47,473 bases of DNA, taken from an uncultured Eubacteriales bacterium (lineage in GTDB: Bacteria; Bacillota; Clostridia; Lachnospirales; Lachnospiraceae). Shown here in pieces: positions 1 through 47,473 of this stretch. The stretch is from the NCBI GenBank assembly GCA_900314565.1, contig OMVU01000028.1, forward strand, positions 1 through 47,473, given 5' to 3'. The notes under the pieces were generated by a model. That model had not been told where the DNA came from. It was given only the letters and a program-made list of their open reading frames with translations, and made no database searches. The position numbers and the translations under genes are program-made. The first letter of the stretch is position 1. Each line of letters begins with the position of its first letter.

Positions 1-75
1 ATTATATATCACAGGAACCACTCCGCAAACCCATAAATCTGCCGGTAAAAATGATTTCTGCCGGCTGACTCATGT

Positions 76-1311
76 TTGAAAACACGAGAATGCGCCGGCC
101 ATTTTTCAACGGGAGAACTGGTCTTCGGATGCGAGAACTTCGGGATGGAGCGCGCTGAGATACACCGCCGTCTGGATAAGACCGTGGAGGATATGAAGCT
201 CTCCGCTCTTCTCGGCCGCAATATTTTTGAACTCTCCGGCGGGGAGAAGCAGCAGATCGCCTGCGGCAGCGTCTACACTGCCGGACCGGATGTCTATGTG
301 CTGGACGAGCCCTCATCCAACCTGGACAAAAAGGCGATCACCCGCCTGCACGAGACACTCCGCCGCATTAAGGACGAGGGAGGGACCATCCTCGTGTCCG
401 AGCACCGGCTCTATTATCTTCTGGATCTTGCCGACCGCTTTCTCTATCTGAACGACGGGATCATCACCCGAAGCTTCACACCCGGGGAGCTCTGCGGACT
501 TCCCGACAGCGAGCTTGCTTCGCTGGGTCTCCGCTGCACCGACCTGCATACACTCGAAAAGAGTCCGCTGATCGGAGAAATCCCTCACGGCGCAAAGCCT
601 GCACTGGAGGCAATAGACCTTGGCTGCAGCCGGGGGAATCATCAGATTCTGGACATCGACCGCATGAGCATCCCGGAGCACAGCATCGTCGCCATGATCG
701 GGGATAACGGCTGCGGAAAATCCACGCTGACGGAATCTCTCTGCGGCGTGATCCCGGCAAACGGCAGCGTAGCCTTCCGGGGCACTTATCTCACAGACAG
801 GGAGCGGGCCGGACGAAGCTATCTCGTTATGCAGGACGTGAACCGGCAGCTTTTTTTCGACAGTGTAATCGAGGAAGTCCTGCTGGGCGCTTCTGTCTCA
901 AGGGAGGAAGCCCTGCAGGTACTGGACGACCTCGGTCTCTTGGAACAGCTGGACCGGCATCCCGCCTCTCTGTCCGGCGGAGAGGCGCAGCGCATTTCCA
1001 TTGCCCGCTGCATTCTCAAGGACGCGCCGATCATCATCCTTGATGAGGCCACGGCCAGTGTGGACGCCGACAATGAAGTATACATTCAGCAGGCCATGAG
1101 CGAACTCTGCCGGAATAAGACAGTGCTGGTCATAGCGCACCGGCTGAATACGATTCGCGGAGCTGACTGCATTCTGGTACTGGAGAAAGGAAGGATCGTT
1201 GAGCAGGGAAGTCACGACGAATTGATGGCGAAGAACGGAGCATACTGCCATATGATCGAGCTGCAGGAGCGGATGAGCAGCTGGAATCAGGGATCTGAAC
1301 CCGCCGTTTGA
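76..1311 (+). pseudogene. Broken hybrid ABC transporter ATPase (ECF-type front, exporter-type tail)
   Basis: The frame holds two ABC ATPase halves. The first (residues 11-130) has signature LSGGEKQQ, Walker B VYVLDEPSSNLD and switch His in LVSEH, but no Walker A. All three frames upstream carry stops (34-36, 66-68, 77-79), so its beginning is lost. A fragment resembling the ECF FQNPRSQFF motif is readable in another frame at about 75-113, which suggests a frameshift before the in-frame GELVFGCEN. The second half has Walker A GDNGCGKST (residues 209-217) of ECF type. From the signature SLSGGE (about 298-303) onward it reads like an ABC exporter: RISIARCILKDAPIIILDEATASVD, then IAHRLNTI and a G-I-V-E-Q-G-S-H tail. 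The assigned TTG start at 76 is formal only. I infer a degenerate gene made by fusing two ABC genes inside the shared signature motif. A functional single-frame protein is unlikely but not excluded. Confidence 0.65.
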
Positions 1312-1315
1312 CAGG

Positions 1316-1543
1316 GTTCGTCACCCGGGTCCATTCAGTCAGACGTCAGAGCTGCGTTTTGAGAGGAGTTGAAATCAGGAATCTGATACAGACGTTTGAA
1401 CTGTTTCATCACCCGGGGCATTCAGTAAGACGTCAGAGCTGCGTTTTGAGAGGAGTTGAAATCAGGAATCTGATACAGACGTTTGAACTGTTTCATCACC
1501 CGGGGCATTCAGTCAGACGTCAGAACCGCGTTTTGAGAGGAGG
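1316..1543 (+). repeat. 87-bp tandem repeat, about 2.6 copies
   Basis: Equivalent positions recur exactly 87 bases apart (for example CAGAGCTGCG at 1347 and 1434, CAGAACCGCG at 1521). Copies 1 and 2 are almost identical. Copy 3 stops at the Shine-Dalgarno of the next gene. Each copy carries GAGAGGAG, so the unit looks like a duplicated 5' leader and ribosome-binding region. Because 87 is a multiple of three, an open frame (1308-1556) runs through it, but that frame is not considered a gene. Confidence 0.9.
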
Positions 1544-1552
1544 TTCAAGTAC

Positions 1553-1738
1553 ATGAGCAAGAATACATGCCGAATGATCGGGCTCCTTACGATGCTCATC
1601 AGTGTCTTCTTTTTGATCGGAGGATTGTATCTCGGAAATGCAGGTCTGCCCGACTATGTCGCTCCATCCTGCCTTGCCGTGGGAGTGATACTGCTCATAA
1701 TCGGTATAGTATTTTACCGTATCCTTAAGAGCGACTGA
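1553..1738 (+). CDS. Small two-helix membrane protein
   Basis: Sixty-one residues, with hydrophobic stretches at about 9-28 and 37-57 separated by a short loop, and a charged C-terminus (RILKSD). This predicts an integral membrane hairpin. The ATG is preceded by AGAGGAGG at good spacing, supplied by the third copy of the 87-bp repeat. No family was recognised and no function is proposed. The next gene on this strand is far away, so it appears monocistronic. Confidence 0.6.
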   Translation: MSKNTCRMIGLLTMLISVFFLIGGLYLGNAGLPDYVAPSCLAVGVILLIIGIVFYRILKSD

Positions 1739-1753
1739 TCAGAGAAGGATAAA

Positions 1754-1831
1754 TGCCTCCGGCGGATCACAGCCTTACCGTGAGGAAGGTGCTTCGCACG
1801 TAAGCGAGGCACGGCAAGAACGCCTCGCTCT
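1754..1831 (-). repeat. Interspersed repeat family A, copy 1
   Basis: This diverged copy of a roughly 80-bp element recurs about a dozen times in the window. The recognisable parts are GCCTCCGGCGGATC, GGAAGGTGCTTCGCAC and CAAGAACGCCTCG. The element is built from small hairpins (GGTGCTTCGCACC, CAAGAACGCYNRGGCGTTCTTG) and is always intergenic. Other copies are near 2563, 3118, 11896, 18608, 25370, 26031, 26540, 28903, 36828, 45877 and 46263. Confidence 0.75.
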
Positions 1832-1893
1832 TCCGGGTTGGTACAACAAAAAAAGAGAGGTTCTCCCCTTTCAGTCTCACTTATCCGTTCTTA

Positions 1894-2487
1894 TCAGCTC
1901 TTTGTAATTACTGCAACAGCACACGGCACACGGCCGTCAATCAGCTTTGTTCTGAATTTCCTGTACCCTGCCCCTGCAAAGAACGCCCGGTACGTCTCGT
2001 ACGTAAAATCCTGCCTGAAATCAGCGCCGGCTTTATCGATCGCCTTATCAAAGCCTTTCGCCTTGTCCTTATTTACATAGGTCGGAATGATCAGCTTTCC
2101 GCCCCTCCTGCATACACGGTCCAGTTCGGACAGCGCTTTATAGGGATCATCGAGCAGATGAATGACATTTGCCGCGATCACGGCATCAAATTCCTCATCG
2201 GCGAACGGAAGATTCAGGATATCAGCCGGCCGGATCTCCACATTCGAAAAGGATCCGCATTTCTTTCCTGTCTGCTTAAGCATCCCTTCAGAATAGTCCG
2301 TCGCAACGAGCTGTCTGCATTTCCCGGCGACTGCTGCTGTGATCAGCCCCGTACCGCAGGCGCATTCCAAAACACGGTCAGTCTTTCCGATTTCTCCTGC
2401 GACAGTGCTGCACATTTTCCGATTGACTTTTCCATTGTATATCTTTCCGAAGAGATCATAGATCCCGGCTACTCTGTCCCAAAACAT
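1894..2487 (-). CDS. Class I SAM-dependent methyltransferase
   Basis: A 197-residue protein of the UbiE/Methyltransf_11 type. Motif I, LECACGTG (about residues 40-47), binds S-adenosylmethionine. It is followed by an acidic residue in ATDYSEGML, by the DILNLPFADEEFDAV post-motif, and by the LSELDRVCRRGGKLII strand typical of motif III. The N-terminal FWDRVAGIYDLF resembles the opening of small UbiE-like enzymes. The substrate cannot be told from sequence. It stands alone between family A repeats. Confidence 0.85.
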   Translation of the reverse strand: MFWDRVAGIYDLFGKIYNGKVNRKMCSTVAGEIGKTDRVLECACGTGLITAAVAGKCRQLVATDYSEGMLKQTGKKCGSFSNVEIRPADILNLPFADEEFDAVIAANVIHLLDDPYKALSELDRVCRRGGKLIIPTYVNKDKAKGFDKAIDKAGADFRQDFTYETYRAFFAGAGYRKFRTKLIDGRVPCAVAVITKS

Positions 2488-2562
2488 ATTATCTGATTCT
2501 CCTCTTTGAACCTGAATCTCTTACCAATTCTTTTTTACTCTTCTTATATCAAACTGCTTTTT

Positions 2563-2646
2563 CAGGAACGCCTCTGCGTTCTTGCCGCGCCGCACTTACG
2601 TGCGAAGCACCTTCCTTACGGCAAGGCTGCGATTTGCCGGAGGCGC
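2563..2646 (+). repeat. Interspersed repeat family A, copy 2
   Basis: Reads GAACGCCTCTGCGTTCTTGC, then CGTGCGAAGCACCTTCC, then GCTGCGATTTGCCGGAGGC. The orientation is opposite to copy 1. It fills most of the gap between the methyltransferase and the pyrophosphohydrolase genes. Confidence 0.8.
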
Positions 2647-2737
2647 AGGGATTCGGTCTGGAAGATGTCAGCTTACGCTGACCCGAATCCCGCGCCAATT
2701 CTCGCGAGCGAGAATTGAATCTTTGAAATGCACAATA

Positions 2738-3058
2738 TTACAGCTGATCATACTTTGCCGAGCTTCCTCTGGCCTTTTCCGCCGGATACTTGGCCTCATT
2801 CTGTGTCATCTTGGCGTTGACGATCTCATCTTCATCCAGTCCCAACGCATCCAGCAGATTCCGGCAGTAGACAAGTACGTCTGCCAGTTCTTCTTTCACA
2901 TGCCCGAGATCATAATCCGAATCACTCCACTGAAAGCATTCCAGCAGTTCCCCTGCTTCGATGGAAATGGACTTGGCGAGATTGGCCGGTGTATGATACT
3001 GTTCCCAATCACGGTCTGCCGTGAACTTTCTGATCCTGTCAATTGTTTCCTGCTTCAT
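2738..3058 (-). CDS. MazG-like nucleotide pyrophosphohydrolase
   Basis: A 106-residue all-alpha NTP pyrophosphohydrolase of the short MazG-like (YpjD/DCTPP) type. The metal-binding signature is visible as EAGELLE (about residues 35-41) and KEELADVLVYC (about 55-65), the E-x2-E and E-x2-D pattern of the family. These enzymes hydrolyse non-canonical or excess (d)NTPs to NMP and pyrophosphate as a house-cleaning step. The length fits the family. No operon partner is visible. Confidence 0.85.
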   Translation of the reverse strand: MKQETIDRIRKFTADRDWEQYHTPANLAKSISIEAGELLECFQWSDSDYDLGHVKEELADVLVYCRNLLDALGLDEDEIVNAKMTQNEAKYPAEKARGSSAKYDQL

Positions 3059-3117
3059 AAATCATCCCTCTTTTTCTCCAACTGACGGCCGACGAAGAGT
3101 CTGCTCTGACCTTCTTG

Positions 3118-3150
3118 TTCAAGAACGCCTCGGCATTCTTGCCGCACTCG
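3118..3150 (+). repeat. Interspersed repeat family A, partial copy
   Basis: Only the terminal hairpin CAAGAACGCCTCGGCATTCTTG and the start of the next segment are kept. Confidence 0.6.
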
Positions 3151-3183
3151 TTAACATCCTGAACGAAATCGATAACCTGCTCC

Positions 3184-3792
3184 TTACACTTTCTTCAAAT
3201 AGAAATCGCACCGCTTGCCGCCCTTACCGAGAGTCCCGGTCCTGATGAACTGAAGCCCCGGAAGATTTCCGTAAGTCCGCTCGTCATTATCACAGAAGAT
3301 TTTGGTCAGCTCCGGGCATCCCAGCTCCGAAAAATACCGGTTATACGGGCAGGCAATGATATCCATCCGGTAAGCCCCCTTCTCCTTCGGATAAAATATA
3401 TTTTGGAATCCGCAGGACTCTCCGAACATGTTCCTGCTGATGGGATTCCACAGGCTGATGAACAGTCTGCACATTCCCGGTATCTTCATCAGCTTTGCCA
3501 GCTTTTCACCCATGGCGGTCGTGCTCGTGACCGCAGCATTTTCAATGATGCTGTACGCTTTCTTCGCCGGGATATGTTCTTTTGCCGTCAGGTAGATCGC
3601 AGCGGCCGGGAAAATGAACTGATCGGTATGGGTACGGACTCCCTTTGGCAGCGCTTCATACTCCTTCAGAATATCATTCAGTCTTTTTGTCGCTTTCCGC
3701 CAAAGATACTCGCTTTGCTTCCCGGTCAGCTGTTTTTCCATCTCTTCCCTGATAAAAGCTTTCTTCTTCATGATCTTCCGAGCTTTCGTCAT
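3184..3792 (-). CDS. L-2-amino-thiazoline-4-carboxylic acid hydrolase-like protein
   Basis: A 202-residue protein that resembles the ATC hydrolase family (Pfam ATC_hydrolase), named after an enzyme of L-cysteine formation from DL-ATC. The C-terminal half carries the recognisable block: IACPYNRYFSELGCPELT, CDNDERTYGNLPGL, and then RTGTLGKGGKRCDFY. The N-terminal half is basic and helical. AAGGGAG six bases before the ATG supports the start at 3792 over a second Met eight codons in. Most family members in gut Clostridia have no tested substrate, so the enzymatic name is by family only. Confidence 0.75.
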   Translation of the reverse strand: MTKARKIMKKKAFIREEMEKQLTGKQSEYLWRKATKRLNDILKEYEALPKGVRTHTDQFIFPAAAIYLTAKEHIPAKKAYSIIENAAVTSTTAMGEKLAKLMKIPGMCRLFISLWNPISRNMFGESCGFQNIFYPKEKGAYRMDIIACPYNRYFSELGCPELTKIFCDNDERTYGNLPGLQFIRTGTLGKGGKRCDFYLKKV

Positions 3793-3911
3793 CTCGTTCT
3801 CCCTTATAAAACAGAGCAGGTCCGAAATCGATCGAATCCTGCTCTGTAGAACACACGGTCAATAGTTAGGATTCCCTAACTACGACTATATCTTCATTCC
3901 GCTGCATTTTC

Positions 3912-3953
3912 AAGAAAATTAAGCAAGGATTCTCGGAGATTCAATCTCCGAGA
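3912..3953 (-). repeat. Family E hairpin repeat, copy 1
   Basis: Contains the near-perfect palindrome TCTCGGAGATTCAATCTCCG plus AGA, flanked by AAGAAAATTAAGCAAGGAT. The same flank and a variant palindrome recur, inverted, near 8651 and 11820. Confidence 0.8.
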
Positions 3954-4040
3954 TGCTGACTACTTTTCGGCATTTGCAGCCGAAATCTGTGAATACAGGC
4001 CTTTCACCGTATCAGGATCCTCTCCTGACAAATCCTCCCC

Positions 4041-4265
4041 TTATTTACGGAACTCCCTGAAGATGCGAACGAACCTGGTCATCAGCGGAATATACGTCGC
4101 GATGAAGACAGACACCGCCGCGATAAAGACAGGCTTCCTGCTCTTTTCCTTTACTTCCATACCAAGAATTACGCCCAGGGAAATAAGGCAGAATTTCAAT
4201 ACGGCAATAATTTTCCAGTCACTTGTTTCCACATATCTGTCGGCAGCTTCAAATAATTTTCTCAT
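4041..4265 (-). CDS. Small two-helix membrane protein
   Basis: Seventy-four residues with two hydrophobic segments (about 19-37 and 46-63) and basic ends, predicting a membrane hairpin. The start is supported by AAAGGAGG seven bases upstream of ATG. Similar short proteins in Clostridia are sometimes labelled as phosphate permease-like, but nothing here supports a transport role. Function unknown. Confidence 0.6.
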   Translation of the reverse strand: MRKLFEAADRYVETSDWKIIAVLKFCLISLGVILGMEVKEKSRKPVFIAAVSVFIATYIPLMTRFVRIFREFRK

Positions 4266-4385
4266 GACGACCTCCTTTCAGTCATATCTTTGCCAGGCAA
4301 TTTTTAATGTTCTGACAGTTTTTCCGGGTCTTTTGCGGCCCGTAAACCGAAATCACCTATGGAACCACACTGATCCTGTCGATCA

Positions 4386-4447
4386 GGTACAGCGGTCCTT
4401 TTCATCAAGTTTATTCTCCCTGATTTTCGCTGTATTCCGGGCAATTA
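4386..4447 (+). repeat. 62-bp repeat unit left of the insertion sequence
   Basis: One complete unit beginning GGTACAGCGGTCC and ending TTCCGGGCAATTA, the same as the units of the array at 6234-6470. The insertion sequence begins directly after it, so the unit and the array were contiguous before insertion. Confidence 0.9.
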
Positions 4448-4456
4448 GATAATATG

Positions 4457-4555
4457 AAGTGACCTCACATTTGTAGCATCGTGGATTTACCTGTATACTT
4501 ATGATTGACAAGATCAGTGGTAACAGGGATTACCGCATACAAAAGGAGGTCACTT
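4457..4555 (+). promoter_or_regulatory. Left-end sequence complementary to the transposase ribosome-binding site
   Basis: AAGTGACCTC (4457-4466), part of the left end, is the exact reverse complement of GAGGTCACTT (4546-4555), which spans the Shine-Dalgarno and the bases before the ATG. A transcript entering from outside the element could fold and hide the start site. A transcript starting inside, after 4466, would lack the pairing strand. This resembles the protection from read-through expression known in other IS elements; the function here is inferred. Confidence 0.6.
4471..4499 (+). promoter_or_regulatory. Possible internal transposase promoter
   Basis: TTGTAG (4471-4476), a 17-base spacer and TATACT (4494-4499) make a fair sigma-A match. 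Transcription would start near 4506, after the left-end strand of the sequestering hairpin. The -35 is imperfect. Confidence 0.4.
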
Positions 4556-5686
4556 ATGAAAAGAATAATCAAAATCGGCATGGATGTCCATAGTACAAAT
4601 TACACTTTATGCGCAATGGAGCCCATAATTGGAGCAGAAGAACGAGTTTTTGGAGAAATAAAGGTCGAACCAGACTATAAATGGATTATTTGCTTTATCG
4701 AATCTCTGAAAATGAAACTCGGATATGAGAATGATTACTCTATTGAATGCGGCTACGAAGCAGGCTGTCTTGGATATACTTTATACCATCAGCTTACTAA
4801 TGCCGGTATCAAGTGTGTGATTCTTGCACCGACAACCATGCTTACCCCACAAGGGCTGCGAATCAAAACGGATAAACGCGATGCTAATTTGATTGCAAAG
4901 TGTCTGTGCTACGGTGGTTATCATCCTGTATATATACCTACAGGCGAAGATGACGCTGTGAAAGAATACCTCCGGATGAGGGACGATCATAAGAAGGCGC
5001 TGAAAAAGCTGAAACAGCAGATCAACGCGTTCACTCTTCGACACGGGCATCAATATACCGGAACGAAATGGTCCGTAAAACATGTCATCTGGCTGAACAA
5101 ACTGGAACTCAAACCAATGTACCGTGAAACACTGGACGAGTACATGATTTCCTATCAGGAACAGGAATCAAAGATCGAACGTTACGATAAAAGGATTGAA
5201 GAGATTGCAACTGAAGCACGCTATAAAGAGAATGTGGGAAAGCTGGGATGTTTTCTTGGGATCCGTACGCACACAGCGCTTTCACTGATTGTAGAAACCG
5301 GAGACTTTAAACGTTTTGCCAAGGGCAATACCTATGCTGCATTTCTGGGCCTTGTCCCTGGAGAGCATTCCAGTTCAAACAGCGTAAATCGTCTCGGAAT
5401 TTCCAAGGCAGGAAATAAGCATCTTCGCTGCCTGTTGATTGAGGCCGCAAGAGGAATCTGTAAAGGAGCCATCGGCTATAAATCCAAGACGCTGCGCTCG
5501 AGACAGAGCGGACAAGCGCCGGAAATCATCGCATACGCTGACAAAGCGAATATCCGACTCCGCAGAAAATATCACAAAATGATCCGAAATGGAAAAAAGA
5601 AAAATGTAGCGGTCGCTGCTGTAGCAAGAGAACTTGCCTGCTTTATCTGGGGAATGATGACAGGAAGAATCAGCATCACTGCATAA
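4556..5686 (+). CDS. IS110/IS1111-family transposase (recombinase)
   Basis: A 376-residue recombinase. The N-terminal DEDD/RuvC-like domain opens with IGMDVHS (Asp10), continues with the acidic IECGYEAG (Glu64 or Glu68), and ends with KTDKRDA (Asp106, Asp109). A coiled, charged middle (about 135-225) leads to the Transposase_20 domain with GCFLGIRTHTALSLI, FLGLVPGEHSSSNS and KAGNKHLRCLLIEAAR. A Ser within 272-274 is the candidate catalytic serine. These enzymes excise the element as a circle and insert it at a site chosen by an element-encoded RNA. AAAGGAGG (4542-4549) fixes the ATG at 4556. The frame is open to an upstream TTG at 4505, which has no ribosome-binding site. The gene looks intact. 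Confidence 0.95.
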   Translation: MKRIIKIGMDVHSTNYTLCAMEPIIGAEERVFGEIKVEPDYKWIICFIESLKMKLGYENDYSIECGYEAGCLGYTLYHQLTNAGIKCVILAPTTMLTPQGLRIKTDKRDANLIAKCLCYGGYHPVYIPTGEDDAVKEYLRMRDDHKKALKKLKQQINAFTLRHGHQYTGTKWSVKHVIWLNKLELKPMYRETLDEYMISYQEQESKIERYDKRIEEIATEARYKENVGKLGCFLGIRTHTALSLIVETGDFKRFAKGNTYAAFLGLVPGEHSSSNSVNRLGISKAGNKHLRCLLIEAARGICKGAIGYKSKTLRSRQSGQAPEIIAYADKANIRLRRKYHKMIRNGKKKNVAVAAVARELACFIWGMMTGRISITA

Positions 5687-5765
5687 TCAGTTGATTCAGT
5701 CATTACACTCAGTCTAAAAAAGAAAATAAATTGATAATGAATTACAAGTAAAATGGGCCGTGGAT

Positions 5766-5881
5766 TTGTTGATAACCGGCATTGCGCTATGGATAAGGCA
5801 TGGACAGCCCGTGGACAGCAAAGCTGCCCACATCCTGCCCACACCTTACCCACAGCTCCATAAGAAGCCGGTTATCAACAA
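5766..5881 (+). other. Long structured hairpin in the IS 3' non-coding end
   Basis: TTGTTGATAACCGGC (5766-5780) pairs perfectly with GCCGGTTATCAACAA (5867-5881). Inside, TGGATAAGG (5790-5798) pairs with CCTTACCCA (5844-5852), and TGGACAGC (5812-5819) pairs with GCTGCCCA (5823-5830); each has one A-C mismatch. The result is one extended rod capped by a three-base loop. It lies between the transposase stop and the putative guide RNA. It may be a terminator-like barrier, an RNA fold or a DNA recognition site. Confidence 0.7.
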
Positions 5882-5958
5882 GCCCCACAGCCCCTGCTGA
5901 GGCGGATTCCCCAGACCATTCTTTCCATCTTATAATACATAGTTTCAAAAATAATATT

Positions 5959-6157
5959 TGTCAGCATCTGGAAGGAGCTGTGATCACTGTAAGGTTCGAG
6001 CTATCTGCGCTGTACCTATGTTGGCGCTTCGGTGATCCACGCTTTTAGATCGCAGAGCTCTCGGCGTAACCATTAGCCTGTCGGTAACCAATCCACGAAT
6101 AACAGAGTGGCCACATGCCGGGAACTGTTAAATCAGGGCTCCTTCCAGATGCTGACA
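5959..6157 (+). ncRNA. Candidate bridge/seek RNA of the insertion sequence
   Basis: A 20-bp perfect inverted repeat at 5959-5978 and 6138-6157 closes a 199-base domain. Inside, one hairpin has GAGC (5998-6001) with GCTC (6057-6060) and TCTGCG (6004-6009) with CGCAGA (6051-6056) across a two-base bulge. Its 5' loop side holds CGCTGTACCTA (6008-6018), the exact reverse complement of TAGGTACAGCG, the target at the insertion junction. A second small hairpin, CCAC/GTGG (6093-6096, 6107-6110), has loop bases ATAACAG (6099-6105), identical to the right junction at 6228-6234. The two-loop layout matches RNA guides of IS110/IS1111 elements, one loop for the target and one for the donor. RNA ends and expression are inferred. 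Confidence 0.75.
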
Positions 6158-6233
6158 GATCACACAAATTTGAATAGTAAGAAAAGTTTGTCTGGTGCTT
6201 ATTTTACTTCTTGACAAGGGTCACTTCATAACA

Positions 6234-6470
6234 GGTACAGCGGTCCCTTTCATCAAGTTTATTCTCCTTGATTTTCGCTGTATTCCGGGCAATTAGGTAC
6301 AGCGGTCCCTTTCATCAAGTTTATTCTCCTTGATTTTCGCTGTATTCCGGGCAATTAGGTACAGCGGACCCTTTCATCAAGTTTATTCTCCTTGATTTTC
6401 GCTGTATTCCGGGCAATTAGGTACAGCGGACCTTTTCATCAATTTTGTTCTCCCTGATTTCTCTAATCTA
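6234..6470 (+). repeat. 62-bp tandem repeat array
   Basis: Units start at 6234, 6296, 6358 and 6420, exactly 62 bases apart; the last is degenerate. Each holds GGTACAGCGGWCC, a small inverted repeat ATCAAG/CTTGAT around TTTATTCTC, and TTCCGGGCAATTA. With the unit at 4386-4447 the pre-insertion array had about five units. There are no unique spacers, so it is not CRISPR. Every unit junction offers TAGGTACAGCG, the predicted target of the IS RNA. Confidence 0.92.
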
Positions 6471-6700
6471 TGTAGTACAATAACAGGAAATCTGATGCCT
6501 GTGCCTAAAAGCCTCGACAGATGCAAAATCAATGTAGGACAATCATTAGAAATCCGCCCCGTGTGCCTAAAATACCTCAGAAAGACAAAAATCCATGGGG
6601 AACATTCACAGAAAATCTCCCCTGTGTACCTAACAGCCAATTCATGGGGAACAATTCCAAAAATCGTTCCTGTGTTTATTCAAATCTTAAACAGCTTAAT
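6471..6700 (+). repeat. Degenerate roughly 62-bp repeats
   Basis: Four related blocks begin near 6471, 6533, 6596 and 6645 with variants of TGTAGGACAATCA or CATGGGGAACA and later CCTGTGTGCCTAA. The first two are 62 bases apart, the third 63. They look like decayed relatives of an array continuing from the 62-bp repeats. No gene is seen here. Confidence 0.55.
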
Positions 6701-6751
6701 ATACTATGGCTGCCTCAGCATCTATTGCCACAGTCCATTCGCTCTCATACC

Positions 6752-6876
6752 TGTTGCAATTCAGGATCGCTCTATGTTCTGTTATTCATATCTGCTGCGA
6801 TTCAGGATTGCTTACTGTTATGTTATTCATATCGACTGCCACACAGGATTTCTCCCTGTTCTGTTACTGCCATGTC
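6752..6876 (+). repeat. 41-bp tandem repeat, three copies
   Basis: Blocks start at 6752, 6793 and 6834. Each has a form of TGYTGCRATTCAGGAT followed by TGTTCTGTTATTCATATC. The third copy is diverged. A last partial match lies near 6930. The whole stretch 6470-6935 holds no convincing gene. Confidence 0.75.
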
Positions 6877-6935
6877 TTCCATCATATTTGCTCTTGTCTG
6901 TTGAGAAAATGAAAATATTATCTCTCCCTATCCTG

Positions 6936-7277
6936 TTATTGCCATGTCTTCCATACATCCGGCGCATACCCGACTGTGGCCTGCCGTCCGTTCCGGACGA
7001 TCGGCTGACGGATGACACTTTGGTTCTCCATCACTTTTTCAGCCCGTTCATCCGCTGAAATATAGGTGACCAGTGCAAGCAGGTCTTTATCCTTGCAGTT
7101 CGGATCGATCATCGCGTCCACTCCGCCAACGGCCTGCATCACGGAATTGAACTCACCCTTGCTGAGTTCTTTCTCTTTCATATCGATGAATTGAAACTTA
7201 ATACCGCGCTCCTTGAAGAAACGCTCTGCTTTTCGTGTATCGGAACTTTTCTTTGTTCCAAAGATTTGAATGTTCAT
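6936..7277 (-). CDS. ArsC/Spx-like protein without the redox cysteine
   Basis: A 113-residue thioredoxin-fold protein of the arsenate reductase (ArsC/Spx) family. IQIFGTKKSSDTRKAERFF occupies the position where active members have Cys (GTKKCxxTRKA). Here it is Ser-Ser, and no other Cys lies in that loop. A single Cys occurs later, in DPNCKDKD. The C-terminal RQPIVRNGRQATVGY matches the family's PI(V/L)xxG(K/R)xxxG end. Lacking the catalytic Cys it is unlikely to reduce arsenate. A binding or regulatory role like Spx is possible but unproven. Confidence 0.8.
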   Translation of the reverse strand: MNIQIFGTKKSSDTRKAERFFKERGIKFQFIDMKEKELSKGEFNSVMQAVGGVDAMIDPNCKDKDLLALVTYISADERAEKVMENQSVIRQPIVRNGRQATVGYAPDVWKTWQ

Positions 7278-7364
7278 GCCTCACTCTCCTCATGCTAAAC
7301 TCTTCTCCTGCAGCGGCTGATCTGCTTAGCTATAAGAGGCCTCCCAAGTCGAATTTCCCTGAAT

Positions 7365-7850
7365 TCATGCTTCACCTGCCTCTGCGTTGTTCCCGAACGG
7401 ATCTGCCAGTTCCATTCCCATAAGGATGACCTCCTTCTCCCGGCCAAACCCATATCGCTCGTAGAAATCCGGAAGGAATCCTTCATTGGCCGTGATCAAA
7501 TGAATTCCGACAATACCGCTCGCTTTCATGTCCTCGATGCACCTCACCAGAAGCTCTTTCGCGATTCCCCTTCCCTGAAAAGCCGGATCTACAGCAAGAT
7601 CATTGATCTCGAAGGTCCTGCCATGGTGAAAAAGCATGGAAGAACCTAACAGAAATCCGACAGCAAGACCATCCTCAATGTATTCCAGTCCGTATGACTG
7701 CCTCATCTCCAGGATCTCTTTCACGTGGATCACAGCATCCTCCTGTTTCCACGGGTCATTCCACGGCTCTCCGGAAAATGCCTTCGCATAAATTTCTCCG
7801 TACCTGTCGACATGATTCATTGTACACGGCCTGATTTCACCCATCCCCAT
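7365..7850 (-). CDS. GNAT-family N-acetyltransferase
   Basis: A 161-residue acetyltransferase. The acetyl-CoA pyrophosphate loop is clear as AVDPAFQGRGIAKELL (about residues 91-106). It is preceded by the beta strand INDLAV and followed by the C-terminal FYERYGFGRE motif. The N-terminal YAKAFSGEPWNDPW resembles GNAT proteins often annotated as aminoglycoside-6'-acetyltransferase-like, but the substrate cannot be assigned. The gene is followed at 88 bp by the ArsC-like gene on the same strand. Confidence 0.85.
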   Translation of the reverse strand: MGMGEIRPCTMNHVDRYGEIYAKAFSGEPWNDPWKQEDAVIHVKEILEMRQSYGLEYIEDGLAVGFLLGSSMLFHHGRTFEINDLAVDPAFQGRGIAKELLVRCIEDMKASGIVGIHLITANEGFLPDFYERYGFGREKEVILMGMELADPFGNNAEAGEA

Positions 7851-7871
7851 AAGTCCTCCGTATCAACATGT

Positions 7872-7976
7872 AAGTCTTGATCTCATTTGTTCTTCAGTTA
7901 AACACCTTCCCGCAGGCTGTGGCATCCGCGCCGGCAAGTCTTGATCTCATTCGTTCTTCAGATAAACATCTTCCCG
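7872..7976 (+). repeat. Direct repeat, two copies 64 bp apart
   Basis: AAGTCTTGATCTCATTYGTT and the following CTTCAG-TAAACA-CTTCCCG occur at 7872 and 7936 with three or four differences. The spacing again is close to 62 bases. Confidence 0.7.
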
Positions 7977-7991
7977 GTCGGAGAAATTCTA

Positions 7992-8148
7992 GTTTATCTT
8001 AGCGGTGCTATTCGCATTCCGCTTGCGCTCCATGCTCATTGTCGCGCTGTCGCGCTATCGTCTGTTCGCATTTTGTGCGGCTTTGTGAGCAAGCTCCCAG
8101 CCGCCCAATTGCTCCATCCGGCACCGCTCGTAGGTACGCGCAACTTAT
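7992..8148 (-). repeat. Family M MITE-like element, copy 1
   Basis: About 155 bp, bounded by GCGGTGCTATTCGC on one side and GGCACCGCTC on the other, so the ends are inverted repeats around GAGCGGTGC. The same element occurs twice in tandem and in the other orientation at 19918-20225. It ends six bases from the bcp stop codon and encodes nothing obvious. Confidence 0.75.
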
Positions 8149-8153
8149 GATCT

Positions 8154-8609
8154 TCATTCCAGTTCTCCCAGCATCTGCGCCGGGTTATCCGCTGCCTTCA
8201 CCTTGCCGAAGGCCTTTATGATCATGCCGTTCTCATCGATCAGATAGGTCGTCCGGACCACTCCCATGCTGACCTTGCCATAGTTCTTCTTCTCCTTCCA
8301 GACATCATAAGCCTGAATCACTTCCTTCTCCGGATCGGAGAGAAGGGTAAAGGGCAGACCGTATTTCTCCTCGAACTTCTTGTGAGACGCCACGCTGTCC
8401 TTGCTCACACCGAGAACGACCGCCCCCTTCTCCAGGAACTGCGGGTACAGTTCCCCGAACGCGCAGGCCTGCTTCGTGCAGCCGGCCGTCATATCCTTCG
8501 GATAAAAGTACAGGATCACCTTTTTTCCCTGATAATCCGCAAGGCTTCTCATGTCTCCGTTCTGATCCGGCAGGGTAAATGCCGGTGCTTTGCTTCCGAT
8601 TTCTAACAT
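8154..8609 (-). CDS. bcp: Thioredoxin-dependent thiol peroxidase (Bcp/PrxQ)
   Basis: A 151-residue peroxiredoxin that reduces hydroperoxides in the cytoplasm using thioredoxin. The peroxidatic Cys44 lies in DMTAGCTKQACAF and the resolving Cys49 five residues on, the PrxQ arrangement. The usual TPGCT reads TAGCT here. The N-terminal GSKAPAFTLPDQNG and the VILYFYPKD strand are typical. Length is normal. No regulator is adjacent. Confidence 0.95.
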   Translation of the reverse strand: MLEIGSKAPAFTLPDQNGDMRSLADYQGKKVILYFYPKDMTAGCTKQACAFGELYPQFLEKGAVVLGVSKDSVASHKKFEEKYGLPFTLLSDPEKEVIQAYDVWKEKKNYGKVSMGVVRTTYLIDENGMIIKAFGKVKAADNPAQMLGELE

Positions 8610-8650
8610 ATCCTATCCTTTCTGCTCCAGGGCATCAAACGAAGTCAGAC

Positions 8651-8692
8651 CCTCGGAGTTTGAATCTCCGAGAATCCTTGCTTAAATTTCTT
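8651..8692 (+). repeat. Family E hairpin repeat, copy 2
   Basis: CTCGGAGTTTGAATCTCCGA followed by GAATCCTTGCTTAAATTTCT. The stem differs slightly from copy 1 and the flank is identical in inverted orientation. Confidence 0.75.
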
Positions 8693-9169
8693 ACAATTCA
8701 TCAGCTGCCGATCCCGGAAGAATATCCGAAGGCGGACGAATTTACTCCCTGAAAATGCACAGCATTCACTGCCAATTTTCCTGCATCGGTCGCTGCCAAT
8801 CTCTTCCCCGCGTATGCACAGCAGCTGATTACCCTCATAGAAGGGTTTTCCGCTCATGCCGATCTTCCCCGCATACGCATAGTAGCTGATCTTCTTCAAT
8901 CTTAACAAATCCACAGATGATTACAAGCTCGAAGCTCTTCACGGAATAAAAAAGCAGAGCCCAAAAGTCCAGTGTCATCTTATAATTAATGATATTGCCC
9001 AAAGGTCCTGCTCCCGAATTTTTCTGTATCACGCATCTGCGCGTTTATGCCGCTTTACACTGCGCTTCTGAAATCTCTGTGTTTGCACATCTGCAAATGA
9101 ATTTATTTCCATATTATTTCCATATTGTGCTTTTTATGTGTATTTATTGACTATTCAATAATATTCATG
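8693..9169. other. Intergenic stretch with a 61-bp imperfect duplication, no gene recognised
   Basis: TCTTCCCCGCRTAYGCAYAG recurs at 8802 and 8863. Short minus-strand frames cross it (8645-8914, 8835-9032) but they encode the duplicated motif, lack ribosome-binding sites and match no family I know. It may be decayed coding DNA. Confidence 0.5.
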
Positions 9170-9199
9170 TTGACTTTTGGCTGTTTTAAGTGCTATATT
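9170..9199 (+). promoter_or_regulatory. Sigma-A promoter of the HTH-Uma2 gene
   Basis: TTGACT (9170-9175), an 18-base spacer and TATATT (9194-9199). Predicted transcription starts near 9206, leaving a leader of about 125 bases before the ATG. Confidence 0.65.
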
Positions 9200-9329
9200 G
9201 ATTACGGAACATTTGTTTGAACCGATACGGAGATTCCCAAGCTGCTTATCTGTAGAAGTGTCTGTAGAAGCGTCAATAAAATCGGGGGATGTCTGTGTCG
9301 GCTTTACGAGTTGTCGAAAGGAGTTTAAG

Positions 9330-10226
9330 ATGACCATTGAAGAATTGAAAAACAGAAAAACTGCTTTAGGCCTCACAAATGAAATGATTGCGAAAGCTGC
9401 AGATCTTCCGCTGAGCACCGTTCAGAAGATAATGAGCGGCGCCACAAAGGCACCCAGAAAATCTACTTTGATAGCAATCGAGACCATTCTCGCTGCCGAA
9501 GAGCAGCAAAGAATGAATATAAATGAAGGAATGAATATAAATGAAGAGAAGTCCTCCCGGAGCTCAGATTTTACTTATGAAAATTGCCCCGGAAGAAACA
9601 CTCCCGATCCGGTAAAAGAAGCTGCCGCAGACTACAACGTTTCGACTTCCGCCCCCAAAAAAGACGGAGAATACACTTTGGATGACTACTATGCTCTTCC
9701 CGATGAGCGCCGGGTAGAACTGATCGACGGTGTGTTCTACGACATGTCAGCCCCTGCCGTTATTCATCAGAAGATCCTTGGAGAACTCTATATTCTTTTC
9801 CGCGAGTGCACGGATGCTCATGAAGGCGAGTGCGAAGTATATCTGTCCCCCTGTGATGTCAGACTGGACATGGACAACAAGACTATGGTACAGCCTGATC
9901 TGCTTGTGATCTGCAGGTCTTACGATCTCGACGCGAAACGCTTTGAGGGCGCGCCTGATCTTGTGCTGGAGATTCTCTCTCCCTCCACCCGCTCCAAGGA
10001 TATGCTTCTCAAGCTATACAAATATCAGAATGCCGGCGTAAAGGAGTACTGGGTCGTGGATCCGGATCACGAAACAGTCCTGGTCTATTATTTTCAGGAT
10101 GACAATTTCTATCCCGAAAAATATGATTTTGACGCCGTCATTCCGATCCACATATCAGAGGGACAGTGTTCCATTGATTTTTCGAGGGTCAACCGGGCTC
10201 TCAAGAAAGTCCGTGCTGCAAAATAA
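9330..10226 (+). CDS. HTH-Uma2 fusion protein (PD-(D/E)XK nuclease-like)
   Basis: A 298-residue two-domain protein. Residues 1-60 form a Cro/CI-like helix-turn-helix (NEMIAKAADLPLSTVQKIMSG). A low-complexity linker with a duplicated MNINE motif follows (about 62-110). The C-terminal Uma2 domain (about 112-298) begins YTLDDYYALPDERRVELIDG and holds KTMVQPDLLVIC, APDLVLEILSPSTRSKD and KEYWVVDP, the conserved acidic and Lys residues of the restriction-endonuclease-like fold. Uma2 proteins are abundant in cyanobacteria and some Clostridia and have no settled role. The fused HTH implies targeting to DNA. AAAGGAG precedes the ATG at 9330. An upstream in-frame TTG at 9177 lies inside the promoter and is rejected. 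Confidence 0.85.
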   Translation: MTIEELKNRKTALGLTNEMIAKAADLPLSTVQKIMSGATKAPRKSTLIAIETILAAEEQQRMNINEGMNINEEKSSRSSDFTYENCPGRNTPDPVKEAAADYNVSTSAPKKDGEYTLDDYYALPDERRVELIDGVFYDMSAPAVIHQKILGELYILFRECTDAHEGECEVYLSPCDVRLDMDNKTMVQPDLLVICRSYDLDAKRFEGAPDLVLEILSPSTRSKDMLLKLYKYQNAGVKEYWVVDPDHETVLVYYFQDDNFYPEKYDFDAVIPIHISEGQCSIDFSRVNRALKKVRAAK

Positions 10227-10335
10227 CATGCAAAATAACAGCAAGATAACATACAAAGTAACACGTAAATAACATGCAAAGTAACAGCAAGATAACATAC
10301 AAAGTAACATGCAAAGTAACACGTAAAATAACATG
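10226..10335 (+). repeat. Short tandem repeats of a 10-12 base AACATGCAAAGT-type unit
   Basis: Variants of ATAACATGCAAA, GTAACAGCAAG, ATAACATACAAA and GTAACACGTAA alternate from the stop codon of the Uma2 gene up to the terminator. A longer block of about 46 bases is itself duplicated. The open frames through it (for example 10201-10392) are artefacts of the repeat. Confidence 0.8.
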
Positions 10336-10336
10336 C

Positions 10337-10377
10337 AAAAAGCAGCGGAGCCGACAATCAGCTGCCGGCTCCGCTGC
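10337..10377 (-). terminator. Rho-independent terminator of the alcohol dehydrogenase gene
   Basis: GCAGCGGAGCCG (10342-10353) pairs perfectly with CGGCTCCGCTGC (10366-10377) around a 12-base loop. On the minus strand the stem is followed by TTTTT. It could also stop plus-strand transcripts from the Uma2 gene, though the U-tract on that side is weak. Confidence 0.85.
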
Positions 10378-10410
10378 CCGTAATCTTATCATTATATGTC
10401 ACCGTCTCAC

Positions 10411-11601
10411 TCAGACATTTACGCCATCCATAGCCATATGGTACATTTCTTTGATTCCTTCATAATCTACCGGCTTGATTTTGGTAATCGTAATTGTCTT
10501 AAAGTAAGAAGCCTCCAGAGAAAGCTGATCAAGCTCTTCCTCGCTCGGCGTAATGCCCATCTCCTTAATTGATACCGGCATGCCGATCTCCCGGAAGAAT
10601 TCGACTGTTCTGCGGATACCTTCCTCCGAAGCCTTGATATCATCCTCTTCTGTCACGCCCCATACCTTCCGGGCATACCGGGAGAATCTGGACGGACAGT
10701 CTTTGTAAAGATATGCTGCCCATGCGCTCCAGACGGCCGTTACAGTCGCGCCGTGTACAAGGTCGAACATACCGCCCATCTGCTGACCCAGCTTATGTAC
10801 CGAGAAGTCCTTGCCTCTGCCGCACTCGGTCAGATCGTTATGAGACAGAGCCCCTGCCCACATGATCTCCGCATTTGCGTCGTAATCGTTACGGTTCTCT
10901 TTTACGATCCTGGCGTTCTTAATGACCGTACGAAGGAGACCTTCCGCGATCTCATCTGTCAGTTCACACTTGACCCCGGGGATGAAATAGCGTTCCATAG
11001 TATGCATCATGATATCCGCGACGCCTGCAAAGAAATAATAATCCGGGACAGCCGGAAGAAGTTCGGGGTTCATAATGGCGAACCTGCAGCGGTTCAGATC
11101 CGTACCGAATCCTTTCTTTTTACCGTTCTCCTCATTCGTCAGGACCGCGTCTGCGGACATTTCCGAACCGGCTGCCGCGATAGTCAATACGCAGGCGACC
11201 GGAAGAGATTCTGTGATCTTGACCTTCTTATACCAGATATCCCAGAGCGCTGCGTCAGGATGGGAAGTTCCGTGGGCAATAGCCTTGGCGGTATCGATAA
11301 CGCTGCCGCCGCCGACGCCCAGGATATAATCGGCACCGAATTCCACGGCCTGACGGACACCTTCCTCGGCATGTGCCAGCGTAGGATTGGGCTTGACACC
11401 GCCATATGTCATTGCTGTAAGACCGGCATCCTCAATAGATTTTGTCACACGGTCCAGCAGTCCGCTCTTCACTGCGCTGCCGCCGCCATAGACTACAAAT
11501 ACATGGCTGCCGCCGTCCGCTTTGATCAGGCTTCCAGCCTGCATCTCCGTGGCCTTGCCGAAAACAACTCTTGTGGGTGTGTACTGTACAAAATTATTCA
11601 T
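10411..11601 (-). CDS. Iron-containing alcohol dehydrogenase (butanol dehydrogenase-like)
   Basis: A 396-residue group III alcohol dehydrogenase that reduces aldehydes to alcohols with NAD(P)H. The nucleotide-binding GVGGGSVIDTAKAIA is at about residues 96-110. The metal-site region reads AGVADIMMHTMERYF, with SVHKLGQQMGG and DLVHGATVTAVW giving the usual Asp and three His ligands. Overall similarity is to the YqhD/BDH-like branch. It is preceded by a 375-bp gap with repeats and followed by a strong terminator, so it is probably transcribed alone. Substrate range is not deducible. Confidence 0.93.
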   Translation of the reverse strand: MNNFVQYTPTRVVFGKATEMQAGSLIKADGGSHVFVVYGGGSAVKSGLLDRVTKSIEDAGLTAMTYGGVKPNPTLAHAEEGVRQAVEFGADYILGVGGGSVIDTAKAIAHGTSHPDAALWDIWYKKVKITESLPVACVLTIAAAGSEMSADAVLTNEENGKKKGFGTDLNRCRFAIMNPELLPAVPDYYFFAGVADIMMHTMERYFIPGVKCELTDEIAEGLLRTVIKNARIVKENRNDYDANAEIMWAGALSHNDLTECGRGKDFSVHKLGQQMGGMFDLVHGATVTAVWSAWAAYLYKDCPSRFSRYARKVWGVTEEDDIKASEEGIRRTVEFFREIGMPVSIKEMGITPSEEELDQLSLEASYFKTITITKIKPVDYEGIKEMYHMAMDGVNV

Positions 11602-11977
11602 ATTCTCTGTCTCTTTTCTCCTGATAAAACATGTTCAATTGTTTTGTTCCTTTATCAGAGATGTCCTTGATCACACTGCTGTTACATTTTTCAGATCCCC
11701 GATATTCGGTCTATAATATACTCGAAATTGATGTGCAATGCAATAATATAGATTCCAATCCCGCTCATATCTCATGCATTTCTTTATTCTGCAAGTTTTT
11801 TCTCACTGTGCCGGTCAGCTTCTCTGAGATTAAATCTCCGAGAATCCTTGCTTAAATTTCTTGAACCGTCCGATCCATACATTATAAAATGGATATCAGG
11901 AACACCTCTGCGTTCCTGCCGCACCGGCATGTTCCTCTGATACGTACAGTTTCAGTAAATAAAAGGAGTTCATAAAG
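11602..11977. repeat. Intergenic region with family E copy 3 and a partial family A hairpin
   Basis: Positions 11820-11862 carry TCTCTGAGATTAAATCTCCG followed by AGAATCCTTGCTTAAATTTC (family E). Positions 11896-11925 carry CAGGAACACCTCTGCGTTCC (family A hairpin). The promoters of the two divergent genes must lie here, but I cannot assign them with confidence. Confidence 0.65.
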
Positions 11978-14023
11978 TTGGAGAGATTCTTTTCATGGCA
12001 GATCAGACATAGAAAATCCGTGATCGTTCTGTTCATTGTGATTATCAGCATATGCGCATTCTGCCAAGCAAAGGTAAAGGTGAATACTAACCTTGCCGAC
12101 TATCTTCCGAAGGATTCCGCTTCAACGATTGCTTTGGACGAGATGGGAAGGGAATTTACCGGAGATATTCCGAATGCGGAAATGATGGTCTCCGACATTT
12201 CCATGCTGGAAGCGGCCAGACTTCAGGATAAAATTGAAACGTTGGTCGGAGTGAAAGATGTGTCCGGTATAAGAAATGCGAACCTTCTGGGGGTTCCCTA
12301 CGAATTTTTAGGCGAAGACGCTGTCCGTTCATACTATAAGGACGGAAATGCCCTTTATACACTTACACTTGATCCGGAAAGCGGCTTCAGCCTTCTGGAA
12401 GATCTGAAAAATGTCACGGACAAAAGAGTAAGCCTTGCGGGTTCTTTTGTCACCAGCAAACACGCTCAGAAAAACAGCGGACCCGAAGTCATCAAGACGG
12501 TAGCGATCGTTATTGTTTTCGCTATCGTGCTTTTCATGTTTACCATGGATTCCTGGCTCACTCCATTTTTACTGGTCGGCACGCTCCTCTGCGCGGTCAT
12601 CATCAATTCCGGAACAAATCTGATTTTCGGAACAATTTCATCCGTGACAAATACTGCCGCAAGTGTACTCCAGATGGGTGTATCCGTCGATTATTTCATC
12701 TTTATACTGCATCGGTACAGAGAGTATACGGACATGGGACGGAGTTCGGACGATGCCATGATCCTGGCTCTGACGAATTCCGGAAGCTCTGTGGTATCCA
12801 GTTCTCTGACCACAGTCATCGGGTTTGCCGCGCTTGCCTTCATGAGATACGGAATCGGGATCGATATGGGGATCGTTCTCTCCAAGGGCGTACTGATCAG
12901 CCTGATCTGTGCCTTTACGCTCCTGCCATGCCTGATCCTCTCTCTGGACAAATGGATGAACAGAACGCGGCATAAACCTCTTATTTTTACCGCTTATAAA
13001 CTGTCTGCCGTCAGTATGAAGATACGCTATCCGGTCATGGTCCTTTTCCTGATCCTGCTCATTCCGGCCCTGGTCCTTCAGTCAAAAAGCAGATACTACT
13101 ACGGTTCGTCGCATTTCTACAGTGACGATCATCCTGTTATGGTCGAAAAAGCGGAAATAGAATCCGTATTCGGACAGAAAAATACCATTGTTATTCTTGT
13201 GCCGAAAGGAGACACCGCATCGGAATACAGGCTGACAGAGGCACTGAGAGAAATGCCTGAGACCGTCAGCGTCACTTCTTACACCGGAACTTTCAGCCCC
13301 CATATTCCTTATGAAATGATTCCCGAAAAGTTCTCCGAACAGCTGATATCCGAAAGCTACAGCCGCTTTGTCCTCACCCTGAACGTGGATGAGGAAAGTG
13401 AGAGTACCTTTGCATTAATTGACAGAATAAGAGAAAAAGCTCAGAGTCTGTATGCACAACCGATCTATATAGCCGGGAACAGCGCCTCCACACTGGATCT
13501 GAAATCGGTCATATCCAAAGACAATACCAACGTAAATCTGATTGCCGTATGCGCCATTTTTATGATATTGGTGCTCACAATGCGTTCGCTCAGATTACCG
13601 CTGCTTCTCACATTCTGCATAAAAGGAGCCATCTGGATCAGCATGGCTGTCTCCTGTTTGAAGGGAGACCGGCTTTTTTATATCGGATATCTGATCGTCA
13701 GCTCCATTCTTCTCGGATCGACGGTAGACTACGCGATCCTTGCAACGAACCGATTCCTTGAATTTAAGGAAACGATGCATGCTAAAAATGCGATCAGAGA
13801 AAGTATCGCTCACTCGGCTGTTTCCGTGCTTACATCGGGCCTGATCCTTATGGCTGCAGGCGGATTACTCGGAGTCGTCTGCACGGATCAGCTCACGGCA
13901 CAGCTCGGGACGCTCCTTGCAAGAGGAACTTTTACGGCCATGTTCGTTGTCCTTTTTGCGCTTCCCGGCCTGCTGCAGCTCATATTTCCGGAAAAAAAGG
14001 AACCGAAAGAAAAAGAAATTTAA
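11978..14023 (+). CDS. MMPL/RND-family membrane transporter
   Basis: A 681-residue polytopic protein with two similar halves, as in RND/MMPL exporters. Each half has one N-terminal helix, an extracytoplasmic domain (about 35-165 and 370-505) and five helices. The family's acidic residue in a central helix appears as MGVSVDYFIFILHRYRE in the first half and LLGSTVDYAILATNRFLE in the second. Such proteins use the proton gradient to move lipids, siderophores or drugs; the substrate here is unknown. The start is TTG, chosen because AAAGGAG lies about ten bases upstream and the sequence MERFFSWQIRHRKSVIVLF is a proper membrane start. It converges with the SDR gene, leaving a three-base gap. Confidence 0.9.
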   Translation: MERFFSWQIRHRKSVIVLFIVIISICAFCQAKVKVNTNLADYLPKDSASTIALDEMGREFTGDIPNAEMMVSDISMLEAARLQDKIETLVGVKDVSGIRNANLLGVPYEFLGEDAVRSYYKDGNALYTLTLDPESGFSLLEDLKNVTDKRVSLAGSFVTSKHAQKNSGPEVIKTVAIVIVFAIVLFMFTMDSWLTPFLLVGTLLCAVIINSGTNLIFGTISSVTNTAASVLQMGVSVDYFIFILHRYREYTDMGRSSDDAMILALTNSGSSVVSSSLTTVIGFAALAFMRYGIGIDMGIVLSKGVLISLICAFTLLPCLILSLDKWMNRTRHKPLIFTAYKLSAVSMKIRYPVMVLFLILLIPALVLQSKSRYYYGSSHFYSDDHPVMVEKAEIESVFGQKNTIVILVPKGDTASEYRLTEALREMPETVSVTSYTGTFSPHIPYEMIPEKFSEQLISESYSRFVLTLNVDEESESTFALIDRIREKAQSLYAQPIYIAGNSASTLDLKSVISKDNTNVNLIAVCAIFMILVLTMRSLRLPLLLTFCIKGAIWISMAVSCLKGDRLFYIGYLIVSSILLGSTVDYAILATNRFLEFKETMHAKNAIRESIAHSAVSVLTSGLILMAAGGLLGVVCTDQLTAQLGTLLARGTFTAMFVVLFALPGLLQLIFPEKKEPKEKEI

Positions 14024-14026
14024 AAG

Positions 14027-14797
14027 TTACAGGAAAGCTCCATTGCAGACCTGAATGACCTGCCCTTTAACGTGCTTTCCCATATCGGAAGCAAGGAACA
14101 GGCATGCGTTTGCCTGATCCATGGGATCACATTCCGGACCGGGGAAGTAGACAAAATGCTTGCTGTACTCCAGCATCTTCGCACCGCCGGGCTGTTCTCC
14201 GGCCTTGTTTGCCAGGTGCGCAGGAGTCACTGTTGCACCCGGCGCAACAGCGTTGATACGAATGTTGGTATCGATCAGGCGCATAGCGACATTCTTTGTC
14301 AGCGTATTGATCGCGCCCTTGGATGACGTATAGGATGCACCACAGAACGGACGGTCACCGTTGACAGACGAGATATTGATGATGCATCCCTCATTCTTCG
14401 GAAGGAAGACTTTCAGCGCCTCCCGGATGAAGCGGAACGGACCGAATACATTTGTCTGGTAGACATGTTCCAGCCATTCATCGTCAGTCTCGTCGATCAT
14501 TTTCTGCTCTCCGATTGCAGCGTTGTTGATGACGATGTCCAGATCGCCGTAAACGTCTATCGCCGTCTGAATTACTCTCTTTACATCGTCCAGATTTTTG
14601 TTGTCCGCCACGACACCAGTGACTTCATATCCCTGATCTCTGATCTTCTGTACCGCGGCATCCAGTTTTTCCTGGCCTCTGGCTGTCATTACGACCTTTG
14701 CCCCCTCTTTGGCGAACAGCTCTGCCATACTGTATCCCATGCCGTAGCTTGCACCTGACACGATTGCTACTTTCCCATTCAGCATTTTTGCATCCAT
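14027..14797 (-). CDS. Short-chain dehydrogenase/reductase
   Basis: A 256-residue classical SDR. The cofactor loop is SGASYGMG (residues 14-21), followed by NNAA (91-94) and the catalytic Ser143/144, Tyr156 and Lys160 in YTSSK. The C-terminal VNG... PGATVTPAHL pattern is typical. It acts as an NAD(P)-dependent oxidoreductase on an unknown carbonyl or alcohol. It is the last gene of a probable minus-strand transcription unit (17153 to 14027), 31 bases after the flavodoxin lipoprotein gene, and probably under the divergent LysR regulator. Confidence 0.9.
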   Translation of the reverse strand: MDAKMLNGKVAIVSGASYGMGYSMAELFAKEGAKVVMTARGQEKLDAAVQKIRDQGYEVTGVVADNKNLDDVKRVIQTAIDVYGDLDIVINNAAIGEQKMIDETDDEWLEHVYQTNVFGPFRFIREALKVFLPKNEGCIINISSVNGDRPFCGASYTSSKGAINTLTKNVAMRLIDTNIRINAVAPGATVTPAHLANKAGEQPGGAKMLEYSKHFVYFPGPECDPMDQANACLFLASDMGKHVKGQVIQVCNGAFL

Positions 14798-14828
14798 TGT
14801 TCATCGTCCTCCTCTCAAAACGCAGAAC

Positions 14829-15569
14829 TTATCTGTTTTCCTGTACCCATGTACGAATATTCAGCTCCTCATCCTTTACCGATTCACCGCGAATATCCAG
14901 ACCCTCGATGATCTCCGCCTCCGGCTCCAGATTCCTGATCGTGTCGATCGTGTTGGAGAAGTGGCTGCCTTCATGGGTAATAAAGACCTTTATTGTTTTT
15001 CCTGAAAAATCATATGTATCAAAAAATGAATAGACCGGCATCGGAAGGTCTCCCCACCAATTCGGAAACACCAGATAGATGTCATCGTACTGACCCGGGT
15101 TCTCGAGCACTGTTTTCAGCGTGGGGCGGAAATTCTCATTCTGCTCATTTTTTGCCTGTTCCACCGTCTGGTCGTAATCCGCCGGATAGGATTCCTCCGA
15201 CACAATCTCAAAGGTATCACAGCCTGCTTCGCCGGCGATCCACTCTGCGATCAGCTGCGCATTGCCCTTTACAGAACTGCCGTCTGTCTGCAGGCTGGCG
15301 CTCGATACAACGTCCACATTTTCCGGAAATTCCGTGTTCCCGACACGGCTGAAATACACAGCAATTGCCTTTTTTTGGGAGTCTGCTTTTTCCGCAGTGC
15401 CTTCCTTCTTTTCACTATCTGTGACGGATTCCGAAACAGGCGCTGACTGTGCGGTCATTTCGAGTGCAGACTGTGCGGTCGTTTCCGATGCGGGAGATTT
15501 GCCTCCGCAACTGGCAAAAATCAGGCTTGCGGCGCATAGGACTGCGACTGAAATACTTGATCTTTTCAT
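14829..15569 (-). CDS. Flavodoxin-like lipoprotein
   Basis: A 246-residue protein with a lipoprotein signal peptide (lipobox IFASC, lipidated Cys21), a Ser/Thr/Glu-rich spacer (about 22-66) and a flavodoxin domain. The FMN phosphate loop is YFSRVGNT (72-79), and LVFPNWWGDLPMPVYSFF and ITHEGSH match the Flavodoxin_4 family. Lipidation places this FMN protein on the outer face of the membrane, unlike cytoplasmic flavodoxins. It lies after two cyclophilin-like lipoprotein genes and before an SDR gene. I infer a surface redox module; the electron donor and acceptor are unknown. Confidence 0.9.
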   Translation of the reverse strand: MKRSSISVAVLCAASLIFASCGGKSPASETTAQSALEMTAQSAPVSESVTDSEKKEGTAEKADSQKKAIAVYFSRVGNTEFPENVDVVSSASLQTDGSSVKGNAQLIAEWIAGEAGCDTFEIVSEESYPADYDQTVEQAKNEQNENFRPTLKTVLENPGQYDDIYLVFPNWWGDLPMPVYSFFDTYDFSGKTIKVFITHEGSHFSNTIDTIRNLEPEAEIIEGLDIRGESVKDEELNIRTWVQENR

Positions 15570-15601
15570 GCTGTCTCCTCTTAAATTCTTTGTTGGAAGT
15601 A

Positions 15602-15632
15602 TCCCGGCAGAGGGTTGCTGACCCTGCCGGGA
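15602..15632 (-). other. Intercistronic hairpin
   Basis: TCCCGGCAG (15602-15610) pairs with CTGCCGGGA (15624-15632), with GGGT/ACCC inside. There is no U-tract on either strand, so it is more likely an mRNA processing or stability element between the cyclophilin-like and flavodoxin genes than a terminator. Confidence 0.5.
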
Positions 15633-15718
15633 CCCGTGGGTATGTATTCATTTTCAATCAAACTGCAGGGATTCGTCTGTTTACTCTTCATCGCGCAATA
15701 CTCGTGACAATTCATTTT

Positions 15719-16378
15719 TCACTCAGCAAGCTCTATCCGCACATCAAAAGAGCCATCCAAAGCAGATATATCAGCAAGCGGGGTGGTGATCACGCCGATG
15801 TTGACCTGATAACCATACTGCTCTGACACGTCTTCATCTTCGAAGAGAATTGTAAAGTAGGGTGCATTCAGGGCGTAATCGATATCTCCGTTCAGCCATC
15901 CGTAATGAACGTCCTCCTCATTGTATGGAAGCTCATCGGTCACACCGCAGAAATCGTGAGCATACCGGCTGACGTGCTGCGTCATCGGCAGGTTTGCAAT
16001 CAGTGCCTGTGCCGTTTCGGAATCATTCAGCACACCGGTGATCAGCGTGTCACCGAAATACATGTTGATCTTAGTGCCGTTTTCCGGGGGAATCCTTGTA
16101 GGCATGGATTTGTCCTCCGTCTGCATCTCCGCTCCGTCCTTTGCCACTTTGTTTCCCTCAGGCAGAGTCTCTGCTCCGTCTTTGGCCGCTGTATCCTGCT
16201 CTGCATTCTGCGTCTGTGAAGAGTTCGTCTGTGCAATCGCAGCCGCACTTCCGGCTGCAGTCTGCCCGCCGGCCTGCTGCTCAGAAGCAGCCTGGGACTT
16301 GCCGCTGTTGTTTCCGCATGCCGCAAAAGAAAGACACAAAACGGCTGCCATAATGACTGAAATAAATTTCTTTTTCAT
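15719..16378 (-). CDS. Cyclophilin-like-fold lipoprotein
   Basis: A 219-residue lipoprotein (lipobox SFAAC, Cys21) with a long Ala/Gln/Glu-rich spacer to about residue 95, then a cyclophilin-like domain. The domain starts TKINMYFGDTLITGVLNDSE and contains LPMTQHVSRYAHDFCG and HYGWLNGDIDYAL, which fit the Pfam Cyclophil_like pattern. Peptidyl-prolyl isomerase activity is not established for this family. It lies 85 bases after a second gene of the same architecture, and is followed by a flavodoxin lipoprotein gene. Confidence 0.8.
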   Translation of the reverse strand: MKKKFISVIMAAVLCLSFAACGNNSGKSQAASEQQAGGQTAAGSAAAIAQTNSSQTQNAEQDTAAKDGAETLPEGNKVAKDGAEMQTEDKSMPTRIPPENGTKINMYFGDTLITGVLNDSETAQALIANLPMTQHVSRYAHDFCGVTDELPYNEEDVHYGWLNGDIDYALNAPYFTILFEDEDVSEQYGYQVNIGVITTPLADISALDGSFDVRIELAE

Positions 16379-16463
16379 ACTTTACCTCCTGAAAATAATC
16401 TGTCCTGCCTGAATCATAAAGATTGAACTGTCATACTGTTTTTCTGTCTGCCCTGTCACAGGC

Positions 16464-17153
16464 TCATTCCGCATCCTCCAAACTGATCGTGATCGTCACA
16501 TCTCCATTTCCCAGAAGATCTGTCATTCCGGCCGCATCCTGATCGGTAATATGGCCGAGCCTTGTATACGCCCAAGAATTGGAGCCGTAAAACACGACGA
16601 TCTGATTGGAGGAATAGAGCACGATGTCCCCGGCTGACGTACTGGTCTGTTCGTCATCGGACGGCAGTCTTGTCCCGATTGATCCCACCTGCTCGAATCC
16701 GCCGTACATGGACATCTGAATGACAAGAGGTTCTTCTGCACATAAATCTTTCAGCGCTTCTGCAGATTCGTTGTTTTCCCAGTCAACGGAAACCTCCGTA
16801 TCTCCGATTATCATCTTAAGCATTTTATCCTTTATCTCCTCTTCGACCGGTTCCTCTGCACCCTGTTGTTCTGCACCCTGCTGTTCTGTGCCAGGCTGTG
16901 CCGATGTCACCGATTCGGCTGACTGTTTCGGATCCTGCGCTGCATTGCTCTTTGTCGACGCAGTCTCTTTCGAAGTCTGCGTCCCGCCTGCCTGAACGGA
17001 ACTTCCTTCCTTTTCTTTCTCTGCGGCTCCCGCCGCTGTCGATGTCACTGCAGAATGATCTGCAGATGTATTTTGTACCTGACCGCCTCCGCAGCCGATC
17101 AGTGCCGAGAGCACTGCCGCTGCAATGAACACATTTATGATCTGCTTTTTCAT
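16464..17153 (-). CDS. Cyclophilin-like-fold lipoprotein
   Basis: A 229-residue lipoprotein (lipobox ALIGC, Cys21). A low-complexity spacer (about 22-110) includes a duplicated GTEQQGAEQQGAEE. The C-terminal domain has MSMYGGFEQVGSIGTRLP, SAGDIVLYSSNQIVVFYGSN and WAYTRLGHI, a clear match to the cyclophilin-like fold family common in gut bacteria. It is the first gene of the minus-strand unit that runs to the SDR gene, with a good promoter just upstream. Function is unknown; a role in a surface redox or ligand-binding complex is inferred from its neighbours. Confidence 0.85.
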   Translation of the reverse strand: MKKQIINVFIAAAVLSALIGCGGGQVQNTSADHSAVTSTAAGAAEKEKEGSSVQAGGTQTSKETASTKSNAAQDPKQSAESVTSAQPGTEQQGAEQQGAEEPVEEEIKDKMLKMIIGDTEVSVDWENNESAEALKDLCAEEPLVIQMSMYGGFEQVGSIGTRLPSDDEQTSTSAGDIVLYSSNQIVVFYGSNSWAYTRLGHITDQDAAGMTDLLGNGDVTITISLEDAE

Positions 17154-17197
17154 CTCTCATTACCTTTCTTCGCTTCTGCCTCTGTTCTTCTGTCTTT

Positions 17198-17226
17198 ATC
17201 ATATAGATTCGCTTTAGAAATTTCAA
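17198..17226 (-). promoter_or_regulatory. Promoter of the lipoprotein-flavodoxin-SDR unit
   Basis: On the minus strand TTGAAA (17226-17221), a 17-base spacer and TATGAT (17203-17198). It points into the first cyclophilin-like lipoprotein gene. Confidence 0.7.
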
Positions 17227-17249
17227 ATACTCATATTGAATTTTTAGAT

Positions 17250-17264
17250 ATTCTCAAATAGAAT
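17250..17264. promoter_or_regulatory. Candidate LysR-binding box
   Basis: ATTCTCAAATAGAAT is a 15-base interrupted palindrome of the T-N11-A type bound by LysR regulators. It lies about 24 bases upstream of the -35 of the minus-strand promoter and just before the lysR-type gene, the usual place for activation and autoregulation. Confidence 0.6.
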
Positions 17265-17284
17265 AACTATTGGGAGGTGACTTT

Positions 17285-18163
17285 ATGGAAATACGTGTGC
17301 TCAGATATTTTCTTGAAACAGCCCGGGAAGGCAATATGACAAGGGCGGCCGAACGGCTCTTCATTTCCCAGCCCACTATGTCCAAGCAGCTGAAAGAGCT
17401 TGAAAATGAACTGGGAACAAAGCTTTTCGTCAGATCAAATTACAGTATCCGGCTGACAGAGGCAGGAATGCTGCTGCGGGAAAGGGCGGAAGATATACTT
17501 TCCTTAGTGGATAAAACGGAAGCGGAATTCAAATCTCTCGAGGAGATCAACAGCGGTGATATCTATATAGGTGCTCCGGAATCAGAAGCCATGACCCTGT
17601 TCGCTGAAACAGTCCGGGATCTTCAAAAATCCTATCCGAAAATCCGCTGCAATATCTACAGCGGAAATTTGTCGGATGTCTGCGAGCGGCTGGATAAGGG
17701 CCTGCTCGATTTTGCAATTGTCATGAGTTATGTGGATCTTTCCAAGTATAACTGTCTTTCATTGCCGATGAAGGATACCTGGGGGGTCCTGATGAGAAAG
17801 GATGATCCGCTCGCGGAAAGAGACGTCTTTGCTGTCTCCGATCTGAACGGACTGCCTCTGATCTGCTCAAGGCAGTGGGTCGATCAGGAATTTCCGAAAT
17901 GGTTCGGTCCTGCGACAGGAAATCTGAATATCATGGCCACCTATAATCTGGTATTCAACGGTGCTGTCATGGCCAGAGCCGGCATGGGATATGGGATTGT
18001 TCTGGACAAGCTGGTCGACACCGGTCCGGAAAGCGATCTGATATTTCGCCCCCTCACCGATGTGCCGCAGACAGATATTTTCGTTATCTGGAGAAAATAT
18101 CAGACCTTTACGCCTATTGCGGAACTTCTTTTGCAGGAGCTTCAAAACCGTTTCAATCTCTGA
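17285..18163 (+). CDS. LysR-family transcriptional regulator
   Basis: A 292-residue regulator. The N-terminal winged HTH (residues 1-60) contains FLETAREGNMTRAAERLFIS, QPTMSKQLKELENELG and LFVRS. The C-terminal substrate-binding domain starts near 90 with GDIYIGAPESEAM. GGGAGGTG fixes the ATG at 17285, five codons inside the longer frame. It is divergent from the lipoprotein-flavodoxin-SDR unit with a 131-base shared control region holding a LysR-type box, so it most likely controls that unit. The ligand is unknown. Confidence 0.92.
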   Translation: MEIRVLRYFLETAREGNMTRAAERLFISQPTMSKQLKELENELGTKLFVRSNYSIRLTEAGMLLRERAEDILSLVDKTEAEFKSLEEINSGDIYIGAPESEAMTLFAETVRDLQKSYPKIRCNIYSGNLSDVCERLDKGLLDFAIVMSYVDLSKYNCLSLPMKDTWGVLMRKDDPLAERDVFAVSDLNGLPLICSRQWVDQEFPKWFGPATGNLNIMATYNLVFNGAVMARAGMGYGIVLDKLVDTGPESDLIFRPLTDVPQTDIFVIWRKYQTFTPIAELLLQELQNRFNL

Positions 18164-18212
18164 CGCAGAATTCCCGTGATGTAGATTTATGATGAATCCT
18201 GATATATGAAAA

Positions 18213-18245
18213 AAAGCGGGAACCGATTTTTTCGGTCCCCGCTCT
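18213..18245. terminator. Terminator between lysR and tRNA-Arg
   Basis: AGCGGGAACCGA pairs with TCGGTCCCCGCT around a T-rich loop, flanked by an A-run on the left. It can serve minus-strand transcripts of tRNA-Arg (followed by Ts) and possibly the lysR mRNA. Confidence 0.7.
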
Positions 18246-18254
18246 TCAAATCAA

Positions 18255-18328
18255 CGTTCCTGGCGGGATTCGAACCCACGACCTTCCGCTTAGGAGGCGG
18301 ACGCTCTATCCTGCTGAGCTACAGAAAC
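18255..18328 (-). tRNA. tRNA-Arg (anticodon CCT)
   Basis: A 74-base cloverleaf read on the minus strand. The acceptor GTTTCTG pairs with CAGGAAC with one U-G. The D-arm starts TAGCTCAG, the anticodon stem is TCCGC/GCGGA with loop CTCCTAA (anticodon CCT, reading AGG), and the T-arm has GGTTCGAATCC. CCA is not encoded. Confidence 0.93.
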
Positions 18329-18457
18329 AATTATGATAATATCCGGTTCTGTCAGACAGTGCTGACAAGGATATTTCGTGCTTATACAATTTAACATGAA
18401 ACCCATGAAAAGTAAAGCACCTTTTTCAGATATTATGTAAACCTAAGGATTTTTCAC

Positions 18458-18502
18458 TTATCCACCAACCTTGTACACATTTGTGCATGATATTGTGGAT
18501 AA
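18458..18502. promoter_or_regulatory. Pair of DnaA boxes outside oriC
   Basis: TTATCCACC (18458-18466) and TGTGGATAA (18494-18502, perfect on the minus strand) lie 27 bases apart in an intergenic region about 18 kb from oriC. A further near match, TTGTACACA, lies between them. Confidence 0.6.
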
Positions 18503-18514
18503 CCTGTGTTTTAT

Positions 18515-18753
18515 TCTTCATCGCGCAATACTCGTGATTTTAATCATGAGATACGCGCGCAAAGTGAAATCTGGCTTCATCGTGAGTACAATCTCGCGAT
18601 GAAGAATAGGCGGATCGCAGCCGCGCAAAGAGGAAGGTGCTTCGCACCATGCGCGGCGCGGCAAGAACGCTGAGGCGTTCTTGAATCTTCATCGCGCAAT
18701 ACTCTTGATATTAATTATGAGATACGCGCGCAAAGTGAAAGCTGAAAAGATAC
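18515..18753. repeat. Family C / A / C composite repeat
   Basis: Two family C units (18515-18607, 18686-18753) share CTTCATCGCGCAATACTCKT and GAGATACGCGCGCAAAGTG. A full family A copy (18608-18685) sits between them, ending CAAGAACGCTGAGGCGTTCT. The first C unit ends with the hairpin TTCATCGTGAG/CTCGCGATGAA. No gene is present in 18400-18786. Confidence 0.8.
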
Positions 18754-18786
18754 TCATCACGAAAGATCTGCGTCAGTGATTAAGCT

Positions 18787-19665
18787 TCAGATATAGATGA
18801 CCTCTCCCTGAATCCATACATTTCCCTTAAATCGTCTGTTGACCGCAGGCTCTCCGTACAGTCTGTCCGCATGGATCGAGACATCTATGATCAGTCCATT
18901 TACATGGACCTCAAGCTGCCATATCTTTTCGTTTGTATAATTGTTGACGACCTTCTCACAGCGATGGATCATTCCGAGCACACCGTACTGATCACACTCC
19001 ACGCCGTTCGGCATGAACGTCGTATCGACGATCGACAGAATGTCCTCGTTCTGCACTCTCTGCTGAATCATGGAATACGTATCCATGTCCTCCATCGTCA
19101 GGCTCTCAATCGCCTCCTCATCCCCGAATCTGGCCGCTGACACGAGCTTTGTATGTTCGTTCGTAATCCGCTTCGATTCTTTCTCCCACCATTCATTGGT
19201 CAGGGCAGGAAGAATGATCGTCCCTTCCCTTGCAAGAGCACTGAGTTTCACGGAAGCGGTTTTCGTCTTGCCGGCGATGGGGCCTGACTTGGAAATCAGC
19301 GCCGGTCCATTGTTCACATAGAAAATGAGTGTCACGCCCAGTCTCGGATCATCACACACACCTGCATAGGATTCATTGCCGGCATGCCTCTCAAATGAAA
19401 TCTCGTCTGTGGAGCTCACCAGCCTTCCCTTCATATACGGGTAAGAATAATCCGGATGATAATCTCCCTTGTCATCGAATTCACCGCATACTGACAGTCC
19501 GATGTTCGGGCCGTAATTCTTTTTGAATTCCCCCATCATCCTTCCATTCTCGTCCCGGAAGAAATTTTTTTCATCAAAATGAAGAACAGTACTGCTGATC
19601 AGTCTGTCCATATCCTGACGAGTCTTTATTGACTTAAAACCTATGGATTCCAGATATGTATGCAT
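18787..19665 (-). CDS. DUF3881 family protein
   Basis: A 292-residue protein resembling the DUF3881 family of Lachnospiraceae. It begins MHTYLESIGFKSIKTRQDMD and has the characteristic GLSVCGEFDDKGDYHPDYSY and GVCDDPRLGVTLIFYVNN segments. No catalytic motif, signal peptide or membrane helix is visible, so it is probably cytoplasmic. It stands alone between repeat-rich gaps. Function is unknown. Confidence 0.7.
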   Translation of the reverse strand: MHTYLESIGFKSIKTRQDMDRLISSTVLHFDEKNFFRDENGRMMGEFKKNYGPNIGLSVCGEFDDKGDYHPDYSYPYMKGRLVSSTDEISFERHAGNESYAGVCDDPRLGVTLIFYVNNGPALISKSGPIAGKTKTASVKLSALAREGTIILPALTNEWWEKESKRITNEHTKLVSAARFGDEEAIESLTMEDMDTYSMIQQRVQNEDILSIVDTTFMPNGVECDQYGVLGMIHRCEKVVNNYTNEKIWQLEVHVNGLIIDVSIHADRLYGEPAVNRRFKGNVWIQGEVIYI

Positions 19666-19917
19666 TTACGTGTTTCTCGATTCCAAACGCCGGATAATCT
19701 TTGAGAAATCGCTTAACATATGCGACTTCTGAACTCTAAGTACGTTTCTTCATTTTCCTCAAATACAATGATCCGATTCGGGAAATGAAGAGGATGACCC
19801 TGACCGGTCATCTCAGACGGCACACCTGCATTTGTGATGTTACCAAATGATATCATTTAAAAGCAGTATATTCAAGTAAAACGTTCCCTGTCTGAACAAG
19901 GATACTGGCAATAACTT

Positions 19918-20225
19918 AATTTGCGCGTATCTACGAGCGGTGCCGAATGGAGCAATTGAGCAGCCGTGAGCTTGCTCACAAGGCCGCTCATATTGCGAAC
20001 AGACGATAGCACGACAGCGCGACATGAGCATGAAGCGCAGCAGAATGCGAATAGCACCGCTCGATAAACAATAATTTGCGCGTATCTACGAGCGGTGCCG
20101 GATGGAGCAATTGAGCAGCCGTGAGCTTGCTCACAAGGCAGCTCATATTGCGAACAGACGATAGCGCGACAGCGCGGCATGAGCATGAAGCGCAGCGGAA
20201 TGCGAATAGCACCGCTCGATAAACA
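19918..20225 (+). repeat. Family M MITE-like element, two tandem copies of 155 bp
   Basis: Copies start at about 19918 and 20073, exactly 155 bases apart, with only a few differences. Each runs from TACGAGCGGTGCCG to AATAGCACCGCTCGATAAAC, so the ends are inverted repeats around GAGCGGTGC. A third copy, inverted, is at 7992-8148. The stretch 19666-20334 has no gene. Confidence 0.85.
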
Positions 20226-20234
20226 ATAATTTAA

Positions 20235-20320
20235 TTACTCAAACTTCCCGCATCATAAGGCTCTGAAAGCCTCTGAACACTGATGTACGCAGAAAGTTTG
20301 AGTAAACTGCATCTTTTTTA
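20235..20320 (-). terminator. Inverted repeat after serS, possible terminator
   Basis: TTACTCAAACTT (20235-20246) and AAGTTTGAGTAA (20294-20305) are perfect inverse complements 47 bases apart, just downstream of serS. There is no clean U-tract after the stem on the minus strand, so termination is uncertain. Confidence 0.4.
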
Positions 20321-20334
20321 CTTATTCACTGTTT

Positions 20335-21624
20335 TCATTTATTCGGAATGAGCTTTTCCTTACCGCCCATGTACGGACGAAGCACTTCCGGAATAAGGAC
20401 CGTTCCGTCCGCCTGCAGATTATTCTCAAGAAAAGCGATCAGCATTCTCGGCGGAGCAACGACCGTATTATTCAGAGTGTGTGCAAGATACTTTCTCTTG
20501 TCTTCGCCGGCTACGCGGATCTTGAGCCGTCTTGCCTGTGCATCGCCGAGGTTGGAGCAGGAGCCCACCTCAAAATACTTTTTCTGGCGCGGAGACCATG
20601 CCTCAACGTCGACCGACTTGACCTTGAGATCCGCCAGGTCACCGGAGCAGCATTCAAGTGTTCTCACCGGTATATCAAGCGTGCGGAACAGGTCAACTGT
20701 ATTCTGCCACAGCTTATCGAACCACATCGGGCTGTCTTCCGGCTTGCAGACAACGATCATTTCCTGCTTCTCGAACTGATGGATACGGTAAACGCCTCTC
20801 TCCTCGATTCCGTGCGCACCTTTTTCCTTGCGGAAGCACGGGGAATAGGATGTCAGCGTGAGTGGGAGAGAAGCCTCCGGAACGATCTGATCGATAAACT
20901 TACCAATCATGCTGTGCTCAGATGTACCGATCAGATAGAGGTCTTCTCCCTCGATCTTATACATCATGGCATCCATTTCCTCAAAGCTCATGACACCCGT
21001 CACAACATTGCTTCTGATCATGAAAGGCGGTACACAGTAGGTGAATCCGCGGTCGATCATGAAATCTCTGGCATAGGCAATAACTGCGGAATGAAGCCTT
21101 GCAATATCTCCCATCAGGTAATAAAAACCGTTTCCGGCGACCCGTCCGGCAGCCTCGAGGTCGATTCCGTTAAAGCTCTCCATGATCTGAGTGTGATAAG
21201 GAATCTCAAAATCCGGTACGACCGGTTCGCCGTATTTCTGGACTTCGACATTTTCACTGTCATCCTTGCCGATCGGGACAGAGGGATCTATGATGTTCGG
21301 GATGACCATCATGCGCTTTTTAAGCTCTTCCTCGACCTTTCTCTCTTCCTCAGTAAGAGCATCGATCTTTTCGCCCGCCTTGGCAATTTCTTCCTTTACC
21401 TTCATTGCCTCTTCGCGCTTGCCCTGGCCCATGAGCTTTCCGATCTGCTTGGAAGTTGTATTTCTGAGTGCTCTCAAAGCCTCTACTTCCCCTTTGATTT
21501 CCCTGTTCCTCTTGTCAAGTTCAATGACTTCGTCTACGAGCACAAGCTTTTTTTCCTGAAATTTATTTCTGATATTCTGCTTTACGATTTCGGGATTTTC
21601 TCTTACAAATTTGATGTCCAGCAT
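20335..21624 (-). CDS. serS: Seryl-tRNA synthetase (divergent type)
   Basis: A 429-residue class II synthetase charging tRNA-Ser. Residues 1-110 form the coiled-coil tRNA-binding arm. The catalytic core has motif 2 SPCFRKEKGAHGIEERGVYR and HQFEKQEM, and a motif 3 region ending in LRPYMGG. The serine-binding TxE appears as GTSEHSM rather than TAEVP. Motif 3 reads NNTVVAPPRML where most bacterial enzymes have NGSGLAVGR, and SSCSN reads GSCSN. These features suggest the second, archaeal-like SerRS type seen in some Clostridia. It follows DUF4446 on the same strand by 111 bases. No T-box leader is visible. Confidence 0.92.
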   Translation of the reverse strand: MLDIKFVRENPEIVKQNIRNKFQEKKLVLVDEVIELDKRNREIKGEVEALRALRNTTSKQIGKLMGQGKREEAMKVKEEIAKAGEKIDALTEEERKVEEELKKRMMVIPNIIDPSVPIGKDDSENVEVQKYGEPVVPDFEIPYHTQIMESFNGIDLEAAGRVAGNGFYYLMGDIARLHSAVIAYARDFMIDRGFTYCVPPFMIRSNVVTGVMSFEEMDAMMYKIEGEDLYLIGTSEHSMIGKFIDQIVPEASLPLTLTSYSPCFRKEKGAHGIEERGVYRIHQFEKQEMIVVCKPEDSPMWFDKLWQNTVDLFRTLDIPVRTLECCSGDLADLKVKSVDVEAWSPRQKKYFEVGSCSNLGDAQARRLKIRVAGEDKRKYLAHTLNNTVVAPPRMLIAFLENNLQADGTVLIPEVLRPYMGGKEKLIPNK

Positions 21625-21735
21625 GGTTTCTCCTCTAAATCATTTTTTATCTTAATTTACGATAATTATTCAATTTGCCATTCGAAGCCGTTCAATTCCC
21701 GTCACATTCAGAGGGCAGCGGCTCCCTGTGTCCTG

Positions 21736-22254
21736 CTATATTACTTCCTTGTCATCCCCATACTTCCGCGCAATCCTGAGGGCTTGAACCTCTTCGTCGC
21801 TTAAAATAATATACGACTCTCCGTTCATTACTTCCTTAATATATAAGAAGCAATTTTCCTTACTGTGGATCGCATTTAATACAAACCCTGTATCTGTCTG
21901 GTCGAGAAGAGCAAGAGAGAAGCTCAGTTTTCCGCCTACGTCATCGAAGGCATCATATTTTACGATTCCATATTTGATCAGGCTTCTGTTCTTGACATCG
22001 TCAAGTCTTTTGATATCTTCCGAAAGCTTTGTCGTGATGTCATTCATCTTCTCGATCTGATTGAATTTTCGCATGAAGCTGCGTTCGAGGGTCTTCCCGT
22101 CTTCACCCTTCATGAATACCTTGTATCGCTCATCGATTTTTTTAACGGTTCTGTAAAGGTACATTATAACACCGATCAGACCGATCGTGGTAATCATGAG
22201 AATGATAATAATGATCCCCGGGTCTATGCCCATGGATGAAAATATATTACTCAT
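21736..22254 (-). CDS. DUF4446 family membrane-anchored protein
   Basis: A 172-residue protein with one N-terminal helix (about 12-34), a charged coiled-coil stretch (about 35-90) and a C-terminal domain with KYGIVKYDAFDDVGGKLSFS and SLALLDQTDTGFVLNAIHS, the signature of DUF4446. The family is commonly found next to parB in Bacillota, as here. Function is unknown. The gap to parB is 261 bases and holds no gene. Confidence 0.85.
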   Translation of the reverse strand: MSNIFSSMGIDPGIIIIILMITTIGLIGVIMYLYRTVKKIDERYKVFMKGEDGKTLERSFMRKFNQIEKMNDITTKLSEDIKRLDDVKNRSLIKYGIVKYDAFDDVGGKLSFSLALLDQTDTGFVLNAIHSKENCFLYIKEVMNGESYIILSDEEVQALRIARKYGDDKEVI

Positions 22255-22515
22255 TCATATTCTCCTGCATATTTAGCTGAAAGATTTCTGTTACTATTGT
22301 ATGCCTGTTTGCTTCAGTCTGCCATCACTCTGTACAACTCTGAACAACAAGCTTCTGAGAGTCTGTCTGTTCCATGACTGCTTTTTTATTCTTTAATCTT
22401 GAATAGCCGCAATCATTTATGTTCCCGCAACATCAGATTTTTCTTTATTTCAAGGACTGCAGTATCTCAGAATGATCATACGGTCATAGCGATGCCCGCA
22501 TGATCAGCGCTTTCT

Positions 22516-23832
22516 TTACTTTAAAGTCTGCAGCATCTCAAAAATACGGTTCAGTTCATCATCAGAGTAGTACTCTATCTCAATTTTTCCTTTATGTCTT
22601 GCTCCCTCATGAATGGATACTTTCGTGCCCAGAATCGTCTTCAGCTGTTCGGAAAGATTAGAAAGAATTGCCTCTTTCTCATAATCCCGCTTTTTAGTCT
22701 TTCTGACAATTTGGCTCATCAGCTTTTTCACGATTTTTTCTGTCTCACGCACAGAAAGCTTTTCCTTCACGACACGTTCCGCAAGCGCTTTCTGAGCATC
22801 CGGATCAGGAAGACCCAAAATTGCTCTTGCATGTCCTTCAGACAGCTCACCGGAAATCAGCATTCCGCGGATATCCGATTCAAGCTTCAGAAGTCTCAGT
22901 GAATTCGTCACAGCAGATCTGCTCTTTGATACTCGTCCTGCCACCTGCTCCTGTGTCATTTCGAACTCGTTGATCAGTCTTTCATAGGCCAAAGCCTCTT
23001 CAATAGGGTTCAGATCTTCTCGCTGGATATTCTCGATCAGAGAAATTTCCACTGCTTCCTTATCCGAATAATCTTTCAGAATCACCGGCACTTCTTTGAG
23101 TCCGGCTTTTCTTGCCGCCCGCCAGCGGCGTTCTCCTGCGATAATTTCGTAATAATCATTTCTTTTCTGGACAAGAAGAGGCTGAATAATGCCATACTGG
23201 GAAATGGAAGAGGCAAGTTCCTCTATACCTTCTTCACGGAATTTCTTTCTCGGCTGTTCCCGGTTCGGTTCCACCAGATTTATATTGATCAGTAATACTT
23301 TTTCCTTTGATTCATCCGGGAATATCGGTTTCTGTACACTTTCTTCAGAAGATATACCGTCGTCCGAAAGGTCATAGGCTGTCTCCGGTGTTCCCACTGA
23401 ACCTTCGGAATCCGAATCAATTCCGGCTTCTGAAGCAGCAGCCTGCATTTCATCTGATTCCTGTACAGACGATTTGATTTCCTCAGACATAGTCTCGCCC
23501 TGATCAGCCTGACTCGCCTGCGTCAGATCAGAAGCCCCGGTCTCATTACCTGCTTCAATATTGATCTCGTCTGCTTTCCGTGTCTCATTCTCCGAAAGAA
23601 CTGACTCGTTAGCACTTTCATCAGAAGGCTTTCCCTTCTTACTCTGTGCTGCAGTGTCGTTTTCATCTTCAGGTTTATTTTTCTTTTTTGTACCTGCTTT
23701 TTTTCCGGATGTCTTTTTAGCTGCTTTTACCTCATCTTTTGAGGACGCTGACTGCTTTGCTGTCTGTTCTTTTTTCTTATCCGGGATCAGGGAATCCAAT
23801 CCTCTTCCCAGGCCTCCTCTTTTTAATGCCAT
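22516..23832 (-). CDS. parB: Chromosome partitioning protein ParB (Spo0J), long linker
   Basis: A 438-residue ParB, far longer than the usual 280-300. The N-terminal ParA-stimulating peptide KRGGLGRGLDSLIP (4-17) is intact. It is followed by a low-complexity Lys/Ser then Asp/Glu-rich insert (about 20-178). The CTPase domain then starts INLVEPNREQPRKKF and has GERRWRAARKAG, followed by the HTH (EQVAGRVSKSRSAVTNSLRL) and a C-terminal dimer domain. ParB binds parS, spreads as a CTP clamp and loads condensin. It starts three bases after the parA stop, so the two are co-transcribed. Five parS sites lie nearby. Confidence 0.95.
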   Translation of the reverse strand: MALKRGGLGRGLDSLIPDKKKEQTAKQSASSKDEVKAAKKTSGKKAGTKKKNKPEDENDTAAQSKKGKPSDESANESVLSENETRKADEINIEAGNETGASDLTQASQADQGETMSEEIKSSVQESDEMQAAASEAGIDSDSEGSVGTPETAYDLSDDGISSEESVQKPIFPDESKEKVLLININLVEPNREQPRKKFREEGIEELASSISQYGIIQPLLVQKRNDYYEIIAGERRWRAARKAGLKEVPVILKDYSDKEAVEISLIENIQREDLNPIEEALAYERLINEFEMTQEQVAGRVSKSRSAVTNSLRLLKLESDIRGMLISGELSEGHARAILGLPDPDAQKALAERVVKEKLSVRETEKIVKKLMSQIVRKTKKRDYEKEAILSNLSEQLKTILGTKVSIHEGARHKGKIEIEYYSDDELNRIFEMLQTLK

Positions 23833-23835
23833 ATC

Positions 23836-24597
23836 TCAGCTCCTTTTCACCACTTCTTTTGCAAGATAGCGATAGCTGGTGGCGCCGGTAGACCTGTTAT
23901 CGTAGTAAATAACAGGCATTCCATAGCTTGGAGCTTCCGCCAGTCTTACATTTCGCGGAATAATGGTATCAAATAATCTGATATCAAGATTTTCTTTGAC
24001 ATTTGCGACAACATCGGAAGAGAGATTATTTCTTCCATCGAACATTGTAAAGACAATACCTTCGACTTCAAGCTTGTCATTCAGCCGTTCTTTTACAAGT
24101 TCAATGGTATTCAGGATCTGCGTCAAACCTTCCAGCGCATAATATTCACACTGGATCGGTATGATCACGCTGTCAGCCGCACACATGGCATTCAGTGTGA
24201 GAATAGACAGAGAAGGAGGACAATCTATAAAGATATAATCATACTTGTCCTTTACTTCTTTAAGCCGATTTGATAATAAGTATTCTTTATCATCAATCTC
24301 CAGCAATTCAATCTCTGCACCTGCGAGATTACTGTTTGACGGAATTACGCTGAGATTTCTATAATCCGTCTTGATAATACAATCTTCTGCGCTGCACTCA
24401 TCGATCAAAAGATCATAGACAGTATAAATATCATCATTTCGGTCAATTCCAAGACCGCTGGTGGTATTTCCCTGAGGATCCATATCTATCACGAGTACTT
24501 TTTTCTTCATGATACCGATGCTGGCAGAGAGGTTGATTGCTGTGGTGGACTTTCCAACGCCTCCTTTTTGATTTGAAATAGCAATTACTTTACTCAT
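23836..24597 (-). CDS. parA: Chromosome partitioning ATPase ParA (Soj)
   Basis: A 253-residue deviant Walker A ATPase. NQKGGVGKSTTAINL (8-22) is the Walker A loop, VIDMDPQGN the A' region and FIDCPPSLS the Walker B. It works with ParB and parS to segregate origins and, in Bacillus, to regulate DnaA. First gene of a parA-parB unit. Its promoter lies next to a cluster of parS sites, which gives scope for ParB autoregulation. Confidence 0.97.
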   Translation of the reverse strand: MSKVIAISNQKGGVGKSTTAINLSASIGIMKKKVLVIDMDPQGNTTSGLGIDRNDDIYTVYDLLIDECSAEDCIIKTDYRNLSVIPSNSNLAGAEIELLEIDDKEYLLSNRLKEVKDKYDYIFIDCPPSLSILTLNAMCAADSVIIPIQCEYYALEGLTQILNTIELVKERLNDKLEVEGIVFTMFDGRNNLSSDVVANVKENLDIRLFDTIIPRNVRLAEAPSYGMPVIYYDNRSTGATSYRYLAKEVVKRS

Positions 24598-24645
24598 TCA
24601 AACTCCTTTGTGCTCCATATTGCATAATTTCTCATCGCAGGAATC

Positions 24646-24654
24646 ATTATATCA
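24646..24654 (-). promoter_or_regulatory. Extended -10 promoter of parA
   Basis: TGATATAAT on the minus strand is an extended -10 element about 50 bases upstream of the parA start. The -35 is weak. It lies 33 bases from the first parS site. Confidence 0.5.
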
Positions 24655-24686
24655 CTTTCATTATTTTAATACTACTTAAAGTAAGA

Positions 24687-24702
24687 TGTTTCACGTGAAA
24701 CA
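24687..24702. promoter_or_regulatory. parS: parS site 1
   Basis: TGTTTCACGTGAAACA, the perfect 16-base ParB-binding palindrome of Bacillota. Confidence 0.97.
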
Positions 24703-24733
24703 TTTTCTGATCAAGTCAACTCATTTTGTATTA

Positions 24734-24749
24734 TGTTTCACGTGAAACA
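24734..24749. promoter_or_regulatory. parS: parS site 2
   Basis: TGTTTCACGTGAAACA, perfect, 47 bases from site 1. Confidence 0.97.
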
Positions 24750-24781
24750 TTTTTCTCATCACCCTGTCTCAATTCATATTA

Positions 24782-24797
24782 TGTTTCACGTGAAACA
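24782..24797. promoter_or_regulatory. parS: parS site 3
   Basis: TGTTTCACGTGAAACA, perfect, 48 bases from site 2. The even spacing of sites 1-3 is notable. Confidence 0.97.
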
Positions 24798-24925
24798 TTT
24801 TTTCGAGCCTTTCTGTTTACAAAAAACACAAAAAATAAAGTGATATTTTATTAGCCCTTGTCATAATACATTCGTACCTATTGATGAATCCCTCATGAAG
24901 GGTCTTGCAAATTCAGATTTTATAT

Positions 24926-24954
24926 AGGGTCAGCGCCACAGATATGCGCTCCCT
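24926..24954 (+). promoter_or_regulatory. Leader hairpin before the first GG-peptide gene
   Basis: AGGG and AGCGC (24926-24936) pair with GCGCT and CCCT (24946-24954). It lies about 40 bases upstream of the ATG, in the probable 5' leader, with no U-tract after it. A role in mRNA stability or translation is possible. Confidence 0.4.
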
Positions 24955-24993
24955 GGAATTAGTGAAAAACACTTTTTATAAGGAGATATTAAA

Positions 24994-25221
24994 ATGAGAG
25001 ATATGATGAACATGGTAATTACTGATAACGAACTTGACAATGTGAATGGCGGTGTCGCAAAATCTGTAAACAGTTACTCTATTCAGCACGCACTGGCCAG
25101 AAATGTACAGGGAACTCCGAACATCGCTACAAAAAAAAGCGGTACAAAAACCAGAAGAACTTTTAGAAGTGTTAAAAATACGGTCATGTCCGGCACAAGA
25201 CCTCGTCTGATCCTGCTTTGA
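24994..25221 (+). pseudogene. Double-glycine-leader peptide gene, probably frameshifted
   Basis: Encodes 75 residues. The leader MRDMMNMVITDNELDNVNGG is almost the same as that of the gene at 25670 and ends in the GG cleavage site of peptidase-containing ABC exporters. The first part of the mature region aligns with the SH3-like domain of that paralogue, then similarity ends. In another frame, entered by adding one A to the run at 25174-25178, translation reads KKYGHVRHKTSSD, which resembles KKDGYVWYEIT of the paralogue. I infer a one-base loss in the A-run. AAGGAGA precedes the ATG. The 75-residue product could still be made and exported. Confidence 0.6.
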
Positions 25222-25669
25222 TCTTAACTTCTATACACTTCCAAAAATTAAATCAGATATTCATTAGAATCATTCAAATACTATAAAGATTTCTATATTT
25301 CATGAGATCCGGCTTACTTTACTGAAGTTGAATCTCTTTTTTTTCATTAACGGCTTACAGTTCTTAGCACACTGCGCAGAGTGCGAAGCATTTTCTTCTT
25401 TGTACGGCTGCAATCCGCCGGAGACTCTAATTCCTGATTTCTGACAAGTTTATATAACCCATAACAGAGGCTTGCTTCACTATTCGAATTAATCTCATGA
25501 TTGAAATTACAAGATTTCTTCATTAAAGAGTAAAGTCATTTCAAAATATCTTTTCAAAAGTTTTTTGGCCCTCTGCATATTTTCTTCGTATCTATAAATG
25601 TCCGGCCAAAAGAGAGGCCGAAAAAAAAGAAATAAATCAAATTCAGATATATTAAAAGGAGAAAAAACA
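25222..25669. repeat. Intergenic region with a degenerate family A copy
   Basis: Positions 25370-25424 carry GAGTGCGAAGCATTTTCTTC and GGCTGCAATCCGCCGGAGAC, a decayed family A element. The rest is AT-rich. A small hairpin CGGCC/GGCCG (25603-25620) lies before the second peptide gene. Confidence 0.55.
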
Positions 25670-25942
25670 ATGACAGATATGATGAACATGGCAATCAACG
25701 ATATGGAACTCGACAACGTAACCGGCGGAGCTACAAGAACAGTTAAGAACAACTCCCTTAAGTACGCGAACATCAGAGAAGGCGCCGGCCTCAAGAGCAA
25801 GGTCATTACAAAGCTCAACAACGGCACGAAAGTAAAGACGACCGGCAACAAGATCAAGAAAGACGGCTACGTATGGTATGAGATCACACTTGAAAACGGT
25901 TCTGACAATGCTTGGATTGCAGGCAGCCTGATCGGATACTAA
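25670..25942 (+). CDS. Secreted double-glycine-leader SH3-domain peptide
   Basis: Encodes 90 residues. The first 20 (MTDMMNMAINDMELDNVTGG) are a class II bacteriocin-type leader ending in GG, the cleavage site for a C39-peptidase ABC exporter. The remaining 70 residues form a bacterial SH3-like domain: YANIREGAGLKSKVITKL, NGTKVKTTG, then KDGYVWYEI and DNAWIAGSLIGY. SH3b domains usually bind cell-wall peptides, so an exported wall-binding peptide or bacteriocin-like effector is inferred. AAAGGAG fixes the ATG. No exporter, immunity or modification gene is in the window. The longer frame from 25598 has no ribosome-binding site. Confidence 0.82.
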   Translation: MTDMMNMAINDMELDNVTGGATRTVKNNSLKYANIREGAGLKSKVITKLNNGTKVKTTGNKIKKDGYVWYEITLENGSDNAWIAGSLIGY

Positions 25943-25989
25943 TTAGACAGTTAATGTCTGAACAGGACGAAATTCAGATTTCGATTAAA

Positions 25990-26027
25990 AAGATTCATTT
26001 CCTGAATACGGAGATGAATCTTTTTTT
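25990..26027 (+). terminator. Terminator of the SH3-peptide gene
   Basis: AAGATTCAT (25990-25998) pairs with ATGAATCTT (26014-26022), followed by a run of Ts. Confidence 0.85.
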
Positions 26028-26030
26028 ATT

Positions 26031-26210
26031 TCAAGAACGCCTCAGCGTTCTTGCCGCGCCGCGCATGGTGCGAAGCACCTTCCTTTTTGCGCGGCTGCGA
26101 TCCGCCGGAGGCGTTTATCTCAGTGGGGGATTGAAACCCGCCACTGAGACGATCAGGATATTAATCTATCATCCGCTTATAGAAGCGGGAGTCTTTCCCA
26201 CTGAGATAAA
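26031..26210 (+). repeat. 180-bp composite repeat (family A + B), copy 1
   Basis: The family A part (26031-26113) runs from CAAGAACGCCTCAGCGTTCT to GATCCGCCGGAGGC. The family B part (26114-26210) has two hairpins: CTCAGTGGGGGATTGAAACC followed by CGCCACTGAG, and CCGCTTATAGAAGCGG, ending CCCACTGAGATAAA. An almost identical inverted copy lies at 36723-36903, just upstream of dnaA. Confidence 0.92.
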
Positions 26211-26393
26211 ACCATACGTTGAATGCACTATATATAGTAGTTTTACAAATCAGTCTGTACAGAATCAAGTAAAATCAAACGTATCGAATATTATTCATAC
26301 GGCTTTTATTTCATCCGCTTTTAAATTTTTAAACCTGTCTGTTTTCACAAAAAGTTTCACCTTGACCGCATTGCCTGTCAAATATATATAATA

Positions 26394-26409
26394 TGTTTCA
26401 CGTGAAACA
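26394..26409. promoter_or_regulatory. parS: parS site 4
   Basis: TGTTTCACGTGAAACA, perfect, about 1.6 kb from site 3. Confidence 0.97.
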
Positions 26410-26432
26410 TTGAGCGTCAAATTTGATAAAAA

Positions 26433-26448
26433 TGTTTCACGTGAAACA
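26433..26448. promoter_or_regulatory. parS: parS site 5
   Basis: TGTTTCACGTGAAACA, perfect, 39 bases from site 4. Confidence 0.97.
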
Positions 26449-26539
26449 TTGCACGTATTTCTAAGTAATATCATCCTGTCAAGCCGTATTATCATCTTGT
26501 TTATATAGCGATTCGTATAATTGTGTTTCATTATATAAT

Positions 26540-26735
26540 TCAAGAACTCCTCATCGTTCTTACTGCAAAGTGCACAGCGCGTAATCGCCCTTTTTTTGTC
26601 ACTTCCTAACGGAACTTCCGATAAGATCTATTCTTCATCGCGAGATTGTACTCATGATAAAGGCAAGTATCACTTTGCGCGTATTTCACGAGTGATCTCA
26701 CGACTGAAGTCGCGAACTTTGCGCAATGAAGAATA
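26540..26735. repeat. Degenerate family A fragment and an inverted family C copy
   Basis: 26540-26582 keeps TTCAAGAACTCCTCATCGTT, a decayed A hairpin. 26631-26735 is a family C element with TTCATCGCGAGATTGTACTC, CACTTTGCGCGTATTTCACG and GCGCAATGAAGAA, inverted relative to 18515. The stretch 26211-26821 otherwise holds only parS sites 4 and 5. Confidence 0.7.
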
Positions 26736-26821
26736 ATCAAAAATCTATTATCCAGAATCTATTATCCAGAATGAATTCTTATTACAAAATTTATCCTGAT
26801 TCCGATTATACAACCACAAAC

Positions 26822-26850
26822 TTGTACGAACTTAAATGTTGATGTATAAT
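26822..26850 (+). promoter_or_regulatory. Promoter of the alpha/beta hydrolase-like gene
   Basis: TTGTAC (26822-26827), a 17-base spacer and a perfect TATAAT (26845-26850). Confidence 0.75.
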
Positions 26851-26916
26851 ATTCCCATACACTTTTTTATCGTAAAACAGTTTTTTCATTTATGAAATGC
26901 CTGAACGGAGGATGCC

Positions 26917-27894
26917 ATGCATAATAATCCTTTCAAACTGATTGCCTTTACAGCTGCAGCAACTGCGGGCGCTTATTTTTTTAATAAACATATTGATAAT
27001 TATTCAGTCGCGCAGAACAAACTCAAAGTAGAACCGGAAAACTTTTTCAAGTGGAAAAATCTCAATATTTATTATACAAAATACGGTTCTCTCGGATCCC
27101 CTGTTATTCTTCTGCATGATATTAACCCGGCTGCCTCATCCGTAGAATGGGATAACATCGTAGAATTATTGTCACAGGATCATCGCGTCTACGTTCTCGA
27201 TCTTCTTGGCTGCGGACGTTCTGACAAGCCTGAACTCACCTATACGAATTTTTATTATGTAGAACTTTTGATTGACTTTATTAAGTCCCGTGTCTGTGAG
27301 AAGTCCTTCATTGTAGCCTCTGGTCTCACCTGTTCGATTGCACTCATGGCAGGTGCATATGACTCCAGCAAGTTTTCAGGAATGGTTTTCATCAATCCAC
27401 CTTCAACAGGATTACTTTCGCAGATTCCCAACAACGGGACAAAATTTGCAAAGAAGCTCCTTGAATCACCGATTGTAGGGAAGCTCATTTACAACAAGCT
27501 TTATTCCAGACAGCGCGTCGACAATCTCTTTACCGAAAAGTATCTCTACAATCCGTTCAAGGTAACTACCTCTTTGATTGATACATACTACGAAAGTGCA
27601 CATCTCGGAAATGGAAGCGGACGTTTCCTGCAGGGATCTCTCAGCGGTCGTTATATCAACATGAATGTTAATCATGCTCTCAAGAACCTGAAAATTCATG
27701 CTGATATTATTGTCGGCGGAGCTCTCAGAGATGAAGATTTTATTTCCAGATCCTGGAGAAGAATCAAACCTGAAATAAAAATATACTCCGTAGCAAAATC
27801 AAAAATACTTCCGCATTTTGAACAACCGGAAGAAACTGCTGCATTCATCAAAAAGAGTATTGAGGAATCTAAAAGTATGAATGCAAAATCCTGA
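26917..27894 (+). CDS. Alpha/beta-hydrolase-fold protein with altered nucleophile
   Basis: A 325-residue protein with an N-terminal hydrophobic anchor (about 7-22). The alpha/beta hydrolase core includes VILLHDINPAASSVEW (oxyanion region) and VYVLDLLGCGRSDKP. The nucleophile elbow, normally G-x-S-x-G, reads G136-L-T138-C-S140, so the catalytic Ser is replaced by Thr. A candidate catalytic His is present in LPHFEQPEE (about residue 302). Loss of Ser suggests a non-hydrolytic or slow enzyme, or use of the adjacent Ser140. GGAGG precedes the ATG. It is monocistronic, with a good promoter and terminator, between the parS sites and rsmG. Confidence 0.82.
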   Translation: MHNNPFKLIAFTAAATAGAYFFNKHIDNYSVAQNKLKVEPENFFKWKNLNIYYTKYGSLGSPVILLHDINPAASSVEWDNIVELLSQDHRVYVLDLLGCGRSDKPELTYTNFYYVELLIDFIKSRVCEKSFIVASGLTCSIALMAGAYDSSKFSGMVFINPPSTGLLSQIPNNGTKFAKKLLESPIVGKLIYNKLYSRQRVDNLFTEKYLYNPFKVTTSLIDTYYESAHLGNGSGRFLQGSLSGRYINMNVNHALKNLKIHADIIVGGALRDEDFISRSWRRIKPEIKIYSVAKSKILPHFEQPEETAAFIKKSIEESKSMNAKS

Positions 27895-27905
27895 GAATCA
27901 AAAAA

Positions 27906-27958
27906 CCACTGTACATAGAAAGGATCTAAAAGATCTTATCTGTGTACAGTGGATTTTT
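27906..27958. terminator. Bidirectional terminator between the hydrolase-like gene and rsmG
   Basis: CCACTGTACA (27906-27915) pairs with TGTACAGTGG (27943-27952), with GATC-containing inner pairing. It is followed by TTTTTT on the plus strand and by TTTTTT on the minus strand. Confidence 0.92.
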
Positions 27959-28683
27959 TAATTCTCAGACCCAATCGGATTTCTGGAAGGCAGCCCGGCT
28001 TTTCTCGGATATTTTGCGGGAGTCTTTTTTATCTTCTTTACAAGCACTATACTTCTCTTCATATCATAAAAATCAAAAATATCTGCATTTTCGATTTTCC
28101 CTCCGAGCACAGTGATTGCTTTTCCCGCATTTTCAATTTCTTCAGCGATATTTCCGGATTTGTAGGCGGAAAAATATCCTCCTTCCTTCACATAAGGAAG
28201 ACAGTATTCTGAAAGAACATTCATTGCAGCAACAGCTCTGGCGGTGCATAGATCAAATTTCTCCCGATACTTCTTATTGCGGGCAAGATCTTCCGATCTC
28301 GAATGCACAGCCACCGTATCTGTTAATTCAAGCCTGTCCACAACAGTCTGCAGAAAACGCACTCTTTTTCCAAGGGAGTCAACAAGCGTCAGTGAGAACT
28401 GTGGATAAACAATTTTGAGCGGCAGTCCCGGAAATCCGGCACCGGTCCCAATATCCACAACACTCCTGATTTTCTCCACATCAAGTACTCTGGCAATCAT
28501 AATACTGTCAATAAAGTGCTTCCGAACAACATCCTCAAATTCAGTGACTGCAGTCAGATTCATCACCTTATTTGTCTCGATCAGCATCTCATAATATTCT
28601 ATGAACTGATTAGCCTGCTTATCTGTCAGCGAAATACTGTTGGCCAGAAATTCATTTTTTAAAAAATCAACGGAAGGATCCAA
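27958..28683 (-). CDS. rsmG: 16S rRNA (guanine527-N7)-methyltransferase RsmG
   Basis: A 241-residue RsmG (GidB) that methylates G527 of 16S rRNA; its loss gives low-level streptomycin resistance. The SAM motif is VVDIGTGAGFPGLPLKI, after NLTAVTEFEDVVRKHFIDS, the family hallmark. The start is TTG at 28683, preceded by GGAGG, giving the normal family length. The frame stays open to 28980, but that extension crosses a family A repeat and is not protein-like. It is the last gene of the rpmH-to-rsmG series, 323 bases after mnmG. Confidence 0.95.
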   Translation of the reverse strand: MDPSVDFLKNEFLANSISLTDKQANQFIEYYEMLIETNKVMNLTAVTEFEDVVRKHFIDSIMIARVLDVEKIRSVVDIGTGAGFPGLPLKIVYPQFSLTLVDSLGKRVRFLQTVVDRLELTDTVAVHSRSEDLARNKKYREKFDLCTARAVAAMNVLSEYCLPYVKEGGYFSAYKSGNIAEEIENAGKAITVLGGKIENADIFDFYDMKRSIVLVKKIKKTPAKYPRKAGLPSRNPIGSEN

Positions 28684-28902
28684 TATATTCCTCCAATCAA
28701 GATACACGATTTTTATTACGTATATACGATATTTTGTTTTTGAGTAGTCAGCCAAATTCTGCGCATGTATCATTGATCTGATCGGAAATTCCGCAGGAAG
28801 CCGACGATGAAAAGACACATTTATACGCCGAATCAGATTCATAATTTCGCATATCAGTTCCGATAACAGATCATATCGGACGTGCGGCAATGAACTCCCG
28901 AT

Positions 28903-28971
28903 CAAGAACGCCTCAGTGTACTTGCCGCGCCGCGCAGGGTGCGAAACACCTTCTTCTTTGCGCGGCTGCTT
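28903..28971 (+). repeat. Interspersed repeat family A copy between rsmG and mnmG
   Basis: TCAAGAACGCCTCAGTGTAC, CGCGCCGCGCAGGGTGCGAA and TTTGCGCGGCTGC. It interrupts what in many relatives is a short gap inside this gene series. Confidence 0.8.
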
Positions 28972-29006
28972 CAGCTTCACAGATCAAAATCTGCTTTCCA
29001 CTCAGA

Positions 29007-30899
29007 TCACATATGATTCTGCTTCAGATAGACCAGCAGCACATTCACATCTGCCGGAGAAACTCCTCCGATCCTCGACGCCTGCCCGATACTTTCCGGC
29101 CTGAACTCCTTGAGCTTCTGGCGGGCCTCGATCCGAAGGCTCTTTACATCATCATAGTCAATTGTCTCGGGTATTCTTTTTGTTTCTCTTTTTGCGAATT
29201 GATCTACCTGGCGCTTCTGCCGGGTAATATACCCTTCGTATTTGATTTCAATATTCACCTGTTCCCGAACGTCCTCCGGATAATCCGGTCTCCCGGGATC
29301 GGCAGCAGCGAGCTCATCATAAGACAGTTCCGGTCTGCGGATCAGCTCGATCAATGAGATTCCTGTCGTAAGCTCCGTACTTCCACGGGACCGAAGAAAA
29401 CGATTGATTTCTTCCGATGGTCCGATGTTGACCGTCTTTACCCGCTCGATCTCCATCTCAATATTTTTCTCTTTTTCCCGCAGTTTTTCCATCTGCTCTT
29501 CGGAAATGAGACCCGCCTCGTACCCATACTTCCTTATTCTTCGATCCGCATTATCCTGACGGAGCAGAAGCCGGTACTCAGCGCGGCTTGTCATCATACG
29601 GTAGGGTTCAAAGTTTTCTTTCGTCACAAGATCGTCGATGAGAACGCCGATATACGCTTCCGACCTCATGAGGACAAGTCCTTCCTCCCCTTTCAGATAA
29701 TTTCCGGCATTAATTCCCGCCATAATTCCCTGGGCTGCGGCTTCCTCATAACCGGAGCTTCCGTTGAACTGACCGCCGGAGAAAAGTCCTGCAATTTTTC
29801 TGAATTCAAGATTGCTTCGAAGCTGCTTCGGAGCCAGACAGTCGTACTCGATCGCGTAGGCATTCCGGACAATGTTCGCATTTTCAAGACCGGGAACAGA
29901 CCGATACATCGCGAACTGAACATCCTCGGGCATGGAACTCGACATTCCGTCGATATACATTTCACTCGTATATCTGCCTTCCGGCTCAATAAAGACCTGA
30001 TGTCGGTCCTTATCCGGAAACTTCATGACTTTATCCTCAATGGACGGGCAGTAGCGCGGCCCTTTGGATTTTATCACACCTCCATAAAGCGGAGAGCGGT
30101 CGATATTTTCGCGGATCACCCTGTGCGTCTCTTCATTGGTGTAAGTGAGCCAGCAGGAGACCTGCTCGATCTGTACCGAATCAGGATCCGTGGAAAAGGA
30201 GAATGGAACGATTCGCTGATCACCCTTCTGCTCGGTCATCTTCGAAAAGTCGATGCTTCTCCGATCAATTCTGGCGGGTGTACCCGTCTTGAAACGGACC
30301 AGTTCGATTCCATTCTTTCGAAGTGACTCGGAGAGATGGTTCGCAGCCATCAGCCCGTTCGGTCCGGTATACTGGCTCGTATCTCCGTAAATACATCTTG
30401 CCGCGAGATAGACACCTGTGCAAAGTACGACAGCGCCGGCATGATATACGGCACCTGAGACAGTTTTTACACCGGTCACTCTCTTCATACCATTCTCTAT
30501 ATCCTCTGTGAGAATTTCCGATACTTCCTGCTGCCGGATGATCAGATTCTCCTGTTCCTCGAGGACACGGCGCATGGTTCTCGAATATTCTGATTTATCG
30601 GCCTGCGCCCTCAGAGAATGAACGGCCGGACCCTTCGAGCTGTTCAGCATCTTTGACTGAATAAAGGTACGGTCAATACATTTTCCCATCTCTCCGCCGA
30701 GCGCATCCACTTCCCTAACAAGATGTCCTTTCGAGCTTCCTCCGATATTCGGATTGCAGGGCATGAGAGCGATGCTGTCTACGCTCACCGTAAAGATGAT
30801 CGTGGAAAAGCCACGTCTCGCACAGGCAAGCGCTGCTTCACAGCCGGCATGTCCGGCGCCGACGATGACGACATCATATTTTTCCTCTACTTGAATCAT
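29007..30899 (-). CDS. mnmG: tRNA uridine-5-carboxymethylaminomethyl modification enzyme MnmG
   Basis: A 630-residue FAD protein (GidA) that acts with MnmE to make cmnm5U34 in tRNAs. The FAD-binding [15 protein letters not shown] is at residues 10-24. [23 protein letters not shown] and a second [17 protein letters not shown] block are highly conserved. The C-terminal helical MnmE/tRNA-binding region ends in [19 protein letters not shown]. Length is normal. It follows mnmE by 93 bases. Confidence 0.98.
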
Positions 30900-30992
30900 A
30901 GGAACTACTCCTGAACATATGCGTTATGAAAAACCAAGAACTTCTCTGTACTCCTGACTCGCTGTGTATGACCCGGATGCAGGAATTTTCAG

Positions 30993-32366
30993 TTACTTAC
31001 CCATACAGAACTTCGAGAAAATCGCATCCACAAGGTCATCGCCAATCTCCTCACCGGTTATTTTTCCCAGCGACGCGTAGGCGTCCATGAGATCCACCGT
31101 GAAGAAATCTTCCGGCATTCCTTCCTCGATACTTGAAAAGACAAGTTCAATACTTGAAAGCGCATCCTCGACCGCTTCCCTGTGCCGGACATTCGTGATC
31201 ATCGTCTGTTCATTGATCCTCAGATTTCCTCCGAAGAACATCTCACGAATAACTTCCGCAAGGGTATGGATTCCTTCATTTTTCTTTGCGGAAATGACGA
31301 CGCACGGCGCATCGCACCTGCTGCGCACATCCTGTTCCGTAATACATGCGGGAAGATCCGATTTATTCAGAAGGATGATTGCCTTCCTCCCCTTGATAAA
31401 TGAAAAGATATCTTCATCATTATCATCGAATGCTGCGGAGGAGTCGAAGACCGCCAGGATCAGATCCGCCTTCTCCGCGAGACTTCTGGCCCGCTCGACA
31501 CCTATTTTTTCGATCAGATCACCGGTCTGCCTTATTCCCGCAGTGTCCGCCAGTCGGAGAGAGAGACCGCCGAGACGAATATTTTCCTCAAGGGAATCCC
31601 TGGTCGTTCCTGCTATTTCGGTGACGATCGCGCGGTCTTCCCCGATCAGAGCATTAAGAAGCGATGATTTTCCGGCATTCGGCTTTCCGAGAATGACCGT
31701 ATAGATTCCTTCCCGGATCATTTTTCCCTCATTGAAGGAGTCTCTGAGACTGATAAGCTTCTTCTTCACCCCGGTCAGACGGTCTGCAAGCTGCTCCGGA
31801 TACCCGGAAAGATCCATATGCTCCGGATCATCGAGCGCTGCCTCGATATAAGCGACTTCCGATATGATTTTCTCACGTAAATCGGATATCTCGCGCCGGA
31901 CAGAACCGCCAAGCTGCATGAGTGAGCTTTTGAGGGCGTCGTCCGAACCCGCCCCGATCACGTCCATGACAGCCTCCGCCTCAGAAAGGTCGATTCGGCC
32001 GTTCATGAACGCACGGCGCGTAAACTCCCCGGGCTCCGCGAGCCTTGCGCCCGCTCTGAGCGTACAGGAGAGAATTTTCTGCATAACGAAAGGACCGCCG
32101 TGACAGTCGATTTCAACGGTATCCTCAGCAGTATATGTGTGCGGAGCTTTCATGATGAGAGCGAGCACTTCATCAATTTTTTCATTTTCATCGAAAATGA
32201 ACCCGTAATGGATCGTGTTCGCCCGAAGCTCCATGATTTTCTTGTCCGGATTTGCAGGGCGGAATATTTTTTCGAGGACACGAAAGGCTCCAGGCCCCGA
32301 AATCCTTACGATTCCGATGCCTGAAGCCGTAATTCCGCTTGCAATTGCCGCGATTGTATCTCTCAC
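30993..32366 (-). CDS. mnmE: tRNA modification GTPase MnmE
   Basis: A 457-residue GTPase, partner of MnmG. It has an N-terminal tetrahydrofolate-binding domain (1-120), a helical domain, an inserted G domain (about 215-375) with P-loop GKPNAGKSSLLN, DTAGIR and NKSD, and a C-terminal CMGK in place of the usual C(I/L)GK formylation site. It overlaps jag by four bases (32363-32366), so translation is probably coupled. Confidence 0.98.
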   Translation of the reverse strand: MRDTIAAIASGITASGIGIVRISGPGAFRVLEKIFRPANPDKKIMELRANTIHYGFIFDENEKIDEVLALIMKAPHTYTAEDTVEIDCHGGPFVMQKILSCTLRAGARLAEPGEFTRRAFMNGRIDLSEAEAVMDVIGAGSDDALKSSLMQLGGSVRREISDLREKIISEVAYIEAALDDPEHMDLSGYPEQLADRLTGVKKKLISLRDSFNEGKMIREGIYTVILGKPNAGKSSLLNALIGEDRAIVTEIAGTTRDSLEENIRLGGLSLRLADTAGIRQTGDLIEKIGVERARSLAEKADLILAVFDSSAAFDDNDEDIFSFIKGRKAIILLNKSDLPACITEQDVRSRCDAPCVVISAKKNEGIHTLAEVIREMFFGGNLRINEQTMITNVRHREAVEDALSSIELVFSSIEEGMPEDFFTVDLMDAYASLGKITGEEIGDDLVDAIFSKFCMGK

Positions 32367-33625
32367 GATTTCTTGGGCGTCACAACGACGTGACGATAGG
32401 GCTCTTCTCCCTCCGAATACGTTTCGACGTATCGATTGCTCTGAAGAGAAGAGTGAATGATCCTTCTCTCATAGGGATTCATCGGCTCGAGAGCGATGGC
32501 CTTGTGTGTACGCTTCACTTTATAAGCGATATTGCGGGACAGGTTCTCGAGTGTATCCGCACGCCGTCTGCGATAGTCCTCGGTATCGAGCTTGACGCGC
32601 GTGTAATCCGAATGATTCTTGTTAATGACTAGGCTGGTAAGATACTGAAGAGAATCCAGTGTCTGTCCGCGCTTTCCGATGAGGATACCCATGTCATCCC
32701 CGTCGAATGTCGCATTCAGGCAGCCTTCCTTCTCATCATACTCCATGGTGATTGCAACTTCCGTCTCCATGCAGCGGAAGATATTCGTGAGGAAATCCAT
32801 TGCCGTTTTCTTCATCTCGGCAACTTCCTCCTCGCTCTTCGGAACGACGACGCGCTCCGGTTTCGGCTGGGACGGCTTATGCGGCTTTTCCTCGACGACA
32901 GTCACGCGCTCATCACCGAAACGTTCGCGGCGTATTGAATCACGGCGGTCATTTCTGCCTCTGCCGCGACGGTTCCTGCCGCCGCGCTTTCTCTCTTTTC
33001 CTGCGTCTTCCGACGAATCACTGATATCGATTCCGGCCTCTTTCGCGCGGGCTGCAGCTTCAGCGGCTCTCTTTTCAATTTCGTCAGCCGTCACGATTCC
33101 GCGGGAGTGCGGGCGTTCCGTTCTCTTTTCAGCAGGCTTTACTTCAACTGCCGGGCTTTCTGCAGCAGCTTTCTGTTTTTTCTCTTCCTTCTTAGCAGTC
33201 GCTTTCTTTTCAGCCTGTTTTTCTTCTTTCTTTACAGGCTCTTTCTTCTCAGCCGGCTTCTCCTCGGATTTAGCGGGACCCTTCTTAGCGGTCTTCGTCT
33301 CGTTCTTTCCGGAAGAATCCTTTTTCTCAGTCTTCTTTTCCGCTTTTTTCTCAGGTTTCCTGACAGGTTTTGCTTCCCCGGGCATCTTGTTCAGAAGAGC
33401 ATCCTTTTCTTCAGCCTTTGCAATGGCTTTCGCTTCCTTCTCTCTCTCTTTCTCAGTTCTTACACGTGCCCGAATGACAGCATCTTTTCGTCCGAAACCG
33501 AAGATTCCTGCTTTTCCTTCTGTGATGACGTCGTATTCCAGACGATCGGAGCTTACACCGTAACTGATACATGCACTTGTGATGGCATCATCCACCGTTC
33601 TGGCTTTAAATTCTTTATATTCCAC
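32363..33625 (-). CDS. jag: RNA-binding protein Jag (KhpB), long charged linker
   Basis: A 420-residue protein, about twice the length of compact Jag proteins. The Jag_N domain occupies 1-55 (FKARTVDDAITSACISYG, GKAGIFGFGRKDA). A Lys/Glu-rich linker of PAEKK, KKEEK-type repeats follows (about 60-240), with a basic RGGRNRRGRGR patch. The KH domain has MGILIGKRGQTLDSLQYL, and the R3H domain ends MNPYERRIIHSSLQ and SEGEEPYRHVVV. KhpB binds RNA and affects cell elongation and division in other Gram-positives. It sits next to yidC, the classical position. Confidence 0.95.
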   Translation of the reverse strand: MEYKEFKARTVDDAITSACISYGVSSDRLEYDVITEGKAGIFGFGRKDAVIRARVRTEKEREKEAKAIAKAEEKDALLNKMPGEAKPVRKPEKKAEKKTEKKDSSGKNETKTAKKGPAKSEEKPAEKKEPVKKEEKQAEKKATAKKEEKKQKAAAESPAVEVKPAEKRTERPHSRGIVTADEIEKRAAEAAARAKEAGIDISDSSEDAGKERKRGGRNRRGRGRNDRRDSIRRERFGDERVTVVEEKPHKPSQPKPERVVVPKSEEEVAEMKKTAMDFLTNIFRCMETEVAITMEYDEKEGCLNATFDGDDMGILIGKRGQTLDSLQYLTSLVINKNHSDYTRVKLDTEDYRRRRADTLENLSRNIAYKVKRTHKAIALEPMNPYERRIIHSSLQSNRYVETYSEGEEPYRHVVVTPKKS

Positions 33626-33645
33626 GATTTAAGACCCCTTTCATC

Positions 33646-34935
33646 TTATTTTTTGAGATTTTTCTCATCAAATGCCTTGACCATATTGGCCTTCGACGCC
33701 AGGCTGCCGGGCTTCGCGTTTGAATTATAATACGCACTCGACTCTTTTGCCCTGGCCTTTGCTCTTTCGCTGCGCTGTGCCTGCGCCTCCTCTTTCATCC
33801 GGTTCTCCGACTCGATCGTTCTGGTGGAGACATGAGCAGACTCTGTGATTTTCTGGGGCGGAAGTCCTTTTTTCGCCCTCTTATCATTCATCTTCTTCTG
33901 ATTCTTCGCAATGATCTCGTCAATGCTCTCGCGGTCAAGCTTTTTGTTGATGATGAACTGCTGAATGCTTCGAACAACAGCACCTGCGATCCAGTAGATA
34001 CCGATACCGACCGGAAGGGTAAGGCAGAAAAATGCAGACATGAGCGGCATGAACGTATTCATGGTATTCATGGTCTGGGACATGGAGTCCTTGCTGTCCT
34101 TGTTGACATTGGCTGTCGGCATGAGCTTCATATTGAGGACCTGTGTTCCCCATGCGAGAAGCGGAATAAGAACTGCCGCGATCAGGACGACCCACTGGCC
34201 GGCCTTGAAGGATGTCGTGATCAGATTCATCGGAGTATCTGAAATGTTCATGACCACGAAATTTGTAGCTCTCTCAATATAGTCATGGAGACTTACAAGA
34301 CCTGAAGAATAATCCTTGTCTGCCGCCTCTTTGAGAAGCTCGCTCCACTGGACCGGATTCAGCTTGTAGATCGTATCCATGACAGATTCGGTCGTCAGCT
34401 TGCTGCCGGTTCCGAGTGTGGCCGTAAGCTGTGCGTTGTTGGGAAGTTTTTCGACAAATTTCGTAAAGAACGATACGAAAGACGCATCCTCAGCAACGAC
34501 ACGAAGCTTGCCGCCGATCAGTCCGATATAACCCGGAATGTGATAAATGACCTGATACAGAGCAAAAAGGACCGGCATCTGGATCAGGAGCTGAATACAG
34601 GAACCCGCCTGATTAACACCGTACTTTGCATAGATCGCGTTGGTCTCGTCCAGCATTTTCTGCTGTGATACCTGGTCTCTCTTCCCCTTGTACTTTGCCT
34701 GTACTTTCTGGATCTCAGGGCTCATGACCGCGTTCAGCTTGGAAAATCTCTGCTGAGAGATCTGGAGCGGTGTCATGAGCAGGTACATGACGATCGTGAA
34801 AAGAATGATTGCCAGAGCGACGTTCGGAATTCCCGCCTTATCGAGCAGCAGGTAGATTCCGTTCATCAGGTAACCAAGGATTTCCGCCACATACTTAACG
34901 AGGGGCATTCCGCTCTTTGTTAATACTGTTGCCAC
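33646..34935 (-). CDS. yidC: Membrane protein insertase YidC
   Basis: A 429-residue Oxa1/YidC insertase of the Gram-positive type. The core starts with ALAIILFTIVMYLLMTPL and a cytoplasmic hairpin with PEIQKVQAKYKG. An extracytoplasmic loop (about 160-240) precedes the last helices (VGIGIYWIAGAVVRSIQQF). The C-terminal cytoplasmic tail is long and basic, fitting ribosome binding. It inserts small membrane proteins with or without SecYEG. It lies upstream of jag by 20 bases. Confidence 0.96.
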   Translation of the reverse strand: MATVLTKSGMPLVKYVAEILGYLMNGIYLLLDKAGIPNVALAIILFTIVMYLLMTPLQISQQRFSKLNAVMSPEIQKVQAKYKGKRDQVSQQKMLDETNAIYAKYGVNQAGSCIQLLIQMPVLFALYQVIYHIPGYIGLIGGKLRVVAEDASFVSFFTKFVEKLPNNAQLTATLGTGSKLTTESVMDTIYKLNPVQWSELLKEAADKDYSSGLVSLHDYIERATNFVVMNISDTPMNLITTSFKAGQWVVLIAAVLIPLLAWGTQVLNMKLMPTANVNKDSKDSMSQTMNTMNTFMPLMSAFFCLTLPVGIGIYWIAGAVVRSIQQFIINKKLDRESIDEIIAKNQKKMNDKRAKKGLPPQKITESAHVSTRTIESENRMKEEAQAQRSERAKARAKESSAYYNSNAKPGSLASKANMVKAFDEKNLKK

Positions 34936-35120
34936 GTTTCATCCTCCTTAAAATGAAAATATATTGCATGTCCGGTCACCCGGAGCATGTTGGACAGGAC
35001 TACCTGTCCGAACTGCCAAAACTGATTGTCGCAAAGATCCGCATCACCGTAATACAGCCTTCTGTCGTTCAATCATCGGAATTCCAAAATCAGATTGATG
35101 GAAATTCAAAATCAGACAGA
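34936..35120. other. Short non-coding gap between yidD and yidC
   Basis: It holds a short imperfect duplication (TTCCAAAATCAGATTGATGG near 35080 and TTCAAAATCAGACAG near 35105). No gene is seen. Confidence 0.4.
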
Positions 35121-35330
35121 TCACGGCACGGGATCATACCCGCCGTTTGAAAACGGATTACAGCGCAGAATACGCCAGGCTGCCAGCAGGCCGCCCTTCA
35201 AAAATCCGTATTTTTCAATAGCCTGGATTGCATAATTTGAACAGGATGGGATATAGGGACATTTTGTCCCCTTGTACGGTGAAATATTTCTCTGATAAAA
35301 GCGAATCAGAGCTATCGCTTTATTTTTCAT
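35121..35330 (-). CDS. yidD: Membrane protein insertion efficiency factor YidD
   Basis: A 69-residue YidD. The family motif is complete: [35 protein letters not shown], and then [15 protein letters not shown] and GGYDPVP. An N-terminal amphipathic helix attaches it to the membrane, where it helps YidC. Its start overlaps the rnpA stop by four bases. Confidence 0.97.
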
Positions 35331-35674
35331 GAATCTGCTTCTCCAAGGATTTTCATTTTCCGTGATACGTGAAGAAGAGACTTTTCTATTTCTCTGTAAG
35401 ATTTATCATTTGAAGAAACGCGCGCAATATAGACGAGGTCATATCCAGAGAGAAATCGTTCTTCGTTCAACCTGTAGGATTCCTTTATAAGACGCTTCAC
35501 TCTGTGGCGCACCACACTGTTGCCGACCTTTTTACTTACCGAAATTCCGAGTCTGTTCCGATCTGTTCCATTATCCAGAATATAGAGCACGAGCGTTCTG
35601 TTCGCTCCGGACTTTCCTTTTTTGTACACGCGGCCGAAATCCGCGTTCTTCTTGAGACCGTCTGTAAAATTCAT
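35327..35674 (-). CDS. rnpA: Ribonuclease P protein component
   Basis: A 115-residue basic protein that binds RNase P RNA and helps mature tRNA 5' ends. The family region is [28 protein letters not shown]; the RNR motif reads R-H-R here. It lies between rpmH and yidD, as usual. Confidence 0.97.
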
Positions 35675-35820
35675 CTTCTACCCGTGAAAAATTCCCGCAT
35701 AATCGCCGATCATGCGGAAACTGATCCCTGATTCAATGTCCTGATTCCATTCTTCGCCGGAAAGTCTCCGTATGCCTGTGCGCATCTTATACTAATCTAT
35801 CATATCAAAGAAGTAAAATA

Positions 35821-35848
35821 AAGAAGAAAAGACCACAGAATCTGTGGC
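35821..35848 (-). terminator. Hairpin with U-tract between rpmH and rnpA
   Basis: CCACAGA (35833-35839) pairs with TCTGTGG (35841-35847), plus outer pairs. On the minus strand it is followed by TTTTCTTCTTTATTTT. It would end or attenuate rpmH transcripts and so lower rnpA expression relative to rpmH. Confidence 0.75.
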
Positions 35849-35891
35849 CTTGAATTTCTTCTCTGATTTCAGATTTCAGATATAAATACTA

Positions 35892-36029
35892 TCAGGCTGA
35901 AAGAACTTTTCTGCCTTTTGCTCTTCTGGCAGCCAGAACCTTTCTTCCGCCCTTTGTGCTCATTCTGGATCTGAAGCCATGAACTCTTGCCCTTGAGATC
36001 TTCTTGGGCTGAAATGTCATTTTGCTCAT
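35892..36029 (-). CDS. rpmH: 50S ribosomal protein L34
   Basis: A 45-residue L34, too short for long-ORF filters. It reads [19 protein letters not shown], then [20 protein letters not shown] and RKVLSA, with the near-invariant [13 protein letters not shown] core. I chose the ATG at 36029 because AAAGGAAAA lies at good distance; the inner ATG at 36020 would give a 42-residue form. It is the first gene of the leftward replication-origin series. Confidence 0.97.
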
Positions 36030-36150
36030 AACAGTTTTCCTTTCCGCCAATAGGGACTTTTGTAACTACTCAGCTTCACCCGTGATCTGAAGCGATGAAC
36101 GCATCTCGTCCGGTCGCTGAACATTTACCTCTTTTCAAACGTGCCCTATA

Positions 36151-36179
36151 ATTATACGGGGGAGCATTTTTTATGTCAA
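36151..36179 (-). promoter_or_regulatory. Consensus promoter of rpmH
   Basis: On the minus strand a perfect TTGACA (36179-36174), a 17-base spacer and a perfect TATAAT (36156-36151). This is as strong as sigma-A promoters get and suits a ribosomal protein gene. Confidence 0.92.
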
Positions 36180-36643
36180 GTAAAATCGTGCGCGTTTTTA
36201 ACGGGCGGTGCGAGGCTGACAGTTTACGCACAGGATTACATAATGTTATCCACACTTTGTGGACAACTTGTGGATAAATATGTGTCTTCGTATGTGTTTT
36301 CGCTTTTACGAATCCACTGTTTTTGGCTTATTCAAGAGGTTTTTCGGACTGTAGATACGTGCTTTTGTTTTATGCACATGCACATGGATCCTCCTTCAGA
36401 TTATTGTAAACTCACCTTCTTATACAAAGGTCCATCCACGCTTTTTTTATGGTTATCCACATCTTTTTCCTCTTATTCACATCCTCTGCACAAAAAAACA
36501 GTCCTGTTCTTTCTTATAAAAAGGTCAAAGATGCATATCAGGAGCGCTTTTTCTTTTCTTCCCGTAAAGCCCTTTCAGCTCTCAAACCTTTTCCTTGTAA
36601 AAAATAACTTATTCTAGTATCATATAAAGTGAATGATTGTCGA

Positions 36644-36707
36644 TTTAAGGCGATATACGGGCGTTTATATCGTCCTTTTACACAAAACCGAATAAAAACG
36701 CCTTAAA
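36644..36707. repeat. Nested inverted repeats within oriC
   Basis: TTTAAGGCG (36644-36652) pairs with CGCCTTAAA (36699-36707), and CGATATA (36651-36657) pairs with TATATCG (36666-36672). They lie between the DnaA-box cluster and the dnaA leader. Confidence 0.65.
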
Positions 36708-36722
36708 TACACAAAAAAAGCC

Positions 36723-36903
36723 TTTATCTCAGTGGGAAAGACTCCCGCTTCTATAAGCGGGGGATAGATTAATATCCTGCTCGTCTCAGTGGCGGGTTTC
36801 AATCCCCCACTGAGATAAACGCCTCCGGCGGATCGCAGCCGCGCAAAAAGGAAGGTGCTTCGCACCATGCGCGGCGCGTCAAGAACGCTGAGGCGTTCTT
36901 GAA
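36723..36903 (-). repeat. 180-bp composite repeat (family B + A), copy 2
   Basis: Reads TTTATCTCAGTGGGAAAGAC, CCGCTTCTATAAGCGGGGGA and GTCTCAGTGGCGGGTTTCAA, then the family A part to CTGAGGCGTTCTTGAA. It is the inverse of copy 1 at 26031-26210 with few differences. It ends about 45 bases before the dnaA start, so it forms most of the dnaA leader or lies just above its promoter. Confidence 0.92.
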
Positions 36904-36948
36904 CGTAAAGTTCCGATATCAGCTGCTTTTACGCTTTGAGGTATAAAA

Positions 36949-38304
36949 ATGGACAACTATACGCTGGTCAAAGAAAACTGGCCTGAAATTCTGAACAAAA
37001 TTAAATATGATCACGAATTGACCAACATATCCTTCACTTCCTGGCTTGAGCCTCTTGAAATTCGAAGTGTGGACAATATCAGCATCACTTTCGTTGTCCC
37101 CTCCGGCGTCATGGGCATCAATATTCTCAACAAAAAGTATACGTTCGCGATCAAGGTCGCGATTGCCGAGGTCACCGGTCTCACACTGGATATCCACTAT
37201 GTAACTCCGGACCAGAAGGATCCTGTCATTGAAAAAAAGGAAGATTCCTTCACCCGTGTCATGGAAAATGCACACCTGAATCCGAAGTACACATTTGAAT
37301 CCTTCGTCGTCGGCGGCAATAACAAGTTCGCGCATGCAGCCTCCCTCGCAGTGGCGGAATCTCCGGGTGAAATTTACAACCCTCTCTATCTCTATGCCGG
37401 CGTTGGTCTGGGAAAGACGCACCTTATGCATTCCATCGCGCACTTTATATTAAGGAACAATCCCGAAGCGCGCGTACTGTACGTGACTTCCGAGGCTTTC
37501 ACCAATGACCTGATCGATTCCATCCGTAACGGGAATAATTCCGCGATGTCCAGATTCCGTGAAAAGTACCGGAACATCGACGTCCTTCTGATTGACGATA
37601 TTCAGTTTATTATAGGAAAGGAAAGTACCCAGGAGGAGTTCTTCAACACCTTCGAAGCTCTCTACGGAGCAAAGAAGCAGATAATTATCTCCTCTGACAA
37701 GCCGCCGAAGGATCTGGACATTCTGGAAGAGCGTATCCGCTCGAGGCTTGAGATGGGTCTGATTGCGGACATCTCCTCTCCGGATTACGAGACGAGAATG
37801 GCGATCCTCCGTAAGAAAGAGGAAACGGACGGATATCACATTGATGATGCGATCCTTGATTACATTGCAAAGAATATCAAATCTAACATCCGTGAGCTCG
37901 AGGGCTGCCTGAACCGTATCCGGGCGAAAAGCATTCTGGAAAAGAGAGAAATCACGCTCGATCTCGCAGAGGAGATTCTCAAGGACCTTATTTCCCCTGA
38001 GGAAAGCCGCAATGTCACGTCACAGATGATCATCGACGCGGTCGCCGAGCATTTCAATATCACGTCCGCCGAGATCAGAAGCCAGCGGAGAGATACAAAG
38101 TACGTATATCCGAGAAAGATCGCAATGTATCTCTGCAGGGAAATGACGGACGACTCGCTGCTTACGATCGCGAACCTTCTTAATAAGAAAGATCACACGA
38201 CGGTCCTTTCAGCCTGCCGCAAGATCGAGAAGGAAATGAACACTTCAGAAGAGACCCGGCAGAATGTAAATACCATCCGGAAGAAAATTTCACCCGGATC
38301 ATGA
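36949..38304 (+). CDS. dnaA: Chromosomal replication initiator DnaA
   Basis: A 451-residue initiator. Domain I (1-85) begins MDNYTLVKENWPEILNKI. Domain III AAA+ has Walker A GVGLGKTH (151-158), Walker B VLLIDDIQF and the LEERIRSRLEMGL region. Domain IV binds DnaA boxes through LCREMTDDSLL and KKDHTTVLSACRK. The usual HTTVxHAC reads HTTVLSAC. It melts oriC and loads the helicase. DnaA boxes on both sides suggest autoregulation. Confidence 0.99.
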   Translation: MDNYTLVKENWPEILNKIKYDHELTNISFTSWLEPLEIRSVDNISITFVVPSGVMGINILNKKYTFAIKVAIAEVTGLTLDIHYVTPDQKDPVIEKKEDSFTRVMENAHLNPKYTFESFVVGGNNKFAHAASLAVAESPGEIYNPLYLYAGVGLGKTHLMHSIAHFILRNNPEARVLYVTSEAFTNDLIDSIRNGNNSAMSRFREKYRNIDVLLIDDIQFIIGKESTQEEFFNTFEALYGAKKQIIISSDKPPKDLDILEERIRSRLEMGLIADISSPDYETRMAILRKKEETDGYHIDDAILDYIAKNIKSNIRELEGCLNRIRAKSILEKREITLDLAEEILKDLISPEESRNVTSQMIIDAVAEHFNITSAEIRSQRRDTKYVYPRKIAMYLCREMTDDSLLTIANLLNKKDHTTVLSACRKIEKEMNTSEETRQNVNTIRKKISPGS

Positions 38305-38555
38305 ACAGTATCCACGTGAATTTGATGTGGACAGGATGTTGATAATTTTTTTGACACACCCTCTCCACATCTGCTTTTCATTTTATCAGCATGGAAGTGC
38401 ACATCGCATTTTGGCCTGATTTCTGACCTTTTGCAGTGTTTTCACTTATCCACAGCTCCTATTACTACGACTTCGAATTATTTATCTTTATTGACTGATG
38501 GGACGAGAGCCCTGATCTTTCCCATTTTCCAAAGCGCAGGAGGCGCTATATCCAA
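38305..38555 (+). promoter_or_regulatory. dnaA-dnaN intergenic region with DnaA box
   Basis: Contains a perfect TTATCCACA (38456-38464), plus TGTGGACAGG and TTGATAATTTTTTTGACA near 38329-38356. It may be the downstream half of a bipartite origin and the control region of dnaN. Confidence 0.6.
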
Positions 38556-39659
38556 ATGAAGATCATCTGCCAGAAATCAGAGCTGCAAAAAAGTGTCAAT
38601 ATCTCTCTGCGCGCCGTACCGGTACGCTCGACAATGCCGATTCTCGAGTGCATTCTGATCGATGCCTCTACGAATACGATCCGTATGATTTCCAATGACA
38701 CGGATATGGGAATAGAGACGATCCTTCGCGGAGACGTTGTGGATAAAGGAATCATCGCGATCAATGCGAAAATGTTCGCCGAAGTCGTCCGCAAGCTTCC
38801 GGACAGTGAAGTCACGATCGAGACGGATTACAACATGAATGTAGTCTTCTTCTGTGACAAATCAAAAGTTATGATCCCCGGTCAGGCAGGGGATGATTTT
38901 ACCGATCTTCCGGTCGTCGAACGCGACGAGTCGATCGAAATCTCTCAGTTCACACTCAGGCAGATCATTTCCCAGACGCTTTTTTCCATTGCGTCCAATG
39001 AAAACAATAAGCTCATGACAGGTGAGCTCTTTGAAATTAAAGGCGACACGCTGCGTGTCGTTGCCTTGGACGGACACAGGATCTCAATGAGGCGTGTCTC
39101 TCTGAAGGAGGAATATCCGGATCGTAAGGTCATCGTTCCGGGCAAGACGCTCGGAGAGATCAGCAAGATCCTGAACGGGGAAATTGAGGATATGGTCAGG
39201 ATCTATATGACGCAGAACCATATCGTGTTCGAGCTTCAGGACACAACGGTCGTATCCCGGCTGATCGAGGGAGAATATTTTGCCGTCGATCAGATGATTT
39301 CCAGAGACTACGAGACAAAAGTCAAAGTCAGAAAGCAGTCGCTCTTTTCCTGTATCGACCGTGCGACGCTTTTCGTAAAGGAGGGAGATAAAAAACCGAT
39401 CATTCTTGATTTCAACGGAGATAATCTGAATCTGAGCATTGATTCACCGCTCGGAGCGATGAACGAAGATATCGACATTGAAAAAGAAGGACGAAATCTG
39501 ATGATCGGATTCAATCCGCGTTTTATGATGGATGCCCTGAAGGTCATCGAGGATGAAGTCGTTACACTGTATCTTACCAATTCCAAGTCTCCGTGTTATA
39601 TCCGGGACGAGGAGAACACCTATACTTACCTGGTCTTACCGGTAAACTTCATGAGATGA
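38556..39659 (+). CDS. dnaN: DNA polymerase III beta clamp
   Basis: A 367-residue sliding clamp made of three similar domains. The start MKIICQKSELQKSVNISLRA and end YTYLVLPVNFMR (with the conserved LPVN/MR terminus) are both canonical. It tethers the replicative polymerase to DNA. Its TGA overlaps the ATG of the next gene, so translation is coupled. Confidence 0.98.
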   Translation: MKIICQKSELQKSVNISLRAVPVRSTMPILECILIDASTNTIRMISNDTDMGIETILRGDVVDKGIIAINAKMFAEVVRKLPDSEVTIETDYNMNVVFFCDKSKVMIPGQAGDDFTDLPVVERDESIEISQFTLRQIISQTLFSIASNENNKLMTGELFEIKGDTLRVVALDGHRISMRRVSLKEEYPDRKVIVPGKTLGEISKILNGEIEDMVRIYMTQNHIVFELQDTTVVSRLIEGEYFAVDQMISRDYETKVKVRKQSLFSCIDRATLFVKEGDKKPIILDFNGDNLNLSIDSPLGAMNEDIDIEKEGRNLMIGFNPRFMMDALKVIEDEVVTLYLTNSKSPCYIRDEENTYTYLVLPVNFMR

Positions 39660-39868
39660 TGAGAGAATTAAAATTAAAAGGTGATTATATAACGCTGGGC
39701 CAGCTGCTGAAGGCGGAAGCGCTGGTCGAGGATGGCGTTGAGGCTAAGGAGAGGATCAAAGCCGGGGAGGCTTTTGTGAACGGTGAGGCGGATGTACGCC
39801 GCGGACGCAAACTGTATCCCGGCGATGTGGTCTCATTTGACGGAGAAGAAGTAAAAGTTGTTCGTTAA
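39656..39868 (+). CDS. yaaA: S4-domain RNA-binding protein YaaA (RlbA)
   Basis: Seventy residues: MRELKLKGDYITLGQLLKAE, then GVEAKERIKAGEAFVNGE and RRGRKLYPGDVV, the S4 RNA-binding fold. The start ATG overlaps the dnaN stop (ATGA); the longer frame from 39593 lies inside dnaN and is not used. Its end overlaps recF by 11 bases. It is a conserved small member of the dnaA-dnaN-recF block with a likely role at the ribosome. Confidence 0.93.
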   Translation: MMRELKLKGDYITLGQLLKAEALVEDGVEAKERIKAGEAFVNGEADVRRGRKLYPGDVVSFDGEEVKVVR

Positions 39869-40934
39869 ATCTCTGGATCTTCTAAACTTCAGAAATTACG
39901 GGACGCTCTCGATTGCCCCGGATCCGGGAATCAATATCATTTACGGTGCCAATGCCCAGGGGAAGACGAATATCCTGGAGGCAATTTATCTTGCGGGAAC
40001 GTCAAAGTCTCATCGGGGAAGCCGGGATAAGGATATGATCCGGATGGGACAGGCGGAAGCACATATCCGTATGTACATCGATAAAAATGACAATGACTAT
40101 CGGATCGATATGCATCTTCGGAAAAATAAGGCGAAGGGGATCGCGATCGGCGGTGTTCCGATCCGCAGGGCAGCCGAACTCTTCGGCATCGTGCATATGG
40201 TCTTTTTCTCCCCGGAGGATCTGAACATCGTAAAGAACGGACCTTCCGAGCGCAGAAAGCTGATCGACAGGATCCTGTGCGAGCTGGATAAGATCTATAT
40301 GTCGGATCTCATCCGCTACAACAAGTGCCTCGGTCAGCGGAACAGGCTCCTGCACGATCTCTATGTGAGACCCGAACTTTTTTCGGAAATCGCCGTATGG
40401 GATGAGCAGCTCGTCCATTACGGGCGGAGAATTATCGAAAAGAGGGGAGAATTCGTTGAGATCCTGAATCGGATCGCCGGTGATATTCATGCAGGTCTTA
40501 CAGGGGAAAATGAAAGAATTACACTCGAATATGAGCCGAACGTCGCGGCGGGGGAATTCATGGACAGGATCTCGGCCGGAATAGAGAGTGACAGAAGAAA
40601 TAAGACGACAGGTCAGGGACCGCACCGGGATGACATCTGCATACGCGTCAATGATATGGATCTCCGACTTTATGGCTCACAGGGACAGCAGAGGACTGCA
40701 GCTCTCTCCCTGAAGCTCTCGGAGATAAAAATTATTGAGGATGAGATACACGATAAACCGATCCTTCTTCTGGATGACGTCTTATCGGAGCTGGATCGGA
40801 GCCGGCAGAATTTTCTGCTCGGCAGTCTTAAGGATACACAGACGCTGATTACCTGTACCGGTCTGGATGAGTTCGTTCAGAACAGGTTCGAGGCGGATAA
40901 AGTATTCCATGTGGTGAACGGAACGATAGAGTGA
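39858..40934 (+). CDS. recF: DNA replication and repair protein RecF
   Basis: A 358-residue SMC-like ATPase that helps RecOR load RecA on gapped DNA. Walker A GANAQGKTNILEAI (34-47), signature YGSQGQQRTAALSLKL and Walker B PILLLDDVLSELD are intact. The start is TTG (MFVKSLDLLNFRNY), within the end of yaaA, which implies translational coupling. Confidence 0.97.
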   Translation: MFVKSLDLLNFRNYGTLSIAPDPGINIIYGANAQGKTNILEAIYLAGTSKSHRGSRDKDMIRMGQAEAHIRMYIDKNDNDYRIDMHLRKNKAKGIAIGGVPIRRAAELFGIVHMVFFSPEDLNIVKNGPSERRKLIDRILCELDKIYMSDLIRYNKCLGQRNRLLHDLYVRPELFSEIAVWDEQLVHYGRRIIEKRGEFVEILNRIAGDIHAGLTGENERITLEYEPNVAAGEFMDRISAGIESDRRNKTTGQGPHRDDICIRVNDMDLRLYGSQGQQRTAALSLKLSEIKIIEDEIHDKPILLLDDVLSELDRSRQNFLLGSLKDTQTLITCTGLDEFVQNRFEADKVFHVVNGTIE

Positions 40935-40947
40935 TAGGAGGAATTAA

Positions 40948-42879
<1,932 letters not shown>

Positions 42880-43030
42880 CAGATAATTGTGAAACGGTGT
42901 CCTTCCTGCTTCGTACAGCGTTTCGAGAACGCCTGCTATATAAAAAGCGGGAAGGCTCCGTTTCCGAAAAGGAAGAGACCACCGGGAAAACAGATACTGT
43001 AAATTTGCAGTCTACAGGAAAGGAATGTAA

Positions 43031-45625
43031 ATGGACGATAAAATATTTGACCAGATCCATGAAGTAGACTTAAAGAAGACGATGGAGACGTCCTACATCG
43101 ATTACGCGATGTCCGTCATCGTGTCCCGTGCCCTCCCGGATGTGAGGGACGGGCTGAAACCGGTGCAGAGACGTGTTCTCTGGTCCATGATCGAGCTCAA
43201 TAACGGTCCGGATAAGCCGCACAGAAAGTGCGCGCGTATTGTCGGCGATACGATGGGTAAATATCATCCGCACGGCGATACATCTATTTACGGATCGCTC
43301 GTCAATATGGCGCAGGAATGGAATATGCGCTATCCGATGGTCGACGGACACGGAAACTTCGGTTCTGTTGACGGCGATTCACCGGCTGCCATGCGTTATA
43401 CGGAGGCGAGACTCTCGAAAATCTCCATGGAGATGCTCGCGGATATCAACAAGAATACCGTTGATTTCGTTCCGAACTTTGACGAGACGGAGAAGGAGCC
43501 GTCGGTCCTTCCGGCCAGGATCCCGAACCTGCTGGTCAACGGAACGACCGGTATAGCGGTAGGTATGGCAACGAATATGCCCCCGCACAATCTGCGGGAG
43601 GTCATCGGCGCGTGCGTCCGCATGATCGATGATAAGATCGAGGGAAAGGATACGACGATCGATGATCTCATGACGATCGTAAAGGGACCCGATTTCCCGA
43701 CAGGTGCCGTCATTCTCGGACGGAAAGGAATCGAAGATGCCTATCGTACGGGAAGAGGCAAGATCATTGTACGGGCGGTCGCGCGGATCGAGACAAAGCC
43801 TTCCGGAAAGTCCGAGATCCTTGTGACGGAGCTGCCCTATCTTGTCAACAAGGCAAGGCTCATCGAGTCGATCGCGGATCTCGTCAGAAATAAAAAGATC
43901 GACGGCATCACAGCGCTTGGCGATCACTCGAGCCGTGAAGGAATGGAAATCTGCATTGAGGTCCGCCGGGATGCCAATGCCAACGTCATTCTCAACCAGC
44001 TCTATAAGCATACGCAGCTGCAGGATACGTTCGGTGTCATAAACCTTGCGCTGGTGAACGGCGAACCGAAGGTGATGAACATCAGAGATATTCTGGTGAA
44101 TTACCTGATGCATCAGGAGGAAGTCGTCACAAGAAGAACAAGATATGACCTCAACAAGGCGGAGGAGCGGGCTCATATTCTGGAAGGTCTGCTGATCGCG
44201 CTTGACAATATCGACGAGGTCATCGCAATTATCCGCGGTTCCGAAAATGTCCAGACAGCCAAGGCTGAGCTCATGAAACGCTTTGAACTCTCCGACGCAC
44301 AGTCCCAGGCAATCGTTGACATGCGCCTGCGTGCTCTGACCGGTCTGGAAAGAGGAAAGATCGAAGCGGAATATAAGAGTCTCCTGGAGACGATCGACAG
44401 ATTGAAGGCAATTCTTGCAGACAAGAATCTTCTTCTCGGCGTGATCCGGAAGGAGCTTCTCGAGATTTCCGATAAATACGGAGACGAGAGAAGAACAAAA
44501 TTCGAATTTGACGAGTCCGAAATCTCCATCGAGGATATGATCCCGGATGAGCCGACAGTCATCACCGCGACCCAGATGGGCTACATAAAGCGCATGACGG
44601 TCGAGAATTTCCGAAATCAGAACCGGGGAGGAAAGGGAATCAAGGGCATGCAGACCGTCGAGAACGACAGTGTTGCCGATGTCATGATGACAACAAATCA
44701 TCAGCAGATGCTCTTCTTCACCAACAAGGGACGCGTCTACAGCATGAAGGCGTATCAGATTCCGGAGGCCAGCCGGACGGCGAGAGGAACCGCGCTCGTG
44801 AATCTTCTGATGCTGCAGCCGAATGAATATGTCACTACTGTCATACCTCTGCGCGACTGGAATCTGAATGACAGTACGAAGTATCTCCTCATGGCGACGA
44901 GCCAGGGAATGGTCAAGAGGACCAGCCTTTCCGCCTTTGCAAAAGTGAGAAAGAGCGGAATCGTGGCAATGACGCTTCGTGAGGATGATGAGCTGATCGA
45001 GGTTCTCTATACCGAGAGGGATGAGGATATTTTCCTTGTGACAGCCGAAGGCATGTCTATTCATTTCAACGAGAAGGATGTCCGCCCGACGGGAAGAACG
45101 TCGATGGGCGTCTGCGGAATCAAGCTGGCCGAGGGAGACCGGGTCGTAGCGATGCAGCTTGCCATCCAGGGAAATGAAATGCTTGTCATTTCCGAAAACG
45201 GCATGGGCAAGCGTACGGATAAAAAGGAATTCAATATTCAGGGCCGCGGCGGCAAGGGCGTAAAGTGCTATAAGGTCACGGAGAAGACCGGCCGGGTCGT
45301 CGGAGCCAAGATGGTGACGGATGAGAATCAGATCCTCCTGATCACCACAGAAGGAATCATGATCCGAACGTCCGTCAGCAGTATATCGGTCCTCGGAAGG
45401 ATAACATCCGGTGTCAAGGTCATGGATCTCAACGAGGGCGTGTCTGTAGCAAGTTTCACGAAGGTCCATGTGGATGCGGTCGAAAAGGACGAGGAAGCGG
45501 GATTGAAGGAAGATCCTTTCAATGAGGAGAATGAGTCTGACGGGACTGGCTTTGATGAATATGGAGAAGTTGATTCTGAAAAAGGTGAGTCCGAGATAAC
45601 TGAGTCCGAAGAAGATGAATCTTGA
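43031..45625 (+). CDS. gyrA: DNA gyrase subunit A
   Basis: An 864-residue GyrA. The breakage-reunion domain has catalytic Tyr123 in AAMRYTEARLSK. The quinolone-determining stretch reads HPHGDTSIYGSLVNMAQEW, with Thr84 and Gly88 at the positions equivalent to E. coli Ser83 and Asp87. The C-terminal beta-pinwheel carries the GyrA box QGRGGKG, then an acidic Glu/Asp/Ser tail of about 50 residues. It lies 151 bases after gyrB, and that gap holds no gene. Confidence 0.99.
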   Translation: MDDKIFDQIHEVDLKKTMETSYIDYAMSVIVSRALPDVRDGLKPVQRRVLWSMIELNNGPDKPHRKCARIVGDTMGKYHPHGDTSIYGSLVNMAQEWNMRYPMVDGHGNFGSVDGDSPAAMRYTEARLSKISMEMLADINKNTVDFVPNFDETEKEPSVLPARIPNLLVNGTTGIAVGMATNMPPHNLREVIGACVRMIDDKIEGKDTTIDDLMTIVKGPDFPTGAVILGRKGIEDAYRTGRGKIIVRAVARIETKPSGKSEILVTELPYLVNKARLIESIADLVRNKKIDGITALGDHSSREGMEICIEVRRDANANVILNQLYKHTQLQDTFGVINLALVNGEPKVMNIRDILVNYLMHQEEVVTRRTRYDLNKAEERAHILEGLLIALDNIDEVIAIIRGSENVQTAKAELMKRFELSDAQSQAIVDMRLRALTGLERGKIEAEYKSLLETIDRLKAILADKNLLLGVIRKELLEISDKYGDERRTKFEFDESEISIEDMIPDEPTVITATQMGYIKRMTVENFRNQNRGGKGIKGMQTVENDSVADVMMTTNHQQMLFFTNKGRVYSMKAYQIPEASRTARGTALVNLLMLQPNEYVTTVIPLRDWNLNDSTKYLLMATSQGMVKRTSLSAFAKVRKSGIVAMTLREDDELIEVLYTERDEDIFLVTAEGMSIHFNEKDVRPTGRTSMGVCGIKLAEGDRVVAMQLAIQGNEMLVISENGMGKRTDKKEFNIQGRGGKGVKCYKVTEKTGRVVGAKMVTDENQILLITTEGIMIRTSVSSISVLGRITSGVKVMDLNEGVSVASFTKVHVDAVEKDEEAGLKEDPFNEENESDGTGFDEYGEVDSEKGESEITESEEDES

Positions 45626-45710
45626 AAATATGAATCTGACGGACCGGAATCTGACTGATCAGCGTTAGATTGTCAGAATATGAACTTAAGGAGCGCCAGA
45701 TAAAAAATTC

Positions 45711-45759
45711 AGGTGCCTTTGCTGAGATGATCCTCAGTGTAAGGCACCTGTTTTTTTTT
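45711..45759 (+). terminator. Terminator of gyrA
   Basis: AGGTGCCTT (45711-45719) pairs with AAGGCACCT (45741-45749), with GCTGAG/CTCAG inside, followed by nine Ts. Confidence 0.95.
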
Positions 45760-45783
45760 ATAGCGCAATAGCCGGGATTTTAA

Positions 45784-45950
45784 TCTCTGACGCAGAATTC
45801 TCGTGATTTCAATCGTGAGATGAATGCGCAAAGTGAAACTTTTCTCTGACGTGGGATACAAACCCGCGTCAGAGATGATCGCAGACGCTGCGCAGCAGAT
45901 GGCGCCCGGCACCGTGCAGGCTGCGGCAAGAACGCCGAGGCGTTCTTGAA
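45784..45950. repeat. Family D + A composite repeat
   Basis: The D part (45784-45876) holds CTCGTGATTTCAATCGTGAG, ATGCGCAAAGTGAAAC and the hairpin TCTGACGTGGGATACAAACC closed by CGCGTCAGAG. The A part (to 45950) ends CAAGAACGCCGAGGCGTTCT. Confidence 0.8.
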
Positions 45951-45960
45951 AAAACAGCCG

Positions 45961-45994
45961 CAAAAAAAGCCCCGAAGGATCAACTTCGGGGCTT
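45961..45994 (-). terminator. Terminator of tRNA-Gly
   Basis: AAGCCCCGAAG (45967-45977) pairs with CTTCGGGGCTT (45984-45994). On the minus strand the stem is followed by seven Ts. Confidence 0.92.
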
Positions 45995-45998
45995 AAGA

Positions 45999-46069
45999 AG
46001 CAGGTAATGGGAATCGAACCCACCTCTCAACCTTGGGAAGGTCGTGTTCTACCGATGAACTATACCTGC
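45999..46069 (-). tRNA. tRNA-Gly (anticodon CCC)
   Basis: A 71-base cloverleaf on the minus strand. The acceptor GCAGGTA pairs with TACCTGC, with discriminator T. The anticodon stem is CGACC/GGTTG with loop TTCCCAA (anticodon CCC, reading GGG). The T-arm has GGTTCGATTCC. CCA is not encoded. Confidence 0.94.
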
Positions 46070-46165
46070 ATTTCGAACAAAGCTATTGTATAACTTTTGA
46101 AGAAATAAGTCAATTGCGATTTACGGGGATTCATTTATATGAGATCCATTTGTGTTGTGGTTTAA

Positions 46166-46320
46166 TCTCTGACGCAGAATTCTCGTGATTTCAATCGTGA
46201 GATGAATGCGCAAATTGAAACTTTTCTCTGACGTGGGATACAAACCCGCGTCAGAGATTAAAGCCTCCGGCGGATCGCAGCCGCGCAATTAGGAAGGTGC
46301 TTCGCACCTCGCGCTACGGC
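46166..46320. repeat. Family D + A composite repeat, second copy
   Basis: The D part (46166-46258) is the same as at 45784 with one or two changes. The A part (46263-46320) runs GCCTCCGGCGGATCGCAGCC to AAGGTGCTTCGCACC. Both copies flank the tRNA-Gly gene. Confidence 0.85.
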
Positions 46321-46360
46321 ATAGAGATTCTCTTATGCTCTCCCGCTCTTTCTCACGCTT

Positions 46361-46464
46361 TCAGGATGATAAAGAAAAGAATTGTGTCAGGATGATAAAG
46401 AAAAGAATAGTGTCAGGATGATAAAGAAAAGAATAGTGTCAGGATGATAAAGAAAAGAATTGTT
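46361..46464 (+). repeat. 26-bp tandem repeat, four copies
   Basis: TCAGGATGATAAAGAAAAGA plus AT(T/A)GTG starts at 46361, 46387, 46413 and 46439. The last copy runs directly into the -35 of the tRNA-Ser promoter. Confidence 0.95.
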
Positions 46465-46491
46465 GACAACAAAATATGGTTTTAGTATAAT
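46463..46491 (+). promoter_or_regulatory. Consensus promoter of tRNA-Ser
   Basis: Perfect TTGACA (46463-46468), a 17-base spacer and perfect TATAAT (46486-46491). Transcription would give a leader of about 90 bases with a GAAA-capped hairpin AAGAC/GTCTT near 46509 before the tRNA. Confidence 0.92.
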
Positions 46492-46589
46492 GAACAAGCA
46501 CTTAGCAAAAGACGAAAGTCTTACCAAACTGCATCTGTTACGGGTCGCTCTGACGAGTTTCCTTGGACGATAGGCGGTTCGGGCTTTGA

Positions 46590-46677
46590 GGAGAAGTACT
46601 CAAGAGGCCGAAGAGGCGCCCCTGCTAAGGGTGTAGGTCGTTTACGCGGCGCGGGGGTTCAAATCCCCCCTTCTCCG
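46590..46677 (+). tRNA. tRNA-Ser (anticodon GCT)
   Basis: An 88-base class II tRNA with a long variable arm. The acceptor GGAGAAG pairs with CTTCTCC, with discriminator G. The anticodon stem is CGCCC/GGGTG with loop CTGCTAA (anticodon GCT, reading AGC/AGT). The T-arm is GGGGGTTCAAATCCCCC. CCA is not encoded. Confidence 0.95.
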
Positions 46678-46700
46678 TTTCAGGATTAAAAGGATCCTGC

Positions 46701-46740
46701 GAGAGTTCACTACATATTGTGTAGTGAACTCTCTTTTTTT
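46701..46740 (+). terminator. Terminator of tRNA-Ser
   Basis: GAGAGTTCACTACA pairs with TGTAGTGAACTCTC around a short loop and is followed by seven Ts. Confidence 0.95.
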
Positions 46741-46778
46741 GAAAATAACTACTAGTTTTTTAAATTAGAAAAAATTGC

Positions 46779-46807
46779 TTGCACCGGACAGATAACTTTG
46801 ATATACT
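46779..46807 (+). promoter_or_regulatory. rrn promoter P1
   Basis: TTGCAC (46779-46784), a 17-base spacer and TATACT (46802-46807). Confidence 0.65.
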
Positions 46808-46886
46808 GGAAAAGCTTTATCCAATAAAATAATTGACTTCCACGTACAGATCCGGAATAATTTCTGAAAAAAGAATGAATTTTCAA

Positions 46887-46915
46887 TTGACAGCGGTTAT
46901 TTTGAATGATATTAT
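46887..46915 (+). promoter_or_regulatory. rrn promoter P2
   Basis: TTGACA (46887-46892), a 17-base spacer and TATTAT (46910-46915). Confidence 0.75.
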
Positions 46916-46973
46916 GTAGAAGTTACGGCGATAAAGCCAGTAAAAAGCTTTGAAAAAATAATCAAAAAAGTGC

Positions 46974-47003
46974 TTGACAGATAAAAGCACTGAGTGATAG
47001 AAT
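46974..47003 (+). promoter_or_regulatory. rrn promoter P3
   Basis: TTGACA (46974-46979), an 18-base spacer and TAGAAT (46998-47003). The three promoters are spaced about 90-110 bases apart and would give leaders of 160-360 bases before the mature 16S. Confidence 0.75.
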
Positions 47004-47172
47004 ATCAAAGCTGTCAAAAAGACAGAGCACATTGATAACTGAACAGCGAAACACATTATACTCGAAAATTCTTTACAGTTTCTTGAATGAAACAAACCAA
47101 AAACAGTAATGAATGGAAACGGGATTTGAACTAACTTTTTAGTCAGTTTCAACCTGTGACCATGGATGAAAT

Positions 47173-47473
<301 letters not shown>

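Follow-up and report, generated by a model that had tools for sequence, protein, structure and literature searches.

The 47,473-nucleotide stretch of DNA analysed here, hereafter the window, comes from an uncultured Eubacteriales bacterium (contig OMVU01000028.1 of assembly GCA_900314565.1). It very probably carries an IS1111-type insertion sequence with an RNA of about 200 nt in its right end, holding target and donor guides that the recombinase would use for insertion. Conservation of the RNA structure and covariation of the guides with the flanks and ends of the elements support this reading. In a preliminary description of the window the RNA had been interpreted as the bridge/seek RNA of an IS1111-type element, an assignment borne out by guide-flank covariation, by compensatory changes in the stems and by the family of the transposase. 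The features are listed in Table 1.

Table 1. Positions of the observed and predicted features in the window.
Feature	Position	Strand	Basis
62-bp repeat unit left of the insertion	4385..4446	+	sequence
Left core dinucleotide AG	4447..4448	+	sequence
Probable IS1111-type insertion sequence	4449..6234	+	sequence; ends common to homologues; 62-bp array phase restored on flank joining
Left subterminal inverted repeat TATGAAGTGACC, 12 bp	4453..4464	+	sequence
DEDD transposase/recombinase, 376 aa, ATG at 4556	4556..5686	+	Pfam PF01548 and PF02371; NCBIfam NF033542
116-bp palindrome between transposase gene and RNA	5766..5881 (region 5755-5897)	.	inverse-orientation self-match; outside the guide system
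Probable bridge/seek RNA domain; closing stem P1, 5959-5979 with 6137-6157	5959..6157	+	fold; covariation
Predicted target-binding hairpin, stem 5998-6002 with 6056-6060 and 6005-6008 with 6052-6055	5998..6060	+	covariation
Variable target guide, 5' half CTGTAC	6010..6015	+	complementary to right-flank top strand; window 6/6
Core complement CT and mostly-A position	6016..6018	+	core covariation in 61 elements
Target guide, 3' half CTTTT and AG	6042..6048	+	same strand as left flank; window 3/5 plus AG
Donor guide, left end, CATTA	6071..6075	+	covariation with left-end types
Donor guide, right end, ATAACAG (= 6228-6234)	6099..6105	+	follows three right-end types
CTGTTA, complementary to 6100-6105	6125..6130	+	changes with donor guide at one position
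TTGACA, candidate junction promoter	6211..6216	+	sequence; inference
Right subterminal inverted repeat GGTCACTTCATA, 12 bp	6219..6230	+	sequence
Right core dinucleotide AG	6233..6234	+	right ends CATAAC-AG, CATAAC-GG or CATATC-AG in homologues
Tandem array to the right of the insertion, 3.7 units of 62 bp	6233..6460	+	Tandem Repeats Finder

The insertion sequence and its transposase

The borders of the element are equally placeable at 4447-6232, since the AG core stands at both of them. The left core was AG in 55 and GG in 6 of the 61 readable left flanks of homologues, in a search whose pattern itself demanded AG or GG. With 12 bp, the subterminal inverted repeats lie within the IS1111 range of 7-17 bp (PMC11208160). 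IS1111 elements have terminal extensions of 7 bp to the left and 3 bp to the right of the inverted repeats (PMC11187229), and the same lengths are obtained here (AGATAAT and AAC) only with the repeat taken as 11 bp and AG assigned to the left. Non-coding DNA amounted to 546 bp downstream of the transposase gene as compared to 107 bp upstream; a long downstream region is characteristic of IS1111.

The transposase scored 189.4 bits against NF033542 (IS110 family RNA-guided transposase), for which the cut-off is 140, and both the DEDD (RuvC-type) N-terminal domain and the Transposase_20 C-terminal domain were present. Its best sequence matches among solved structures were the transposases of ISCro4 and IS621. 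Residues 265-274 read GLVPGEHSSS, with SS at the place where the family motif GL-P----S(t)G has SG or TG. The serine of this motif is kept, and in the homologues the residue after it was mostly G, A or S and rarely D.

The predicted circle would have the junction CATAAC-AG-ATAATATG, in which TTGACA is located 17 nt before GATAAT (G6234 and 4449-4453). The joined ends of such a circle would create a junction promoter. A single full copy of the element was found in the host genome with up to 3 mismatches allowed.

Homologues used for comparison

The homologues were the best 80 of 158 relatives from one scan of genome contigs, and with the element of the window they make up a set of 81 (window and L019-L098). 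The RNA was alignable in 72 of these, the nine others being L029, L031, L032, L041, L043, L049, L087, L090 and L095. A usable right flank was available for 60 of the 72 and a usable left flank for 61, and 59 and 54 pairs, respectively, remained after identical guide-flank pairs were merged. The patterns used for the ends demanded an AG or GG core and one of a few end types, which made other types unfindable; pairing between RNA and ends was not built into them. Nine near-duplicates (L022, L024, L045, L050, L053, L055, L059, L062 and L079) were left out of the structure alignment, leaving 63 of the 72 RNAs. A strict run also dropped nine rows with right ends from a fallback pattern. L130, L129 and L136 have the same flanks as L036, L035 and L078, and they count as non-independent.

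Structure of the RNA

A 199-base domain with a perfect closing stem of 20 bp had been described beforehand, and the fold agreed: P1 consists of 20 Watson-Crick pairs and one U-G pair, and the minimum free energy of the domain was -83.2 kcal/mol, as compared to a mean of -58.85 (sd 4.16) for shuffled sequences, none of which was as good (0/200). Compensatory stem changes among homologues, one of two checks proposed in the preliminary description, were also seen. The consensus from the 63 aligned RNAs contains 44 pairs, and 36 of them showed double compensatory changes. Overall 96.3% of the cells were paired, and the covariation score was 0.428, as compared to 0.204 when shuffled and at most 0.100 with the partners slid. 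Double changes were found at all 22 pairs of the closing stem (helix 1) and at all nine pairs of the target hairpin stem (helix 2), and at one of the eight pairs in the three short helices of the donor half.

Unusual stability of the 71-nt target hairpin alone was ruled out (z -0.01 against shuffles). It folds no better than shuffled sequences, and the support for this hairpin is its covariation and not its energy. The CCAC/GTGG hairpin around the donor guide was 96.0% paired with no covariation, and remains a prediction. At E up to 5 Rfam gave four chance matches, each far under its gathering score and outside 5959-6157, and the domain matched no described RNA family in that search.

The target guide and the flanks of the element

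The preliminary description had reported 6008-6018 to be exactly the reverse complement of the junction restored at the insertion point, and both the sequence and the joining of the flanks agree with this. A match by chance is unlikely, as also had been claimed: by arithmetic, about 5e-5 matches of 11 nt to one fixed junction are expected in about 200 nt. In the homologues 6008-6009 is nearly invariant, 6008 closing the conserved stem and 6009 being a G, and so the 11-nt match is partly fixed sequence. In the order of the loop, the stem CTGCG or a variant of it precedes six variable bases, which are followed in most elements by CT and in most by A; after a small hairpin come about five bases and then AG or GG. 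Thus the segment described as a guide was retained as such in its variable part (6010-6015), and not at 6008-6009 or at 6016-6018. It is the 5' half of the target guide; the second half, which matches the left flank, had been overlooked.

The preliminary description had also proposed to see whether the guide changes together with the flanks, and it did. Over the 59 distinct pairs, 261 of the 354 positions of the 6-nt 5' guide agreed with the reverse complement of the right flank of the same element (homologues being the best 80 of 158). When the flanks were permuted among the elements the mean was 96.8 (sd 8.9), and 261 was reached in 0 of 20000 permutations. From the far to the core-proximal position there were 17, 33, 50, 54, 53 and 54 matches of 59, and the working 5' guide is about five bases and CT, with the far base near chance. 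As controls, the right flank was shifted by 1, 2 and 3 nt, which gave 113, 115 and 104 of 354 matches, modestly above their own permuted means of 91, 94 and 88, and the 5' guide was compared with the left flank, where no excess was found (73 vs 78 permuted). The permutations ignore the kinship of the elements, and a run with one row per guide is the sole correction for it. This run, done with strict right ends, gave 189/252 matches as compared to a permuted mean of 69.4 (sd 7.7; 0/20000), and at the five proximal bases the own flank was the best or tied best for 37 of the 42 guides and uniquely best for 25.

The 3' guide agreed with its own left flank at 180 of 270 positions (54 pairs; permuted mean 99.7, sd 6.6; 0/20000). 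The core followed as well: on the 5' side 51 of 61 elements combined CT with AG flanks and 6 combined CC with GG flanks, with disagreement in the remaining 4, and on the 3' side 55 of the 61 had AG in guide and flank alike and 6 had GG in both.

In a minority of the elements the guide matched poorly. Poor matches of the 5' guide (2/6) were found in L035, L061, L064, L066, L071 and L083, and the right ends of L035, L061 and L066 came from the fallback pattern. L061 was aligned one base off, and TGCGGAA and CT in its RNA are the exact reverse complement of the right flank and core; the count was left unchanged. Matches of 3/6 were found in L022, L024, L026, L051 and L086. Among elements outside the set, L162 agreed with the rule (5' guide 5/6, 3' guide 5/5, by eye) and so did L132 (5' guide 5/6, left flank unreadable), and weak matches were found in L161 (3/6 and 3/5, by eye) and in L137/L156 (3/6 with a fallback right end, 2/5 left). 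L163 had no readable RNA. Our confidence in the RNA-guided reading is slightly reduced because two of these four outside elements match weakly. The 3/5 match of the 3' guide in the window, and the length and SS motif of the transposase, are further points against this reading.

Six guides were each common to at least two elements with a readable right flank, and in all six cases the flanks agreed at three to five of the five core-proximal bases. An identical guide at unrelated flanks had been named beforehand as the observation that would speak against a guide, and none was seen among these six. Shared guides were found at different sites (GCACCT in five loci, CCGTTT in two and TTCCTC in two), with flanks that were similar and imperfect. 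Such copies are expected if the guide precedes the insertion, which argues against a loop captured from the target afterwards, with the guide-flank agreement as a result and not a cause. The causal direction is visible only indirectly, and the host genome has just the one full copy (up to 3 mismatches), but this second order of events is very unlikely. We know of no mechanism by which a loop could be captured from the target.

It is extremely unlikely that the RNA acts in cis as a regulator or terminator of the transposase, with a match to the target that is due to chance or is an ancestral remnant. The location of the domain 3' of the gene and its strong closing stem would suit such a function, but across the 59 distinct pairs the loop varies with its own flank and the stems keep their pairing, neither of which is predicted by chance or a remnant. 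That the recombinase protein alone reads the repeat, the RNA merely holding the donor ends, is compatible with the sequence of this single element but scarcely credible in view of homologues with transposases 74-86% identical to that of the window, which occupy different targets that track the RNA.

The donor guides

The two donor guides of the RNA followed the ends of the elements. Left ends of the type ATAAT occurred with CATTA in 44 elements and those of the type ACAAT with CATTG in 21 or CACTG in one, so that all 66 readable cases among the 72 elements agreed at the variable base. The preliminary description had equated a loop ATAACAG with the right junction, and this sequence is indeed present at both places (6099-6105 and 6228-6234). 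The right ends CATAACAG, CATAACGG and CATATCAG corresponded to ATAACAG (47), ATAACGG (8) and ATATCAG (7), giving agreement in 62 of 64 readable cases of the 72 elements as scored. One of the two exceptions, by letters L034, was a wrong loop picked by the pattern, the real loop being ATAACAG; the other, by letters L035, has a doubtful right end. CTGTTA at 6125-6130 was paired with the donor guide in 91.5% of the cells, with nine double-change cells at one position as compared to 2.0 when shuffled. The number of its pairs with a double change was one, no more than in shuffles (1.2).

The target repeat in the host genome

Joining of the two flanks restored the 62-bp period, with the motif TAGGTACAGCG in phase at the insertion point. 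This motif was found exactly on the + strand at 6294, 6356 and 6418, and on the - strand at 6008-6018. The claim that it marks every unit border was right for four of the five borders, including the restored junction; at the border that precedes the first unit (4384) a single base differs from TAGGTACAGCG.

The shorter pattern TTAGGYACAG occurred 85 times in the host genome as compared to 21 times for the reversed control pattern. The variable position was T in 39 of the 85, and 81 of the 85 were on a contig with another copy. The exact 11-mer was found 15 times in the host genome, once inside the RNA gene itself; with up to one mismatch the 11-mer was not enriched over the control in that genome (64 vs 103). 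The repeats, of 62 or 63 bp, are located at 4374-4448 and 6233-6690 of the window and on 21 contigs of the host genome, and they form inverted arrays, in which a forward copy faces a reverse copy at 82-83 bp in ten places and at 145-146 bp in four more. When two units served as the query of a DNA search, the repeat turned up in the host genome and in 0 of 40 related genomes; diverged forms could escape such a search.

It is possible, if somewhat doubtful, that natural reprogramming has directed the guide to a conserved decamer (TTAGGTACAG) of a repeat family which, among the genomes searched, occurs in the host only, that the inverted 62-bp arrays provide the element with a renewable safe haven, and that sister elements have likewise been reprogrammed to ribosome-binding sites.

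Proposed mechanism

We infer from these data that the RNA is transcribed, that the element is excised as a circle with a promoter at its junction, and that the RNA directs the reaction. In the target, RNA 6010-6017 (CTGTAC and CT) would pair with the top strand, to the right of and at the AG core, and RNA 6042-6048 (CTTTT and AG) with the bottom strand, at the core and to its left. The two ends of the element, which adjoin in the excised circle, would be bound by CATTA and ATAACAG through pairing. The recombinase would then align donor and target via the RNA at their common AG core and exchange the strands, which would leave AG at both borders. In the present element the guide would read the border TTAG^GTACAG of the 62-bp repeat, which the host genome contains in abundance.

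Comparison with known systems

RNA-guided target choice was shown experimentally for IS1111 and IS110 elements in 2024 (PMC11187229, PMC11208160). Natural reprogramming of the guide between relatives has been published for IS1111 (Siddiquee et al. 2024, PMC11187229). According to the predictions of Durrant et al. 2024 (PMC11208160), 93.0% of IS1111 elements have a bridge RNA. Elements of the IS110 family that target repeats have also been published, the repeats being repetitive extragenic palindromic (REP) sequences (Tobes and Pareja 2006, PMC1525189), as has the insertion of IS621 in REP.

The present element resembles the IS1111 elements with seekRNA (ISEc11, ISXne4 and others; PMC11187229) in its DEDD transposase, its subterminal inverted repeats and the long non-coding region 3' of the tnp gene. 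It also shares with them the order in the RNA, in which the complement of the top strand precedes the match to the bottom strand, the extensions of 7 and 3 bp, and natural reprogramming. Unlike these elements, whose transposases have 330-350 aa (PMC11187229), it has one of 376 aa, from a subgroup that by the record titles is mostly clostridial, with GL-P----SS in place of SG/TG, and its target is a 62-bp host repeat array. With the bridge RNA of IS110/IS621 (PMC11208160) the RNA has in common the target and donor loops and the bipartite target guide, together with a recombinase of the IS110 family. The core is CT in IS621 (PMC11208160) and its complement AG here. Unlike in IS110/IS621, the RNA is in the right end and not the left, and the donor guides are spread over its 3' half; a multi-loop was noted in many IS1111 RNAs (PMC11208160). 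Insertion into an abundant host repeat is a likeness to the REP-targeting IS110 elements (PMC1525189), whereas the repeat here is a tandem unit of 62/63 bp in inverted arrays.

Among the papers found on IS1111 with seekRNA, bridge RNA and Shine-Dalgarno sequences, none treats this subgroup or the targeting of ribosome-binding sites, as far as titles and abstract openings show. It had been suggested beforehand that the element and its repeat target are a specific new case. This claim of novelty is weak, the principle and the targeting of repeats being already in print; what is well supported is a further RNA-guided element of a sort known from other bacteria, its target being a conserved decamer of a repeat family that a DNA search found in 0 of 40 related genomes.

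From the sequence alone, the analysis documents an RNA-guided and mostly clostridial subgroup of insertion sequences, whose target and donor guides are readable and can be checked against natural targets. The usable rule for the guide is about five bases and CT on one side and about three and AG on the other. Such a set of natural guide-target pairs may be useful for work on programmable recombinases, and it leaves the known principle unchanged.

Additional observations

Right flanks were also inspected for Shine-Dalgarno-like sites in 55 of the 60 elements, the other five flanks being too short. Nine of the 55 started with such a site, followed by a start codon (ATG in seven, TTG in two) and an open frame 60 or more codons long (L038, L039, L046, L051, L052, L055, L056, L082 and L098). 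The same was found at 136 of 10393 random positions in the same loci, with a loose site pattern and a control unmatched for intergenic position. The guides of these elements (AACCTC, ATCCTC, GCTCCT, GCACCT and ACCTTT) resemble the anti-Shine-Dalgarno sequence, and four of the nine share one guide. As a lead, ribosome-binding sites may be the targets of one branch of the family.

The right end of a second, diverged copy is located at a contig edge of the host genome (G000:C25:1-96, L004), with a different right flank; the RNA of this partial copy was not found in the assembly. A further sequence (C100:114171-114214) is similar to the donor part only and was judged by eye to be a remnant.

The distance from the transposase gene to the right end was 527 here, whereas most of the close homologues listed had about 340-440, L036, L058 and L059 being among the exceptions. 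The palindrome between gene and RNA had no second match in the host genome, and its region (5755-5897) holds motifs that we take to be DnaA-box-like. Free-standing copies resembling it were found in G018 and G010, two out of 41 further genomes of the genus, and a looser look-alike in L148. It appears as if a small palindromic element had been inserted into the insertion sequence.
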